Of a DNA stretch of 64,000 bases, positions 1 to 64,000 are shown one piece after another (the first letter of the stretch is position 1; every line of letters starts with the position of its first letter). Source of the DNA: Bactericera cockerelli (Eukaryota > Arthropoda > Insecta > Hemiptera > Triozidae). The stretch lies in NCBI GenBank assembly GCA_024516035.1, contig CM044956.1, forward strand, positions 24,681,383 to 24,745,382, given 5' to 3'. A program made the position numbers and the translations under genes. The notes beneath the pieces were generated by a model that saw only the letters and a list, made by a program, of their open reading frames with translations, had not been told where the DNA came from and did no database searches.

Positions 1-1490
1 AAAATTCAAAATCTTTGGGCGATTCCAACCAGGACCCGGTAAACCCTTTCATTCTCCATCTCTTAACTTACCAGCCTTAACATACCTGCCAACACTCGCA
101 AATGATTGCGGTTAGCCCATCTCTAAACCTGACCAGAACACATACTTATAATGATGTGTTCCATACAGTTACTGCTGACCACAGACTAGATCTTATTACT
201 AGATGTGTCTGGTCAAACTCACTGGAGAAAAGAAAAAGTTCATGAAGGAAGTGAAGAAGTATAAGGGCACACTCATTACATTACTACAAGCAAATAAGTT
301 TTACTGAAAGTTCAATAACAAGAACAAGAAAACAGAAGACTTTACTGAAATAAACACCAGGAGAAAAAAAGAAAACAAACAGTAAAATAAAAATATATGC
401 AGTGTGTCCACTTTTATGTGTGCCATAGGAAAATAACACGTAAAAACTTTTTTTGGGCCTTCAAAAATCGCTAGTGTTTTTTTCGACTGGAGAAATTGAT
501 CACCGCTAGTTTCAAGAGTCTACGATCTACAGTTCACGAGATATAGGTTCAAAACGAGCACCAGTACGAAATGTGGAACTACCTTACTTTTTTTTTTTTT
601 TTTTTTTTTTTAAAGATTTTAACATATTAACGGGGTTAACCCATGTTTATTTTTTGTAAATTAATTACAAACAAAAACTTATACTAAGATATAATATAAA
701 TACTTAGAATAAACTTAATTAAAAAATTGATAATTGAATTGGACAATATTGATATTTTTGTTTAGATATTATTCAGTTGGAATAGTTTATTTTTTATACA
801 TTCATAACTATCAAAGAAAAGATCGATTGAAGTGTCTTTCTCGCAAGCTTCATTAAAAAGGCGAATAAAACGATTGAAGGGCTTGAAAAAAGAATAGTTT
901 TTTGTACAAGATTTTTCATACAATAGATTTTTGTTTCTAGTATTCTTAGGATTTGTCCTAAATGAAAGTTCCTCTAGTAATTCTTTTAAAACAGTTCTAT
1001 TGTTTAATATTTTAAAAAGTTTTTCACGGATTTTTGGCTAAAAAATCGATTGGTGCTGGTTTTAAGAGTCTACAACTTACAATTCATGAGATTCACTCTT
1101 TCGTACAATTGAATAAGTTAGCGATGACCTTTTTTTCTCACCTTAGGTTTAATTTTAGGTTTCAACTATAGAGTGGGTATAAAACTTTAAGATTAACGAA
1201 ATGAAATACCTACCTATTTTTTTTTTTTTTTTTTTTTTTTAAATAAAACATACTTGTAAAGAAGGTTGTTAAAATGTATTTATTTGGCTGGGCGACCGAA
1301 TTTATTTTAATACAGATCTCTCTTTTGTCAAAAGAAAAAGTTTTAAAAGGAAACAGATATCTCGCTCTGGGAACGATGTATTTTATAATTAAAAATAGCC
1401 CATCAGGGCGGAAATCCAAACAAAACCCGGGTTCAGTGTAGTACGTTACCGATTAGTCCGATTGCACAGACTCTTGGCTGGGTATCAGTG
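1..1490. other. AT-rich intergenic DNA, no gene seen
   Basis: No convincing coding exon is visible. There are poly-T runs near 588-611 and 1219-1240. Two diverged direct repeats about 550 bp apart (roughly 470-560 and 1025-1110) share the core 'AAGAGTCTAC' followed by an 'ATTCATGAGAT'-like string, so an old repeat underlies the segment. Confidence 0.5.
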
Positions 1491-1493
1491 TGT

Positions 1494-1676
1494 AATCAGT
1501 GTAAACAGAAAAGTGAGAAGTTGTACTAGATGTACATAAATATCAGAACATACCTGGACAGCTGTTTCGAGCTTATTTGCTCTCATCAGCAGGTAATAGT
1601 TCTGAGTATCCATGCCATCGAATCACCTCTCTATTTTAATCAGTGTAAACAGAAAAGTGAGAAGTTGTACTAGATG
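1494..1676 (-). repeat. Tandem 144-bp hammerhead satellite, 1.27 units
   Basis: An identical 39-bp string occurs at 1494-1532 and 1638-1676, giving a period of 144 bp. Between the two copies, on the minus strand, lies a complete hammerhead ribozyme (1535-1614). One full monomer plus the first 39 bp of the next is the signature of a tandem multimer or of an integrated concatemer, not of a dispersed single-copy insert. A related monomer lies on the + strand at about 55218-55364. In metazoans such short tandem units with hammerheads are known as retrozyme-like elements that give small circular RNAs; assignment here is by structure only. Confidence 0.75.
1535..1614 (-). ncRNA. Type I hammerhead self-cleaving ribozyme, copy A
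   Basis: Read on the minus strand, all conserved hammerhead core elements are in order. CUGAUGA is at 1589-1583. Stem II is GAGC (1582-1579) paired with GCUC (1572-1569). GAAA is at 1568-1565. Stem III is minimal, two base pairs (A-U, C-G) closing the loop AGCU (1563-1560). The cleavage triplet GUC is at 1559-1557. Stem I is formed by UACCUG (1595-1590) with CAGGUA (1556-1551), then GAAC/GUUC, then an outer 8-bp helix with two G-U wobbles, separated by internal loops. A two-pair stem III is typical of hammerheads in Penelope-like elements and metazoan retrozymes, which often cleave as dimers. Cleavage is predicted just 3' of C at 1557. Confidence 0.85.
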
Positions 1677-1920
1677 GGTATTGAACACCTTTTCCTACTT
1701 GTGTATTATTTTTCATACACAAAAAGGTTACTGGCCAAAAAATGTGCTGAAACTTTCTAATAAAACGCAACAGAGGTTTTGAACTTCGTACTTTAATTCA
1801 TAATTCTATGAGTGGCACTAATCAAGTTACATATCATTCAAATATAGGTACTCACCCTTGTTATTTCATTTACATAATCCAGATCCAGTGAATCCCTTGT
1901 ATCGTTTAGATTTCAGCTTT

Positions 1921-2046
1921 TACTTCCGAGAAATTTCTAATATTAGAAATCGGAAGTATTGTGTTCGTTTTTGTAAAAAAAAAATATTTTTTTGCACCGA
2001 TTTCAATTTTTTCCATATTTGGACGTTTCATATTTCTGGACGTTGT
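1921..2046 (+). repeat. Repeat family A, hairpin-end fragment
   Basis: The piece begins with the family's terminal hairpin: TACTTCCGA, then the perfect 18-bp palindrome ATTTCTAATATTAGAAAT inside, then TCGGAAGTA. It continues through 'GTATTGTGTTCG', an A/T run and the 'GGACGTTTCATA' motif, after which the homology ends. Other copies in this window continue into 'CTCCTGAGCAACTTTGG' and the sequence described at 31114-31776. Confidence 0.7.
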
Positions 2047-2054
2047 TTTAATTA

Positions 2055-2304
2055 AAAATCTCAAATTTGTCTTAAAATACTTGTAATGTCAGCTACTTTT
2101 CAGAAATGTATTACAAATAGTGTGATTCCATTTAAGATTCCAAAGTTGTCCCCCCCCGGGGCCGCCCCTATTAATGATAAAAAATCAAAACCTGGTAGAA
2201 AAGGTTTCCCCCTCTATAATTTTGTACACGTGTTATAGAATTTTTTGAAATTTTCATCCGTTCTCTTGATATTTCGAGTGCCTCCTAAATTTTGGCGGAC
2301 CCTG
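2055..2304 (-). repeat. Repeat family B, one arm ending GGCGGACCCTG
   Basis: This segment matches, in the same orientation, the right arm of the palindromic element at 13176-14008. It also matches, in reverse, the intronic copy starting at 39059. It ends in GGCGGACCCTG, the reverse complement of the family's CAGGGTCCGCC terminus. It contains a C8 run near 2151-2158. Confidence 0.65.
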
Positions 2305-2309
2305 TGTGT

Positions 2310-4350
2310 AAATTTTGTTGATAAAAACCGTGCAAATCTCTCTGAAGGAAAAACTCTAATGAGACAGTTTCTAGACTCACGAAATTTGAACGTCTCCTTT
2401 CACACTAAAAGCTCGTCTTTCTCTCTACCCGAAGATAAGAAACCCTACGATGTTTTACCATTTTTGATACAAAAAAGAAAGAAAAAAACGGTAAAAGTAA
2501 TTTTCTAATGAAGTTTGATACAAATTTGTATTTTTCATATCCTCTATTGTATATTGAAGTAAATGTCGAGAGCAGAGCTGTCTTTGAATAAGTATTTCCG
2601 AATTAGAGACAGATAAATATCGTGTTTTCCTGTGAACTGATTTCCTAAGAGAGATAGCGGAAAGTACAGCATGAGATACAGGGGATTTTTTATATTGGGA
2701 AAGCGTTTTCAAATTACCGAGTAGCTTCGAATAGTTCTGTGAGAAAGTATTTTTATGAAATTCAAAAGTTAAATAGTGTTCTTTGAATACATACTAGAAA
2801 AGTCCTTAGTATCTACAGTACCTATGTTTCTGAAAAGGTGGCCACCCCCTCGTAACTTTTGAACGCGATGGAATTTTTTAATTCTGTAAAGTACTAAGGA
2901 TAGGAAGTGGCCCTATGGACCAACCTGTGTTCATACTTATTTCGGACCCCGGCCGGCGCTTTACATTAAACTTTACATTAACTAGTATATTAGTTTTACA
3001 TTAAACTTTACATTAACTAGTATAGTTTTACATTAAACTCTATTACCATGCTCATAATTTTGATGGTTTAGCAGTAAGTAAGTCAGTTACAAAATTGCAA
3101 ATTTTAAAATTACCTCCCTCTGAAAGTTTTTTGCAGAGAAATTTTCAGTGTGTTTTTAATGATATGAGGAGAACCTTTGTGCCACATTTCATAGCTCTAT
3201 GGTCAATAGAATCGAGGATATGAGGGTGTGAAAAACCGGGTGAATCGGTTCGTGTAAAGATACACTGCCGTGCTTACTGGATTTTGGCCAAGCGCACTGC
3301 AGTGCCCTCAGTTCCTTAATCTAACTCTGGGCATATTCTGTTTTACGGCCATGTCTGCCTCATCGTGTGTATCCATTATCCAAGTCGCAACTCTTCACAT
3401 GTTTGATTAGATCTTCTTCATGAATAATACTATAATTACTATCTTCAGAATTGGGTGGTTTAAAAAATACACACATGGGTAAAAATACAACTTCATATCG
3501 ATTTATAGGATAAATTACTTGCAAAAGTCATGCAGCAAGTTTACCGACAGTTGAAATTATGTCCATCAAGAAATGGGAGGCTACATTGTTGAAGAAAGAG
3601 AAACTTTTACAAGTCCGAAATTTTTTTGGATTCTTCAGAGCTTGTTTAAAGAAATCTGGCTCAAACTTTGAATTTAGGGTCTGGGGACCCTAAAACGCGT
3701 TTTGGCACTAGAAACTGACTATCGAAAATTTTGGGTGATTCCATTACTTTTCTTATTATAGGATAAGGAAAGTAAAAGGATTACTATTAATTTAACTCCT
3801 GAATTATGCCTACCTATATTTCTCTTTCCAAAATTAGAGGAACCATGCCTGATAGAAAGAAATTTGTTATTTTATGAAATTGAATAAGAAGAGATGAAGA
3901 AGCAGACTTAAAGGGATTTTTGCTTCGTTTGAAAAGCATAAAATTAGAGTGGAGGACAGAAAGGATGCAGGGAGAATGACTCGAGAAGATCAACAGAGAG
4001 ATAATTGGAAATGACAGTTTTTTCTCTTGCTCTCAGATCCAGACTGTAGAGGATATCATTGATTTTCAAAGACAACTTCAAAAGATTTCCTAAAATGCTT
4101 GTGTGTGTGATGGATGCATGTGTGTGAGAGAGTGTTGTGCTGTTTGGAGTGATGTGTGTGTGTGTCTTTATGCTGTGAACAAGATATCTTAAGAACAGTT
4201 AAAGCTAGAGGCTTGAAATTGGTATATAAGGAGAGTACATTTTGTATGGATTTCAAAAATATCATAAAAAGAGGGGGTGATTTTAAATTCCAAAGTTGTC
4301 CTTAAAATAACCTTCAGGGGTTATCCAAGACACTTCTAGAGGTCACCATT
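2310..4350. other. Intergenic DNA with repeat fragments
   Basis: No exon could be supported. A short tandem repeat built on 'TTTACATTAAACTTTACATT' lies at about 2958-3040. At about 3655-3782 there is a family D tail, running from 'CAAACTTTGAATTTAGGGTC' to a terminal hairpin with GGATAAGGAAAGTA; the same tail is at 45085-45195. Around 4280 a string matches the inner part of family B. Confidence 0.5.
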
Positions 4351-4433
4351 AAGTGTCCCCTTTAGAGCTATGAAAATGATTCTTGCACAGATTTTTTCTA
4401 TCATCAGTAGTTCTCGAGATATTTGAATGCCTC

Positions 4434-5137
4434 GTTTACAATGGGACATTGGTCTTGTGTCTATCCGACAGACAAACAGACGAAATAGTTGCTCACGAGG
4501 TTATGAAACGTGCAGAAACTTTGATTTTGTGTCTGTCCGTCGGTCTGTTAACCACATTCTTTGTAACGCGCAAATCTCAGAAACCACTGAACAGATTTCA
4601 ACAAAAATTTGTACACATATAGCAGACGTATTGTAGATGGTCCCATTTTAAATTCATCAACTTCGCACATGCGGTTCTTGGAGATAGAGACCATAAGGCG
4701 CATGATTTCGATGAACTTTTGTACATTTATAGGAGACGTTATGTAGATGGTCCCATTTTAAATCATCAAACTTCGCACTAGCGGTTCTGGGTGAAAGAGA
4801 CCATGCGCCTGACCTTTTACTTTTATGTCTTGTGAACGATACATTTAAATGTATATGCGTATTGTGTTTCAAAGAGTGCAATTATTTTTTTATAAAATAT
4901 CTAAGAGCTCTGATATTTAAAAAAATCCAAAATTTTGGACAAAAAAGTGCAAAAATGAGGTCTACGACTGTAGGAAAAACGGTAGTCTACCATTAAAAAT
5001 AAATTAGAAGAAAATCGGTTAAGCAACTTTGGAGATACAAGTGATTTAGTATAAAATTTCAAAATTGACACGTGGATACAATGTGAACCAATCACGAGGA
5101 AGTATTGTGTCCATAATTGGCAGTGTATTTTTAAATG
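4434..5137 (+). repeat. Repeat family A, long 5'-truncated copy
   Basis: The copy carries the typical family A blocks: 'GTCTGTCCGTCGGTCTGTTA', 'AACGCGCAAATCTCAGAAAC', 'TAGATGGTCCCATTTTAAAT' and 'AGAGACCATGCGCCTGACC'. It ends with 'CACGAGGAAGTATTGTGTCC' and 'TAATTGGCAGTGTA'. The 'AGATGGTCCCATTTTAAAT' block is present twice (about 4635 and 4748), so part of the element is duplicated locally. The hairpin end is missing. Confidence 0.7.
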
Positions 5138-5139
5138 TT

Positions 5140-6110
5140 TTGATATTTTGTTTCCTAACCTGTGATATCTTTATACCTATATAATGTTCATTATTTTGTT
5201 CTTATTGTACATAGTACTTTTTTCATAATTACACACCTCTTTGAGAGTAATTATTATAATTATAGCAGTTGACTTTAGTAACATCTGATGTAATCTCAGA
5301 ATAAGTCAAAAATTGTACATGACACTTTCACAGAAAACTTTTGAAAAAAAAAAAGACTATCTAGAAATAGAAAGCTTATCAACTTATCAAACATACTAGG
5401 TGCACATTGTACATACACGTAAAAACGAATTAAGTTTCAACTTTGGACCCACTGACGAAATGAACTGTGCCATCACATGAGAGATGATGCGTACTAACTT
5501 ACCTGTGAACAAACAAGAGAAAGAGATCATTATTAAATACATATATGGCAACAATGATCATGATTCTAATAGTTTAAAATAAAAAAACAATAAAAATAAA
5601 GATATTTTTCAAGGAAGATGTTTTCAAAATAACGTACTGAATCGAAATTTTCGAAAAGAAATTTATAACTTTATAACTAAAATGATTCTCATCAAAGAAG
5701 CAGAATCACCTAAAATCTAGGGTAATTGCTTTTTTTTATTGTAGCTGGTAATTTTTGGCATAAGAATAGCAAGGCGAATCAGAGGAGTGGTGTGCTGTAC
5801 TGATCAACAACTATAACAATAATTAACATGCGTTTTATGGTGTCAGTGCGAAGGTATAATACGAAGTAAGTACTAAGGCGTTACGTGATGTAAAGTACTA
5901 AGTTATTATATTTTATGTTAAGAGTACTCATCCTTTCTGTGGTGTGCTCTGATAATATGATAGACATGCCACAAGCTTGAGATCAAAAATAAATGGTGAA
6001 GTATACTGTGTGGTGGTAAACTCACGAGAATTTCTTGGAATCCTGCTCAGTATTAAAGGGTGAAGGATGGACTATGTTTTTAAGTGTGACAGATCAAACT
6101 TAGACCCTCC
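5140..6110. other. AT-rich intergenic DNA
   Basis: I see no coding exon, RNA gene or well-formed repeat in this stretch. Confidence 0.4.
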
Positions 6111-6115
6111 TAAAA

Positions 6116-6355
6116 TCATAAAAGTTCATTTCCTGACGGACAAACTTCAATCTGCAGTGAGTCATAGCTACTAGTAGGTACTTTTACTTTCCTTCCCATA
6201 AAAAACAAAGTAATCGAATCACATTGTTTTTCGGAAAACAATTTCGGAAAAGTGCAAAGTTTCGTCCATTGGTCTGAAAACACAATATTAGCAATACTAC
6301 GCAGCATCTCAGAAGCGGAAACGCTGCCCCTGATTAAACAAATGACTCCAGACAC
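6116..6355 (-). CDS. Possible exon or relic ORF, unknown function
   Basis: A 79-codon open frame on the minus strand. An acceptor-like TTTAATCAG precedes the part beginning Gly-Ser-Val-Ser-Ala-Ser. The segment 'MLRSIANIVFSDQWTKLC' has the look of conserved protein, loosely resembling the start of domains found in transposon-associated insect proteins, but the rest degenerates. I cannot assign a function. It may be a decayed transposon gene or a terminal exon. Confidence 0.25.
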   Translation of the reverse strand: MSGVICLIRGSVSASEMLRSIANIVFSDQWTKLCTFPKLFSEKQCDSITLFFMGRKVKVPTSSYDSLQIEVCPSGNELL

Positions 6356-6642
6356 ACCAAACGGTTAGGCGGAGTCATTGTTGAATTACTGAAAGTATCA
6401 CTGAGTGTCTAAAACTCACATGTAAATCACTTAGACCCACACACGCAGGGGAATTGGAATAGCCTCACTAGACATGCGACGAAGACTTGCTATTGAGGTG
6501 TTACGCAGAAAACTAAATCTGACACCAGACACTTTTTAGTCAACACCCAATCATCCAGACTGAACACCACCAGGTTCGTACATCTTGACACTCGGAAGGC
6601 AAAAAAAGCTTAACCGACCCTAATGAAGAACCACCACCATGG

Positions 6643-6819
6643 TCAAATATATTCCTCGGATTCCTCCTGGAAATCATTGCTTTCTCCAGGATTTCTGAGG
6701 ATGAGGCCATATACATGTTCGTCTCGAATCAAATAGATCAAACAGAACCCAATGATGACCAAACTGAAAACAACTCCATAGAATAATTCCACGATGTTCC
6801 AGATTTGAATGGTGAAGCC
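6643..6819 (-). CDS. Possible 3'-terminal exon with one membrane segment
   Basis: On the minus strand a splice acceptor (TAATATTTTTAG) precedes an open frame. It encodes a hydrophobic helix (roughly IVELFYGVVFSLVIIGFCL) followed by a polar acidic tail that ends at a stop. The acceptor, frame and amphipathic tail are compatible with a last exon of a membrane protein. I do not recognise the family. A further minus-strand open frame at 7410-7616 lies upstream and could belong to the same unit, but no connecting splice was established. Confidence 0.3.
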   Translation of the reverse strand, partial: GFTIQIWNIVELFYGVVFSLVIIGFCLIYLIRDEHVYGLILRNPGESNDFQEESEEYI

Positions 6820-7409
6820 TAAAAATATTAGATGGAATACCCTGTTTGAATCATGAGAATGGTAAGTACCATGTATCAACATACAGATACTGTTCAAGAG
6901 GTACTATTGTAGGATGACATTCTAGATCCAAGCCGATGATTAATTGATCCTGAAGATAGAGTCGGGGATCTCTTGAAATATTTCGTGTAATTGAAATGAT
7001 CTTTCTCTCTTTGTTTCGACTCACATATTTAAAGAGCTTGGACTAGTTTAGTCCATACAAGACGAACAAATTAGAAATAGTAGTTCCTTCTTGCAATCAA
7101 ATCCGTTTTGGGCTGTCAACTTAACGCACCTATAGGTTATAGGTACCTACATATTTCAACCATGTTCAAGATGTTACATATAATGTAGAAAATGGCTGTA
7201 TGGGTTGTTGAACTATAATATAATTATCATTTTGACCGCAGATCAAGCATGGGATTTTTGGTAACATGAGAATAATAGGGCATCTTCCCTGGAGATATAT
7301 CAATACCTAATAGAAACATCTTGCCTTACTACCGACATGTCACAAGTCCAAAATTTGCATCATCTTAACCCCCGGAGGGAACCTGGTTGATTTTACACAT
7401 GATGTAACA

Positions 7410-7616
7410 TTAGTTCTCGCTATGTTGTTCCACCTCCCTCTCCTCATTAAAATTTCCAACCTTTTCCATCTTTGTAACAAGCTCAATGAAACGCTTGGGT
7501 AAAACTTTCGGATTTTCACCTCTTTCATGTCGTTCGACTAGAAAGTGCCGCGCCGGGACTTCTGATCGTAATGAAAACTCCTCTGCTACATTCGCAATAT
7601 GCCACGGATAGTGCAC
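7410..7616 (-). CDS. Unrecognised 68-codon ORF, possible exon
   Basis: The open frame encodes a polar, charged peptide beginning 'MHYPWHIANVAEEF'. It lies upstream, in minus-strand sense, of the candidate exon at 6643-6819. No domain is recognised and no clear donor was found. Confidence 0.2.
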   Translation of the reverse strand: MHYPWHIANVAEEFSLRSEVPARHFLVERHERGENPKVLPKRFIELVTKMEKVGNFNEEREVEQHSEN

Positions 7617-8507
7617 CTCTTCTCGAGAGTAGTTTTACATTGACTGCACAACATCGCAACGCAACATAACTGGTCTTAGTAAAGAGTAAGTTTTAATGTT
7701 CAACAATTAGTAGGAAGGAACCCTCGGTAAGGCGGATGGATTGTTAAATTATTATATTACCTGCACTTATTAAATTCGTGTGTAAAAGTATCTTTTATCT
7801 AAGTCGAACTTGGTAAAATTTAGGCATGGTTCTTTAAAACTGTTCAGGGAACAGACTCTGTCGATTAGGATCACTTTAGTTTTAGTTTCCAATGGAGCGA
7901 CCTTGAAATAATATCCGAAGACAAAGTACAGAGATGAACAATCAAGATAATGCGCCAATGGTGTTTTCGTGATTGAGGTGTTTCATATAATGTTTGGATG
8001 GATTCTGAACTATAATGTCTATTATTATTTCTTCTATAGTATTTTTTATTTATTCAATATTAACGTTCCAGTTGTATCCCCAGATCTTCATTGAGTAGTT
8101 ATACGTTGGAAGAACATCTCGCAGCAGCGGCTTTGATAAATATTGATACATTAATCCCAGAGCGGGCAATAAAATTCCACTAATAATGCAGAGGATAGAT
8201 GTTATTATATTCTAACGATCAATAAATTCAGCTAAGGCGCGAAATTTTAATGTATATTCGGTAGGAATCAAACTCGTTTAATCTCATGATCCGAATATGT
8301 GTTATTTATCTGATTCTCATTGGGAACAACAAGTTGAAGGTTTTAATGGGTTAAGAATACTATTGAAAACATCTTGCGAGATCACAATCGTCACAAGGCG
8401 TGGTAAAAATGCTTTCCATCATCCGGAAGACCAGATTTCTGATAGTTCTTTCTGACAGTCAAACTCTTTGCTAAACTATCGAACTCCGCGGTGCTACGAG
8501 TGTACAG

Positions 8508-10606
8508 CAGTGGCGGCTCGTCGGGTGAAGACACTGAAGACATTTTCACCTAATTTTGAACAGTGAAAACACTACTCATAATCCCTTGAACATGGCACAA
8601 TTGATCCAACTCAAAGAAAAAAAAAAAAAAAAAAAAGAGTAAGCTTTGTGTAAAATAGATCAATGCTGCTTAACATTTCATGTTACTTTCCAAGGAGAAC
8701 ACCAAATGTGAAGACAATTCGAAATTGTCTTCAGTTGTCCTTGAATCAACCAATCAGAGTTGAGTATTTCCAAGTAGGTATCATGAAATATTAGGCAAGA
8801 ACTATATCTATGTAATATGCTACTGAGGACAGTCTTCAGTTGTATTCAGTTTACATTATCTACACGACCTCATACGAAATGTCACGAAGCCACATACCAT
8901 GTGCGATGTCATGTGTTTTTGATATTAACATTGTTGCCAGTAGCATTAGCCTCCCATATCTAGCACAATCTTGTAATATTAAAATAAAAAAAAATAATAA
9001 TAATAACGTAGGCGTTAGGAAAGCAGGATTTTGTGTCAGGAATTTTGGATATTATTCTCAATTTTTGGGTTCTAGTTTTGTACATAGTTCCTAAACGATA
9101 GCCGATACCAATAAATTTTAACTATTAATTTATGTATCTTGTCAACTAAAGTCTTAAAAAGGACATCTCGATTGAAGTCAAATCTCGGAAATAATTATTT
9201 AATATAGGTACCGAAACTGAGCCAAATAAGATAATCTGGTATCTAGTTGTTCCAAGAAGTTTTTAAATAGGGACAATGGTGGTCCTGTTTAAGATCCTGA
9301 CTATGGAACCACTTTAAAAAAAATCATGAAATTAGACGTGTTAAAATGAAATTCTCAAGAGAAAATTTTGTTCAGGGGGTGTAGTATTATTTTTTTAAAT
9401 AAATAAATACGTCTTACATGATTTGAGGGATTTCTTTAAATTTAAAATATAGCTCTTGAAGTTTGTAGAAATTTAGCTATGAAATTAATTTGGCAACATT
9501 GTATCTCTTATCTTTAGAATGTAAACAAAACTTGTTGCACACTTTTTAAATTTTATTAGATTATTTTCAAATCTTTTCAACGGTAATCAAGTTACTTTTA
9601 ATTAGTGTAACTAGTTCATAAAGTTATTTCCCAGTATTTGATACAGGATAGAAACATTATTCCTACCTGATCTGAAATGTGCTTTTCATAATAAGTTGAA
9701 TATGAAGTAGCTATGTACTTCTTTCAGTGTCAGAAATAACATTATAATTATGCAGGTAGCTAAGCACACAGCTTCCAGTGAAGTACTTAAAATTATAAGG
9801 CAATATCTGTGTTTTTCATAAATAGTCATTTAAACATCAATGGTAACACAAATTTAAGCTGATTTTATATTTGTAGTAAGTATGTTTTCTTAGATTTATT
9901 TTGTAATCTGGTGGTGGATTTTCTTCCAGTTTTGGATTGTAATTTTTAGTCTTCAACTAACTTTCTTTCCTTCCCAGTTCTAACCCCTCTTTAAAATGTT
10001 GTACCTACCTATCTACTGAGGTATAATCCTAATATTTTTATTTTAATTCCTTTTTACCAACTTTTAGTTAATATTTTTTATTAAGATGAATAAATATTTT
10101 TTATTAAGATGAATATTTCAAAGAAACAATGAGATTCCCACAAAATCTTGGGGTTCAAACATTAAAAGTAACCCCATTCAGATTAAGAAGTAATGAGGAT
10201 AAGAAAGATATTATGATTACTGGATGTCCAATTTCTCCAATTACTATAACCACCACTAAAAAAGTAAAGCAAATGCCTGCCCCACAGCCATACAGTTCAA
10301 GCCTGAATGATGGCTTATGAAAAATGAATGGCTGTGTACCAGCTCAAGTGTTGACAAATTGTTCTGCTGGCCTTGTTTATTTATTAAGTACCAAGTGTTC
10401 TCCAAAAAAAGTACCTATAAAAACTTATATGATGCAAAACTGGTATGAGAGAAAATCATGCTCTGCAGGGAAACAGCCATAACTTACAATGGGCTGTGTT
10501 TATGAGACCATAAGAACTAAGATCTGATAAATTAATAATTTTATTTTTTCAATACTTCTGGGTATAATTTGTCTTCACCTAGTCTTGAAGTCAGGAGCCG
10601 CCACTG
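8508..10606. mobile_element. hAT-like non-autonomous element, 2.1 kb, perfect 8-bp TSD
   Basis: The ends are CAGTGGCGGCTC (8508) and GAGCCGCCACTG (to 10606), a perfect short inverted repeat. The element is flanked by the identical 8-bp duplication GTGTACAG at 8500-8507 and 10607-10614. An 8-bp target duplication and CAGTGG-type ends are hallmarks of the hAT superfamily. Subterminal copies of a GTCTTCAG-type motif occur near the left end, including the hairpin GAAGACAATT-cga-AATTGTCTTC at about 8711-8733. The interior is AT-rich with no transposase. The longest open frame (10129-10320) is unrecognised and may be captured or non-coding. Confidence 0.8.
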
Positions 10607-10978
10607 GTGTACAGCTGGTACAGCTATGGTGTACACGTTATCCTACAATCAAAACTTAGGACCATCGTGTACTTATCATCAAGACTTTACTTAAGAATTA
10701 CAAATGATGGATCATCACGATTAAATCATTAAAAAGTACATCTACCATTATAGAAAACTCTGGGCATAAAGCACAAATTGAGGAATTGTTTCAAACTTTT
10801 AGCATCCAAGAGACCTGATGAGCTGAGTTGATGTTTCTCTGCTGTGTGCTAGTAGTCACTAGGAGGCATGATTCATGAGTTAAACTTTGATAACTACCTA
10901 ACAGTATCCGAGCGTTCTGTATTATGAGGATTGGACTTGGTCTCGTCTAAGATCATTGAAATGAAGGGCAAAAAGATA

Positions 10979-12545
10979 CAGGGTGTCCCACCAAAGTTTG
11001 ACACCTCAAATTACTCGGAACCTGATGGAGTTTTTGAAAAATAAAAAATCCAAGGGTACATGTCTTAATCATGCGCTTTCAATTATGATTTTTTTCTATA
11101 CAGGGTCAGAAGTCAGAAACTGTCAAAACTGAGGTTTCGATTTTGAAATGTGTCGACCTGAATTATATTTGATAATTTTACTTCTAAATGGTTCTTGAGT
11201 ACTTTTCATAACTAAAACATTTCATACAGAGTGGTTTTTTACGATTTTTTTTCTAAATCTCGAATAACTCTTTTTCGTTTAATTTTTTCGATAATACGCA
11301 CTTTCAATTGGCAGCAGATTACTGTATGTCCGTCCATTCGTGAAATTATGACATGACTTTTTTTCCGAGTAAAAAAAAATAATTACGAATTTTAATCCTC
11401 GTTTAATTTCACACATTTTTCGTTGGTCATATTGAAAAACAAGACTAAAGTGTTGTACATGGTGAGTTGGTGAGTCATAATTTTTTTGCAACAGGTATGT
11501 GGGCACTTAAAGAGACTTAAAATTGCACGGTAGGACTGAATATGCCAGATTTTTATTTTTTTTATTTTTAGCGCAATAAAAAAGTCTTATAACTAAAAAT
11601 GTCACATGTACCACCCTGTAGGTATTTTCTTGAACTATCAAATAGGTACTCGAAGTTGTATAAAATTCGACGCAGATTTAGAATCGGAAAAAAAAAGAAT
11701 TACAAGACACGAATTCTGAAGCCATTTTCTATTTGGTGTCTACAATGAATAATTTATCACTTGAAAATGGCTTTTTAAATTTGTGTTTTCTTGCAGAATT
11801 GGACGCTTCATTGAATTTTAGATAATTTTGAGACCCACATTTCAAGTTTTAAAATCATTCAGTTTGGACACCAAATTAAAAATGGCTTCAAAATTCGTGT
11901 TTTTTAACTTACTTTTTCCTCCCGATTCGAAGTCTTCGTTGGATTTTATACAACTTCGAGTACCCATATGACAGTGTAAGAGAATATCTACAGGGTGGTC
12001 CATGCGACAATATTAATTAAAACACCATAACTTTTTAATTTCACAAAAAATCGAAGTTTTTCTTGCATGTTTAGTATTTCTGTTCAATTTTACGTCTGTT
12101 TGACTACCCACATACAGGGTGCTGCAAAAAAAAGAAATCTTACACTGTACAACACTTTAGTTTTGTTTTTCGATATGACTAACGAAACCTATGTAAAATT
12201 AGCCGAGGATTATAATCCGTAATAAAAATTGAAAAAAACTCGGTTTTAAAAATAAATCAAGTCATTATTTCACTTAAGAACCACCCTGTATAATTTTTTT
12301 GCTACCACTTGAAAGTGTGTGTTTTCATTACACAAACACTATGTATTCTTGTTATCGAAAAAATTACACGAAATTGAGTTATTCGAGATTTAAAAGAAAA
12401 AAAAATTGGTCCAAAAAAACCACCCTGTATATAATACATATTTTAGTTTAAAAAGGTATTCGGGAACTATTTAGAAGTAAAATTATTAAATAAAATTCAA
12501 GTCGATTCATTTAAAATTCGAAAGTTGACACCTCAACCAATTTCT
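10979..12545. mobile_element. Large foldback element, copy 1 (right end truncated)
   Basis: The element starts TA-CAGGGTGTCCC at 10979. Its left part is an imperfect inverted copy of its right part, centred near 11800; for example 'TACTCGAAGTTGTATAAAATTCGACG' language at 11650 reappears reversed at 11945. Inside each arm the motif CAGGGTG/CACCCTG recurs several times (about 11098, 11227, 11613, 11996, 12121, 12288 and 12421), so the arms look like chains of smaller CAGGGTG-bounded units. The right arm stops near 12545 without a terminal CACCCTG. The copy at 57774-58817 keeps the right terminus and has lost the left. No transposase was found. Confidence 0.75.
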
Positions 12546-12656
12546 TCCCGATGAGTGCTACGTGGATTATTAGTTGTATACCGGTTCCCCATATAATTGT
12601 TTAGCGGTTCCCCATTCACATCTCATGTACCTAACTCGGAGATCTCATTCTGAGAC

Positions 12657-12890
12657 TCAATCTTTAATGCAGATAAGTTGTAAAACACGAGGTACAAAGT
12701 GCTTTGAGTACCAGGAGCACTGCAGCAATACCTTCTGATTACTGTTAATACATTTCTTATTATTCACTCGGTAACGAAGGCCTGTAATTTCCACACTACT
12801 GGCATTCTCCACTCTACTCTTTATCGTGAGAAATTTATGTTTTTTCTTACATAGAAGACGACCAACACCTTTACCGGTTGATGAACGTTC
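12657..12890 (-). CDS. Candidate last exon of an unrecognised Cys-containing protein
   Basis: On the minus strand a strong acceptor (TTATCTGTATCTCCCGACAG) is followed by 77 in-frame codons and a stop. The peptide is basic and carries cysteines near residues 14, 48, 59 and 74 (for example 'LLCKKKHKFLTIK' and 'VLLQCSWYSKHF'). The length, acceptor quality and low repeat content make it look coding. It could be joined, through one or more missing exons, to the secreted-looking exon at 14063-14147. The phases do not match directly: that exon ends in phase 1 and this one begins in phase 0. The family is unknown. Confidence 0.4.
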   Translation of the reverse strand, partial: ERSSTGKGVGRLLCKKKHKFLTIKSRVENASSVEITGLRYRVNNKKCINSNQKVLLQCSWYSKHFVPRVLQLICIKD

Positions 12891-13175
12891 CTGTCGGGAG
12901 ATACAGATAAAATGATAGGTCAAGATTTTCAATTAGGATTTCCAATGTTGGAGGTGTTGTAACTGGTAAGTAAGAAGGTAATCGCTATTCATTTTAAAGT
13001 TACATTCATACATATGTATATTGTTATGTACTTTAGTAGAGTTGATAGTACTTCTGGTAAATCACAAAAAGGGATAGATATTAAAGTTTGCTTTTTTCCG
13101 AAAAAAAGTTTCTTTCAATTGCGCAAACATTGTTGAAAACAGTTTTATTACCTATCTATGTATTGTATACATTTA

Positions 13176-14008
13176 CAGGATCCGCAAAAAAAAGGAGCCA
13201 CTCGAAATATCTAGAGAACGGATTAAAGTTTAAAAAAAGCTATAACATGTGTACCATTATAACAAGGGGGAAACCTTTTCCACTACTAGGTTTTGATTTT
13301 TTATCATTACCAGGGGTGGCCCCAGGGTGGGTCACCTTTAGAATCTTAAGTGGAACCACCCTTCTTGTGATACATTTCTGGAAAGTAGTTGACATTAAAA
13401 GTATTTTAAGCCAAGTTTGAGATTTTTATTTAGCACAGATTATACTAAAAAATGAATAGTTTTTACACAATTAAAAAAAGATGACCTTTTGACACCTCCT
13501 CTGGTAATGCTAATGGTATCCAAAACCCATGAAAAATTAATTCTTCCAAATAGAAAGACATGTGTTTAACATTTTTTTAAAGAAATTGTAACTGCAAAAA
13601 TATTTTTTTACTGAAACCTGTGGAATGAAATGTACGATATCTCCAGCCAATTTTGATTAAAAATCTAAATATTTATAGAAGTACTCTTCACCCGTATTTA
13701 TGAACAGCAAATTTTGTCTGAGCACTGTCTCAAGCAAGGTATTGGCCAATAATATTAAAGGAAATCATGCTTCAGACCATGCTCAAACGACGTTTTCTGT
13801 TCATAAATACGGCTGTTAATGTCAACTACTTTTCAGAAATGTGTTAAAAATAGGGTGGTTCTATTTAAGATTCCAAAGTTGACCCCCTGGGAATGATAAA
13901 AAATCAAAACCTAGTAGAAAAGGTTTCCCCCTCGATATAATGGCTATTCGCAAAAATTAAATCCGTTCTCTAGATATTTTAAGTGGCTCCTATTTTTGGC
14001 GGACCCTG
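13176..14008. mobile_element. Repeat family B, palindromic element with both ends
   Basis: The left end is CAGGATCCGC (13176) and the right end is GGCGGACCCTG (14008). The arms at 13176-13440 and 13813-14008 are inverted copies of each other; the blocks 'CTCGAAATATCTAGAGAACGG' and 'GAAACCTTTTC' recur reversed. A 121-bp MITE occupies the middle (13692-13812). Half-copies are at 2055-2304 and 39059-39560. No coding capacity was seen. Confidence 0.7.
13692..13812. mobile_element. 121-bp MITE with perfect 16-bp TIRs
   Basis: CCGTATTTATGAACAG at 13692-13707 is exactly inverted at 13797-13812. The element sits near the centre of the palindromic family B copy. No clear target duplication was found, so the superfamily is unknown. 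Confidence 0.65.
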
Positions 14009-14062
14009 TCGATGTACATTCAAATTATTGCAAACCTAAAAGTGCAAACACATTTCCCTGAC

Positions 14063-14147
14063 CTGCATTCTCATCGCAGAACGTAAATTCGCATGCTTCA
14101 TGCTCTGTAGCTCCTTGCACTCCTCTACAGCTCAACACAGTTGCCAG
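14063..14147 (-). CDS. Candidate internal exon, secreted Cys-rich protein
   Basis: On the minus strand an acceptor (CATTACCTTGCAG) and a donor (AATGCAG|GTCAGG) bracket 85 nt with a single open frame; both other frames hit stops. The peptide starts 'LATVLSCRGVQG', which looks like the end of a signal peptide, and continues 'ATEHEACEFTFCDEN'. It enters in phase 0 and leaves in phase 1. The start exon would lie to the right and was not found. A secreted peptide or protease inhibitor is possible; no family is recognised. Confidence 0.4.
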
Positions 14148-14211
14148 CTGCAAGGTAATGCAACATGGAATTTAATGATTCTAAAAAGAATCCTGAGGAA
14201 AGTTAGTTATG

Positions 14212-14272
14212 TGTTGTGTAGTCTTTTCCCAAGGGAAAATAGTGTTGTGTAGTCTTTTCCCAAGGGAAAATA
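14212..14272. repeat. Direct tandem duplication, 31 bp x2
   Basis: The string GTGTTGTGTAGTCTTTTCCC plus its next 11 bases occurs twice back to back. Each unit contains the small inverted motif TTTTCCC-AAG-GGAAAA. Confidence 0.8.
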
Positions 14273-14490
14273 ATGAATGTACATTTTTTTTCTCTGTTCT
14301 GTTCTATTTTACAAGAAAATAAAAAAAACTTCTGTCTCTTGTTATTATGATAGATAGACTATTTCTTGAAACCTTGCGCCTGTTGAAAAGCATGAGGAAT
14401 GAAATGCAATGTAACAAGAAAAGAAAAAAAAATGCAATCAAATGAGCATCATACAGGAAAGTTCTTGATAAGTAATATAATAACCCCCAA

Positions 14491-14936
14491 AAACACCACT
14501 TCGTGGTTGCAAAAGGAAAAACGCCTACTCAAAATAATGAGTAATAAAGATAAAAATAAATGATATCAAAATGAGAACACCTTTACCTCGTCGCTTTCTA
14601 TTTCTCTGCACTGCTACCTGCATTTGTTTCTCTTATGCTATCTTTATTTATCCTTACTAGGTTTCATCCCAAACTTGATTTCTCTTTAAGTTTTACTTGT
14701 TGAAGGGCAAGTGCAAAAAATCATACTCCGACCGCCTATTTTTAGTACCGTTCAACATGTAAAACATAAAGAGAAATCCAGTTTGGGATGACACCTAGCA
14801 AGGATAAACAGATAGGGATGAGAAATAAAAAGCGACGAGGTAAAGGAGTTCTCAATTTGATATCATTTACTTTCAGCTTTGTTACTAGTTTCTTTTGAGT
14901 AGGTGTTCTTCCTTTTGCAACCACGAAGTTGTGTTT
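14491..14936. repeat. Long inverted repeat, arms ~200 bp, 45-bp spacer
   Basis: The left arm (14491-14705) and right arm (14751-14936) are reverse complements with scattered mismatches; blocks such as CTTCGTGGTTGCAAAAGGA and TTTACCTCGTCGCTTT recur. The left arm has a roughly 30-nt block near 14612-14645 that is absent from the right arm. A transcript would fold into a long imperfect hairpin. It could be a foldback MITE or a hairpin-RNA locus. The minus-strand open frame at 14742-14924 lies within the right arm and is probably incidental. Confidence 0.65.
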
Positions 14937-14940
14937 CTGG

Positions 14941-15010
14941 ACATGTCATGTCGCGGCTAGACCTCTGGATTGACGGAGTACCGCCTTTACCACTGAGCTA
15001 CCGAGACAGA
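14941..15010 (-). mobile_element. tRNA-headed SINE fragment
   Basis: On the minus strand the string 'GGTAGCTCAGTGGTAAAGGC' is an RNA polymerase III A box. It is followed by a shared 'GTACTCCGTCAATCC' region and CATGACATGTC, as in the full copies at 42076 and 52536. The B box region is missing here. Confidence 0.6.
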
Positions 15011-15194
15011 CGGTAATGTGCTTTAGGATGCATCACAATAGGTATGTATTTTTAAGATTTTATAAAAGATTTTTCAAAGAGAATGATCCACCATCGAAAA
15101 TAGTCACACCTACACACTTGGGGAAAACAAGCCGGTAATTAATTAGAAAATATTTGATTGATCCGATGACTATTGACTCTACCCCCTGGTGGGG

Positions 15195-15614
15195 TTACTC
15201 GATAACTACAACCCACCCAAAGAGATGAATCGCCGCATAAACTGTCTCAAACTTGATGTCTAATGGTTTGTTTAGTGCTCTAATGGTTTCGGTAACTCCA
15301 GGCAGGTCTTCATTCATTTCAATAAGTTGTCTGATGTCTGCTATTGTGTACCTTCCCAACAGCCTGTGTTGATTTTTCCAATTAATAATAGAAATATTAA
15401 TATCCGTGACCTTGACGTTTCGGGAATTGTTGATAGCTTTAGGATTTGAAACAGAACCTGCTAGCGCTATGAGCCTGCACCCTGCTGGGATGATTTTAAT
15501 TATTTTTCTCTGTGGCATACTTGTTGCTTGTTTTGTATCAATCTCGCTTGTTGAGTGTGGTTCAATTTCCTGACGTCGTTTCAAGAGACTAACTAATTTA
15601 TTATGTTGATTCAT
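15195..15614 (-). CDS. Unrecognised 139-codon intact ORF
   Basis: This is the longest non-repetitive open frame outside the minisatellite. The N-terminal third is basic and polar ('KLVSLLKRRQEIEP'), the middle is mixed, and the C-terminus is hydrophobic ('AAIHLFGWVVVIE') just before the stop. The downstream minus-strand sequence contains a short purine-rich tract (CAGGGGGTAGAG). Immediately upstream the same strand holds broken frames with an acidic peptide. This would suit the 3' part of a decayed retroelement or transposon gene, but no domain is recognised and I make no functional claim. Confidence 0.35.
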   Translation of the reverse strand: MNQHNKLVSLLKRRQEIEPHSTSEIDTKQATSMPQRKIIKIIPAGCRLIALAGSVSNPKAINNSRNVKVTDINISIINWKNQHRLLGRYTIADIRQLIEMNEDLPGVTETIRALNKPLDIKFETVYAAIHLFGWVVVIE

Positions 15615-15649
15615 TTTTGATAGAGGTCTTTAATTGTTTGTTAATTTCT

Positions 15650-15700
15650 TTTATCTATAAGGTAGAGAAAGTATTGTTTTCGGGCGATTTTTTCGAAATT
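15650..15700 (-). repeat. Hairpin-ended repeat tail, third type
   Basis: On the minus strand the sequence ends AACAATACTTTC, then TCTACCTTATAGATAAA. This is the same plan as the family A and D tails: CAATACTTTC followed by a small hairpin. Related tails occur near 25299-25325 and 45271-45305. Confidence 0.45.
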
Positions 15701-16165
15701 GAGCTGATAACATTTCTGGACAAATTGGACTATCCTGATTCTCGTGTAAATAATAATTCAGTAGTTTCATCAGTTTCATTTAACATCATTAATTCTGCTT
15801 CCTCTAGTTCATGTTAACAGAATGGGACACCTAAATTTACATGACAAATTGTACTGGCAACTAGAAGAGAGTAAAAAAAAAAAACAGATTGTAAAAGAAG
15901 AAAAAAGTTGAAAAGTGTGGTATTCAGGAGCAACTGACACGGCAGAAAGGACTGTTGCAAGGATGCAGAGGCGGGGGATGAGAACATATTCCCCCGTGGG
16001 ACTGGACGTGTTGAATTTCATACCCAAAGTGAACCGGACAAATTAATGTAAAAGTAAACTTTTCAAACTCGATTAGTTTCGAACTTTTTACAACACTTTT
16101 TATTACAATTAAACTAGTAGTTCTGCGAACTGTAAACCTTACACAAATTCTATTATCTATAATAA

Positions 16166-16520
16166 TCTATATATGTACATATATAAATGCAAAAGTTAAC
16201 ACTCACTCACTCACGTGACACTCAGTCACTTACTCATTCATCTCGATTTCTCAGCACTGTTATGTCTGTGAACTGTAAACCTCACACAAATTCAATTATC
16301 GCATTATAAATGTTCAAGTTTCAAGCATGAGGACATCAATAAGTTTTATTACAAAATATAAAGCGGCCTTTTTTTCGAAAATTTATCATAGTGGCCCCGA
16401 GTGGCCCAAATCGGCCCTAAAACTATAGGTAAAGACCCCAATGAACATGTATACCAAATTTCAACAATTTTGAAGAATTTGGTCGAGAGGTATCGCGGAA
16501 CAGACAGACAGACGAAAGCC
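16166..16520 (+). mobile_element. Helitron-like 5' part
   Basis: After an A, the sequence TCTATATATGTACATATATA is typical of Helitron 5' starts. It is followed by 'AAAGTTAACACTCACTCACT', which recurs at 58830. The block near 16490-16515 contains CAGACAGACAGACG. No matching CTAG hairpin 3' end was found nearby, so this copy is truncated or chimaeric. Confidence 0.45.
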
Positions 16521-16663
16521 AAATCGTCCACTATCCAAGTTAAAACAGAACCTCACTGTGTTCGGTTGATTAAAAAACAGAGCTCAGGAGTAAAGACAGA
16601 ATCAAAAGATAAAACAATTAAAACACATGCGTGTAGATTAAGTTGTAGATTAGGTGTATAAAA

Positions 16664-16790
16664 AAACTAGCTAAAACCCGGCACTTTGACGTCGCTGGCG
16701 CTCTATTTGGATTTTTTAAAAATCTTTTCTTAGTACACACTTAAATACCAAAAGGAAACTCTGTGCCAAATTGGGATTCATTTGTTATAA
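16664..16790 (+). repeat. TE fragment shared with UGT intron 3
   Basis: The blocks AGCTAAAACCCGGCACTTTG and CAAATTGGGATTCATTTG match 37796-37925 in the UGT gene with about the same spacing. Confidence 0.55.
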
Positions 16791-16799
16791 TTAAGATGA

Positions 16800-18140
16800 C
16801 CTAACAGGTACTATCTTAATTTGGTCATTTGGCATAATTGCAAGGTGCAAAAATATTTTTACAAACTTAAGATACGTTTGATGTAAATGTGTAAAATAGA
16901 GTCAATCGACTAAGAAGCCTGTCATGAAACACAGACAACTCGTCGTATGAGTATGAGTTCCTCACTAACAATAGAAATGAAGCCGTGAGACGAAGCCTGC
17001 GCCTGATTGGATTTGAATCCATCCCTTCACTTTTCTGTTTTCGAATGATTTACAAAACTACTCGACGCGACGTTAGTGGGCGAAAGATATCATTTTCCCT
17101 TAATTAATTAGGGATGCAAAGGACTCGTCCTTAATATTTACGCTCACAAGAAAATTGTCCAGTATCGAGTTACGTGCTCCCCGTACCCCTTCAACTTACT
17201 TCTTGTCCATAAAATATCATATTTCCGGTACAGAGAGTCAGAGAGGGTAGAAATATGCATATTGCTACTATACGCCATCAATATAAACGTAAGAATGTTT
17301 AATATATTATGGAGACAAGTTTGAACTCAACCTCGCAATATTTTCATCAGGACACACTGAATATTTATGAAAATTTGTTCTACGAGTATTAGACTTTGAA
17401 TAAGGGATGTAAGATCAAAGTTAGTCAAGTCCCTCCACCCTGTCCACTCGCAGTTCCCTAAGTTGTATTCAAACATGCTGCAAACTTCTCAAATGATATC
17501 AGTATACTAAAATATATGTACCTATGTAACGGAAAAATAGTAGGCTGCGGCATTATCTCTAAATCGTCGCATTTCACAAGAAAAAAGGACAGTTTCTTCT
17601 CTATCTTTACCCCTTAAATGCAGAACTTTTTTAAATGCAGAAGATTTAGTTTTGTGAATTAATTATAGGCACATCAAATAATTTTTCTTTAAAGTAGCAT
17701 TAAAAAAAGAACGAATGTTAGGTCATAACTAACTACTAAAAAGTTCCGACCTGATTTTAATTGATCTCATTAATGATCGGAAGGGAACAATTGCTTTGAG
17801 CACACTAATTATACTTTCACCAAGCATCTCTTGACTGTGTCTCAAAGTTATTAAGGGTAACAACAATCTTTCATAACTCTCCCTTCTTCTCTTTATCTAT
17901 CTCGCTCACCTTTTCTCTAGTTCCTTTTCCTCCCCTTTCACTTCTAAAGTATTCTTTCCTCATAATATACTACATATACCTACATGTACTTTGTTGTAAC
18001 CTAAACTTGTGCACACAACACAAACCACGCGCTATTTTACTCTCATGAGAGGCTAGGTATACATTTCCCCAATTATACGCGGATGTGGCTGATACACCCC
18101 TAGTAGACATTAATACATGCAGGGATCCTGGAAAGTATGG
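16800..18140. other. Intergenic DNA, nothing recognised
   Basis: No exon, RNA gene or structured repeat was identified. Base composition is like the surroundings. Confidence 0.4.
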
Positions 18141-18149
18141 GTTTGAGAT

Positions 18150-18150
18150 T

Positions 18151-18184
<34 letters not shown>

Positions 18185-18205
18185 GTGTGTGTGTGTTGTG
18201 TGTGT
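18150..18205. repeat. (GT)n microsatellite
   Basis: A nearly pure GT tract with two TTG interruptions, directly adjoining a family A fragment. Confidence 0.9.
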
Positions 18206-18209
18206 CTGT

Positions 18210-18473
18210 TCCCGCGAAAACTCTCAAACGGATTCTTCAAAATTGATGAAATTTTGTAGACATATTTATTGGGTCCTACAATTTTACCTATAGTTTTTGG
18301 GCCGACAGACGGACACGAAACCAAAGTTGCTCGGAGTTATGAAACGTCCAGAAATATGAAAAAAATTGAAATCGTAGCAAAAAAATATTTTTTTTTTTTT
18401 ACAAAAACGAACACCATTACTTCCGATTTTTAATATTAGATTTCTCGGAAGTAATATGATGCATCAAAATACT
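18210..18473 (-). repeat. Repeat family A, hairpin end, reverse orientation
   Basis: The fragment carries 'GACAGACGGACACGAAACC', 'ATGAAACGTCCAGAAATATG', a poly-T, 'ACAAAAACGAACACC' and the terminal hairpin ending CTCGGAAGTAATA. The palindromic core has one changed base relative to the consensus. Confidence 0.7.
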
Positions 18474-18534
18474 GAAAATGTAGAAAAATAATTTGATGTT
18501 CCTTTTCAAGCAATAATTGAGCACAAGCTGTTAT

Positions 18535-19048
18535 GAAGATGTGAGCACACGCATGTTATGAAGATGTGAGCCACAAGCATGTATGATTGAGCCCAAGCAT
18601 TATGAAGATGTGAGCCACAAGCATGTTATGAAGATGTGAGCCACAAGCATGTTATGAAGATGTAGCACAATGTTATGAGTCGTGAGCCACAGCATGTTAT
18701 GAAATGTGAGCCACAAGCATGTTATGAAGATGTGAGCACAAGCATGTTATGAATGTGCACAAGCATGTATGTAGATGTAGCCACAAGCATGTTATGAATG
18801 TGAGCCACAAGATGTTATGAGATGGAGCCACAAGCATGTTATGAAGATGTGAGCCACAAGCATGTTATGAAGATGTGAGCCACAAGCATGTTATGAAGAT
18901 GTGAGCCACAGCATGTTATGAAGATGTGAGCCACAAGCATGTTATGAAGATGTGAGCCACAAGCATGTTATGAAGATGTGAGCCACAAGCATGTTATGAA
19001 GATGTGAGCCACAAGCATGTTATGAAGATGTGAGCCACAAGCATGAAG
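18535..19048. repeat. 26-bp minisatellite, about 20 copies
   Basis: The unit is GTGAGCCACAAGCATGTTAT plus GAAGAT. Copies from about 18900 to 19048 are almost identical. Copies from 18535 to 18900 carry many scattered single-base losses. It is followed by unique sequence. The unit length is not a multiple of three and no frame stays open. Confidence 0.9.
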
Positions 19049-19322
19049 ATGACGAGCTTTCTTCCTCGTCACCCGCGACAGCCCTGTTCTTGTCAGTCCT
19101 GCGGTAACAATAGACTTCTCATGTCAAGAGGCCCTCGTCGAGTATTATGAAGGTCCACAGGACTATTTACTTAACATCTCCGACAGGATTCTGCTGACTC
19201 ACACCTGCTATGGATAAAGAGAACCTCAACTAGCTATGTTGGTTTTGTGTCGCCTCTTCTGGTACCTGCACAGGTCCGAAGAATACTAATATCAAGTTGA
19301 TTTTCTTTCCATCGTATGAATT

Positions 19323-19323
<1 letters not shown>

Positions 19324-19367
<44 letters not shown>

Positions 19368-19640
19368 CCAGCGTCGATGGCATTTAAATAAACGGGTAGG
19401 AAAGAAATATTATACATCAAAAGCGAGGTTAAGAACTTGATGGAGAATTCAAATTCTATTCTCGTAAAGAAGTGTTTCCGCGGCCCCACTCAGGCTGGGT
19501 GAGGTCAATGTGAGTAGCAGGTTTGTGAGTTTCCTGCGAATGGAGGGTAAAACCCCCGTCGTGATATGACCATGGCAGTTGAAAGCGACGTTAAACCCCA
19601 TTTAAAAAAAAAAAAAAAAAAAAAAGATTTTTTTTTTCTT
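19324..19640 (+). mobile_element. 5S-rRNA-derived SINE, rearranged copy
   Basis: It begins AGCCAGCGTCGATGGCA (19366), the 5S-like head of the family, and ends with the tail 'GACCATGGCAGTTGAAAGCG' and a poly-A. AGATTTTTTTTTT stretches on both sides (19324 and 19625) are compatible with a target duplication. The 5S head is interrupted: after 'GGCATTT' a segment resembling the downstream flank (19399-19421 versus 19706-19728) replaces the expected 5S box region. Confidence 0.7.
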
Positions 19641-21770
19641 CTTTATTCGTTACATTACTATATTCAGAAATATAATTATGGCAAAGTATGTAAAAAAGAG
19701 GAAAGAGGAAAGAAATATTATACATAAAAAGCAAAAAAAAGAGATCTGAAGAAAAAGAAATCTCTCGTTATTGTAAAGAAGTGTGAAAAAAGAAGAAGAA
19801 AGAAGGAATTAAGGAGAAAAAAAGTGTTTTTATTTCATAATGAGTAGATATTCGTAATTATGAAATAATAACATGGGTGCATCTCATCATAATAATTAAA
19901 ATTATACAAGTCTCATGAGAAAAAATGGTTTATATTTAGAGCTTATTGGCAATAGATCAATAATATTTATGTTTTAAAATATATTCTATCAAATGTTTTA
20001 AATATCATTCAATAGAATGAGTCAAAAAAATTAGTAAGGGAAACGTTTTTTTTACCATCATCATCGAAGAGGCTTGGAGATTTGGGATGTTGACTTTTTG
20101 ATTTCCGATCTTCAGTTTGTAACAAGTGGGTGATGAATGTCTATTATGAGCGCTGGGGTCTACCTACATGTTCAATCATGTTCTATTAGGTGCTCAGATT
20201 TCAATTTAGATAGCCCTGAACGCGTGAGGTGGTCGCTTCAAATTCAATCCAACCATCAATACAAAGAAATATGTCTACTTGTTGTATTGTATTAACAATT
20301 TGGAACGGGCAATTTATTGTACTTTTTTTAAAGAGGGATTTTCGAGTGCTGAGCTCATCGACTACGAAAGTAGAATCGAGACTATACTGGACCTCAACCG
20401 AATAGCATCTCTCATCTTCAATAAATCTCCCTTTCAACCGTCAAATTTCGTTCAAATGAACCAATCAGAGTCTGTTATTTGAAGTTGAAAGGGAGATTTG
20501 GGGATTCTGAGAGTGAGAAAGCTTTCTGGAACGAAGCCCTGGCCATTATTAGAAGTGCTCCCTTCAGTAAGACCAAGTTGGTAATCAGTTGGATTGTGAA
20601 CGTAATAAGAATGTTTAATTATGAGATTCTTAAATAGCTACAGTACTTTTCACACAGTACCAATAACAACTTAGGTCATAGCAAGGCAGAATAATCAGTG
20701 AAAGGCTCAGCAAATATCGTCTTAAAGTATTTGCTACTTGCCGATTGAAACTAGAAAAGGCTTTCATTCATTCTACAAAAAGAGAAAATTATTTCTGGTA
20801 AAGTGAAAAAGAGTGCAGGGTACGTCAAAATGTGAGGAAAAGATACCCAAACCATTTAGAGTAAACTTTCTGTCTTAATTATTTTTAAAATTAAACCCTC
20901 AGTTCAGACTGTTGGAACTTATACTTAGATAAGTATAACTTATACTTATACCCTACCTCCCAGCAGAATGCTATGTTTCAAAATAAAAGATACTTGCAAA
21001 GAAAAATAAGTTGAAGAACTTGGAGAGAGCATATTTAAATTTTACTACAGTTTATAAAAATGTTGTGTTTAATGATAATAGAAAACAATACATTAATCTA
21101 TTCAGTAGGGGAATAAAAAAATAAATGAACACAACAAACGGATATAATGGATTCACTAGTGAAAATTTGCAGCACCACACATTCTTTCTTTTTCTCTGCT
21201 GATTGTATTATTTTAATTTTCAAATGTTTTTTCTGCTCCCTTAATGATCAGGAAATTTATTTATTCTCTGTTTATTATTTTTGTTTCATTTTAACTCTCT
21301 TCATTTTGTGTCTTTCCGCTCTCCGCTTGAGAAATGAGATTACTTATTAAAATATTTTTTCTTAAGGTTCTTCTCTTCTTTCCATGGCATGTTCGCTACG
21401 AGGTGTTTTCAGTACTGATCAAATTATCTCTGATTACCATGATTTTATTTTTATTTACATGTTATTTTTTAAGTCTTTGGTCATGATAGTTCTAAATTAT
21501 ATAATACTAATTAATAAATTACTTAAAAGACTTTGTAGAGTGCGTGAGAGGCGACGACACCAAACCCTTCGGATATTAGTTCAGGAGGGTGAGATAGTAA
21601 ACATACTAAAAGTCCTGACATCTAGGATGGGAGGAAACAGTGGTCCCATTTTCGGATTTTCACTTATATCTCAAGAGCGGTTAGAGCGGTACTTTTTTAT
21701 AAAAGCTAAAGCTTTGTATGAAGTTCATTTTTTTTTTTTTTTAAAGATTAGTATTTCATAGTCGTTTTTA
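19640..21770. other. Intergenic DNA, nothing recognised
   Basis: AT-rich sequence. The only structure noted is a short inverted repeat, AATCTCCCTTTCAAC (about 20425) with GTTGAAAGGGAGATT (about 20486). Open frames here are short and of random composition. Confidence 0.4.
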
Positions 21771-21774
21771 TTTC

Positions 21775-21895
21775 GTTATGAAACGTCCAGAAATATTAAA
21801 AAAAATTGAAATCGGAGCAAAAAATATTTTTTTTTTTACAAAAACGAACACAATACTTCCGATTTCTATATATTAGAAATTTCTCGGAAGTAATA
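21775..21895 (-). repeat. Repeat family A, hairpin-end fragment
   Basis: The fragment contains TATGAAACGTCCAGAAATAT, then a poly-T, then CGAACACAATACTTCC, then the palindromic hairpin ending CTCGGAAGTAATA. Confidence 0.7.
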
Positions 21896-22349
21896 CTTGA
21901 TAAGGGAGAAACAAAGTCAAAGGTGGAATTATAATAAACTCACGTTTAGAGTAATATTCCTCATGAGTTGAAACCTCGGACTGTTTTTTCAAAGGAGAAA
22001 AAATGGCTAAAATTTGTCTTCTGAAACTAAATATTGTTTTCCACATATTATTTCATAATACAAAAGATTTAAAAAGCCTTTGTGTTGTTCTTTTCAAAAG
22101 TCATTTATCATGCTACCTTTCCTGTACTTTGCTTTATCCAGCGAAACGGATTTCTCTAGAATTTTCACTTATGGCTGTATTCTTAGGTCAATGGATTCCA
22201 ATCTACAACTGAAAAACACCTTACTTTAAAATTTATATGTCGGCTTTCAATAGATTGGCTCTTCATAACTTAGCTATGTATATACTTTATTGGTTTAACA
22301 ATGTCTATAGAAGATACCTTATTCGCATTTTCTCAACGAAGATAATATT

Positions 22350-22533
22350 CAGTGGCGTAGCCCAGGGGGAGTTTTGGGGACAAATCCCCCCCCCCCCCCC
22401 CAATTTCCAAGAAACCCTAGCAAAGATGGAATATACGTTCGGCGAATTTCTGAACCCCCCTCAAACCCCCCCCCCTGAAATCCCTCAAACCCCCCCCCCC
22501 CCCCCCCCAAATGTAGGTCTAGCTACGCCACTG
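22350..22533. mobile_element. 184-bp hAT-type MITE with C-runs
   Basis: The ends are CAGTGGCGTAG and CTACGCCACTG. The flanks ATAATATT (22342-22349) and ATAATGTT (22534-22541) are an 8-bp target duplication with one mismatch. The interior contains three long C homopolymers. The terminal sequence and 8-bp duplication fit hAT. Confidence 0.75.
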
Positions 22534-22544
22534 ATAATGTTGTC

Positions 22545-23620
22545 TTGTATCCTTTAGTATACATAGTATGATGTTATTGGGATCAGGAAATCCCTAGTCA
22601 AACGGTCAGATAATGGACAGAAATTTATCAAGTAGGTTCATGAAATATATTATGGTAATATGTCGCTTCCAACTCTTGTAATGTTTGATCCTAACAATTG
22701 AATCGAAGCCAAATAATTATTCACACATGCTGAACAAGAAAATAAGAGAGCTCGTGAACTTGGGAAGGAGATAAAACCTTCTGCATTATAATCATTGCAT
22801 TAAACCAAACCACTCGGCGCAACTGTGTCCACTTCTCGCAAGTTCATTGAATCATAAAGAAAAGAAATTGGAGCACAATAGAATAATAATTCAAAAATAA
22901 TGAATGCCAGGATATATTTCATAGCAGCATATAGCAATTGAGATCAGAGAGGAGGAAATTCTACATGAGCGCCTCTGACACCAAAGTCTCTTTATTAATG
23001 TTGGACGGGACAACAATGGAATATCTGGTGCTTTACTGATAATAGCGCTGGGTCGACACTGAGGTCTGACCTGCTGCGAACAATACTGATCACACCTTCA
23101 ACTCCGTCCTTTCCCACTTCTATTGTCACCTGAACTGAAGAAACCACTATTAAAAAGTCGTGGCAATCGAGAGACTCAGACATTCTTCTTTGTGGTTTAT
23201 TTGATACTTTTTTGATTCAGTTGAGAAATCTGTTGGATTAACCAGAGGACCTTCTTGCTTGTTGTGAACCAGATGTGTTTGGTTTAAGATGACACATTTC
23301 AAGAGTTCATTGTTTTCATTAGTTTAAGCACTATCATTGTACAGGTTTGAGTACATCGTATAGAGATTCCTCTCCATAAACTTTCAACACATGTTCTATC
23401 AGAGACGAAAAGACATTTTGCTGTAATACAAGTCATTTTCTTAAATACTAAATGTAAAAAAGCATGGTCTTATCTTCGGGAGTGAATTCATTGTGAACCC
23501 TTCAACAAGCCGGAGAGAACTCGGGTAAGAAAAGGTCAACGGGAGAGAATTCGTTACCTCCCTATTGCCACATATCGACATTGGCAATGTGTACAGATCA
23601 CATTTTTGTAATTGAAGTTT
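22545..23620. other. Intergenic DNA, one weak exon-like segment
   Basis: Mostly featureless. On the minus strand near 23065-23135 a segment with acceptor-like TTCAG and donor-like CAG|GTCAGA could encode about 20 residues, but this is too weak to call. Confidence 0.3.
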
Positions 23621-24075
23621 AAGTTATAAAATTAATTGAAAAAAAAAACGAATAAAATAGGTTTAAATAATATCCGCTAACGCTAAAGCGTTAGGGAATT
23701 ATTGCAACATTTCGGCACAAAAAGGAGCAACAATGTGATCTGCATTCGCCAAAGTCGAAATGTTGCTTTAACTGTCTAACGCTTTAGAAGATATTATTGA
23801 AATGCGTTTTATTCATTTTTCTGTTAAATTTTAAACTAATTTTTTCATTACACTGCACAAATTAATTATTGGGAACCGTAGAGAACATTAAAAAGACAAA
23901 AATGTGATCTGGGGCAATCTGGGCTTACCAATGACGAAATGTTGCATAACTATAACTCTCTAACGCTTTAGCGGATATTCTTGAAAAATTATTTTATTCG
24001 ATTCTCCAATTAATTTTACACCAAAACACCCTCTTCTCGGGACAAATATATCATTGGGAACCGTCGAGAACAGGG
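23620..24075. repeat. Foldback repeat present as two related units
   Basis: The left part (23625-23850) is an inverted repeat. TAATATCCGCTAACGCTAAAG and GCAACATTTCG are mirrored by CGAAATGTTGC and CTAACGCTTTAG near 23755-23790. A second partial unit follows (about 23870-24070) with the same landmarks: 'ATTGGGAACCGT' twice, 'GACGAAATGTTGC' and 'CTAACGCTTTAGCGGATAT'. A MITE with an internally duplicated arm is the simplest reading. Confidence 0.6.
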
Positions 24076-24989
24076 AATAGACACAAAAGCGTGATTCACG
24101 GGTTTATTTCCTTTGGTGCGTTTAAAAAGTGTACACTCTGTATAGAGCCCATTCTTTGGTTAAATGGTTGTTATAAATGGTCTCGAATAGTCTGGATACT
24201 CCCGATTATCCTTTAATCATCGGAGACAGTTAATACAATTTTCTTTGCCTACATATATTATGTGAAACATGAAAATCGCTACTCTCATCCATTCTACCTT
24301 GACATGGTTTCTTTTGTGCGAGACAATAAATATTTTCAATCAACTAGAAAGCAGTGAGTGAGTGAAGAGAATAAAAGAAAAAGGATGGTGAGAGAGAAAT
24401 AAGAAAGAGAGAGTAGTCTAGTACCGTTGGCTTTTATGTTTTACAAGAAAAATTGTGCGACCAATCTTTTTGAGCTTTGAGGGCGACCTCAAAATGCAGG
24501 CAAAAAATCAAAAATGGCCAAGTTGGCGAATTTTTGAAATTTTACTTCAAAATAACCTGCCTGACAATATTTTTAGCAGTTAAAGACGACATAAATGGCT
24601 TATATACTTAAGTTTATGACTTTTTTAGCCTTTAAGAAGGACCTTTGCAGCCTTTTGGAACGACCGACATAGGGATCACAGTCACCTGTGTCTATCTAGG
24701 ACCCTGGTTTTAAAACAAAAAGTTTTGGTGTAGTTGTGATTTTTGGTAATATAGTGTATTTATAGCTGCAAAGTATAGATCCAACGTTTGCCAACAAAAA
24801 ATTGCCAGCATTTTCTTTGAACAGGCAAAAAAGGCCAGTATGTATAGATTGTGATATAACAAAATAACAATATCTTATTTGTCAGGTTAACTTTTCTACT
24901 ACCGGTTTTCCGATTGAACTATTGCGGACAATTAAAAGTACCTCGATAAACTCACACGCGCCTGGCCGCAACGCAGCTAGTTTAGAATA

Positions 24990-25067
24990 ATGTCTCAAAA
25001 TTGCCAAGTGTATACAATGTGAACCAATCACGAGGAAGTATTGTGTCCATAATTGGCGGTGTATTTT
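24990..25067 (+). repeat. Repeat family A, GGCAGTG-end fragment
   Basis: The blocks TACAATGTGAACCAATCACG and AGGAAGTATTGTGTCC lead to ATTGGCGGTGTATTTT. This is the non-hairpin end of the family. Confidence 0.6.
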
Positions 25068-25689
25068 TTTTTTTTTTTCAATTTCATCATGAGTCGTCAT
25101 TATCTTTACCACCTTAAATCTAATATACTTCTTTCGAAGTCGGTGCATAAAATGTATGAAGAAAATACATGTGTATGAATGCATAACATATCAAATACAC
25201 TGCCAAATGAACTTGGATTTTAACACTTGGTTAAAACAAAATTGTTTTAAAATAAAACTCAAACTTGGAAAAAATAAACAGCAATCCTATTGCTTTCTAT
25301 TACCTACAAGGCATAGAAAGTATTGTTTATACAAGCTTTCATCCCAAAATGTGCCAAGGGTCACGATTGAACACAGAACGGTGATTGTGACACAGTGGAA
25401 TGAATATAGGGGTTGTTATCGTCAAAACCTGGGGCTGGGGGTCGCATAGGATATAGTGGAGGGTCCTCTGTTCTGTTCTTGTCTACCATCAGCAATATTG
25501 TTTATCTTTGAACATATTACAATTTCACCCCTCGTCCATTTTGGTATCCGATTTCGCTTCGATGCCGAGAATTTCAGCTCTGGGGAATTGGGACCTTCCC
25601 CTTTTCACTGTCTCTTTTTTTTTTGGAACAAAATTATTTGAGTTTTTCTTCTTTGTTTTCTTCTGTATTTGTTTGGGAAGATGATATAC

Positions 25690-25804
25690 GAGTATGTATT
25701 TAATAAGACCATGTTCCGGGAAAGGCTAAGAAGGGTGACAAAGAGTGTGTGATATATGGGTGGTGTGTGTGTGATGGCTTGGCGAAGCGGGTGCAGCCCG
25801 CTAG
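25690..25804 (+). mobile_element. Helitron 3' end
   Basis: The hairpin GCGGG-TGCAG-CCCGC is followed immediately by CTAG (25801-25804) and then a T. This is the canonical Helitron 3' terminus and insertion site. It is preceded by a GT-rich tract. The 5' end is not identified; the upstream boundary given is arbitrary. Confidence 0.65.
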
Positions 25805-25845
25805 TATAATTATGTAAGAGTTCTTAGCTCGGTAAAAAAAAATAA

Positions 25846-26450
25846 ACTGCCAATTATACTTCCATACACAATACTTCCTCATGAATGGTAATCACAATTT
25901 TCAACTTTCCACTATTGCTAGAATCAGAGATGTTTACTAAATCACTTGTATCAACAAATGATTTCAACCGATTTTCTTCAAATTAGTTTTTATGGTAGTA
26001 TACTGTTATTCATACATTCTAGATTTTACAAAAATTCTGTATCGGAAAGTAGTAAACCTTATTTTTGCTCTTTTTGGTCCATGTTTTCGAAATTTCTTAT
26101 ATATGATGACTCAACTATAAATTATTCCACAAGAAATATACTAAGAAGGTAAAACTCTAGTATGCATAATTGCATATACATACAAAATTTCATCAAAATC
26201 GGGTGTACTATTCACGAGATATGAGCGTTGAAGTATAGCGTTAGAGGTCCCGCCCATGGTCGCTATCTCCAAGAATTTATGGGACTATAATTATAGATGG
26301 TCCCATGTTATGGGACTATGTAGACGGGGACCTACATGTGTACAAAATTTCGTCGAAATCCATTCAGTTGTTTGTGAGATTTGCGCGTTACATGTTACAA
26401 GGAATGTTTTGAACCGACAGAAAAAAACGTATGAAAAAAATTGAAATCGA
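25846..26450 (-). repeat. Repeat family A, long diverged copy
   Basis: It begins CTGCCAATTATAC and runs through 'CACAATACTTCCTCATGA', 'CAACCGATTTTCTTCAAAT', 'TCACGAGATATGAGCG', 'AGATGGTCCCATG' and a degenerate 'ATGAAAAAAATTGAAATCG'. The hairpin end is lost. Confidence 0.65.
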
Positions 26451-26845
26451 TAAATGTATGTAGGTATGTATGTAGTGTAGGTGTAGATAATATGTACAAT
26501 AATGTATATTATAAAAATCCTACTTGTATTTACGGTATAGTAGCAAATGGAGAAGAATACAGATGGCTTTGTGAAATAGAATAAAAAAGGTCTCTGAGCT
26601 TTTAAGCAAATACATTTGAATAATGTCTTCTTTTTTGGAACCCCCAGAGGACAGCGGCACGGGAGGGCGAGGAGTATTTATGCAAAACTACTGAATAACA
26701 GAATAACCTACTTATGAAAGAGAGTGATAAGAAGGCGATCATGAATGATAAGACAGGAAGAAAACATGAGACTAGAAGGAAACAGTTCAATATAGTCAGA
26801 GGAATTGAAGGAGAAAAGGATAAGGAAAAAGAAAAAATCTGGTGT

Positions 26846-27313
26846 GGCACCATCACACGACTTTCCTTATCGCCGCCATTGGTGACTCAACAGTAACAGT
26901 TATTTAAAACTCAGTGTCAAATTCGTAATCAGCACCTCAAAATTATTGGATTTGATATTTCACAACCCCCATCTACGATAAATAATAATAAAAAAAAGTT
27001 AGTCTTAGCGGGTATCCCCCAAAATACCGGTATATTGGCCGGCCCGGGCCGGGTTCCAAAAGTTCAAAATATCAAAAATATGATCAGAGTAAACCGCTAT
27101 TATTGTATTTTCATTCTGACAAAATGTTGTTTTGTATCTTTAACCAATTCAAATAAGCGGCCCTTGCCTCCTTGCGGCTGATTTTTGCGGCCATGCGGTA
27201 TCCTGAGACTATGATTCGTCCAGAAATGTGAAAAACTGGATGGGTTATATTTTCGACGAATACAATACTTTCCTTATTATGGGTCATAGAATAAGGAAAG
27301 TAAAAAAAAAAAA
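26846..27313 (+). repeat. Repeat family D, nearly complete copy
   Basis: Landmarks in order: ATCACACGACTTTCCTTATC, TTGGTGACTCAACAGTAACA, 'ATTCGTAATCAGCACCTCAA', an ACCGGTA motif, 'AACCAATTCAAATAAGCGGC', 'GATTCGTCCAGAAATGTG', and a terminal hairpin of TACTTTCCTTAT with ATAAGGAAAGTA (27271-27302). The family recurs at 29386, 42720, 43865, 47065, 49935 and 52210. No coding capacity was seen. Confidence 0.7.
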
Positions 27314-27494
27314 TATAAAATTAAAGCAGTGAGATGAAACTAAGAAGATACAGTTAGGTGAGGGAAGAGAGGGAAACCCATCTCACTTTGTGCCGATCCA
27401 AATTGAATTTTAATATTGCCTCCTGTTTACCGCTACCGTATTCATACAATTTGAATTTGAAAATGTGCTGATATGATAGTGTGTTCTGTAGGTT

Positions 27495-27790
27495 GAAGAC
27501 ATTCCTTGTAACGCGCAAATCTCAGAAACTACTGAACAAATTTTGACGATTTTTGTACACATACAGGAGAAGTGATTGTAGATGGTTCCATTTTAAATTC
27601 CTCAATATCACACTAGAGGTTCTTGGTAATAGAGACCATGCGCCTGACCACTAAAATTTTACTTATACGCTTATATCTCGGGAACGGTACACCCGATTTT
27701 GACAAAATTTCTAAACATATAGGAAACATTGGCAGTATATTTATTGTTCGTATTGAAAGCTACTTTTTGAAAAGATTACTGGTAAGAATG
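27495..27790 (+). repeat. Repeat family A, internal fragment
   Basis: The blocks 'ACGCGCAAATCTCAGAAACT', 'AGATGGTTCCATTTTAAAT' and 'GAGACCATGCGCCTGACCAC' are present; neither end is. Confidence 0.6.
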
Positions 27791-28135
27791 AGACTAAGGA
27801 GTCCCTTTACTCTCAAGGTCTAAACAAAGACTCATTTATTGGTTTAAAGTCCAAGGTTTACATATTTACGATGAATTTGGTTTAAAAACAAAAAATACAC
27901 GACATACCATTCCATTTTAAAGTTAAAGTATGTGAATTTATCATGCTTACTAACCGTGTACATAGAGACAAAACCTTCTCAGTTAGGGGTTCAAACTTAC
28001 CTGAAATGAAGCAAAAGAACAAAATTATATTTACAATTATTGCGTAGTACAGTAAACTATACTCGTAGCTTATGTTGGCTGTGTTAGGCCGGGGAATACT
28101 TGCTCTTGACAATAGCACAATGGTTAAGCACTCGC

Positions 28136-29130
28136 TTGCAATTGAAAAAGAAGAGCAGAAGTAGGAGGGAAAATAGAAGAGAAGAAGAAGGAGGGAAAAA
28201 AGAAGAGTAGAAGTAGGAGGGAAAATAGAAGAGAAGAAGTAGGAGGGAAAATAGAAGAGAAGAAGTAGGAGGGAAAATAGAAGAGAAGAAGTAGGAGGGA
28301 AAATAGAAGAGAAGAAGTAGGAAGGAAAATAGAAGAGAAGAAGTAGGAGGGAAAATAGAAGAGAAGAAGTAGGAGGGAAAATAGAAGAGAAGAAGTAGGA
28401 GGGAAAAGAGAAGAGAAGAAGTAGGACTGGAAAATAGAAGAGAAGAAGTAGGACTGGAAAATAGAAGAGCAGCAGTAGGAGGGAAAATAGAAGAGCAGGA
28501 AGTAGGAGGGAAAAGAGAAGAGAAGAAGTAGGAGGAATATAGAAGAGAAGAAGAAGGAGGGAAAATAGAAGAGAAGAAGTAGGAGGGAAAATAGAAGAGA
28601 AGAAGTAGGAGGGAAAATAGAAGAGAAGAAGTAGGAGGGAAAATAGAAGAGAAGAAGTAGGAGGGAAAATAGAAGAGAAGAAGTAGGAGGGAAAAGAGAA
28701 GGAGAAGTAGGAGGAAAATAGAAGAGAAGAAGTAGGACTGGAAAATAGAAGAGCAGCAGTAGGAGGGAAAATAGAAGAGCAGAAGTAGGAGGAAATAGAG
28801 AAGAGAAGAAGTAGAGGGAATATAGAAGAGAAGAAGAAGAGGGAAAATAGAAGAGAAGAAGTAGGAGGGAAAATAGAAGAGAAGAAGTAGGATGGAAAAA
28901 GAAGAGCAGAAGTAGGAGGGAAAATAGAAGAGAAGAAGTAGGAGGGTAAATAGAAGAGCAGAAGTAGGAGGGAAAATAGAAGAGAAGAAGTAGGAGGGAA
29001 AAAGAAGAGAAGAAGTAGGAGGGAAAATAGAAGAGAAGAAGTAGGAGGGAAAAGAGAAGAGAAGAAGTAGGACGGAAAAAGAAGAGAAGAAGTAGGAGGG
29101 AAAAGAAAGAGAAGAAGTACGGGGAATAGA
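28136..29130. repeat. Purine-rich 26-bp minisatellite, ~1 kb, ~38 copies
   Basis: The unit is GAAGTAGGAGGGAAAATAGA plus AGAGAA, with single-base variants (GCAG, GGACTG, AAAGAG). The minus strand stays open for 351 codons (28124-29179) because the pyrimidine-rich complement lacks stop triplets; it would encode a Phe/Ser/Leu/Pro repeat with a 26-residue period. That frame has no credible start context or splice support, so I treat it as a by-product of composition. Confidence 0.9.
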
Positions 29131-29385
29131 GGAAATATAGAACGTTAAAAGCTATAAAAAGTGGCTCTGAACGTGACATTCAGAGGCCTACTCGCTCCTC
29201 TTCTTCTTATGTAGGCTCAGTACCTATCTCCTCACACTCATAGTCTCCTTCAAGTATTGTTGTTATTACTACCCAGAATTGCAGAGTGTTCTTTTGATAG
29301 GGTAGGTCTTCATACCCAAAACTGCATGTAACATTTGAGGGTAGTTCACTGTTTCTATTACGAGAAGAAAAAAAAATCTGATACT

Positions 29386-29610
29386 GATGGAACCCGGCCC
29401 AATTTACCGGTATTTTGAAAGGGTACCCCTAGGACTAACTTTTTTTACTATTCATACTAGATGGGGGTTGTGACATATCAAATCCAATGATTTGAGATGC
29501 TGATTACGAATTTGGATTTAACTTATTGCTATCTGTTACCATTGATCACCAGTGGCGGAATTCGACTTCATTTCGGGGGATAAGGAAAGTCGTGTGGTTT
29601 TTTTACAAAA
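29386..29610 (-). repeat. Repeat family D, reverse fragment
   Basis: It carries AATTTACCGGTATTTTGAAA, GATGGGGGTTGTGACATATC and 'ACCAGTGGCGGAATTCGACT', then GATAAGGAAAGTCGTGTGG. Confidence 0.65.
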
Positions 29611-31110
29611 ACTATTAAAAATTATATCCATTACTTAAATCAGTATTACATATAATAATATAAGAAATGATTACTAAATTTTACAAGGAAGTAATATTGA
29701 ATTACATAAAATATTATATAATAATGTATGGATCAAATGTACATACATAAAATGAATGAAAAATTCTTTTTTTACATACATAATCTTTACATAATTGATA
29801 TTTTACTGATTGGGGTTTTTCCTTGTTTGAAGTTAGAGAAGATAACAAAATTGGAAGAAATATATTTCCAATCATGTGAATTAGTTTATTCTGTCTTACA
29901 GCGTCACTAGCACTAGACTTAATTTTGTCTTCTTCTCCTTGTCAATAATGCACACAGTATATATTATGTATTTGCTCTTTGATTTCTTCCCTAGAAACCT
30001 CCGTGTTTTTCCTACACAGAAAAATTCACTCCTTCATACAAGCTCTCTTTCTTTCTCTCTCCTCCCTCCCTCCTCTCCCTCCCTCCTCCCAATCTCTGTC
30101 TCCCCTTACTTGCATTATAAACAGGGTGTTCATGAAATAGAAGGCTGGTACTAAAATTGTCGGACTCATCAAAAATATTAACTTAAAAAATGAGAGCGCC
30201 TAACAATAGTGGTTGTTTCACACGTACTATTTTAGTAGGTATGCCTTTTTAAATTCTACGATATAATATCCAACAGATGAGGTATACGTATTACGTATAT
30301 TCTACAGAATTACATTAGTAACATAATTTATTAATAAAGTGTTCATCATTGTTGTACAGATACAAAAGATGAAGATGCCGGTAACTAAATAATTTTGATT
30401 AATACATCATTCAAGAAATCTGAACCAGCAGGAACTTAAATGGTACTTTGAGAATCGTAACTTAAAAAGCACACAGTATACGAAAGCCCCTTCATCAAGG
30501 CATTGTCTTAGACACAGTTTGTATCTATTCAAGAGAGGCTCAGAAGTAGGCACGAGTATTTTAAGATAACAAAAGAGCAGAACACAATGCAATAAGTACA
30601 GATGCTTGGAGAAGAAAATGACGAAGGAGGATGCTCGAGGAGGGAAGGAAGTGAAGGAGGAGAAGAAAAAATGTAAGACATTATAAGGGGGACCTTTAAA
30701 TCCGGTCTCGAAGGACCACTTAAGTAAAGAGAGGAGAGAAGGAGAAGATAGAGGAAGTGCGTGGAATAAATGAGCCTGCCTGGTGTTAAGAGGCTCTGAT
30801 GCACTTTATCGTGATATTGTACTGTGAGATAGGGAGGGAAGGGATTGTTTATAACTATCGCTGAAAGGGCTATGAACTTCCAGGCTAATAATGTATCGAG
30901 TTTAAGAGATAGAGGGGGGGGGGGTGTAAATCATACACACTCATCGCAATGTCAGCAGAAACCTCCTGTTGTGGTTTTCTATATAGGTCAGGCGGCAGTT
31001 CACGAGAATAAGAGAGTAATATCAATATATAATACATATAATTATTATTGGCAAAAGTAACCAGATATGCAGAAGACATCATATCAAGACTTTTAGATAA
31101 GTGAAAAAAA
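29611..31110. other. Intergenic DNA with CT/GA-rich patches
   Basis: A pyrimidine-rich run lies at about 30030-30105 and a GA-rich stretch at 30600-30760. A CAGGGTG-type element start (AAACAGGGTGTTCATG) lies at about 30121. No exon is supported. Confidence 0.45.
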
Positions 31111-31113
31111 AAA

Positions 31114-31776
31114 CACTGCCAATTATGTGAATTATGGACACAATACTTCCTCGTGATTGTTTCACATTGTATAGTGTATACACGTGTCAATTTTGAATTT
31201 TACACTAAATCATTAGTATCTCCAAAACCGCTAAACCGATTTTCTTCAAATTTGTATTATATGGTAGAATACTATTTTTCTACATTATAGATTCTACAAA
31301 AAAATTCTGTATCGGCAAGTGGTGTACCTTATTTTTTACTTTTTTGTCAAAAATTTCGGATTTTCTTAAATATCAGAGTTAAATTATAATTAATTAAAAA
31401 GTAAATTGCCTATGTAAAACAATAATATGCATATACATACAAAATTTCATCAAAATCGGGTGTACCGTTCACGAGATATAAGCGTTTAAGTAAAAAGTTA
31501 GTGGTCAGGCGCATGGTCTCTTTCACACAGAACCGCTAGTACGAATTTGATAAATTTAAAATGGGACCATCTACAGAACGTCTGCTATATGTGTGCAAAA
31601 ATTTCATCAAAATCCGTTGAGTAGTTTCTGAGATTTGCGCGTTACAAGGAATATTTTTAACAGACCGACGGACCGACACAAAACCAAAGTTGCTCAGCCA
31701 AAGTTGCTCAGCCAAAGTTGCTCAAAACGAACACAATACTTCCGATTTCTAATATTAGAAATTTCTTGAAGTAATA
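31114..31776 (-). repeat. Repeat family A, near full-length copy (~660 bp)
   Basis: This is the best reference copy. It starts CACTGCCAATTATG and continues 'ACACAATACTTCCTCGTGAT', 'ACCGATTTTCTTCAAATTTG', 'TCACGAGATATAAGCG' and 'AGGCGCATGGTCTCTTTCAC'. It then has 'AAATGGGACCATCTACA', 'CGCGTTACAAGGAATATTTT', 'ACCGACGGACCGACACAAAA', a triplicated 'GCCAAAGTTGCTCA' and CGAACACAATACTTCC. It closes with the 18-bp palindrome hairpin. No protein is encoded. The hairpin end and absence of TIRs would fit a Helitron or Helentron-like non-autonomous element, but no CTRR end or AT target is clear. Confidence 0.75.
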
Positions 31777-32104
31777 CAGAAACATTGTTGAAGAAAAGAA
31801 CGTAAAGTTCAAAATAGACAAATACACTGTTTCAAATGAAACATATGGGAAAGTCATTGTCAAAAAAACAGACATCTATTAGCAAGATATGTATGTACAA
31901 TTGTACATGGTTTTTACCACAGGATTTGCCAAAAGGAGGAGAATATCACACATCGTCATACTCAGATGAAGAAAGCCCAATTTGAATATGCATTATACAA
32001 GTTTTTGTGACCAACCCATAACCAGCAGATATCACTTGGAAAAGTACACCCTACAAAACTACTATATGTATATTAACCAGTATATTGTGTAATCTTAGAT
32101 AAGA

Positions 32105-32150
32105 CTAGCGGCTTGCGTTCGCTTCGCCAAGCCAAGCCGTCACACACACT
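32105..32150 (-). mobile_element. Helitron 3' end, reverse orientation
   Basis: CTAG (32105-32108) followed by CGGCTTGCGTTCGCTTCGCC and a CA-rich tract is the reverse complement of the usual Helitron 3' terminus; the hairpin is imperfect here. The element body would extend to the right, but no 5' end was identified. Confidence 0.5.
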
Positions 32151-32973
32151 TTTATAATTTTATTCAATTAAGTAATGAATATTCTTGAAACTTTGTAGTC
32201 ATTAAAAATTAATATTCAATTTTAGGTAGTTAAATTTTATGATTGTGAAAGTTGGAAGCCGCATTGTGATACAAAATAGAAAAAGGGCCCGATTAATTTT
32301 TTGAATTAAAACCCATCGAGTGGATTATGGAAAGAAAGGTCTCGATGTCCTTATGCATAAGTCATATCAAACTCGATTATAATTCTATAATCAAATCAGT
32401 GTGAGGATTACTGTTCACAGAACTACTAGAAACGTCCTTCTTGGTTGATTACATACTTCTTTCAATTATTTATTTATGCTGTTTCGAGTTCATATTCAAG
32501 AGAACTATTGATCAAAGAGTTCGCCAGAGTCTTAGATGTTTCTAATGAGGAAAAATGTATTTTCCTATACTTATCGTATGAAAGGGAATGTGAAGTTCAA
32601 AAGAAACAGATCTCGTATTGCTAGGAGAATAATAAGATAAATACACAGTAAAGGTAGGTATCTCCTCTAATGATATGCCACTGAGAACACAAGCTAGTAT
32701 TTTAAACACGCAACCCCATATTACTATCGGCGCGGCGGGCGTGATAAATAAACTGCAAAGAAAAGTTTTTCAGTCAAATTGACCTTTAAAGTCAAAGTAA
32801 AAAAAATGGTCTTATCATTGTAAAAATTGCAGCAAGAGAAAATCTACCTTGGTGTAACTTATGGCTTTTGACAAAATATCACACATCAAGATGTCGTCGG
32901 TTTAATCGTACGATTTAAATTCACTGATATGAAAAGATTTCGTCCAAGGAAACTAGTTAATGTGCAATATTTT

Positions 32974-33197
32974 TTTTTTTTTTGGTTTTTAACGTCGCTT
33001 TCAACTGCATGGTCATATCACGACGGGGTGTTACCCTCCATTCGCAGGAAACTCACAAACCTGCTACCCACATTAACCTCACCCAGCCTGGGTTGGGCCG
33101 GAATGCCAGCATCACGAAGTCTTCACCTCGCTGGACGTTGCTTAACTTCAGTGATCCAACGAGAACCGGTGCATTCAACGCGCCATCGACGCTGGCT
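32974..33197 (-). mobile_element. 5S-rRNA-derived SINE with perfect 10-bp TSD
   Basis: The flanks GCAATATTTT at 32964-32973 and 33198-33207 are identical. On the minus strand the element starts AGCCAGCGTCGATGGC, followed by 'ACCGGTTCTCGTTGGATCAC' and 'TGAAGTTAAGCAACGTCCAG', which closely track the first 60 nt of insect 5S rRNA. The tail ends 'GTTGAAAGCGACGTTAAAAA' and a poly-A. The 5S part is shortened relative to the copy at 63057. 5S-headed SINEs are the SINE3 class, moved by a partner LINE. Confidence 0.85.
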
Positions 33198-33784
33198 GCA
33201 ATATTTTGTCAATAGCTATGGATGGGGATTTCCGTACTTGATATGCCTCCTTGTGTGATCAAAGCACAGCTGGAGCACTTCATAATACTTTTGTGTGGTA
33301 CTTAAGAAATAATATCAAATTGTTCTTTGATACAAACACTTTTTCATTATTTCTAAATAAGTACTAGATGTACTTTTATTATAATTACACAGGATGTCTC
33401 ATTTTAAGAGCACCAGCGCGATTACTCGGCCCCTTTTGGATAGCAAAAAATCTATTCCGAAATCATTTTTTCTGTTTTTTTTTCATACGCATCCTTTGAG
33501 ACCCGACTTCGTGTCTTTAACTTGGCACTGAAGATTAAGTGAGGTGTCTAAAGTGATCAAGATATAATGGAGATGAGCCCGGACCATTATAATCATAAGC
33601 GGACGGCCCATTTGGGCGGCCGCGGGTTTTCGGAGCCCAAATCGGGAATTGAAAGATAAGATTAATCTTAAGTGGTATCAATTGAAAGATCTTGATGAGC
33701 AGATACCAAATTTATTGATTTTATTACTTCATCCGGTCCACTGGGTGGCACTTGGTGGCGTTTTTATTTTCTTTGGCGGGAGGT

Positions 33785-34143
33785 ACCTTCGAAAAATCGG
33801 GTGTACCGTTCACGAGATATAAGCGTTTAAGTAAAAAGTTCACCCAGAACCGCTAGTACGAATTTGATAAATTTAAAATGGGACCATCTACAAAACGTCT
33901 CCTAATATATGTGTGCAAAATTTTATCAAAATCCGTTCAGTAGTTTCACAGATTTGCGCGTTACAAGGAATATTTTTAACAGACCGACGGACCGACAGAC
34001 GGACACAAAACCTAAGTTGCTCAGGAGGTTATGAAACGTCGAGAAATATGAAAAAACTCGGAGCAAAAAAATATTATTTTTTTACAAAAACGAATACAAT
34101 ACTTCCGATTTCTACGAGTATATTAGAAATTTCTCGGAAGTAA
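33785..34143 (-). repeat. Repeat family A, truncated copy with hairpin end
   Basis: It starts inside the family at 'AAAAATCGGGTGTACCGTTC' and is intact to the terminal hairpin CTCGGAAGTAATA. The junction at about 33790 follows a GGCGGGAGG-type unique sequence. Confidence 0.7.
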
Positions 34144-34537
34144 TATTCGAACTGGTTCATCCACTATTTCATTGAAAATCCATGCAAAAACAATGGGTGA
34201 CCTTTTCCCATGGTTGGCCCAGGTGAGGGATTTTTCATTGGCCCAAGTGATGGTTTTTTCTTAGGTTTTGGGTCTATTGCTAGTCCATCTGATATGCAGC
34301 CATTAAATACCTCTGTTGACTATTATGGGAGAGATACGCGGGTCCTGAATTAACCTTATCAGGCAATGATAAGAATATAAGTATTACATGATAATATATG
34401 ATATTTCTCAAGTACTTAGAAATCACAAAAATACACTTGGTGTTGTGGTTTTCGTCAAGAAATAGTTTGATCAAAAATAACTGATATCAAAAGATCGCCA
34501 ACGTTTCCTGTGGCAGTAAATACACGTATGGTTAGTT

Positions 34538-34797
34538 TAAAATTCTAGCATAAGAAAAATAATTTGTCTGCCAAGGCGTTGAACAAATGACCTTTGATTT
34601 AATAAAATACTACCATTGCACTTTTTTTTAACAGAAGTGTACTAACCTAATTTTAAAAGAACTAAAAGCAGTGGTCAATAAGGTCATTAATTATTAATTA
34701 AATCAAAGATGATTATTTCAACGCCTCGCCTAACTCGCCTTAGCGGACAAATTATTTTTCTTATTAGGTATGCCAGAATTTTAAAATAGCGCTTTTA
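34538..34797. mobile_element. MITE with long terminal inverted repeats (~65-85 bp)
   Basis: The left arm (34538-34602: 'TAGCATAAGAAAAATAATTT', 'GCCAAGGCGTTGAA', 'TTTGATTTAATAAAA') is mirrored by the right arm (about 34708-34797: 'TTAAATCAAAG', 'TTTCAACGCCTCGCC', 'AAATTATTTTTCTTATTAGG'). The right arm carries a small insertion in the AACGCC region. Confidence 0.65.
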
Positions 34798-34799
34798 CA

Positions 34800-34990
34800 A
34801 AACATAATCTATTTTCGCGTCTAATTAAGAATATGAAATAAAATTTGCTAAAAGTTAACGGGAAGTGGAGGAAAACAATGAATCAAAATACTTACAAACT
34901 CTTTTTTCGTGTTAATATAGGCCGGCTGGCGCGTGTGCTCTTGACGAACGGTCGCCTTCCGGTGAGCTTGATTTAAATATTTAACTTATC
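34800..34990 (+). repeat. Repeat family F fragment
   Basis: Landmarks are TTCGCGTCTAATTAAGAATA, 'AACGGGAAGTGGAGGAAAAC', 'TTCGTGTTAATATAGGCCGG' and 'GGTGAGCTTGATTT'. Relatives lie at 51822-51968 (reverse), 61505-61690 and 63330-63600. Confidence 0.6.
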
Positions 34991-35294
34991 AATGTATACT
35001 GGGTAGCTCACTGTTGCGGTCATATGTACTTTTGCATTACTAGACGATCTATTGACTTGTGAAGACAAAAACAGTTGTTCAGTTCTGGGTCGATTTGGAG
35101 CAATTAATTGATACCTTTTCTATTGGAGACATCGGAATAAACTTGTGAAGTAGCAAATGCCGTTATTACGCTATGGGTAACACCCCGCTCTACAGAACCA
35201 CTTTTATAACTACCAATAAATTGGAGAGTGACGAAAATCACTTTTCTGATCAAGAGAAGGTACAGAGAAAACTGTTAGATATTTTACTTGCAAT

Positions 35295-35707
35295 AAATTT
35301 CTAATATTACGTACGAATCAAGAGTATTTCGTTCTTTTTGTAATAAAAAAAATGCTCCGATTTTAATTTTTTTCATGTTTCTGGACGTTTCATAACCTCC
35401 TGAGCAACTTTGGGTTTTGTGTCAGTCTGTCTGTTGTCTTTGAGTCACCAGTGGCTTTTGGTCCCGTTTCCATTCCTAATAAGATAAGGTTAGTCGTGTG
35501 ATGTTTTAAACCCAATTTTTTACTATCTAGAATTTAGGAAAAACGGTATTCTACCATATAAAACAAATATGAAGAAAATCGGTTGAGAACTTTTGTAAAT
35601 ACCCACACTTGATTCAGTGATCAATCTCTGATTCTAGCGATAATAAAAGTTGAAATTTTTGATTACCATTCACGAGGAAGTATTGTGTCCACAATTGGCA
35701 GTGTATT
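35295..35707 (+). repeat. Repeat family A, internally deleted copy
   Basis: It has a degenerate hairpin end (AAATTTCTAATATTA), then 'TTCATGTTTCTGGACG' and 'CATAACCTCCTGAGC'. A patch of family D (35448-35510, 'GTCACCAGTGGCTTTTGGTC') follows, then the GGCAGTG end. It is a chimera of families A and D. Confidence 0.6.
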
Positions 35708-36056
35708 TAAGAATGTAATACAATTATTGATAATACATTAAAATAGGACTATGTACCAAAAATAAAAGAATTTTGAGGTTGGATCACCTTGTACTCTTAG
35801 ATAATGTGTATTTACTCGAATACGAGTTAAGTACCTACCTCATTGGGCCATTCACGTTGATTGTAGGTATTTATTTAATATCAGATTTTAGTTTTTTTTT
35901 TAATCAATACTAGTTTGTAGGTTATTTGATATATCAGAGTCTAATGAACACTCAAGAAGTTCCATAATTATAATTTTGAATATCCACCGTGTTTATTAGT
36001 AAATATTTTTTTTTTAATACTGATTTTTTGGTGATTTATTACTACTTTATTTACTA

Positions 36057-36300
36057 CCGAGAAATTTGTAATATTAGAAATCGGAAGTATTGTGTTCGTT
36101 TTTGTAAAAAAAAAAAAAAAATATTTTTGGCTCCGATTTCAATTTTTTTCATATATCTGGACGTTTCATAACCTCCTGAGCAACTTTGGTTTTGTGTCCG
36201 TCTGTCGGTCTGCTAAAAATATTACTTGTAACGCGCAAATCTCGGTAACTACTTAACGGATTTTGATAAAATTTTGCACACATATAGGAGACGTTAAGTA
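36057..36300 (+). repeat. Repeat family A fragment abutting the UGT start
   Basis: The hairpin end (TACCGAGAAATTTGTAATAT) begins at 36057 and the family runs through 'TAACGCGCAAATCTCGGTAA' to 'ACATATAGGAGACGTTAAGT'. A poly-A follows and the UGT start codon lies only about 30 bp further. The region that should hold the UGT promoter or 5' UTR is therefore TE-derived. Confidence 0.75.
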
Positions 36301-36329
36301 AAAAAAAAAAAAATACCTCATTCACTAGT

Positions 36330-36573
36330 ATGACGTCAACCAAGTCCATACTGCTAATTTCGCTGCTACTAACTTCTTCTCTGAGTTGCCATGGTTACAA
36401 CATACTGGTACTCGGCGTCCACCCGTTCCACTCCCATCTCTTCATGCTGTCCACTATGGCCAACGAGCTGGTGAATCGCGGCCACAATGTCACGTTTGTC
36501 ACGGTCAAGGCGAATAAGCCCCACCCGAAACTTCACGTCATTCAGAACGAGAACGTGGTGAGCCCGATCCTCA
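36330..36573 (+). CDS. UGT exon 1: signal peptide and catalytic His
   Basis: It encodes 81 codons plus 1 nt and is followed by GTAAGT. The signal peptide is hydrophobic (KSILLISLLLTSSLS). The donor string TCAGTAAGTAA occurs again about 50 bp into the intron (36621), part of a short direct duplication. The upstream ATG context is within a poly-A/TE border, so a TSS could not be placed. Confidence 0.9.
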
Positions 36574-39483
36574 GTAAGTAATAAGTTAAATCCCATATAA
36601 CAGTAATATAACTAGTAATCTCAGTAAGTAACAGTAATATAATAACATAACATCGCCATTTATACTTTCCGACTAGTACTTATAAGTCCGATTATTCCAG
36701 CAGTAAGTCAGAAACGTATTATGATGTTGTGAAAATCCCAAAGGGGAGGATAACTTCTTTTGTTTTGTCTGGAACTCCCGAGCTCTGGAATACCCCCCGC
36801 CTTGAACACACTGATGCTACGGGGACAAATAGAGCGCTTCAATAACTTTTTAACTTTACTTTGATTGGTGACAATTTCAGAGTGATTGAAGTTACAACCA
36901 AAAGGTTGAGGGTTTGATTGCAAACACAAAAGCTGAAATCTAACGATAAAGGGATTAAATTGATTTGAATTATGTAAATGAAATAATAAGGGAAAGTATG
37001 TTTAATTAAAGCCTTTCACGGACTTCTATAGGTTTAGCTGTTTTGGAGATACAAATGATTTAGTATAAAATCTCAAAATTCCCACGTGTATACAATGTGA
37101 AACAATCACGAGGAAGTATTGTGCCCATAATTGCAGTGTATTTCTCTTTTGTCTGTTTTCAGGTCCAAGTTTCCTCAACAAATTACACTCCGCCAAGCCC
37201 ACTGAGCTGATGAAAGCATTATTTTCCATAGGAATTGAGGGGGCTGACAAAATATTGGCTTCCGGGGCTATTCAGCAATTAATTCACGCGCCGCCTGATG
37301 GTAAGCCAGAAGCTTCAAACTGATTTTATAAAACTTTAGGATAATATTACTCTATGTCTAATATTATGTGTAAGGTGGCGGACTCGTAAATCTTGTAATG
37401 GAGGTCGGTGGTTCAATTTGCTACGTCAAGCAAAAATTTACTAAAGCGAGTTTCAGTGATTGTGATTGACACACATTATAAATGATACATATTTCCTTGT
37501 CCAAATTACAGAGTATGTACCGTGGTCTAAAAGTTATCCTGTCAATTACAAACGTATTGTGACCTCAGCCCCAAGTACGACGCAGTGCTCACAGAAACCT
37601 ACTTTCTCGCGGAGGTCTAGCAGCAGGGTTCTCGCACAAGTATTCCTGCCCCCTCATCAACTACCAGCCCGTGGTCATGTCTCCCAATGTTGCTTACATG
37701 GTGGACAATCCTTACAACCCTGCCTACATAGCAGACTACAAGATGCATTTCACAAGCAATATGACCTTTTGGCAAAGGTTAGCTCTATTTATTTACAAGC
37801 TAAAACCCGCCACTTTGTCGCCGTTGCGGTTTTGTCCGTGGCTGATATCTTAATATTTTCTAGTACGCATCTAAATATCAAAAGGAGACTGTGTGCGAAA
37901 TTGGGAGTCATTTGGTCCAGCCATTTCTGTTGATTATGAATTAACGTAAATGAATTATACAGGGTGTCCCGTATACAGATGCAAATATTTTGAGGGTAGG
38001 TTCAGCCCACCGTGGACTATCATATGAGCGAAACTTGCAGTGGGGCATTTTGCTTCGTTAAAGAGTTATGGCCAAATCCCTGTTTTTCCCACAGTCCAGA
38101 GGTCACTTGGATCGATGCAAGTTTTTAAAGAAATGATAACCAGTAAGTAATTTTCGACTTCATGTATGGATAGTCATGCATATTTCCCTTCAAATGCAGT
38201 TGGTTGCATAAAAAAATATTGAAAGACCAGGAGATATTTAATCATAAGTTCAAACTTTTCTAAAATTGATTTTCCCTTTCGTGAATTTAAGTACTCTACA
38301 ATTGCAATTTCTGCGTCTCATCCAAAATTTCCATTTTTAATAATATAATAATCTTTTCTTTTGTTATATTGCACAATTTTATGTGTAGCGCAGAATCATA
38401 GGACTTTACATTTAATTTTCAATTTGATTTTTTCCACTATTCGTGACATTAAAGCTACTTCTACAATTGCAATTCTAGCGTCATCATCCAAAATTCCATT
38501 TTTAGATAATGATTTTGTTTAATAATGGTACAAAACTTGGCTGATTTCCACACAGACTTGAGAACAGCTACTTCCGCTCTACGCCATCCTCTACCAGAGT
38601 CTGATCTATTATCCCGCCGCGGACCAACTTCTGCGCAAGTACTTCCCCGCGTCAGCGTCGGGACCCTACATCAGCGACTCTTGCGTCAGCACCAGGCTTC
38701 ACCCTGGTGGATACGCATCCTGTGCTGACGGGCAGCATAGCCCTGGCGCCCAATGTGATTGATGTGGGCGGCATGCAGATCCAACCTCCCCTGCTTCTGC
38801 CTGCGGTGAGTTTCGCACTCGCATGAGGTCTATCAACTCCTTTGACATGGTGTGAAGAACGCCTACACAAAGATAGACACAGCGTGACATAGTGCATAGT
38901 AATAGAAATAAAAGAACGGCTTTAACAGTCAACATTGGAAAAACAAACTTAAGGGCCAAATTAAAACAAATTTAAAAATGTAGCACAATAGGGATGCTCT
39001 AGTTTATTACTTCAAAAATTTCTAATATTAGAAATGGGAAGTATTGTGTTTTTATATACAGGGTCCGCCAAAAAATAGGAGATACTCAAAATATCTAGAG
39101 AACGGATATATATTTTGAGAAAAATTAAAACAAAGGGACATTATATCGAGGGGGAAACCTTTTCTACTAGGTTTTGATTTTTATCATTATCAGGGGCGGC
39201 CCCAGGGGGGGAGTCAACTTTGGAACCTTAAATGGAACCACCTTATTTGTAATACATTTCTGAAAAGTAGTTAACATTCAAAGTATTTTAAGACATGTTT
39301 GAGATTTTTAATCAAAACAGTGCCGGAGATATCGTACATTTCATTTTACAGGTTTCAGTAAAAAAAATAAAAGTTAATTTTTTTATAAATATGGGTAAAC
39401 ACATGTCTTTCTATTTGAATTGAATTAAATGTTCATGCCTTTTTGATACCATTAGCTTTAGTAGGGAAGGTGTCAAGGGGTTA

Positions 39484-39516
<33 letters not shown>

Positions 39517-41983
39517 TAAAAACTGATCTTTTTTTAGTATAATTTGTGCTGAATAAATGCACTGAGTGTTGTTATTTAATGTAAAATAATGTATGATACC
39601 CTTGAAAACAGGCCGGAGACATGCACAAAATTCAAGTACAATTGAGTTCTAGCCTAGCCCTTACAGATTACTCTTCTGCGACTTAACTAGAGGTACCCAG
39701 TAAAGCATCAATATCATCTCCATAGGACTTAACTAGAGAGGTACCCAGTAAAGCATCAATATCATCTCCTAGGACTTAACTAGAGAGGTACCCAGTAAAG
39801 CATCAATATCATCTCCATAGGACTTAACTAGAGAGGTACCCAGTAAAGCATCAATATCATCTCCATAGGACTTAACTAGAGAGGTACCCAGTAAAGCATC
39901 AATATCATCTCCATAGGACATTGCGGACTTCATGACCTCTCACTCGAGGCACGGCGTCATCTATTTTGCAATGGGCTCTCACATCAACGCCGCTAATCTA
40001 GGACCCCGGCGTATCGACTCGCTGATCAAATTCTTCGCGACACTGCGTCAGGGCGTCCTGTGGAAGCTAGATACGCCTGAGCTCAGCACCCGCGTATCGG
40101 CCAATGTGAAAATAGCGACCTGGTTTCCACAGAACGATATTCTTGGTAAGTGCAGAGCGGTTATTCTAACGCAAGTGGAATGTTTCACAAACTTTACACA
40201 CTTGTATTTTTTTTTTTTTTTTTTTCAAAATACTCGATCATAATTTATTTACATCAAAATTATATGTACAAAAGAGAATAACATATTAAAAAATAATGTA
40301 AAAACTGAAAAAAGAAATGAGTTACTGTGATGCCTGTGACCTCTAATATGAATGTAAGTATAGATTTCTATTGTGCATATTTCAAAACTCTTAATTATTT
40401 TCCCAATACCGTATTCATTCTCGTGATGCCGCCACTAGTCGCTAATCCATTCAACTAGTGATTTATTCTTCTTCTCGAGGTATATGAGTTACGAACGTCC
40501 CTGTACAGAGAAGAAAAATTTCCAACCTGCCCGGGATTGAACTCAGGTCACCGTGCATACAAGCCTAGTGCTCTACACCAGTTGGTCCCGTTGACTACCA
40601 AAGGTATTAAAGAAGGAAATATTTAGAACCATATTCAAAATATTTAAATACTCCTTCAAAGCGCTACAGGTGACTTTTTAAATTACTCAGTGATTTATTT
40701 TCAGCAAATCAAAACAATCAAAAAGCGTTTCTGTCTGATTCCTTTTTTTTCTGAAGAAATGCGCGACCCCCTTGAAAATTCTTTCCGACCCCTTGGGGTA
40801 GCGCCCCCAGTTCGAAAAACAATTATGTACAAACATACTCTAATGTAAAGTATTTTTAGAGCGCGCGATTAGCTCAGTGTCATGCGGAAGGTACCGGGTT
40901 CGATCCCCCGTTCGACCGTGTTCACCCAGCACGTAATGGGAAGTATTGTGTCATTTTTCGCCAAACAGAGGGGACGCATACTACGGTATGGGCATGCTAC
41001 AACATAGACCACAAGCGTCTACAGTAGCTCCTGATTCATGGCTACAAAATAAAAAAGGCTGCGAAACATTCATCTTTTTTATTAAGAAGAAAGAAAAGAG
41101 ACTGTCCTAATATTCCTTTATTCCACAGCGCATCCCACCTGCCGTCTCTTCATCACCCACGGCGGGGTGCACTCCACAGTAGAGTCCCTCTACCACGGGG
41201 TGCCCATGCTCATCCTACCACTCTTCGCGGACCAGATGCAGAATGGTCAGAAAGCGCTGGAGCTGGGGTATGGGGAGCCGCTGGATTTCGACCGCTTTAG
41301 TTACGATGAATTGGAGGACAAGGTGAACAGAATATTGCGTGAACCAAGGTGAGTTGGGAAACTGGATTAGTTTTTTTAATGTTACTGAGCAGTCTGAGCA
41401 CAGTGATCATCATTCTGGATGGACGAATGTATGATCGCCAACATTATATAAAGTGAAGTAGCTTCTGGGTCAAAAATAACATGCATAGGGCAATGGTTTG
41501 ATGTTACATCTGCACGTGGGCCACTTGGAGATCTAATTTTACTTTTCAACTTGAGCTCACTTCGACCCTAAGAGGGGAAAACAGCTCTTCTAAGATTTGT
41601 GGTTCATTAATATAATATTAAGATATTCACTTCTTTAATATTCTTCTTTCTCCAGTTTCAGGGCCACTGCCCAGCGAATTTCCGCCATAATGAAATCCGA
41701 GCCCGTGCATCCCCTACAGCGAGCCATGCTAAGTATAGAGTACGTCATCAGCCACCAGGGCGCTACTCACTTGAGATCGGCCGCTACTCACTTGGCCTGG
41801 TATCAACTGTACCTCCTGGATGTGATCTTCTTTTTTCTCCTATTCTTGGGCCTAGTTGTGTACGCGCTCTACAGGGTGGGCATTACTCTGAAGCGCTGGG
41901 TTAGCTGCCTGTGTGTACAGTCTAGTTCTCAGTCGGCGAGGCTCAGGAAAAACAATATTAAAGAAAGTAAAAAACTAAAGTAA
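36330..41983 (+). CDS. UDP-glycosyltransferase, 7 exons, frame breaks in exons 3-4
   Basis: Membrane UDP-glycosyltransferases move a sugar from UDP-glucose or a related donor onto small lipophilic compounds in the ER lumen. Features seen: an N-terminal signal peptide (residues 1-22); the N-domain catalytic His in 'HPFHSH' (His36); the C-domain signature 'FITHGGVHSTVESLYHGV' with a following 'FADQ'; a membrane helix 'VIFFFLLFLGLVVYALY'; and a cytosolic tail ending KKLK, an ER-retrieval KKxx motif. Proposed exons: 36330-36573, 37163-37300, 37512-37777, 38556-38805, 39917-40145, 41129-41348 and 41656-41983. All junctions are GT-AG and phases agree across 1-2, 4-5, 5-6 and 6-7. Exons 3 and 4 need frame changes near 37560, 37613, 38576 and 38694 to read through. 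The copy is either a pseudogene or an indel-rich assembly. Total about 550 codons, slightly above the usual ~520. Confidence 0.92.
37040..37145 (+). repeat. Repeat family A fragment in UGT intron 1
   Basis: The blocks TTTGGAGATACAAATGATTT and 'CACGAGGAAGTATTGTGCCC' end in TTGCAGTGTATTT, only about 20 bp upstream of the exon 2 acceptor. The polypyrimidine tract for exon 2 begins right at the repeat's edge. Confidence 0.65.
37163..37300 (+). CDS. UGT exon 2
   Basis: The acceptor is TGTCTGTTTTCAG and the donor is GATG|GTAAGC. It enters and leaves in phase 1. The peptide contains 'PSFLNKLHSAKPTELMKA' and 'SGAIQQLIHAPPD', matching the N-domain helix region of insect UGTs. Confidence 0.88.
37512..37777 (+). 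CDS. UGT exon 3, disrupted
   Basis: The protein signature is clear in two frames. 'DLSPKYDAVLTETYFLA' begins at 37561, and 'AAGFSHKYSCPLINYQPV' plus 'MSPNVAYMVDNPYNP' lies from 37617 on in another frame, with a stop in the first frame at 37618-37620. The usable acceptor TTACAG at 37506-37511 adds about 17 residues that other UGTs do not have and needs a second frame change. If the exon instead began at 37562, exon 2 would join in frame, but the dinucleotide there is TG, not AG. Donor CAAAG|GTTAGC. Confidence 0.8.
37796..37925 (+). repeat. TE fragment at the start of UGT intron 3
   Basis: It matches 16670-16790 ('AGCTAAAACCCGCCACTTTG', 'TATCAAAAGGAGACTGTGTG'). It starts within 20 bp of the exon 3 donor. 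Confidence 0.55.
37960..38345 (+). repeat. Repeat family C in UGT intron 3
   Basis: It begins TA-CAGGGTGTCCCGTATACAG. An inverted relative at 47296-47664 shares 'CCACCGTGGACTATCAT', 'GCAGTGGGGCATTTTGCTTC' and 'CACTTGGATCGATGCA'. Part of the inner end ('CTACAATTGCAATT...') repeats at 38455-38515. Confidence 0.65.
38556..38805 (+). CDS. UGT exon 4, disrupted
   Basis: The acceptor is TTTCCACACAG and the donor is CTGCG|GTGAGT. The peptide is spread over three frames: 'LENSYF', then 'LYAILYQSLIYYPAADQLL', then 'FTLVDTHPVLTGSIALAPN' and 'VIDVGGMQIQPPLLLPA'. Shifts lie near 38576 and 38694. The first resembles loss of one base from a C run, as would a base-calling error. Confidence 0.8.
39059..39560 (+). 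repeat. Repeat family B half-copy in UGT intron 4
   Basis: The CAGGGTCCGCC end is preceded by TA and by a family A hairpin fragment (39011-39050). It matches the left half of 13176-14008 but lacks the mirrored arm. It includes a poly-T of about 29 at 39488-39516. Confidence 0.65.
39680..39916 (+). repeat. 48-bp minisatellite that duplicates the exon 5 splice acceptor
   Basis: There are five units. Each contains a branch-point-like CTTAACT and ends in ATCTCCATAG or a close variant. AG dinucleotides fall at 39725, 39772, 39820, 39868 and 39916, with spacings of 47, 48, 48 and 48 bp. Only the last is followed by coding sequence; after the others comes GACTTAACTAG, which contains an early stop in frame. 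Confidence 0.9.
39917..40145 (+). CDS. UGT exon 5
   Basis: It starts in phase 0 directly after a tandem array that duplicates its own acceptor (CTCCATAG). The peptide includes 'HGVIYFAMGSHINAAN', the C-domain strand typical of UGTs, and 'KIATWFPQNDIL' before donor CTTG|GTAAGT. Confidence 0.92.
40520..40600 (-). mobile_element. tRNA-derived SINE relic in UGT intron 5
   Basis: On the minus strand an A-box-like 'AACTGGTGTAGAGCAC' and a B box AGTTCAATCCC are 34 bp apart. The body runs leftward into 'TTCTTCTCTGTACAGGG'. Confidence 0.55.
40860..40932 (+). mobile_element. tRNA-like relic in UGT intron 5
   Basis: An A box (TTAGCTCAGTGTC) and a perfect B box (GGTTCGATCCC) are present, but they are too close and the anticodon arm is missing. 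It is a SINE or tRNA pseudogene, not a functional tRNA. Confidence 0.5.
41129..41348 (+). CDS. UGT exon 6: donor-binding signature
   Basis: The acceptor is CCTTTATTCCACAG and the donor is CCAAG|GTGAGT. It carries the PROSITE-type UGT signature, from 'FITHGGVHSTVESLYHG' through 'PMLILPLFADQMQN', with the Glu, Asp-Gln and His residues that bind the UDP-sugar. There is no disruption. Confidence 0.95.
41656..41983 (+). CDS. UGT exon 7: membrane anchor and KKxx tail
   Basis: The acceptor is TTCTTTCTCCAG. It encodes 'HPLQRAMLSIEYVISHQGA', a membrane helix (about 41818-41868) and a basic tail ending KKLK before TAA. A 12-bp string GCTACTCACTTG occurs twice in the exon, changing the usual 'ALDLAWYQ' region without altering length. 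Confidence 0.93.
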
Positions 41984-41988
41984 ATAAA
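41983..41988 (+). terminator. UGT polyadenylation signal
   Basis: AATAAA overlaps the last base of the TAA stop codon, so the 3' UTR would be very short, 10-30 nt. Confidence 0.6.
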
Positions 41989-42075
41989 ATCTTTGCACAA
42001 ATATCAAATCCGAAAATACCAACAATAATAGTAAATGCTATCAACAACGAATAATCCAAAAATGAACATAAGTCT

Positions 42076-42300
42076 GTCCCAGTAGCTCAGTGGTAAAGGC
42101 GGCACTCTGTGAATCCAAAGACTCCAGAGGTCGTGGGTTCGAAACCCAGCTGGGACATGACATGTTATCCTCCCAATTGGGATTTTTACCACATAATAAT
42201 ATGTCTTGGGCTTACTGCTGGAATAATGGGACTTTATAATAGTCCTAATCGGGCAGTATTAATAAGGCGATATTTTTATTATTATTATAAATTAGTTACT
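42076..42300 (+). mobile_element. tRNA-headed SINE, family copy 1
   Basis: An A box in GTAGCTCAGTGGTAAAGGC and a B box in GGTTCGAAACC are followed by a non-tRNA body with 'TGTCTTGGGCTTACTGCTGG' and an AT-rich end. The same body follows the head at 52536, so this is a SINE, not a tRNA gene. It lies 90 bp downstream of the UGT stop. Confidence 0.75.
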
Positions 42301-42720
42301 GTCCCGAGGCGAGTGTGACTCGGACAAAAACTCTAATCGCACCTAAAAAGGCTCGCGCGACGCCAGCGGTAAAAAAAACTCGCCTCGCGCGAGTCAGCTC
42401 ACGCGAAATACTATTTTTTCTCACAGGAAAACTTTTACAATAGAGGCATCGTTTTGATAGACCATTTATTGCAATAAAAATATTAAGGCTTGTTTGGAAA
42501 ATTTTATTTCTAACTACATTACATACATATTACTATTACATAATATATACTTTGTCTAATACGAGAAAAAAAAAAACTTATTAAAAAACAAAGATTTTAT
42601 TGCACTTTCTGAAGATCAATTCTGCATTTTCCGCATAATAAGGAATAATTGACTTCTACGCGAGGCGAGGCGAGGCGAGCTAAAAAAATTTGCGAGCGCG
42701 AGTTACAAAAATCTAGTGTA
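42300..42720. other. Intergenic segment with CGAGGCGAGG patches
   Basis: CG-rich patches (about 42300-42410 and 42655-42710) contain tandem GGCGA units and CTCGCGCGAG-type palindromes, with AT-rich DNA between. This may be the ends of one further element. No coding was seen. Confidence 0.4.
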
Positions 42721-43345
42721 AACATCACACGACTTTCCTTATCATATTAAGAATGGAAATAGGACCAAAAGCCACTGGTGACTCTAAGGTAACAGTTAGC
42801 TAAAAATCAAAGCCAAACTCGTAATCAGCACCTCAAAATCATTGGATTTGATATGTCACAATCCCCATCTAGGATGAATAATAAAAAAGTTAGTCAAAGC
42901 GGATGCCCCCCTAAATACCGGTAAAATGGGGCCGAGGTCCAAAAAGTTCAAGATATCAAAAAAATGATAAGAGGAGACCCCTATTATTTTTTTTAATTTG
43001 AGAAAATGTTGTTCTCTATCTTTTTTTGTGTCTTTAACCAATTCAAAGAAGCGGTGCTTGCGGCCAATATTTACGGCTCTGCGGCCGCACAAACCAAAAG
43101 TTTCATGGTTCGTCTAGTGTATAAAATGAATTACCACACCAAATTTCAAGTCTCTAGCTCTTACCGTTCTTGAGATATCCTGTTCACACACAGACACACA
43201 CAAACAGACAGACGCACGGACCAATGGCTGAAAACATCTTTTTTGGTATCCTGAGGCTATGATTCGTCCAGAAATGTGAAAAGCTAGGTAGGTCAAATTT
43301 TCGACGAATACAATACTTTCCTTATTATAGGATAAGGAAAGTAAA
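42720..43345 (+). repeat. Repeat family D, long copy
   Basis: It runs from 'ACATCACACGACTTTCCTTA' and 'AAGCCACTGGTGACTC' to the tail 'TTCGACGAATACAATACTTT' plus the terminal hairpin TCCTTAT-tata-GGATAAGGA. The copy holds 'AGCTCTTACCGTTCTTGAGA' and a CACACA / CAGACAGACG patch. Confidence 0.7.
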
Positions 43346-44286
43346 AAAGTTCAAGCCAACATTCGCCTCACCTCACCTCACGCCATCACTAAGTCATAAA
43401 TTGATTCTGTTAAACTTGTAGAAAACTTCGTAAAATTTGAAGAGCTGACTTTAGAAAAACAAAACATTTTCAGCAAAATATCAAACATTGCATTCAATTG
43501 AACTTGCCTTGTTACACAATTCAATGAATTTTGCAAGCTTTCATTTCAAATTTTTGTTTCGTTAAATTTTGCGTCCATTGCAAATGGTGGAATAAACTTT
43601 ACTTGGTCAAGTTGAGCCATTGAAAATTATGAATTTAATATAAACGGATTCTTCTTATTCTGCCTACTCACCTTCTACCAGACAGACACAGCAGCGTTGC
43701 TCAGGTACGAAATTTCTTTTTTTTTTAACTACATGGTCGGTCATATAACGACGCGAGTGTTACCCTAATTGAAAATATTTTTCCTCTCCAACATGACACT
43801 AGAAACACCAGTAATTGATAAGAAACTATCATCCCTTCTTTTCTGATCCCAGAATTTTTCATGGTGTGACACCACACGACGTTCCTTATCCCCTGAAAAG
43901 AAGTCGAATTCCGCCACTGGTGACTCTACAGTAACAGATAGCACAAGATCAATGCCAAATTCGTAATCAGCACCTGATAAGGGTTGGATTTTTGATATGT
44001 CACAACTCCCATCTAAGATGAATAATAAAAAAGTTATTCAAAGCGGGTCCCGGCCAAAAGACCGGTAAATTGGAGCCGGGTTCCAAAAAGTTCAAGGTAT
44101 CAAAATAATTATAATAATAATCAGAGTAGACCCCTATTATCTTTGTTGTTGTAAGAAAAACTTATAGAAAAAATCGTTTAGCCAGAACCACCAAACACCG
44201 TCGATTTTATCGAAAAGTTTCGTCCTTTCTATAAATAAGGTCTACATACCAAATTTCATTTCTCTAGCTCTTACCGTTCTTGAAAT

Positions 44287-44918
44287 GGCAATAGGTGAGT
44301 TCGGTGCGAAGATTACCCGCACCTTTTTCGCATGTATGAATTCGGTGCCCCCGAAAAAATGTGATGTATGAGTTCGGTGCGGTCCTAATGACTTATAAAT
44401 TTATTGTTTTTTTATAATGTACTCTGTTGCTTGTTAACAGTCATCCTGCTGTTATTAAGTCAGTAGATTATGTTGTAGACAGTTACATTCAGCAAGGCTG
44501 TCCATTTCCTCCTTGAAGGCCATGCCTAGGGTTAATAGTAGGGTTAGGTAAAATACAATGAAGGCCATGCCTTGGGTTTATAGTAGGGTTAGGTAAAATA
44601 CAATGAAGGCCATGCCTTGGGTTTATAGTAGGGTTAGGTAAAATACAATGAAGGCCATCATGCCTTGGGTTTACAGTAGGGTTAGGTAAAATACAATGAA
44701 GGCCATGCCTTGGGTTTATAGTAGGGTTAGGTAAAATACATTGAAGGCCATGCCTATAAGGAAAAAAATACTATAATTACCTGATCATCAGGGCAAGTAC
44801 CAGGCACCGAATTCATACATGACCTTTTTTAGGCGGCACCGAATTCATACATGACCTTTTTTAGGCGGCACCGAACTCATACATTTTTTTATTTTCCGCA
44901 CCGAACTCATACGTAGCC
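44287..44918. mobile_element. Foldback element with 8-bp TSD, carries a minisatellite
   Basis: The flanks CTTGAAAT (44279-44286 and 44919-44926) are identical. The ends contain inverted GAGTTCGGTGCG motifs: 44293 onward reads GAGTTCGGTGCG, 44332 onward GAATTCGGTGC and 44368 onward GAGTTCGGTGCGG. They are mirrored by GCACCGAATTCATACAT and GCACCGAACTCATAC repeats at 44806-44911. An 8-bp duplication would fit hAT- or P-type integration. Confidence 0.75.
44513..44755. repeat. 45-bp minisatellite, ~5.4 copies
   Basis: The unit is GAAGGCCATGCCTTGGGTTT plus 'ATAGTAGGGTTAGGTAAAAT' and ACAAT. It lies wholly inside the foldback at 44287-44918. One copy has an extra ATC. Confidence 0.9.
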
Positions 44919-44937
44919 CTTGAAATATCTTGTTATT

Positions 44938-44964
44938 ACACACACACACACACACACACTCACA

Positions 44965-45026
<62 letters not shown>

Positions 45027-45068
45027 TACATACATACATACATACATACACACACCCACACACACACC
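44938..45068. repeat. (CA)n and (CATA)n compound microsatellite
   Basis: CA repeats with a TCTC interruption, then CATA units. Both strands remain open over short distances only because of composition. Confidence 0.9.
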
Positions 45069-45851
45069 ATACACGAATGGCTGAAACTTTGGATTTAGGC
45101 TCTAGGGACCCTAAAATGTGTTTTGGCACTGGACGATCGAAAAATTTGGGTAATTTAATATTACTTTCCTTTCTACAGGATAAGGAGAGTAAAAAACGAA
45201 CTAAATGCTTTCAATATATTTTATGACCCAAATAGAAATGACATATTTTAACGCTTGTATTTTTATTTTCTATTACCTATAAAATAGAAAATATTGTTTT
45301 CTTAAATACAAGTACATTATTAAATGTACTTTAAAATCGCACGCATAGTTTGACAAAATCTTTGTTTATTGAGACACAACAATATCTTGTTCAATGGTAC
45401 TATGTATAGTTGTATGTATATGTAGAATATGTACTACTACTACTACGTACCATAGAACAATATTCCATTAAAACATGGTTTGTGTCGCTTTTTAAATATG
45501 CCAATAAAAAGTTTATAGATATAATAAAATTTAAGTATTTTGCGGTTTTCCCTTTATGTTTCCTTCCTTACTTTGGGTTAACGTGTTAATATTTAGTAGT
45601 CATATGTCATATAAGCTTGTTAGTAATTATTTGTAACCTATAAAAAGCAAAGGATCTTGTTATAAATTAGGAATGTCAACATCAAAGTAGGCAACAAAAG
45701 GAGGTGTATTCTCATTTGAATTTTTCGAGAAAAGTTGAAAATTAAAACTTCTACTGGCCACGTCCTCAACATTTCGATGGCAATATATCCCTGTTGCACC
45801 TATTTAAACCGCATTGGACTGCAATTATTATTATTATTATTCAACACTTTA

Positions 45852-46099
45852 TCTCTATATATAAATGTCAAAGACAGTCACTGACCACTGACCACTGACC
45901 ACTGACTGATCATCGCTCTACAGCCCAAACCGTAAGTCCTAGGAAGCTGAAATTTGGTAGGTAGCTTTGTCTTATAGTCTAGATGTGCAATAAGACGGGA
46001 TTTTTCGAAACTCCCACTACAACACCTGCCATTGACAAAAAAGGATTTTTTGCTTTCACGGCCATGCCTCGGCCCGCAAAGCGGGCGACAGCCCGCTAG
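45852..46099 (+). mobile_element. Complete non-autonomous Helitron, 248 bp
   Basis: The 5' end is TCTCTATATATAAATG, preceded by A (45851). The 3' hairpin GCGGGC-gaca-GCCCGC ends in CTAG (46096-46099), followed by T (46100). 5'-TC, a 3' hairpin plus CTAG, and an A|T target with no duplication are the textbook Helitron features. A short TGACCACTGACCACTGACCA repeat lies near the 5' end. No protein is encoded. Confidence 0.85.
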
Positions 46100-47060
46100 T
46101 TAGATATAAATGGACATATGTATTACAAATAATTATTTAACAATGAAAAAAAAATGGAAACAATATATACAATAAAAATAAAAAAGACTAGAAAAAAAAA
46201 CATTTGTCCTAACTAAAGGCCGGGTTATTGCCTAATGCAATCTCTTCCACCCAACCCTTACATGCAATTACACTGCATTTCTTTCTATCAGGGAAAACAG
46301 AAGGAAAGTTAAACAAGCTCCGGTAGTAAACTTTTTATACCATAATATTACTAACCCTCTATTAATTTTTTACCTCCAAATGAAATTATAAATTAAATTA
46401 GAGGGATTTTCAAAGTTAATGTAGGAGGAGAATTGAAATTGATCAATACAGAGTGTCGGGGGAAAACAAATCTTGTATTTCTCGTTCTGAATGTACCCAC
46501 TCAGTTTCAGTATACCTACTAATTATTCAGGAATAGACAGAGATCCTCGTAATAAAAGTACATAGATAAAATTGGTTTGTTCAGGTGTTGGATTCCAATG
46601 AGAATATGGTGGACATTTTCATGAATAAATATCTCATTAACCGAGTTACAATTTTAAATAGACTAGATTCTTTTAATAGACTAGTGCCAAACTAGCAAAA
46701 CACTTCAGCAAAAAAATACACAAAACTAGGGGCCTACACAGAAGGGCGTTAGCATCCTTGGTATAGCCGCCAACTTTTATCAAACTTGCTAGTGCCTGTG
46801 TCAAAATTTGTTCGGACAAATGTTGAGTGCTTCATGGAGTAAAAATGTTGCATCCGGTGTTTTTATCTATTCAGGTGTAAAAAAAAACCGACAAACCAAA
46901 GTGGCGTACACATCTAAATTTATTTTTCTGCAGAATTGTGCAAAATCGACTCATCTTAAACAGGAACGAAGCACTCATCTGAAGAATAAGCCCAAGTCGG
47001 ACTTTTTCGGAAAGGTGCAAAATATCACTTTGTGCAGTTACGAAGGCGAAGCTGAAAAAA
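46100..47060. other. Intergenic DNA, nothing recognised
   Basis: AT-rich, with no exon or structured repeat identified. Confidence 0.4.
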
Positions 47061-47064
47061 TCTG

Positions 47065-47295
47065 GTGTAAACATCACACGACTTTCCTTATCCCCCAAAT
47101 AGAACTCGAATTCCGCCACTGGTGACTCAACGGTCCAAAAAGTTCAAGATATCAAAAGAATGATCAGAATAGACCCCTAGTATTTTTTTTTTTTCTCTAA
47201 GAATATGTTGGTCTCTAACTTTTTTTGTATCTATAACCAATTCAAAGAAGCGGCGCTTGCGGCTAATATTTGCGGCCCTGCGGCCACAGTATGCG
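47065..47295 (+). repeat. Repeat family D fragment
   Basis: It carries 'AAACATCACACGACTTTCCT' and 'TTCCGCCACTGGTGACTCAA', a deletion, then 'AACCAATTCAAAGAAGCGGC'. Confidence 0.65.
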
Positions 47296-47664
47296 GCCGA
47301 TTTTAAATTGCAATAATAGAAGTACTCTAAATTTCACGAAAGGGAAAAATCGAATTTTCGAAAATAAATTGAACTTATGATTAAATATCTCTCTAGTCTT
47401 TCAATATTTTTTGATGCAACTAACTGCATTTGAAGCGAAATATGGATGACTATCCATACATGAAGTCAAAACACGCCTACTGGCTATCATTTCTTTAAAA
47501 ACGTGCATCGATCCAAGTGACCTCTAGACCTGTGGGAAAAACAGGGATTTGGCCATAACTCCTTAACGAAGCAAAATGCCCCACTGCAAGTTTCGCTTAA
47601 ATGATAGTCCACGGTGGGCTAAACCTACCCTCAAAATAAATGCACCTGTATAAGGAACACCCTG
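47296..47664 (-). repeat. Repeat family C, reverse copy
   Basis: It mirrors 37960-38345 and ends CACCCTG-TA at 47664. Confidence 0.65.
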
Positions 47665-47866
47665 TATAGTACATTTAAAATTATTTTTTAATAAAATATG
47701 ATTTAGCTCTGATACGTTATGATAAGCTATTAGAAAGGCCGCATCCGAGTTACGGCCTGAGGCATAGCCCTATATTTTTGGTTTTCCTTAGCCTACTCTA
47801 AACAATGAGGCATTGCCGTACATCGTTTCGGCCCGGAACTCAGCGCCACCAATTTGAAAAGCATAC

Positions 47867-47957
47867 CTCTGTTATTGTGGGCCGGGGACGACATGACGCC
47901 ACCGCTACAGCTCAAGACAACCGCAGCCACCAGAAGCTGTCCACCAAGGATCTGCAT
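47867..47957 (-). CDS. Candidate first exon: signal peptide of a secreted protein
   Basis: On the minus strand, after TATCGAG, an ATG opens 30 codons plus 1 nt before a donor (AACAGAG|GTATGC). The peptide 'MQILGGQLLVAAVVLSCSG' has a clear hydrophobic core, then 'GVMSSPAHNNR'. Composition is more GC-rich than the flanks. The remaining exons should lie to the left but were not found. The family is unknown; it might be a neuropeptide or effector-type secreted protein. Confidence 0.45.
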
Positions 47958-48004
47958 CTCGATATTTTTGATGTGAAAATTATCCAAATTCAAACCGAAC
48001 ACTA

Positions 48005-49560
48005 AACAATTTGTGAAGAGAAAAAAATCTTTTAGTAAATGAAATGATGATAATTTAAAATAACAAATTTCTTTGAATGAATTTAAATTTTCTTGTGTTT
48101 CAATGGAGCAGGCAAAAATGATTTATTTATTCATTTGAAAAAAGTAGATCAAATACAAATTTAGGAACCACAAGATCATTTTAGTACAAAAAAGTAATTT
48201 TTTTGTAAAAAGTAAAAAAGTTGGCAATTATTCCGCTCTAAAAAAATGTTTAGATCAGTTGTCCTGTAGAGAAATGTTGAAATCAATAAAATTGTGAAAA
48301 ATACTAGAAACTTTAAAATGGTAATATTAGTAGAAAAACACTTTAAAAATAATTTCTTTATTATTGAAAATCACTGAAATATCAAACAAAAATGTTTGAC
48401 AAATTTAATGAAACTATTGCACTTCTAATAATTCGAAACAGGAATCTTTTGTAAAAGGAAAACTTCTAATTTTTCTTCTACTTCAAATACAAGCGGAACG
48501 AGCAGTTGAATAAAAATACAAGTTTTTTTTATAATTAATGGTAATTATTTTCATTTAAATAGAAGAAACTACGAAATAACTTTTAATAAATACGATGAAA
48601 AATATTTTTTTTTCGTTTCAAAATCTTTTCGTAAAACTTGATACAAGCGGCACGCACACACCACACTCTCAAGGGTTCAATAAAGACTGGGATAGGATAA
48701 TGGGATTGTGAACAGTGGGAACTGGAAATAGAAAAAGAAACATACAGATGATACAGCAATTACTTATGTGCTTCTGATACAAGTCATCTAGCAGAAATAA
48801 CCCTGATTACTGGAAAAAATTAGGACCCCTCTAAAAATTTCAGGGAATGTTATGGGCTGTGTTCTTTATATAAAACCGAGTTTTGTAGTTCTCAAAATGG
48901 CGGAAATGGGGTTTTCCGGCCATTTTGTGAAAAAATTACTATTTCATTTTAATCTTTTTTATGAACATCAAACAGTATTTTTTTGGGAATCAAATTTGTT
49001 GTTTGTGATAAGTATTATCTAAAAAATCTTGAGATCCATTGTGTCAATAATAATTGTAGTTAAAGTTAAAGATCCCGGGGGGGTTGTTTTTACTTTCCTT
49101 ATCCTATAATAAGTACAATTGATGCATTATTTAATAGAGAAAAAATCATCCATTTTAGCTTTGAATGAGTTTGTGGAGGGAGCATTAATCATGGTATCAG
49201 TTCTGTTAATGAATTCCAGTTACAAAATACCCTGTTTTATATTATTTCGCTTTTTATATTCCAACCTTTTTTTTAGTTCTTGCACTTACCTTTAATATGA
49301 GTGCTCAAAAAAGATTCTTCGATTTGTGGTTTTCAATATAAATATCGCACGCTAAAGTTCGAGATAGTAACTGTGGCTAACAAGCACTTTCATTTGATGA
49401 TCATTAAAAGCTCATAACTGCATTTTGTCAAATATTTAGAAGTTTTATGGAATGTTAAATGTTTATTTTGAAGTTTAAATACCAGTTTTTACATTATTTG
49501 GGGTGGGGGTAAATGCCTCTTTTTGGTAATTTTGTATGCGGTGTTTTTAAAGTAATTTTT
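48005..49560. other. AT-rich intergenic DNA
   Basis: No exon or defined repeat was seen. There are short A/T runs. A sequence resembling family D tails ('TTTCCTTATCCTATAATAAG') occurs near 49092. Confidence 0.4.
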
Positions 49561-49562
49561 TA

Positions 49563-49810
49563 TTATTTCCGAAAATTTCTAATATTAGAAATCGGAAGTT
49601 TTTTTTTACTCCGATTTCAATTTTTTCATATTTCTGGACGTTTCATAACCTCCTGAGCAACTTTGGTTATGTGTCTATCTCCTCGGTCTGTTAAAAATAT
49701 TCCTTGTAACGCGCAAATCTCGGAAACTACTGAGCGGATTTCAATCAATTTTTTTACAGATACATAGGAGACGTTTTGTAGATGGTCCCATTTTAAATTC
49801 ATTGGAAAAA
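49563..49810 (+). repeat. Repeat family A, hairpin-end fragment
   Basis: It carries TTTCTAATATTAGAAATCGG, then 'TTTCTGGACGTTTCATAACC', 'TAACGCGCAAATCTCGGAAA' and 'AGATGGTCCCATTTTAAATT'. Confidence 0.7.
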
Positions 49811-49934
49811 GATCGGTGCCCCCAATAGATGGCGTTTGGCGGTTCTGGCAAAGGAATAAGAGATATGAAATTTTTATGCGAAGAAGTTTTTCTTGCAATA
49901 AAAAAATAATAGGGGTTTATCAAGATCATTTTTT

Positions 49935-50235
49935 TTTTTTTTTTTGATATCTTGAACTTTTTGGAACCCGGCCCCACAATTTACCGGTATTTGTGGGGGG
50001 ACCCGCTTTCACTAACTTTTTTTTTATTCACCCTAGATGAGGGTTGTGACAGTGACATATCAAATCCACATGATTTTGAGGTGCTAATTACGAATTTGAC
50101 ATTGATTTTTAGCTAACTGTTACCTTTGAGTCACAAGCGGCGGAATTTGAATTATCTTAGAGTGATTATGAAATTCGTGTGGTGTCACACCAGTTTCTTT
50201 TAATTTCCTTATCCTATAATTAGGAGAGTATTGTA
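49935..50235 (-). repeat. Repeat family D, reverse copy
   Basis: It carries 'GATATCTTGAACTTTTTGGA', 'ATTTACCGGTATTTG', 'TTGTGACAGTGACATATCAA' and 'TTCCTTATCCTATAATTAGG'. Confidence 0.65.
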
Positions 50236-50864
50236 TTAGTCGAAAATTTGACCAGTTTCTCACATTTCTGGACGAATCATATCCATCCGTCCGAGGCCAC
50301 CTTTTGCTGTATTGAAAGTTGGTATGAAAGTTGATGAAATTACTTTAAATCGGAGGCACTCTACACTCGCAGGCCTCTAGTACTAACTTTCATCAAACCT
50401 ATACAAAGAATGCCTATACAAAGAAAGAGACAGCGCGGCATTTTGAAAAAAAAAAGGTAACGGAAAACATAGTTCCCATGCATTTCATGTACTTACTTTC
50501 AGCCAGCAAAAATTTCTACACTTGAGAGCAGAAAAAGCGAATCAAACTTTTTCCTCCACCAAATCTGCGATATCTTCGAAATTACTATTTCTATCGAGTC
50601 GTATGATATTTCAAAATGTTGTAAATTTTGTCTTCTACAATTTCATAAATTGATTGTTAAAAAAACCTACCAGAAGTAGTCAAAATTAAATTTTACTACA
50701 GGATGTCAAAAAAGAAGAAAAACATGATTTTTTTTTTATTTTAACAAAAGACGTTATAACCTGAGAAATCAACAAGATTCATTCATAACAATGGTGAATC
50801 AGTATTTTGTGTTGCCTCCCCGAGCTTTGATCATAGCATTCATTCGATTTGGTATTGAGTGGAT

Positions 50865-51262
50865 CGGTACACCCGATTTCGATGAAATTTTGTAAGAATA
50901 TGCATAATATTGTTTTACATAGGTTATTTATATTTATTTTTAAATTATATAAAAGTTTTACATAGGTTATTTATATTTATTTTTAAATTAATTATAATTT
51001 GACTCTGATATTTAAGAAAATCCGAAATTTTGGACAAAAAAGTAAAAAAATAAGGACCACGACTTGCCGATACAGATTTTTTTGTGAATTTATAATGTAG
51101 AAAAAACGATATTCTACCATATAAAACAAATTTGAAGAAAATCGGTTGAGCCGTTTTGGAGATACAAGTAATTTTCTATAACATCTCAAAATTGGCACGT
51201 GTTTACAATGTGAAGCAATCACGAGGAAGTATTGTGTCCATAATTGGCAGTGTTTTTTTCTC
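50865..51262 (+). repeat. Repeat family A fragment with internal duplication
   Basis: It starts at 'CGGTACACCCGATTTCGATG' and ends at the GGCAGTG end. A roughly 47-bp block 'GTTTTACATAGGTTATTTAT' is tandemly duplicated (50919 and 50952). Confidence 0.65.
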
Positions 51263-51821
51263 ATTTATTTGGTTTAAAAATATCAAATCAGCATATTAAT
51301 GATAACTATAACTTTTAAATTTCTCTGATTACTATCACGAATCTTGAGAAAGGAGTGTTATAATAAATAACTATGAATGTTAAATGCACGAATTACTGAA
51401 TTGTGTATTAGTGAATATGCATAATTCCGTTCTAATAATTGTGAGTCAAGAAACTTAAGTTATCTTCTCAATGACACCTTTTATACCTATTATTCATCGG
51501 GATCTTCTTTATCAATTGTTAACTCTTTACAAAATTATTTCCATTTTACTACACTCAACAAAATTGGAATGTACATATTTCAGGGATTGTTTTTTGATAT
51601 AGAAATAAAGACTGGAAAAAAGATTTAGCTGCAGAATTTTTTTTTTCTCCTAACAAAAGGAAAGAAAGATAACAAAAAGTTTGAACCGTCTGGTCCGCTG
51701 CTCTCTTCCTTTCTCCTCTTTTTCTTTCTCGACGCTCATCTTTTTAATCTTCTAACTCTTTGCTTTCTAAAAGGAAATAAAATAGACTAGTTTTAATAAT
51801 ACTCAAGATTTACCCAGTTTA

Positions 51822-52010
51822 ATTTTTTTTATCAAGCTCGGCGGTAGGCGAGCGCTCGTCAAGTAGCGCCAGCAAACCGGCCTATATTAACACGAAACAG
51901 AGTTTATATGTATTTTGTTTTATTGTTTTCGCCCACTTCGCGCTAACTTTTGGCAATTTTTATTTCATATTCGTATTTAGATACGAAAATAGATTTTCGT
52001 ATCTAAATAC
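51822..52010 (-). repeat. Repeat family F, reverse copy, ending in a 38-bp palindrome
   Basis: It carries 'AAGCTCGGCGGTAGGCGAGC', 'CCGGCCTATATTAACACGAA' and 'GCGCTAACTTTTGGCAAT'. The palindrome at 51973-52010 has two 18-bp arms GTATTTAGATACGAAAAT around AG. Confidence 0.65.
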
Positions 52011-52035
52011 GGGAGACACACTCGAACTCAAATCA

Positions 52036-52172
52036 CTTGACACCCCTGCATGTATAAAAATTTCATGGCTGAAAGCGCATGATTAGAACATGTACCGTAG
52101 GATTTTTTATTTTTCATTAACTCCATCAGGAGCCGAGTAGTTTGAGGTGTCAAACTTTGAAGGGGCACCCTG
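52036..52172 (-). repeat. Terminal fragment of the large foldback family
   Basis: It matches the right end of 57774-58817 ('GGAGCCGAGTAGTTTGAGGT', 'CAAACTTTGAAGGGGCACCC') and ends CACCCTG-TA. Confidence 0.65.
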
Positions 52173-52209
52173 TATAAACACTGTAGTTTCTCGGAGTCGT
52201 TCTTCGCGA

Positions 52210-52375
52210 AACGACCGTTTCGCTTGATTTCTTATTCATCTTAGATGGGGGTTGTGACATATCAAACCCAATTATTTTGAGGTGTTGATTACGAATTTGA
52301 CAATCATTTTCAGCTAACTGTGACCATCAAGTCACTATAGTAGCGGAATTAGACTTATTTTCGAGTGATCACAAT
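52210..52375 (-). repeat. Repeat family D, reverse fragment
   Basis: It carries 'CATCTTAGATGGGGGTTGTG', 'ATTACGAATTTGACAATCA' and 'GTAGCGGAATTAGACTTA'. Confidence 0.55.
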
Positions 52376-52535
52376 ATGCACTTTGAAGCAGGGGAATGAC
52401 CAAATCCTTGACCTAATTGCCTTTCTTGCTGCATTAACGCGATAAGAATGAGGGGCTACAGTTTTCTTGTTCCTGGTGTTATAGCTATGTTAGCTATGTA
52501 CCTAAATCTTCAAGGTTTTGAAAAGTACTTTTTTG

Positions 52536-52735
52536 TCCTGAAAGCTCAGTGGTAAATTCATCTGACTGGTAATCCAAAGGTGACGGGTTCAAAACACAGT
52601 CGGGACATGACATGTTACCCTATCATTTGAAATTTTGACCACAAAATAATACGTCTTGGGCTTACTGCTGGAATAATGAGACTAAATAGTCCTAATGGTG
52701 CAGTATAAATAAGGCGATGTTAGAATTATATTCTC
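52536..52735 (+). mobile_element. tRNA-headed SINE, family copy 2
   Basis: It has a degenerate A box (AAGCTCAGTGGTAAATTC) and a B box GGTTCAAAACA. The body is shared with 42076: 'ATGACATGTTACCCT', 'GTCTTGGGCTTACTGCTGGA' and 'AGTCCTAATGGTGCAGTAT'. Confidence 0.75.
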
Positions 52736-53132
52736 CTATTGTGTATCTAGAATATCTAGATATTAGAGGCATTACCGTGTTAGACCATTACACCAACCCA
52801 AGCATTGTTTATGACTTGAATTCACGACATTTGACAAGTTCGTAGTTTCGTACATGTATTGTACAGTGTACAAGAACATGCTTCGCAGCGTGACAACACA
52901 AGACTTCACAAGTTTTTTTATTTTTAAAAGAAAGTAATAACTACTTTCATAATACTTTATCATAAATCTACTTACCCTGGCATAGACCGGTGTGTGGCGG
53001 TTTTCAACCTATATCCCATTGCTAACGACAGTCTTCGCAAGTACCACCATAGTCTAACTACTATTCAACCAATTTCAGGGAAAAAGAGAAAAAAAATTGA
53101 GTCTGAAGTTAATGAATCTGGGATTTTGAAAT

Positions 53133-53440
53133 CTATAAGTATAATTTTTTACTATCAAGCATAACGCTAGTTTTGCAACGCCAAGAAAAACAAAACGAGC
53201 GTGTATTAGTAAAACGCCAGAAAGATCGCGGATTGTGTTTTGATTCCCTAGATAATTTGGAAACATGATTGCTATAATCTAGACTAATTTGCTCTTTGAG
53301 CTGGCAAGAAACTATTTTTAGTTGATTTCTCCTACAGGAACTTACGTGTCTACGAGATGTAAGGCTATTTTTCTTACGATACAATTTCCTTAAAAGAGAC
53401 GACCACCATGAGGGCATTTCCTTATTAGTGCGGGACATAA
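53133..53440 (-). pseudogene. LINE (CR1/Jockey-like) ORF2 relic
   Basis: The minus-strand open frame shows the linker pattern found between endonuclease and reverse transcriptase in these LINEs: 'PSWWSSLLRKLYRKKN', then 'LKIVSCQLKEQISLDYSNHV', then 'NPRSFWRF'. Downstream frames break after 'VMLDSKKLYL'. No RT motif survives within the window. Confidence 0.55.
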
Positions 53441-55135
53441 CACGAACCCTCTCAACATAATATTTATCTAAAAGTTCATATACAACATTGTACAGATAAA
53501 AAAGTGCATCATTCGGATATTCAATAGAATATATGTAGAGTCATGCTGTTTAATTGCAATATAATGAGATACTGTATCTGCTCTATTAAAAATATACTTG
53601 GTACTGAAAATTAGGTAAACTTGTGTCAGCAGATTGAGGCCTCTCGCGAGGAAAAGTCTTGTTGAGATTTATGTTGAGAAGGGGGTGATAAGGGTCTTCT
53701 GCCTCTTCTCGAGGTACCTACTAGGCTATTGCGGTCATCGCTCATCAATTTTTTGCTATCTCTTACCATTTCGCTTAAACAATTCGACAATTCGGACCCA
53801 AAGATACAAAGTCCGTCCATGTACCTATCTTGTAAATTTTTTCTGTAAATTTCAAAATCCCGAGGCCAAATCTTTCATAGCGGGTAAAAAATTTGAAATA
53901 ATATTGAAAATGTAGCTTACTGGCCTAAATTTTGGGAACGGTTTGTCAGATTACAGCAAAAAGGGCTTAAATGAAAACCTGTGATTGTTCTCAGATAGTT
54001 TTTAGAATAAAAAATATCGGTCATCGCTATAAAGTTTAAGTTTGAAAAGTGTGAAAAGGTCGAAAATTCGAACAATCTGGCAAAAATTTCGACAATGGTA
54101 CGTCAGAATATGGTCTAAATTAGATTAAATGAAAGCTTGTGTTGTCCTTAGAGATATTGAATGATAAAAAAATATAGGTCAACGCGATGGATTTCAAGAT
54201 TTCAAAGACTGCTTGAAATCTGAACCTTCCTCAATCAAGGTAATACTGGAGCACGGTTGCGAATTTTAGACTTTTGAAAGTTTTCTCTGTATTGTACGGC
54301 AACTTTAATTCGGGTCATCTCTCATCAATTTTTTTCTATCTCTTACCATTTCGCCTAAACAATTCGGATACACAATAATACATACAAAGTCCGTCCATAT
54401 TTCTCATTTTTTTTTATATACATATAGAGATTGTTACTTTTGACATGAATACTTGTTCAAGTTTACTGGGTTGCTCTGACAATCTGACACACTTTGGAAA
54501 CAGCTTCACTGTTACTAAACCAGCATTTTATTTCAATTTTGAATTTCTCCTCATGAATATATAATTATTGACCATAACAAATTACACAGGTTAACCTCAC
54601 ATCCCACCCCAACCCCAAGTTACACTTAAAATTAATTAAATATTATTATACATGGAAAAATAAAAAGTGGGGAAAACAATAAAAACATTAAAGAGCAGAC
54701 GTTCTTGCAGTATACTTCCGATAAGTTTACCATATTTTACAATTTTTATTAAAAAAGCCATGAACATTACAGATGTAGTGGTAAAACTGATAAGTAAATC
54801 AAGACATGACAGATCTGGAGAAGGGAAGCTCTTGCATGCTAGCACCTTCCTCTGGCTCGCAAGGGGTAGGTTCCAGTTATGATCTTGCTCGTAAAAAGTT
54901 AAACAAAGTAAAAAGATTAGATCTCTTTACAGGGTGACCGGAATTTATGTATGGATATTTTTACCATCGATTCAGGAGGTCAAAATAAGACAAAAAAGTC
55001 CTCAGAGGTATACATACCCGCCGCAAATGCTTCCTAAGCGAGATATTGCGCTAATGCCGGTTTCTATTTTAAAATCATAAATCTGTGCTTGTTGGGTTTT
55101 AGTATAGGTACGCGGATTTAATTAATTTTTCCCAG
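53440..55135. other. Intergenic DNA with one long-spaced direct repeat
   Basis: The block TATCTCTTACCATTTCGC plus flanks, through 'CAAAGTCCGTCCAT', occurs at 53735-53825 and again at 54318-54400. A CAGGGTG-type start (TTACAGGGTGACCGG) lies at 54930. No gene is called. Confidence 0.45.
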
Positions 55136-55137
55136 TA

Positions 55138-55217
55138 GTGGCTTGGCCACCAAGAAGTCCAAGAGGTTACACACTCAAAGAAGTAGTGTATGCCACACCC
55201 ATCAATGATTTATACAA
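55138..55217 (+). pseudogene. Mariner/Tc1-type transposase relic
   Basis: The peptide 'WPPRSPRGYTLKEVVYATPI' resembles the C-terminal part of mariner-like transposases (WPPRSPDL...; ...VYATPI) with the middle deleted. It is cut at the right by the hammerhead unit. Confidence 0.5.
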
Positions 55218-55364
55218 ACTGATTAAAATAGAGAGGTTAGTTGATGGCATGGATACTCAGAACTCTTACCTGCTGATGAGAGAAAATAAGCTCGAAACAG
55301 CTGTCCAGGTATGTTCTCATATCCATGTACATCTAGTACAACTTCTCACTTTTCTGTTTATACT
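55218..55364 (+). repeat. Hammerhead satellite monomer, ~146 bp
   Basis: It shares with 1494-1676 (reverse) the strings ACTGATTAAAATAGAGAGG, GATGGCATGGATACTCAGAA and 'CATCTAGTACAACTTCTCAC'. It is a single monomer beginning and ending at ACTGAT. Confidence 0.75.
55248..55327 (+). ncRNA. Type I hammerhead self-cleaving ribozyme, copy B
   Basis: CUGAUGA is at 55273-55279. Stem II is GAG/CUC (55280-55282 with 55291-55293). GAAA is at 55294-55297. Stem III is two pairs (A-U, C-G) closing AGCU (55299-55302). The cleavage triplet GUC is at 55303-55305. Stem I has three helices: UACCUG/CAGGUA adjoining the core, GAAC/GUUC, and an outer perfect CAUGGAUA/UAUCCAUG (55248-55255 with 55320-55327), separated by internal loops suited to loop-loop contact with loop II. 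All invariant core nucleotides are present. Confidence 0.85.
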
Positions 55365-55390
55365 GATATACTGAACATTAAAAGAAAGAA

Positions 55391-55647
55391 TTGTTGTATG
55401 CTTGAGGCTGATAACACCAAAAATGTGCAGGGACGCTACACAGGTTTCGCAAGAGCAACTGGTTCGTGGTTCTTTACAAGAGAATGGTAGGCAGTTGGAA
55501 CATCCCCCTTCAATCCTCGAGAACATGCCGTTCTCTTGTAAAAAAATGTTGCTTTTGCAGTCACATGCGTCAAAGCACTTAGACCCAGTGCTTTGACGCA
55601 TTCACTAGCTTTATTACAAGGTGTTATCAGCCTCGAGCATTCAACAA
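55391..55647. mobile_element. 257-bp MITE with 28-bp TIRs and nested hairpins
   Basis: TTGTTGTATGCTTGAGGCTG plus ATAACACC (55391-55418) is inverted at 55620-55647 with two mismatches. Inside there is a perfect 15-bp hairpin (55565-55579 with 55587-55601, loop TAGACCC) and an inverted TTTACAAGAGAA/TTCTCTTGTAAA pair. Confidence 0.65.
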
Positions 55648-56542
55648 TATGTAAAATAATAAATACCATTAAATGACTAATAAGGAAAAAACAACAAGAA
55701 TAAAACAGTAATATAATTGAATAATAAGGAAATTAAATTTTTAATTGTAAATATTTTATAACTCAAATTACATAATAAATTTTATTTTTACTATCTATAC
55801 GTATTTCTATAATCTATATAAGAGACCCAACACATGCTTGTGCACTTCGGGTTTCTTCTACTGCAATTTAAATAACAAAAAACATTATTAAGCATTTTAT
55901 CTATGTATATGATATTATTTTATTTAAGTTATGTTTCTGTACTTGTTAATTGTTATATGTTTATGAAAAACATCAGTTATTTTAAAAGTATTTTTAAAAA
56001 GAACTTAAATCTGTGAATGTCTGGCTGACTGACTATATCCTCTTATCGGTTATCTGTTTAAAATACCACAGCCCAAACGGTAACAGATATTGAAATTTTC
56101 ATGAGAATTGACCAAGCCCCCCCTAAACAACGTCAAACTACCTAGAAAATTATCAAATTACCATTTTCAAGTAGGACACCAGCCACGGGAAATTAGGTAT
56201 AATCTGAAGGCACACGACGCACACTGGGGTATTTGCCTTCAAAAGTTGCACAAAACCCCCCAAAAGAAGAAGCTTAATCTAAATTTTTTTTTAGTCATGT
56301 GTTCTAGAAGAGAATATGTGTTAAAACCCAAAAAGAAATATTTTGATAACTCATCTTGGGTAAGTACAGAAGATGCTTGAAATCACGTGACATGCCAAGC
56401 TTACGTCACAACTTATACAGCTGCTTTTATGTCTCATTTGAAATGAATGAAATTTAAGGCCTATCAATTGTTTATTCATAGTAGTGATGGTTTTTATTTA
56501 ATGAGGAGGACATAGGCATAGCGTATGTGCAATTTTTTGTAC

Positions 56543-56745
56543 TATTTTTTTTTTTTTTTTTTTTTTTTTTAAGGTAATTATGCCCTGGAACCGCATTCGC
56601 ATTACTTCAGGGCACTTTACCTTTACATCCATGCCATTCCGGAAACGGATAATCTTGGTCAGAATTTTCCGCTCCGGCCGGGATTCGAACCCGCAACCTC
56701 CGGGTCAGCAACCAATGCTCTTAACCACTGAGCTACAGAGGTCGG
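56543..56745 (-). mobile_element. tRNA-derived SINE with A-tail
   Basis: On the minus strand: A box in GTAGCTCAGTGGTTAAGAGC and B box GGTTCGAATCCC. The body has 'GGCCGGAGCGGAAAATTCTG', and after 'GCATAATTACCTT' comes a run of about 24 A. The body differs from the SINE at 42076. Confidence 0.75.
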
Positions 56746-57625
56746 CTTTTTATTTTAAATGTGATTTTTGGGGCGTTCAACTTGACCCTCTTCTGTCTTA
56801 AATGAACGATTTCTATCTCGAGACAATGGACCAAAAGTTAGTGATTATAGTGAGTGCAGCGCGATCAAGCACTTTTGCTAACTTTTTCTAATACTTTCGA
56901 GTGTTTGCTAATATGTCTAAAAGGAAAATCTTGCAGTTTTATTGCACTTCTTGGTGTTTTTGAAACTTGAACTTGAAAATTCGAGGATTTTTTATTGTGA
57001 GCCAATATAATTAAGGAGCGCGGTAGCGCTCCGAACCGCCAAGTCAATCGAAATAGTTCGCGCGTTACCAAGTATATTATACGCCAGAGCATAAGTAGCA
57101 CATTTCGTGTAGTTGTAGGACAAAAAGTACAAGTTATGGAGGAAATTGAACTATTTATCTCAACCCAATCCCCTGTGTAGCTGATTAGTTTCCGATGAAA
57201 CGTCTCCCGTGATGGACAGCTTACTCCCTACCATCGTACCACTATCATTATTTTACGATTCAATTGATTTGTTTTTCAATCTAGTGGGTTTTGAATTTCC
57301 CGAGTTAACAGGATTTTCCAAGTGAAGAGCTTTTCCTATTAATTTTTGATATCATTTCGAGAAAACTTTTGATGTGTTTCCAAGGTAGGAACTGAGGAAA
57401 ATTACTTTCGTAATTTTTATGGGCTGAGGGGTTTTACCTGCCATCCCATGTCTGTTTTTGAACTGATGAGAAGATTACAGCTTTTGTTGAAGTATTTGTA
57501 GTTTCAAACGAAATATACATGTGCATGTCACTATGATTTTTTTTAAAGAAAATCTATACACAAAGAAAAAGGAAAGAGAAAAGAGGATTCTAATTAAAAA
57601 TTATCAATTATATTTTATTATGACA
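56746..57625. other. Intergenic DNA
   Basis: A small perfect hairpin GGAGCGC-GGTA-GCGCTCC lies at 57015-57032. No exon or known repeat was identified. Confidence 0.4.
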
Positions 57626-57773
57626 CTAGCGGGTTACACCCGCCGCTTCGCCAGACCATCACAAACACACACATCACACATACACACACCACACCACACC
57701 ACACACACACACACACACACACACCACCACCACCACACACACACACACACCAGACACTGACACATTAATACTA
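57626..57773 (-). mobile_element. Helitron 3' end plus CA tract, reverse orientation
   Basis: CTAG (57626-57629), then CGGGTTACACCCGCCGCTTC, then CACACA tracts. It is the mirror of the terminus at 59872-59875. The element is cut by the foldback at 57774. Confidence 0.6.
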
Positions 57774-58817
57774 AATATGCAAGAAAAACTTCGATTTTTT
57801 TGTGAAATTATAAAGTTATGGTGTTTAAACTAATATTGTCGCATGGACCACCCTGTAGATATTCTCTTAAACTATCATGTGGGTACTCGAAGTTGTATAA
57901 AATTCAACGAAGACTTTAAATCGTGGAGAAAATCAAGTAAAAAACACGATTTTTAAAGCTATTTTCAATTTGGTGTCCACACTGAATGATTTTAAAACTT
58001 GAAATAAAAAATAGGTAGGTGTTGCCACAAAATTGAAAACGGATTTTTAAATTCGTTTTTTTTCTTTCAGATTTGGACTCCCCGTTGAATTTTAGACAAT
58101 TTCGAGTACCCATATGATGGTTTAAGAATATCTACAGGGTCGTCCATGCGACAATATTAGTTTAAACACCATAACTTTTTAATTTCACGAAAAAATAGAA
58201 GTTTTTCTTGCATATTTAGTCTTAATGTTCAATTCTACGTCTCTTTGACCGCCCACATACAGGGTGTTGCAAAAAATTATGTCTCACCCTGTACAACACT
58301 TAAGTTTTGTTTTTCGATATGACTAAAGAGAAATGTGTAAAATTAGGTGAAGATTATTAATCCGCAATAAAAATTTAAAAAAACTTGGTTTTAAAAAAAA
58401 TCAAGTCTTTATTTCACTTGTGAACTACCCTGTATAAAAAAATTTGCTGCGAATTGAAAGTGCGTGTTTTCATTACTCAAACACTTTCTATTCTTGCTAT
58501 CGAAAAAAAAAACGAAATCGAGTTATTTGAGATTTAAAAAAAAATTGGTAAAAAAAAACCCACCCTGTATGTAATATTTTAGTTTAAAAGGTACACAGAA
58601 ACCATTTAGAAGTAAAATTATCAAATAAAATTAAGGTCGATTTATTTAAAAATCGAAAGTTGACACCTCAACTTCTGACTTTTGAACGACCCTGTATAAA
58701 AAAAATGCATGACTGAAATCACATAATTAGGATATGTACCCTTTGATTTTTTTGTTTTCCAAAAACTCTTTCAGGGGCCGAGTAATTTGAGGTGTCCAAC
58801 TTTGGTGAGACACCCTG
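57774..58817. mobile_element. Large foldback element, copy 2 (left end truncated)
   Basis: It has the same family as 10979-12545. The centre of symmetry is near 58000: ATGCAAGAAAAACTTCGA at 57777 mirrors AAGTTTTTCTTGCAT at 58201. The right terminus is intact: 'GTGTCCAACTTTGGTGAGAC' followed by ACCCTG-TA. Internal CACCCTG motifs occur near 57850, 58282, 58431 and 58563. Confidence 0.75.
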
Positions 58818-59100
58818 TATATAAATGCGAAAGTTAACACTCACTAACGTGACACTCACTCATCTCAATTTCTCAGCACTGGTAAGTCCCTTTTAGCACG
58901 TAGGTCCCTTTTAGTCTTAGACGCGCACTAGGAAGGGATTTTGAAATATTCTCACTGGGGCGCCAGCCGCGGTAGAAAAGGGGCGCATTTACACAGAAAA
59001 ACGAGCTTTTTCACCTTTTCATCACTGCTTCTTACATTTCTGGTGGCTAAAAATTTAAATATAGGTTGACTTTATATTGTAGATGTGCAATAAGAAAGTA

Positions 59101-59661
59101 CAGGGTGGCGCAGTGCGCATGTCCACATTTGAAATTGTTACCATGCAATTAATAATTGAGTTAAGATATTGAAATAAAAAGTAATTTGTAGAAAAAATGT
59201 GGAAGTTTAATTTACATGCGTCAGTTTTTCACGTATGAAAGATGATTCCCGACAAAAGACGTCCTTGCCGAGTTACACATTCTTCGAGACGCTCGCTAGA
59301 GCATCACGTTCATCAACATCTCGTCAGGAATCCAAGCGATTTCACGGCGGATAGAGTCCTTCAGGTGAGCAAGGGTACGAGGTTTGTCGACATAAACTTT
59401 GGCCTTTAGATATCCCCATAAAAAATCACAAGGACTGAGTTCGGGTGAGCGTGAGCGTGGCGGCCACAGTGCGTCACCATTCCGGGAAATCACATGACCG
59501 GGAAAAAATTTGACGCGGAGATGTTGGACGTGAAAAATTGACTCATGTAAAATAAACTTCCACATTTTTTCTACAAAATACTTTTTATATCAATATCATA
59601 ACTCAAATATTAAACGCATGGCAACAATTTCAAATGTGGTCATGCGCAATGCGCCACCCTG
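59101..59661. mobile_element. Mariner-like element, 561 bp, TA target
   Basis: The ends are CAGGGTGGCGCA and its inverse GCGCCACCCTG. TA dinucleotides lie on both sides (59099-59100, 59662-59663). The TIRs extend about 110 bp, including 'TCCACATTTGAAATTGTTAC' and 'AAATGTGGAAGTTTA'. The interior retains a transposase fragment. Confidence 0.8.
59296..59565 (-). pseudogene. Mariner-type transposase C-terminal fragment
   Basis: The 89-codon frame contains 'FFPGHVISRNGDALWPPRSR', then 'SPELSPCDFLWGYLKAKVYV', then 'RTLAHLKDSIRREIAWIPDE', typical of the catalytic C-terminal third of a widespread insect mariner-like family. The N-terminal two-thirds and the first catalytic Asp residues are missing, so it is inactive. 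Confidence 0.75.
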
Positions 59662-60008
59662 TATTTTATTATGTTCCAACTGGGGCGCAAGCCGCGAGGG
59701 AAAAAGAGCGAGTCCCAAAAATTGGATCGCCCATCCATTTTTTCTCGAAATTTGAAGTGACAACCTATAAAATCATAGCAAGAAAGTTTTAGGCAAGGGT
59801 CTGAGCTTTTATTTGACATATCGATAGCGTGTGTGTGTCCGATGGTCTGGCGAAGCGGTGGGTGTAACCCACTAGTAATAAATAATGACATTCTATTTTC
59901 TAGGATCCCATCAAAGAAAAATTCGTTAAGACGCTTCAGTTTCAAGAAAAGAGGCATTTCAAAATGGTTCATGATCAATGGCGGACCCTATAGAAATTTA
60001 AAAAAAGT

Positions 60009-60199
60009 GTGAGTGTGGTGTCTGTGAGGTTTGTGTGTATCTATGTGTTTGGTGTGTGTGTGTGTGTGTGTGTGTGGGGTGTGTGTGGGGTGTGTGCGTG
60101 CGTGCGTATGTGTGTGCGTGCGTGTGTGCGTCTGTGTGTGTATATATGTGTGTGTTTATATGTGTGTGTGTGTGTTTGTGTTTATATGTGTGTGTGTGT

Positions 60200-60250
<51 letters not shown>
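60009..60250. repeat. (GT)n / (GA)n microsatellite
   Basis: A long GT-rich tract with GC and TA interruptions, followed by about 15 GA units. The three open frames seen across it are compositional. Confidence 0.9.
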
Positions 60251-60252
<2 letters not shown>

Positions 60253-61190
60253 AAAAGTGAGGATACAATAAAATTACGACCGCGTTGTCAAGAAAATGAC
60301 AATGTCAAATTCTGATGAGGATCGATTGGAACGCTCCATTTTCAAATTTGGGCAATAATCGCTTTTCTTCCCTATTCTCTCTTTCTCTTTGTGAAAACAG
60401 CACAAATAAGATTTCTTCTACATACTTGCAAATTGAGTAAAAAATATTTTGCATTTTTATTGAATGCGACAATTTTATTTCAATTCTATTTTCGATCAAT
60501 TTGTTTTATTTTTCAAAAGGTGGCAAACACAATATTGTAAATCGACATTATGAACAATTTGTTGTTGCAAAGTTATATTCTGAAAATTTCTAGGTCTACT
60601 CCCGGCTGCATGGTAAGATCCGAAGACGAACTCAGATGTCAGCTCAGATGTGATGGAAGACGAACTTGATTTCTTTCTAAAAATATCTTACGTAAATCAG
60701 TGTTAGATGTCTTCAACTGGAACTTGGGACTTCTTCTTTGTCTTGAAACACTTGAATATCGCAAAAACTAATGGAAATACTCTTATTTTTAAATTACAAG
60801 AGAGAGCACACTTTTCAAATCTTAACTGTCACAATGCGACGTTGCCAACCTTTACACTTCTAATAATATACCTAGTTTACCTCGTGATGTAGAAATCTTT
60901 GAACGAAATTCTAGAACGTTATTATTCCCTTTCTGACAAATCGGTTTGTTGGTCGGATGAAGCGCGGACGTAAACTGCATGTTCTGTGTGGGGTGAAGAT
61001 TTTTTGTTGCTCTCATAAATTTAAATTTAGTTTTTTCTTTTTATGTCTCACACTGTCGCTGATTTAAAAAAAAAAAAAAATTTACATCGTGGTATAATTC
61101 TGCGTAATTATTAACCTTTAAAAGAATTAGTATAGGAAAATACGCTCAGGTTTTATGTTTTTAGTAAATTTTTTTACTTGTTTCAATCAT
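60250..61190. other. Intergenic DNA, nothing recognised
   Basis: No exon or structured repeat was identified. Confidence 0.4.
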
Positions 61191-61690
61191 TGAAAAATAC
61201 GGTTTCCTAAAAAAAAAAAAGGTAAAAAGTTTCAATTTGCGGTGGGCAAAAATGTATTCTTTCAATGGTAAACTCAAGGTACAGTGTTAACTATTTGGTC
61301 CAATATTTTATGATAATTATGAAATCACAATCGCAACTCCAACGTACGGAGTGGTTTCCTGAAAACATTTTTTCTTCATTTTTGAAGCAAAAAGGTTGAG
61401 ATCAAATTCTATCCAAAAACGGTCAGTTTATCCAATAGCACACCTGCTGTATCCTTCAGACAAATTGGTCAATGACACGTATGATTCATAATCGATTTTC
61501 AGCCAGAACAAAGCGTACGGGCTCGCGTCGTGGAACTGTATTGCGCCATACGAGATTGTACAGGTTAGCGGGAAGTGGGCGAACTCTATAACTCTGGTTC
61601 GTGCTAATATAGGAGGTTGTGGCGCATTGAAGGATTTGGCGGAGCTAATTGGTACTCTTTTTAGCATTGCCAACTTTTCAGGTCCTTCAG
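61190..61690 (+). repeat. Family F long copy 1 (SINE-free)
   Basis: It aligns by eye with 62620-63610: 'CTATCCAAAAACG', 'TGCTGTATCCTT', 'AAATTGGTC', 'TTTTC.GC...CCAGAA', 'GTTAGCGGGAAGTGGGCGAA', 'GTGCTAATATAGG' and 'GGTACTCTTTT'. It shows the site without the SINE ('AGCCAGAACAAAGCGTACGG'). Confidence 0.6.
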
Positions 61691-62600
61691 TGAATTATAA
61701 GAGACGTTTTTCCCTCCGAATTGACATAATAATCAGTAAATAAATTTGAGCCATCTCATTTTATTTCATCTTTTCTTCTGCAGAACTCATCACATGCTTG
61801 GTTTCCATCGATTGGCATTTACATCATTCAAGCAGGTCCTAAAATCTCTCCAATTAACTTTTTATTCTTCTCCTCTTTCTTTGTTGGCAGTTTCCTCGAT
61901 CCATGTTGTAATTATCTACTTGTGAACATAAATTAATTAAAATTTAATAAATGGATACAGAAATAACGTTCTACAACTAGATATTGGGCTGGTATTGCCT
62001 AGTATTGATACTGCAATTGCATAATAATGCACGATAAGCTATGTGAAAGAATTTCATAAAAAAATTTCCAACTTATCATTCAGCCACATTCGTTACCTGT
62101 AATAACTCAGGTTACATTACTAATGGAGTGTGAGTCGTGAGTACCAAACTAAAAAGGGATAACTGATTTATAGTAATCAAATGAAAACATGGTAAACTTT
62201 ACGATTTTATACCAAAAATATCTGAAAAGATAACTGTAACAAAAAGAAATCCAAATTAGTTCGAAATCACTGTTTTCGACAAATATAGAACGCCCTTTTC
62301 CCGTTCAAAATCTACTGTTTTTGAATAAGTTCGAACAAAAGTAAACATAAATTATGTGAACGTTCAGAACAACCGTTGAAAGTAAATACTTCTATGTTGC
62401 GGAACGAATGATGCCTGGAACGACCTCAAGAATCATCGAGTAAACTTCGATGTAAACTTCAGTTTACTTGGTTGTTAAAAGGGTTTTAGACCTTTAGAAA
62501 AAACTACAGTCCAATCACTTGGAAAAATAGGGTGTTGGCTCGGGTTTCATTAAGATATCGGTGTTTTAAATACTTTTCTTCTTAGTTCGTCAATCGCCGT
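61690..62600. other. Intergenic DNA, nothing recognised
   Basis: AT-rich. No exon or repeat was recognised. Confidence 0.4.
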
Positions 62601-62619
62601 CATAAAAACAAGTAATTTA

Positions 62620-63610
62620 CCTTTGATTCGCTTTTTAAAAAAAAAAAACCATTCTGGTCCTTCTGAATAAAAAAGATCGGGACATAATAAGTATTCCTTT
62701 CAAAAGGCTATAACTCAAGTTTGGTCCAGTGTAATATTTTGGTTTTGCCAAATTATTATTCCCCATGATAAGGCCTTTTGAAAAATACCACAATCGCAGC
62801 TCCAAGATGACCGAAAAAAAAAAAAAAAAAAAAATCCGGTTTTCTTGTAAAAGGCTATTCTCCTATCCTATAAAAAATAAATCCTTGAAACTATAAAAGG
62901 TATGAAGAAATAAAAATTCCCTATCCAAAAACGTAGCTCACGTCTTTCCACAATAAGCACACGTTGCTGTATCCTTAACAGAAAATTGGTCTAAAAAAAA
63001 CCCGTATGAATAATTTCATGAAATTCAAGATTTTCGGCGTGGCCAGAAAACAACTTTTTTTTTTTTAAGTGGGGTTTAACGTCGCTTTCAACTGCCATGG
63101 TCATATCACGACGGGGGTTTTACCCTCCATTCGCAGGAAACTCACAAACCTGCTACTCACATTGACCTCACCCAGCCTGAGTGGGGCCGGGAAAAGCCAG
63201 CGTCACGAGAATTAGAATTTGAATGGTCACCCATCCAAGTCTTAACCTCGCTGGATGTCACTTAACTTCGGTGTTCTGAAGGGAACCGGTGTATTCAACA
63301 TGCCATCGACGCTGGCTAAAACAACTTTAACTGTACGTAGGACCCTCGCGCTTTCGTGAATCACAATCTATTTTCGCGTCTCATTACGAATTTGAAATAA
63401 AATTGATAAAAGTTAGCGGGAAGTGGGCGAAAACAAAATACATATAAACTCTGTTTCGTGTTAATATTAGGCCGGTTGGCTGGCGCTACTTGACGAGCGA
63501 TCGCCTCTCGGCGAGCTTGATTAGGTACTCTTTTGTAGGCATTGTCAAACTTTTTGTCGTGGTCCTTCAGGTGAATTTATAAGATGACGTTTTTCTCCTC
63601 TGCGATTTTG
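62620..63610 (+). repeat. Family F long copy 2, carries a SINE
   Basis: Same landmarks as 61190-61690, but split at 63047-63327 by the SINE and its target duplication. The right part (63365-63600) is closest to 34800-34990 and 51822-51968. Confidence 0.6.
63057..63317 (-). mobile_element. 5S-rRNA-derived SINE, best copy, perfect 10-bp TSD
   Basis: The flanks AAAACAACTT at 63047-63056 and 63318-63327 are identical. On the minus strand the 5S-like head has 'CACCGAAGTTAAGTGACATC', 'CAGCGAGGTTAAGACTTGGA' and TGGGTGACC, the same order as box A, the intermediate element and box C of 5S genes. It ends GACGCTGGCTT. The tail has 'GACCATGGCAGTTGAAAGCG', 'ACGTTAAACCCCACTTA' and a poly-A. A family D-like local duplicate at 61505 supplies the empty site. 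Confidence 0.88.
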
Positions 63611-63685
63611 TTATAAAAATAAATCATATTTTATTTTTCATATTTTTTTTATTTTATTTTACAGAGGACCCATCCTAAGCCATTT

Positions 63686-63823
63686 TTATTTGGCTTCTAA
63701 GATTTCTTCAATAGTTTGCTTCAGCTGTAAGATCTGTGAATTCACATTGTTATTGACTTTCATTTTCATATTGGATATGGCCTCCAATGTGTCAGCGTTC
63801 GATGGTTGTCCTTTATCTGCCAT
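63686..63823 (-). CDS. Small gene, 45-residue coiled-coil-like protein
   Basis: On the minus strand, ACAATGG provides a good start. The peptide 'MADKGQPSNADTLEAISNMK' is followed by a heptad-like helix ('VNSQILQLKQTIEEILEAK') and TAA. An AATAAA at 63690-63685 overlaps the stop, with more AATAAA at about 63660-63650. Just upstream a short intron (donor GTAAGTACG at 63909, acceptor TTTTTAG or CTCAG at 63850/63842) separates a GC-richer leader (63910 to about 63990). Together this looks like a compact real gene. The family is not recognised. Confidence 0.55.
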   Translation of the reverse strand: MADKGQPSNADTLEAISNMKMKVNNNVNSQILQLKQTIEEILEAK

Positions 63824-64000
63824 TGTCTTGAACTTAAAACTCTGAGACTCTAAAAAGTTACGAGTATAATCAAAGAAAGTTAAGATTTCCACACTGAACA
63901 CGTACTTACGACGCGACGATAGGTACTCTCGTCCACTTCGTATTGCTTACTAGCACATTGCATATATTACAACATGTCCCCCGACTCAAGGCGCTAGTTG

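Follow-up and report, generated by a model that had tools for sequence, protein, structure and literature searches.

The window analysed here, a stretch of 64000 nucleotides, carries close to its start a short direct repeat enclosing a hammerhead ribozyme motif, and the question raised by this locus is what kind of element gave rise to it and by what route it reached its present position. A second copy of the same unit, which the sequence-only reading of this locus did not mention, was found at a distance within the window. It is likely that the two are dispersed insertions of a 144-nt family of non-LTR retrozymes, which would be non-autonomous, would carry a type I hammerhead and would move by the RNA cycle proposed below.

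Two dispersed copies of a 144-nt unit

The first copy (positions 1493–1676, minus strand) is 184 nt long and consists of one 144-nt unit plus a 40-nt partial repeat, equivalent to 1.28 units, with one ribozyme. In the sense orientation, the partial-unit repeat at the 5′ end (1637–1676, minus strand) and that at the 3′ end (1493–1532, minus strand) are 100% identical over 40 nt and are spaced 144 nt apart, and the repeat is an exact duplicate of the unit's own end. The tandem 144-bp unit described in the sequence-only reading was therefore recovered, and its identical flanking strings were also found, with a length of 40 nt and not the 39 claimed. The GC content of the unit is 37.5%. The region adjoining this copy (1849–2300) is itself repetitive, giving 16 blastn rows beyond the self-match within the window (74–100% identical), which involve several sub-stretches and include short rows and one internal row.

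A type I hammerhead motif (1545–1603, minus strand) sits between the two repeats. CUGAUGA was located at 1589–1583, followed by stem II (GAGC-AAAUAA-GCUC, 1582–1569) with GAAA next to it, and stem III (AC-AGCU-GU, 1565–1558) consists of two pairs and a palindromic tetraloop. C17 is at 1557, the predicted cut lying 3′ of the complement of this position, and the strands of stem I are 1603–1590 and 1556–1545. Stem I is extended and includes internal loop 1, and loop 2 is also present, agreeing with the CAAAUA of the RF00163 consensus. In the canonical ribozyme, these two loops make a tertiary contact. A complete hammerhead with a minimal stem III had been claimed for this locus, and both claims hold, as all core elements could be placed between the repeats and matches were obtained to the Rfam models RF02275 (33.6 bits; E-value 1.2e-6 in 601 nt and 1.2e-4 over the window) and RF00163 (type I; 32.5 bits when the 53 nt at 1548–1600 were scanned alone). 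These scores are below the Rfam gathering cut-offs of 52 for RF02275 and 34 for RF00163, which are detection thresholds and not defining features, and a default Rfam scan of the window was therefore silent, with no hammerhead model reaching its gathering score. When cmscan was run over the window in E-value mode, 15 rows were returned, two of which were hammerheads, one in the first copy and the other in a second copy at 55218–55367 on the plus strand.

The second copy is 150 nt long and comprises the 144-nt unit and a 6-nt terminal redundancy (ACTGAT), equivalent to 1.04 units, again with one ribozyme. It shares 141 of 150 bases with the first copy, including the core bases, and has the unit junction in common with it. 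Its hammerhead motif (55259–55317, plus strand) has an intact core and scored 30.1 bits with RF00163 and 23.9 bits with RF02275, and the closing pair of stem II is broken (C-G to A.G), leaving three pairs. The features of a type I hammerhead are thus found in both copies, namely the core bases CUGAUGA, GAAA and H17 and three helices with the opening at stem I. Two matches to the pattern CTGATGA-N6..34-CGAAAC were counted in the window, against 0.06 expected, and the second of them (55273, plus strand) lies inside the second copy; two matches were also seen in 1 of 100 shuffles.

No third significant copy was detected when both copies were compared with the window using blastn, and the flanks of the two loci (~500–640 nt on each side) gave no mutual match at an E-value of 1e-3. 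No exact match to parts of the unit was obtained from viral_contigs or genome_contigs, collections that contain no insects as such and from which records of the same genome are perhaps excluded. A foldback or MITE-like element (55390–55648) starts 22 bp after the second copy; its 29-nt ends are inverted repeats (93%), and a palindrome lies inside it at 55565–55601.

Elsewhere in the window, a multi-exon UDP-glycosyltransferase gene of psyllid type (36288–41980, plus strand) was identified, with Pfam matches in three exon frames. Its best named relatives, among the best 120 of 281 matches, are from Cyamophila, Cacopsylla and Diaphorina, and the top match is 67%. The host is a hemipteran, in all likelihood a psyllid. 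Two 5S rRNA-like stretches on the minus strand (33104–33196 and 63195–63316; 50.6 and 61.8 bits) are perhaps the heads of a 5S-derived SINE, and a minisatellite at 28144–29126 repeats a purine-rich 26-bp unit 38 times, its GC and AT skew both being strong.

Template and predicted fold of the unit

The second copy opens with ACTGAT, the six bases that precede the internal unit junction of the first copy, and the frequency of this sequence among random 6-mers of the window is 0.00024. This suggests that the template of both copies was probably a unit following itself, i.e. a circle or a multimer, and both loci look like the progeny of circular or multimeric RNA. An integrated multimer had been proposed, which overstates the case: both insertions do exceed one unit, but they amount to 1.28 and 1.04 units with a single ribozyme each, and loci with two ribozymes number 0 of 2 in the window. 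As each locus has one ribozyme and a single cleavage site, neither could alone free a unit circle.

Alternatively, the unit might be a satellite repeat dispersed through circular DNA or unequal exchange, in which case the hammerhead would be present by descent with no RNA stage. Satellites bearing hammerheads are known, for example, from Dolichopoda crickets (PMC2837043). However, the copies described here are single, dispersed and of about one unit instead of forming arrays, and they have a common 3′ end, with a further loop motif following each of the 3′ ends (see below), making a satellite origin very improbable.

When folded as a 144-nt circle, the first copy gave a computed energy of −43.0 against −23.7 for dinucleotide shuffles (SD 3.6, n=200; z −5.4), and the second gave −36.0 against −23.8 (SD 3.6, n=200; z −3.4), with paired fractions of 69% and 62.5%, respectively. 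Of the low GC and the stable self-paired circle that characterise metazoan non-LTR retrozymes, the first is observed in this unit and the second is predicted. As the antisense circles (−30.6 and −32.4) are also predicted to fold with fair stability, the predicted sense fold of the second copy appears only modestly special. Of 48 pairs in the constrained fold of the first copy, 44 are kept in the second; the nine changes break four pairs against a null mean of 4.5, hence selection to preserve pairing between the copies is unsupported. Forcing the hammerhead gave a structure 6.0 kcal/mol above the minimum free energy (MFE) in each copy, using nearest-neighbour energies that do not count a tertiary bonus, and part of the core is sequestered in alternative pairing in the MFE structure.

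The pairing of part of the core elsewhere in the MFE, and the weakened stem II of the second copy, would agree with an ordinary SINE, whose loci would be real insertions with a dead or irrelevant ribozyme and would owe their extra length to template jumping. However, the core bases are retained in both copies at 94% identity and the unit junction is common to both. Pol III boxes were also not matched, no A or B box being detected on the sense strand by one strict pattern each, and a SINE of this kind is distinctly unlikely. The proposal of a self-cleaving circular-RNA element is instead supported in part, at the level of sequence, by the dispersed copies, the common core and junction, the non-matching flanks and a fold better than that of shuffles.

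A coding role for the unit was considered and rejected. One frame of the second copy (55218–55361, plus strand; 48 codons) is stop-free around the circle, but the same is true of 9.6% of shuffles, and the frame is stopped in the first copy. The nine base changes alter the residue in seven of the 48 codons, one of these being the stop, and one further codon is changed silently. A protein search with the peptides yielded no candidate.

Common 3′ ends and a possible start site

A 14-bp hairpin located away from the ribozyme is predicted at 1623–1660 (minus strand), with the 10-nt loop ACACUGAUUA at 1646–1637. The loop sequence recurs at 1502–1493, which is the end of the first copy. In the second copy the loop is AUACUGAUUA, and 12 pairs remain when the hairpin is folded alone. 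In the sense orientation, the first copy exits the unit after ACACTGATTA and the second after ATACTGAT. The 3′ ends of the two copies are therefore at most 2 nt apart on 144, and both lie within the loop predicted for this hairpin (A[C/U]ACUGAUUA).

Past the 3′ end of each copy is a second loop motif, spelled as in the loop of the copy concerned. At the 3′ junction of the first copy (1477–1492, minus strand) it is ACACTGAT, and at that of the second (55368–55374, plus strand) it is ATACTGA, a repeat of the copy's own loop motif. The chance that two 3′ ends would coincide so nearly on a circle of 144 nt is ~5/144 by simple arithmetic, and the null fractions for the second loop motif, from 20000 random 16-mers of the window, are 0.0015 (first copy) and 0.0096 (second copy), these end tests having been chosen post hoc with the data already seen and with n=2. 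The motif at the first copy overlaps a possible 7-bp target repeat, ATACCCA, which is found at both junctions of that copy and is not significant (chance 0.077). Candidate target-site repeats of 5–6 nt at the second copy were likewise not significant (chance 0.59–0.23). The shared 3′ end in the loop, together with the second loop motif after each copy, suggests the hypothesis that reverse transcription may begin inside the hairpin loop.

An internal start of this type is described for the Penelope-like enzyme of Anolis in the available text of PMC11167929. It begins on its RNA within an AC-rich stem loop that is non-homologous to the cut DNA and cuts ATT sites, and genomic copies of the element end at the start loop. 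As ribozyme mutants of the Anolis element still insert in vitro, a link to Penelope would explain the ends of the copies described here and not their ribozyme. The loop bears a loose likeness to the start site in Anolis (+111–118, acaacaca), and the Anolis stretch was unpaired in a computed fold, with no clear hairpin loop, which leaves this likeness as no more than a lead.

The cycle that we infer from these features would begin with tandem source copies located elsewhere in the genome, from which transcripts would be cut by their hammerheads into 144-nt units, and a host ligase would close these units into rod-like circles. A reverse transcriptase, itself borrowed, would begin on the circle in the loop of the 14-bp hairpin, would sometimes stutter at the loop, and would run slightly more than one lap, resulting in the inserts of 1.04 and 1.28 units. 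It is possible, though doubtful, that the circle bears its own start site in the hairpin loop, where a Penelope-type enzyme would start, stutter and complete more than one lap, such that all insertions share a 3′ end.

A closer relationship, in which the unit would be part of a longer Penelope-like element, namely its hammerhead-bearing tandem pseudo-LTR, and both loci would be truncated remnants of that element, was also considered. Penelope-like elements have type I hammerheads and partial tandem repeats, and one of them begins reverse transcription within an AC-rich stem loop, according to the text available of PMC11167929. However, the 144-nt unit abuts itself directly at the tandem junction, where no coding region intervenes, and no reverse transcriptase was detected by Pfam in 19 distinct stop-to-stop frames, of 106 frames of at least 75 aa. 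A frame for a reverse transcriptase with GIY-YIG was absent from the 144-nt unit as well as from the 19 of 106 frames given to Pfam. In addition, the extended stem I and its internal loop depart from the minimal Penelope type outlined in PMC7761336, and descent from a longer Penelope-like element is thus unlikely, although a whole element might lie elsewhere. The kinship previously drawn from the short stem III holds for its retrozyme-like two pairs, but not for a minimal Penelope type.

Relationship to known retrozymes and other elements

The enzyme that copies animal retrozyme circles back into DNA is not named in the sources considered (PMC7229834 and PMC7761336). According to the available text of PMC7229834 and PMC7761336, animal retrozymes give rise to abundant small RNA circles, closure of retrozyme RNA is most likely performed by tRNA ligase, and Penelope-like elements are suspected, from their co-occurrence, of providing the reverse transcriptase. 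In the part available, the 2020 review (PMC7761336) describes retrozyme repeats as having no conserved motif that points to a reverse transcriptase. A loop start site, if true, would supply this missing motif and identify the enzyme by which animal retrozymes are mobilised, and if the 3′ ends of most copies in this genome lie in a single hairpin loop, junction counts could be used to test the question. The common loop 3′ end of both copies, and the hypothesis linking it to a Penelope-type internal start, are new here. Neither a psyllid retrozyme nor a fixed start loop in retrozymes was found in the open-access literature, among the matches listed.

The SM-alpha element of Schistosoma carries a type I hammerhead and, like the element described here, is dispersed and SINE-like. 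It differs in size, a relative of 335 bp being described (PMC8490949, in the text available) compared with the 144-nt unit. Schistosome repeats also carry a full tRNA, as reported in the available part of PMC4918200, whereas the unit found here has no strict Pol III boxes. Penelope-like elements, as presented in the accessible text of PMC11167929, resemble the element in their type I hammerhead, partial tandem structure and 3′ ends within a stem loop that includes A and C. However, the ribozyme here has a stem III as well as an extended stem I, and the unit is far shorter and has no frame.

Metazoan non-LTR retrozymes, as described in the available text of Cervera and de la Pena 2020 (PMC7229834), have type I hammerheads in repeats of 150–450 bp and RNAs of ~170–400 nt. 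They share with the element described here the two-pair stem III with a tetraloop, which is a likeness to the invertebrate hammerheads described there, and also low GC, a self-paired unit, a partial-tandem copy and the absence of a coding region. Their loci range from dimers to multimers, such that a unit is bracketed by two ribozymes, and insertions of 1.04 and 1.28 units were the only ones found in the window, in a psyllid-like host. The combination of a type I hammerhead with neither an LTR nor a coding region was found in the present unit, which is short, as had been claimed, its 144 nt being 6 below the lowest bound in the papers considered, for what is a descriptive range. Except for size and a two-ribozyme locus, the tested sequence features fit those of animal non-LTR retrozymes, of which this element would be a further example, adding a likely psyllid host and a predicted circle of 144 nt, under the sizes given in those papers.
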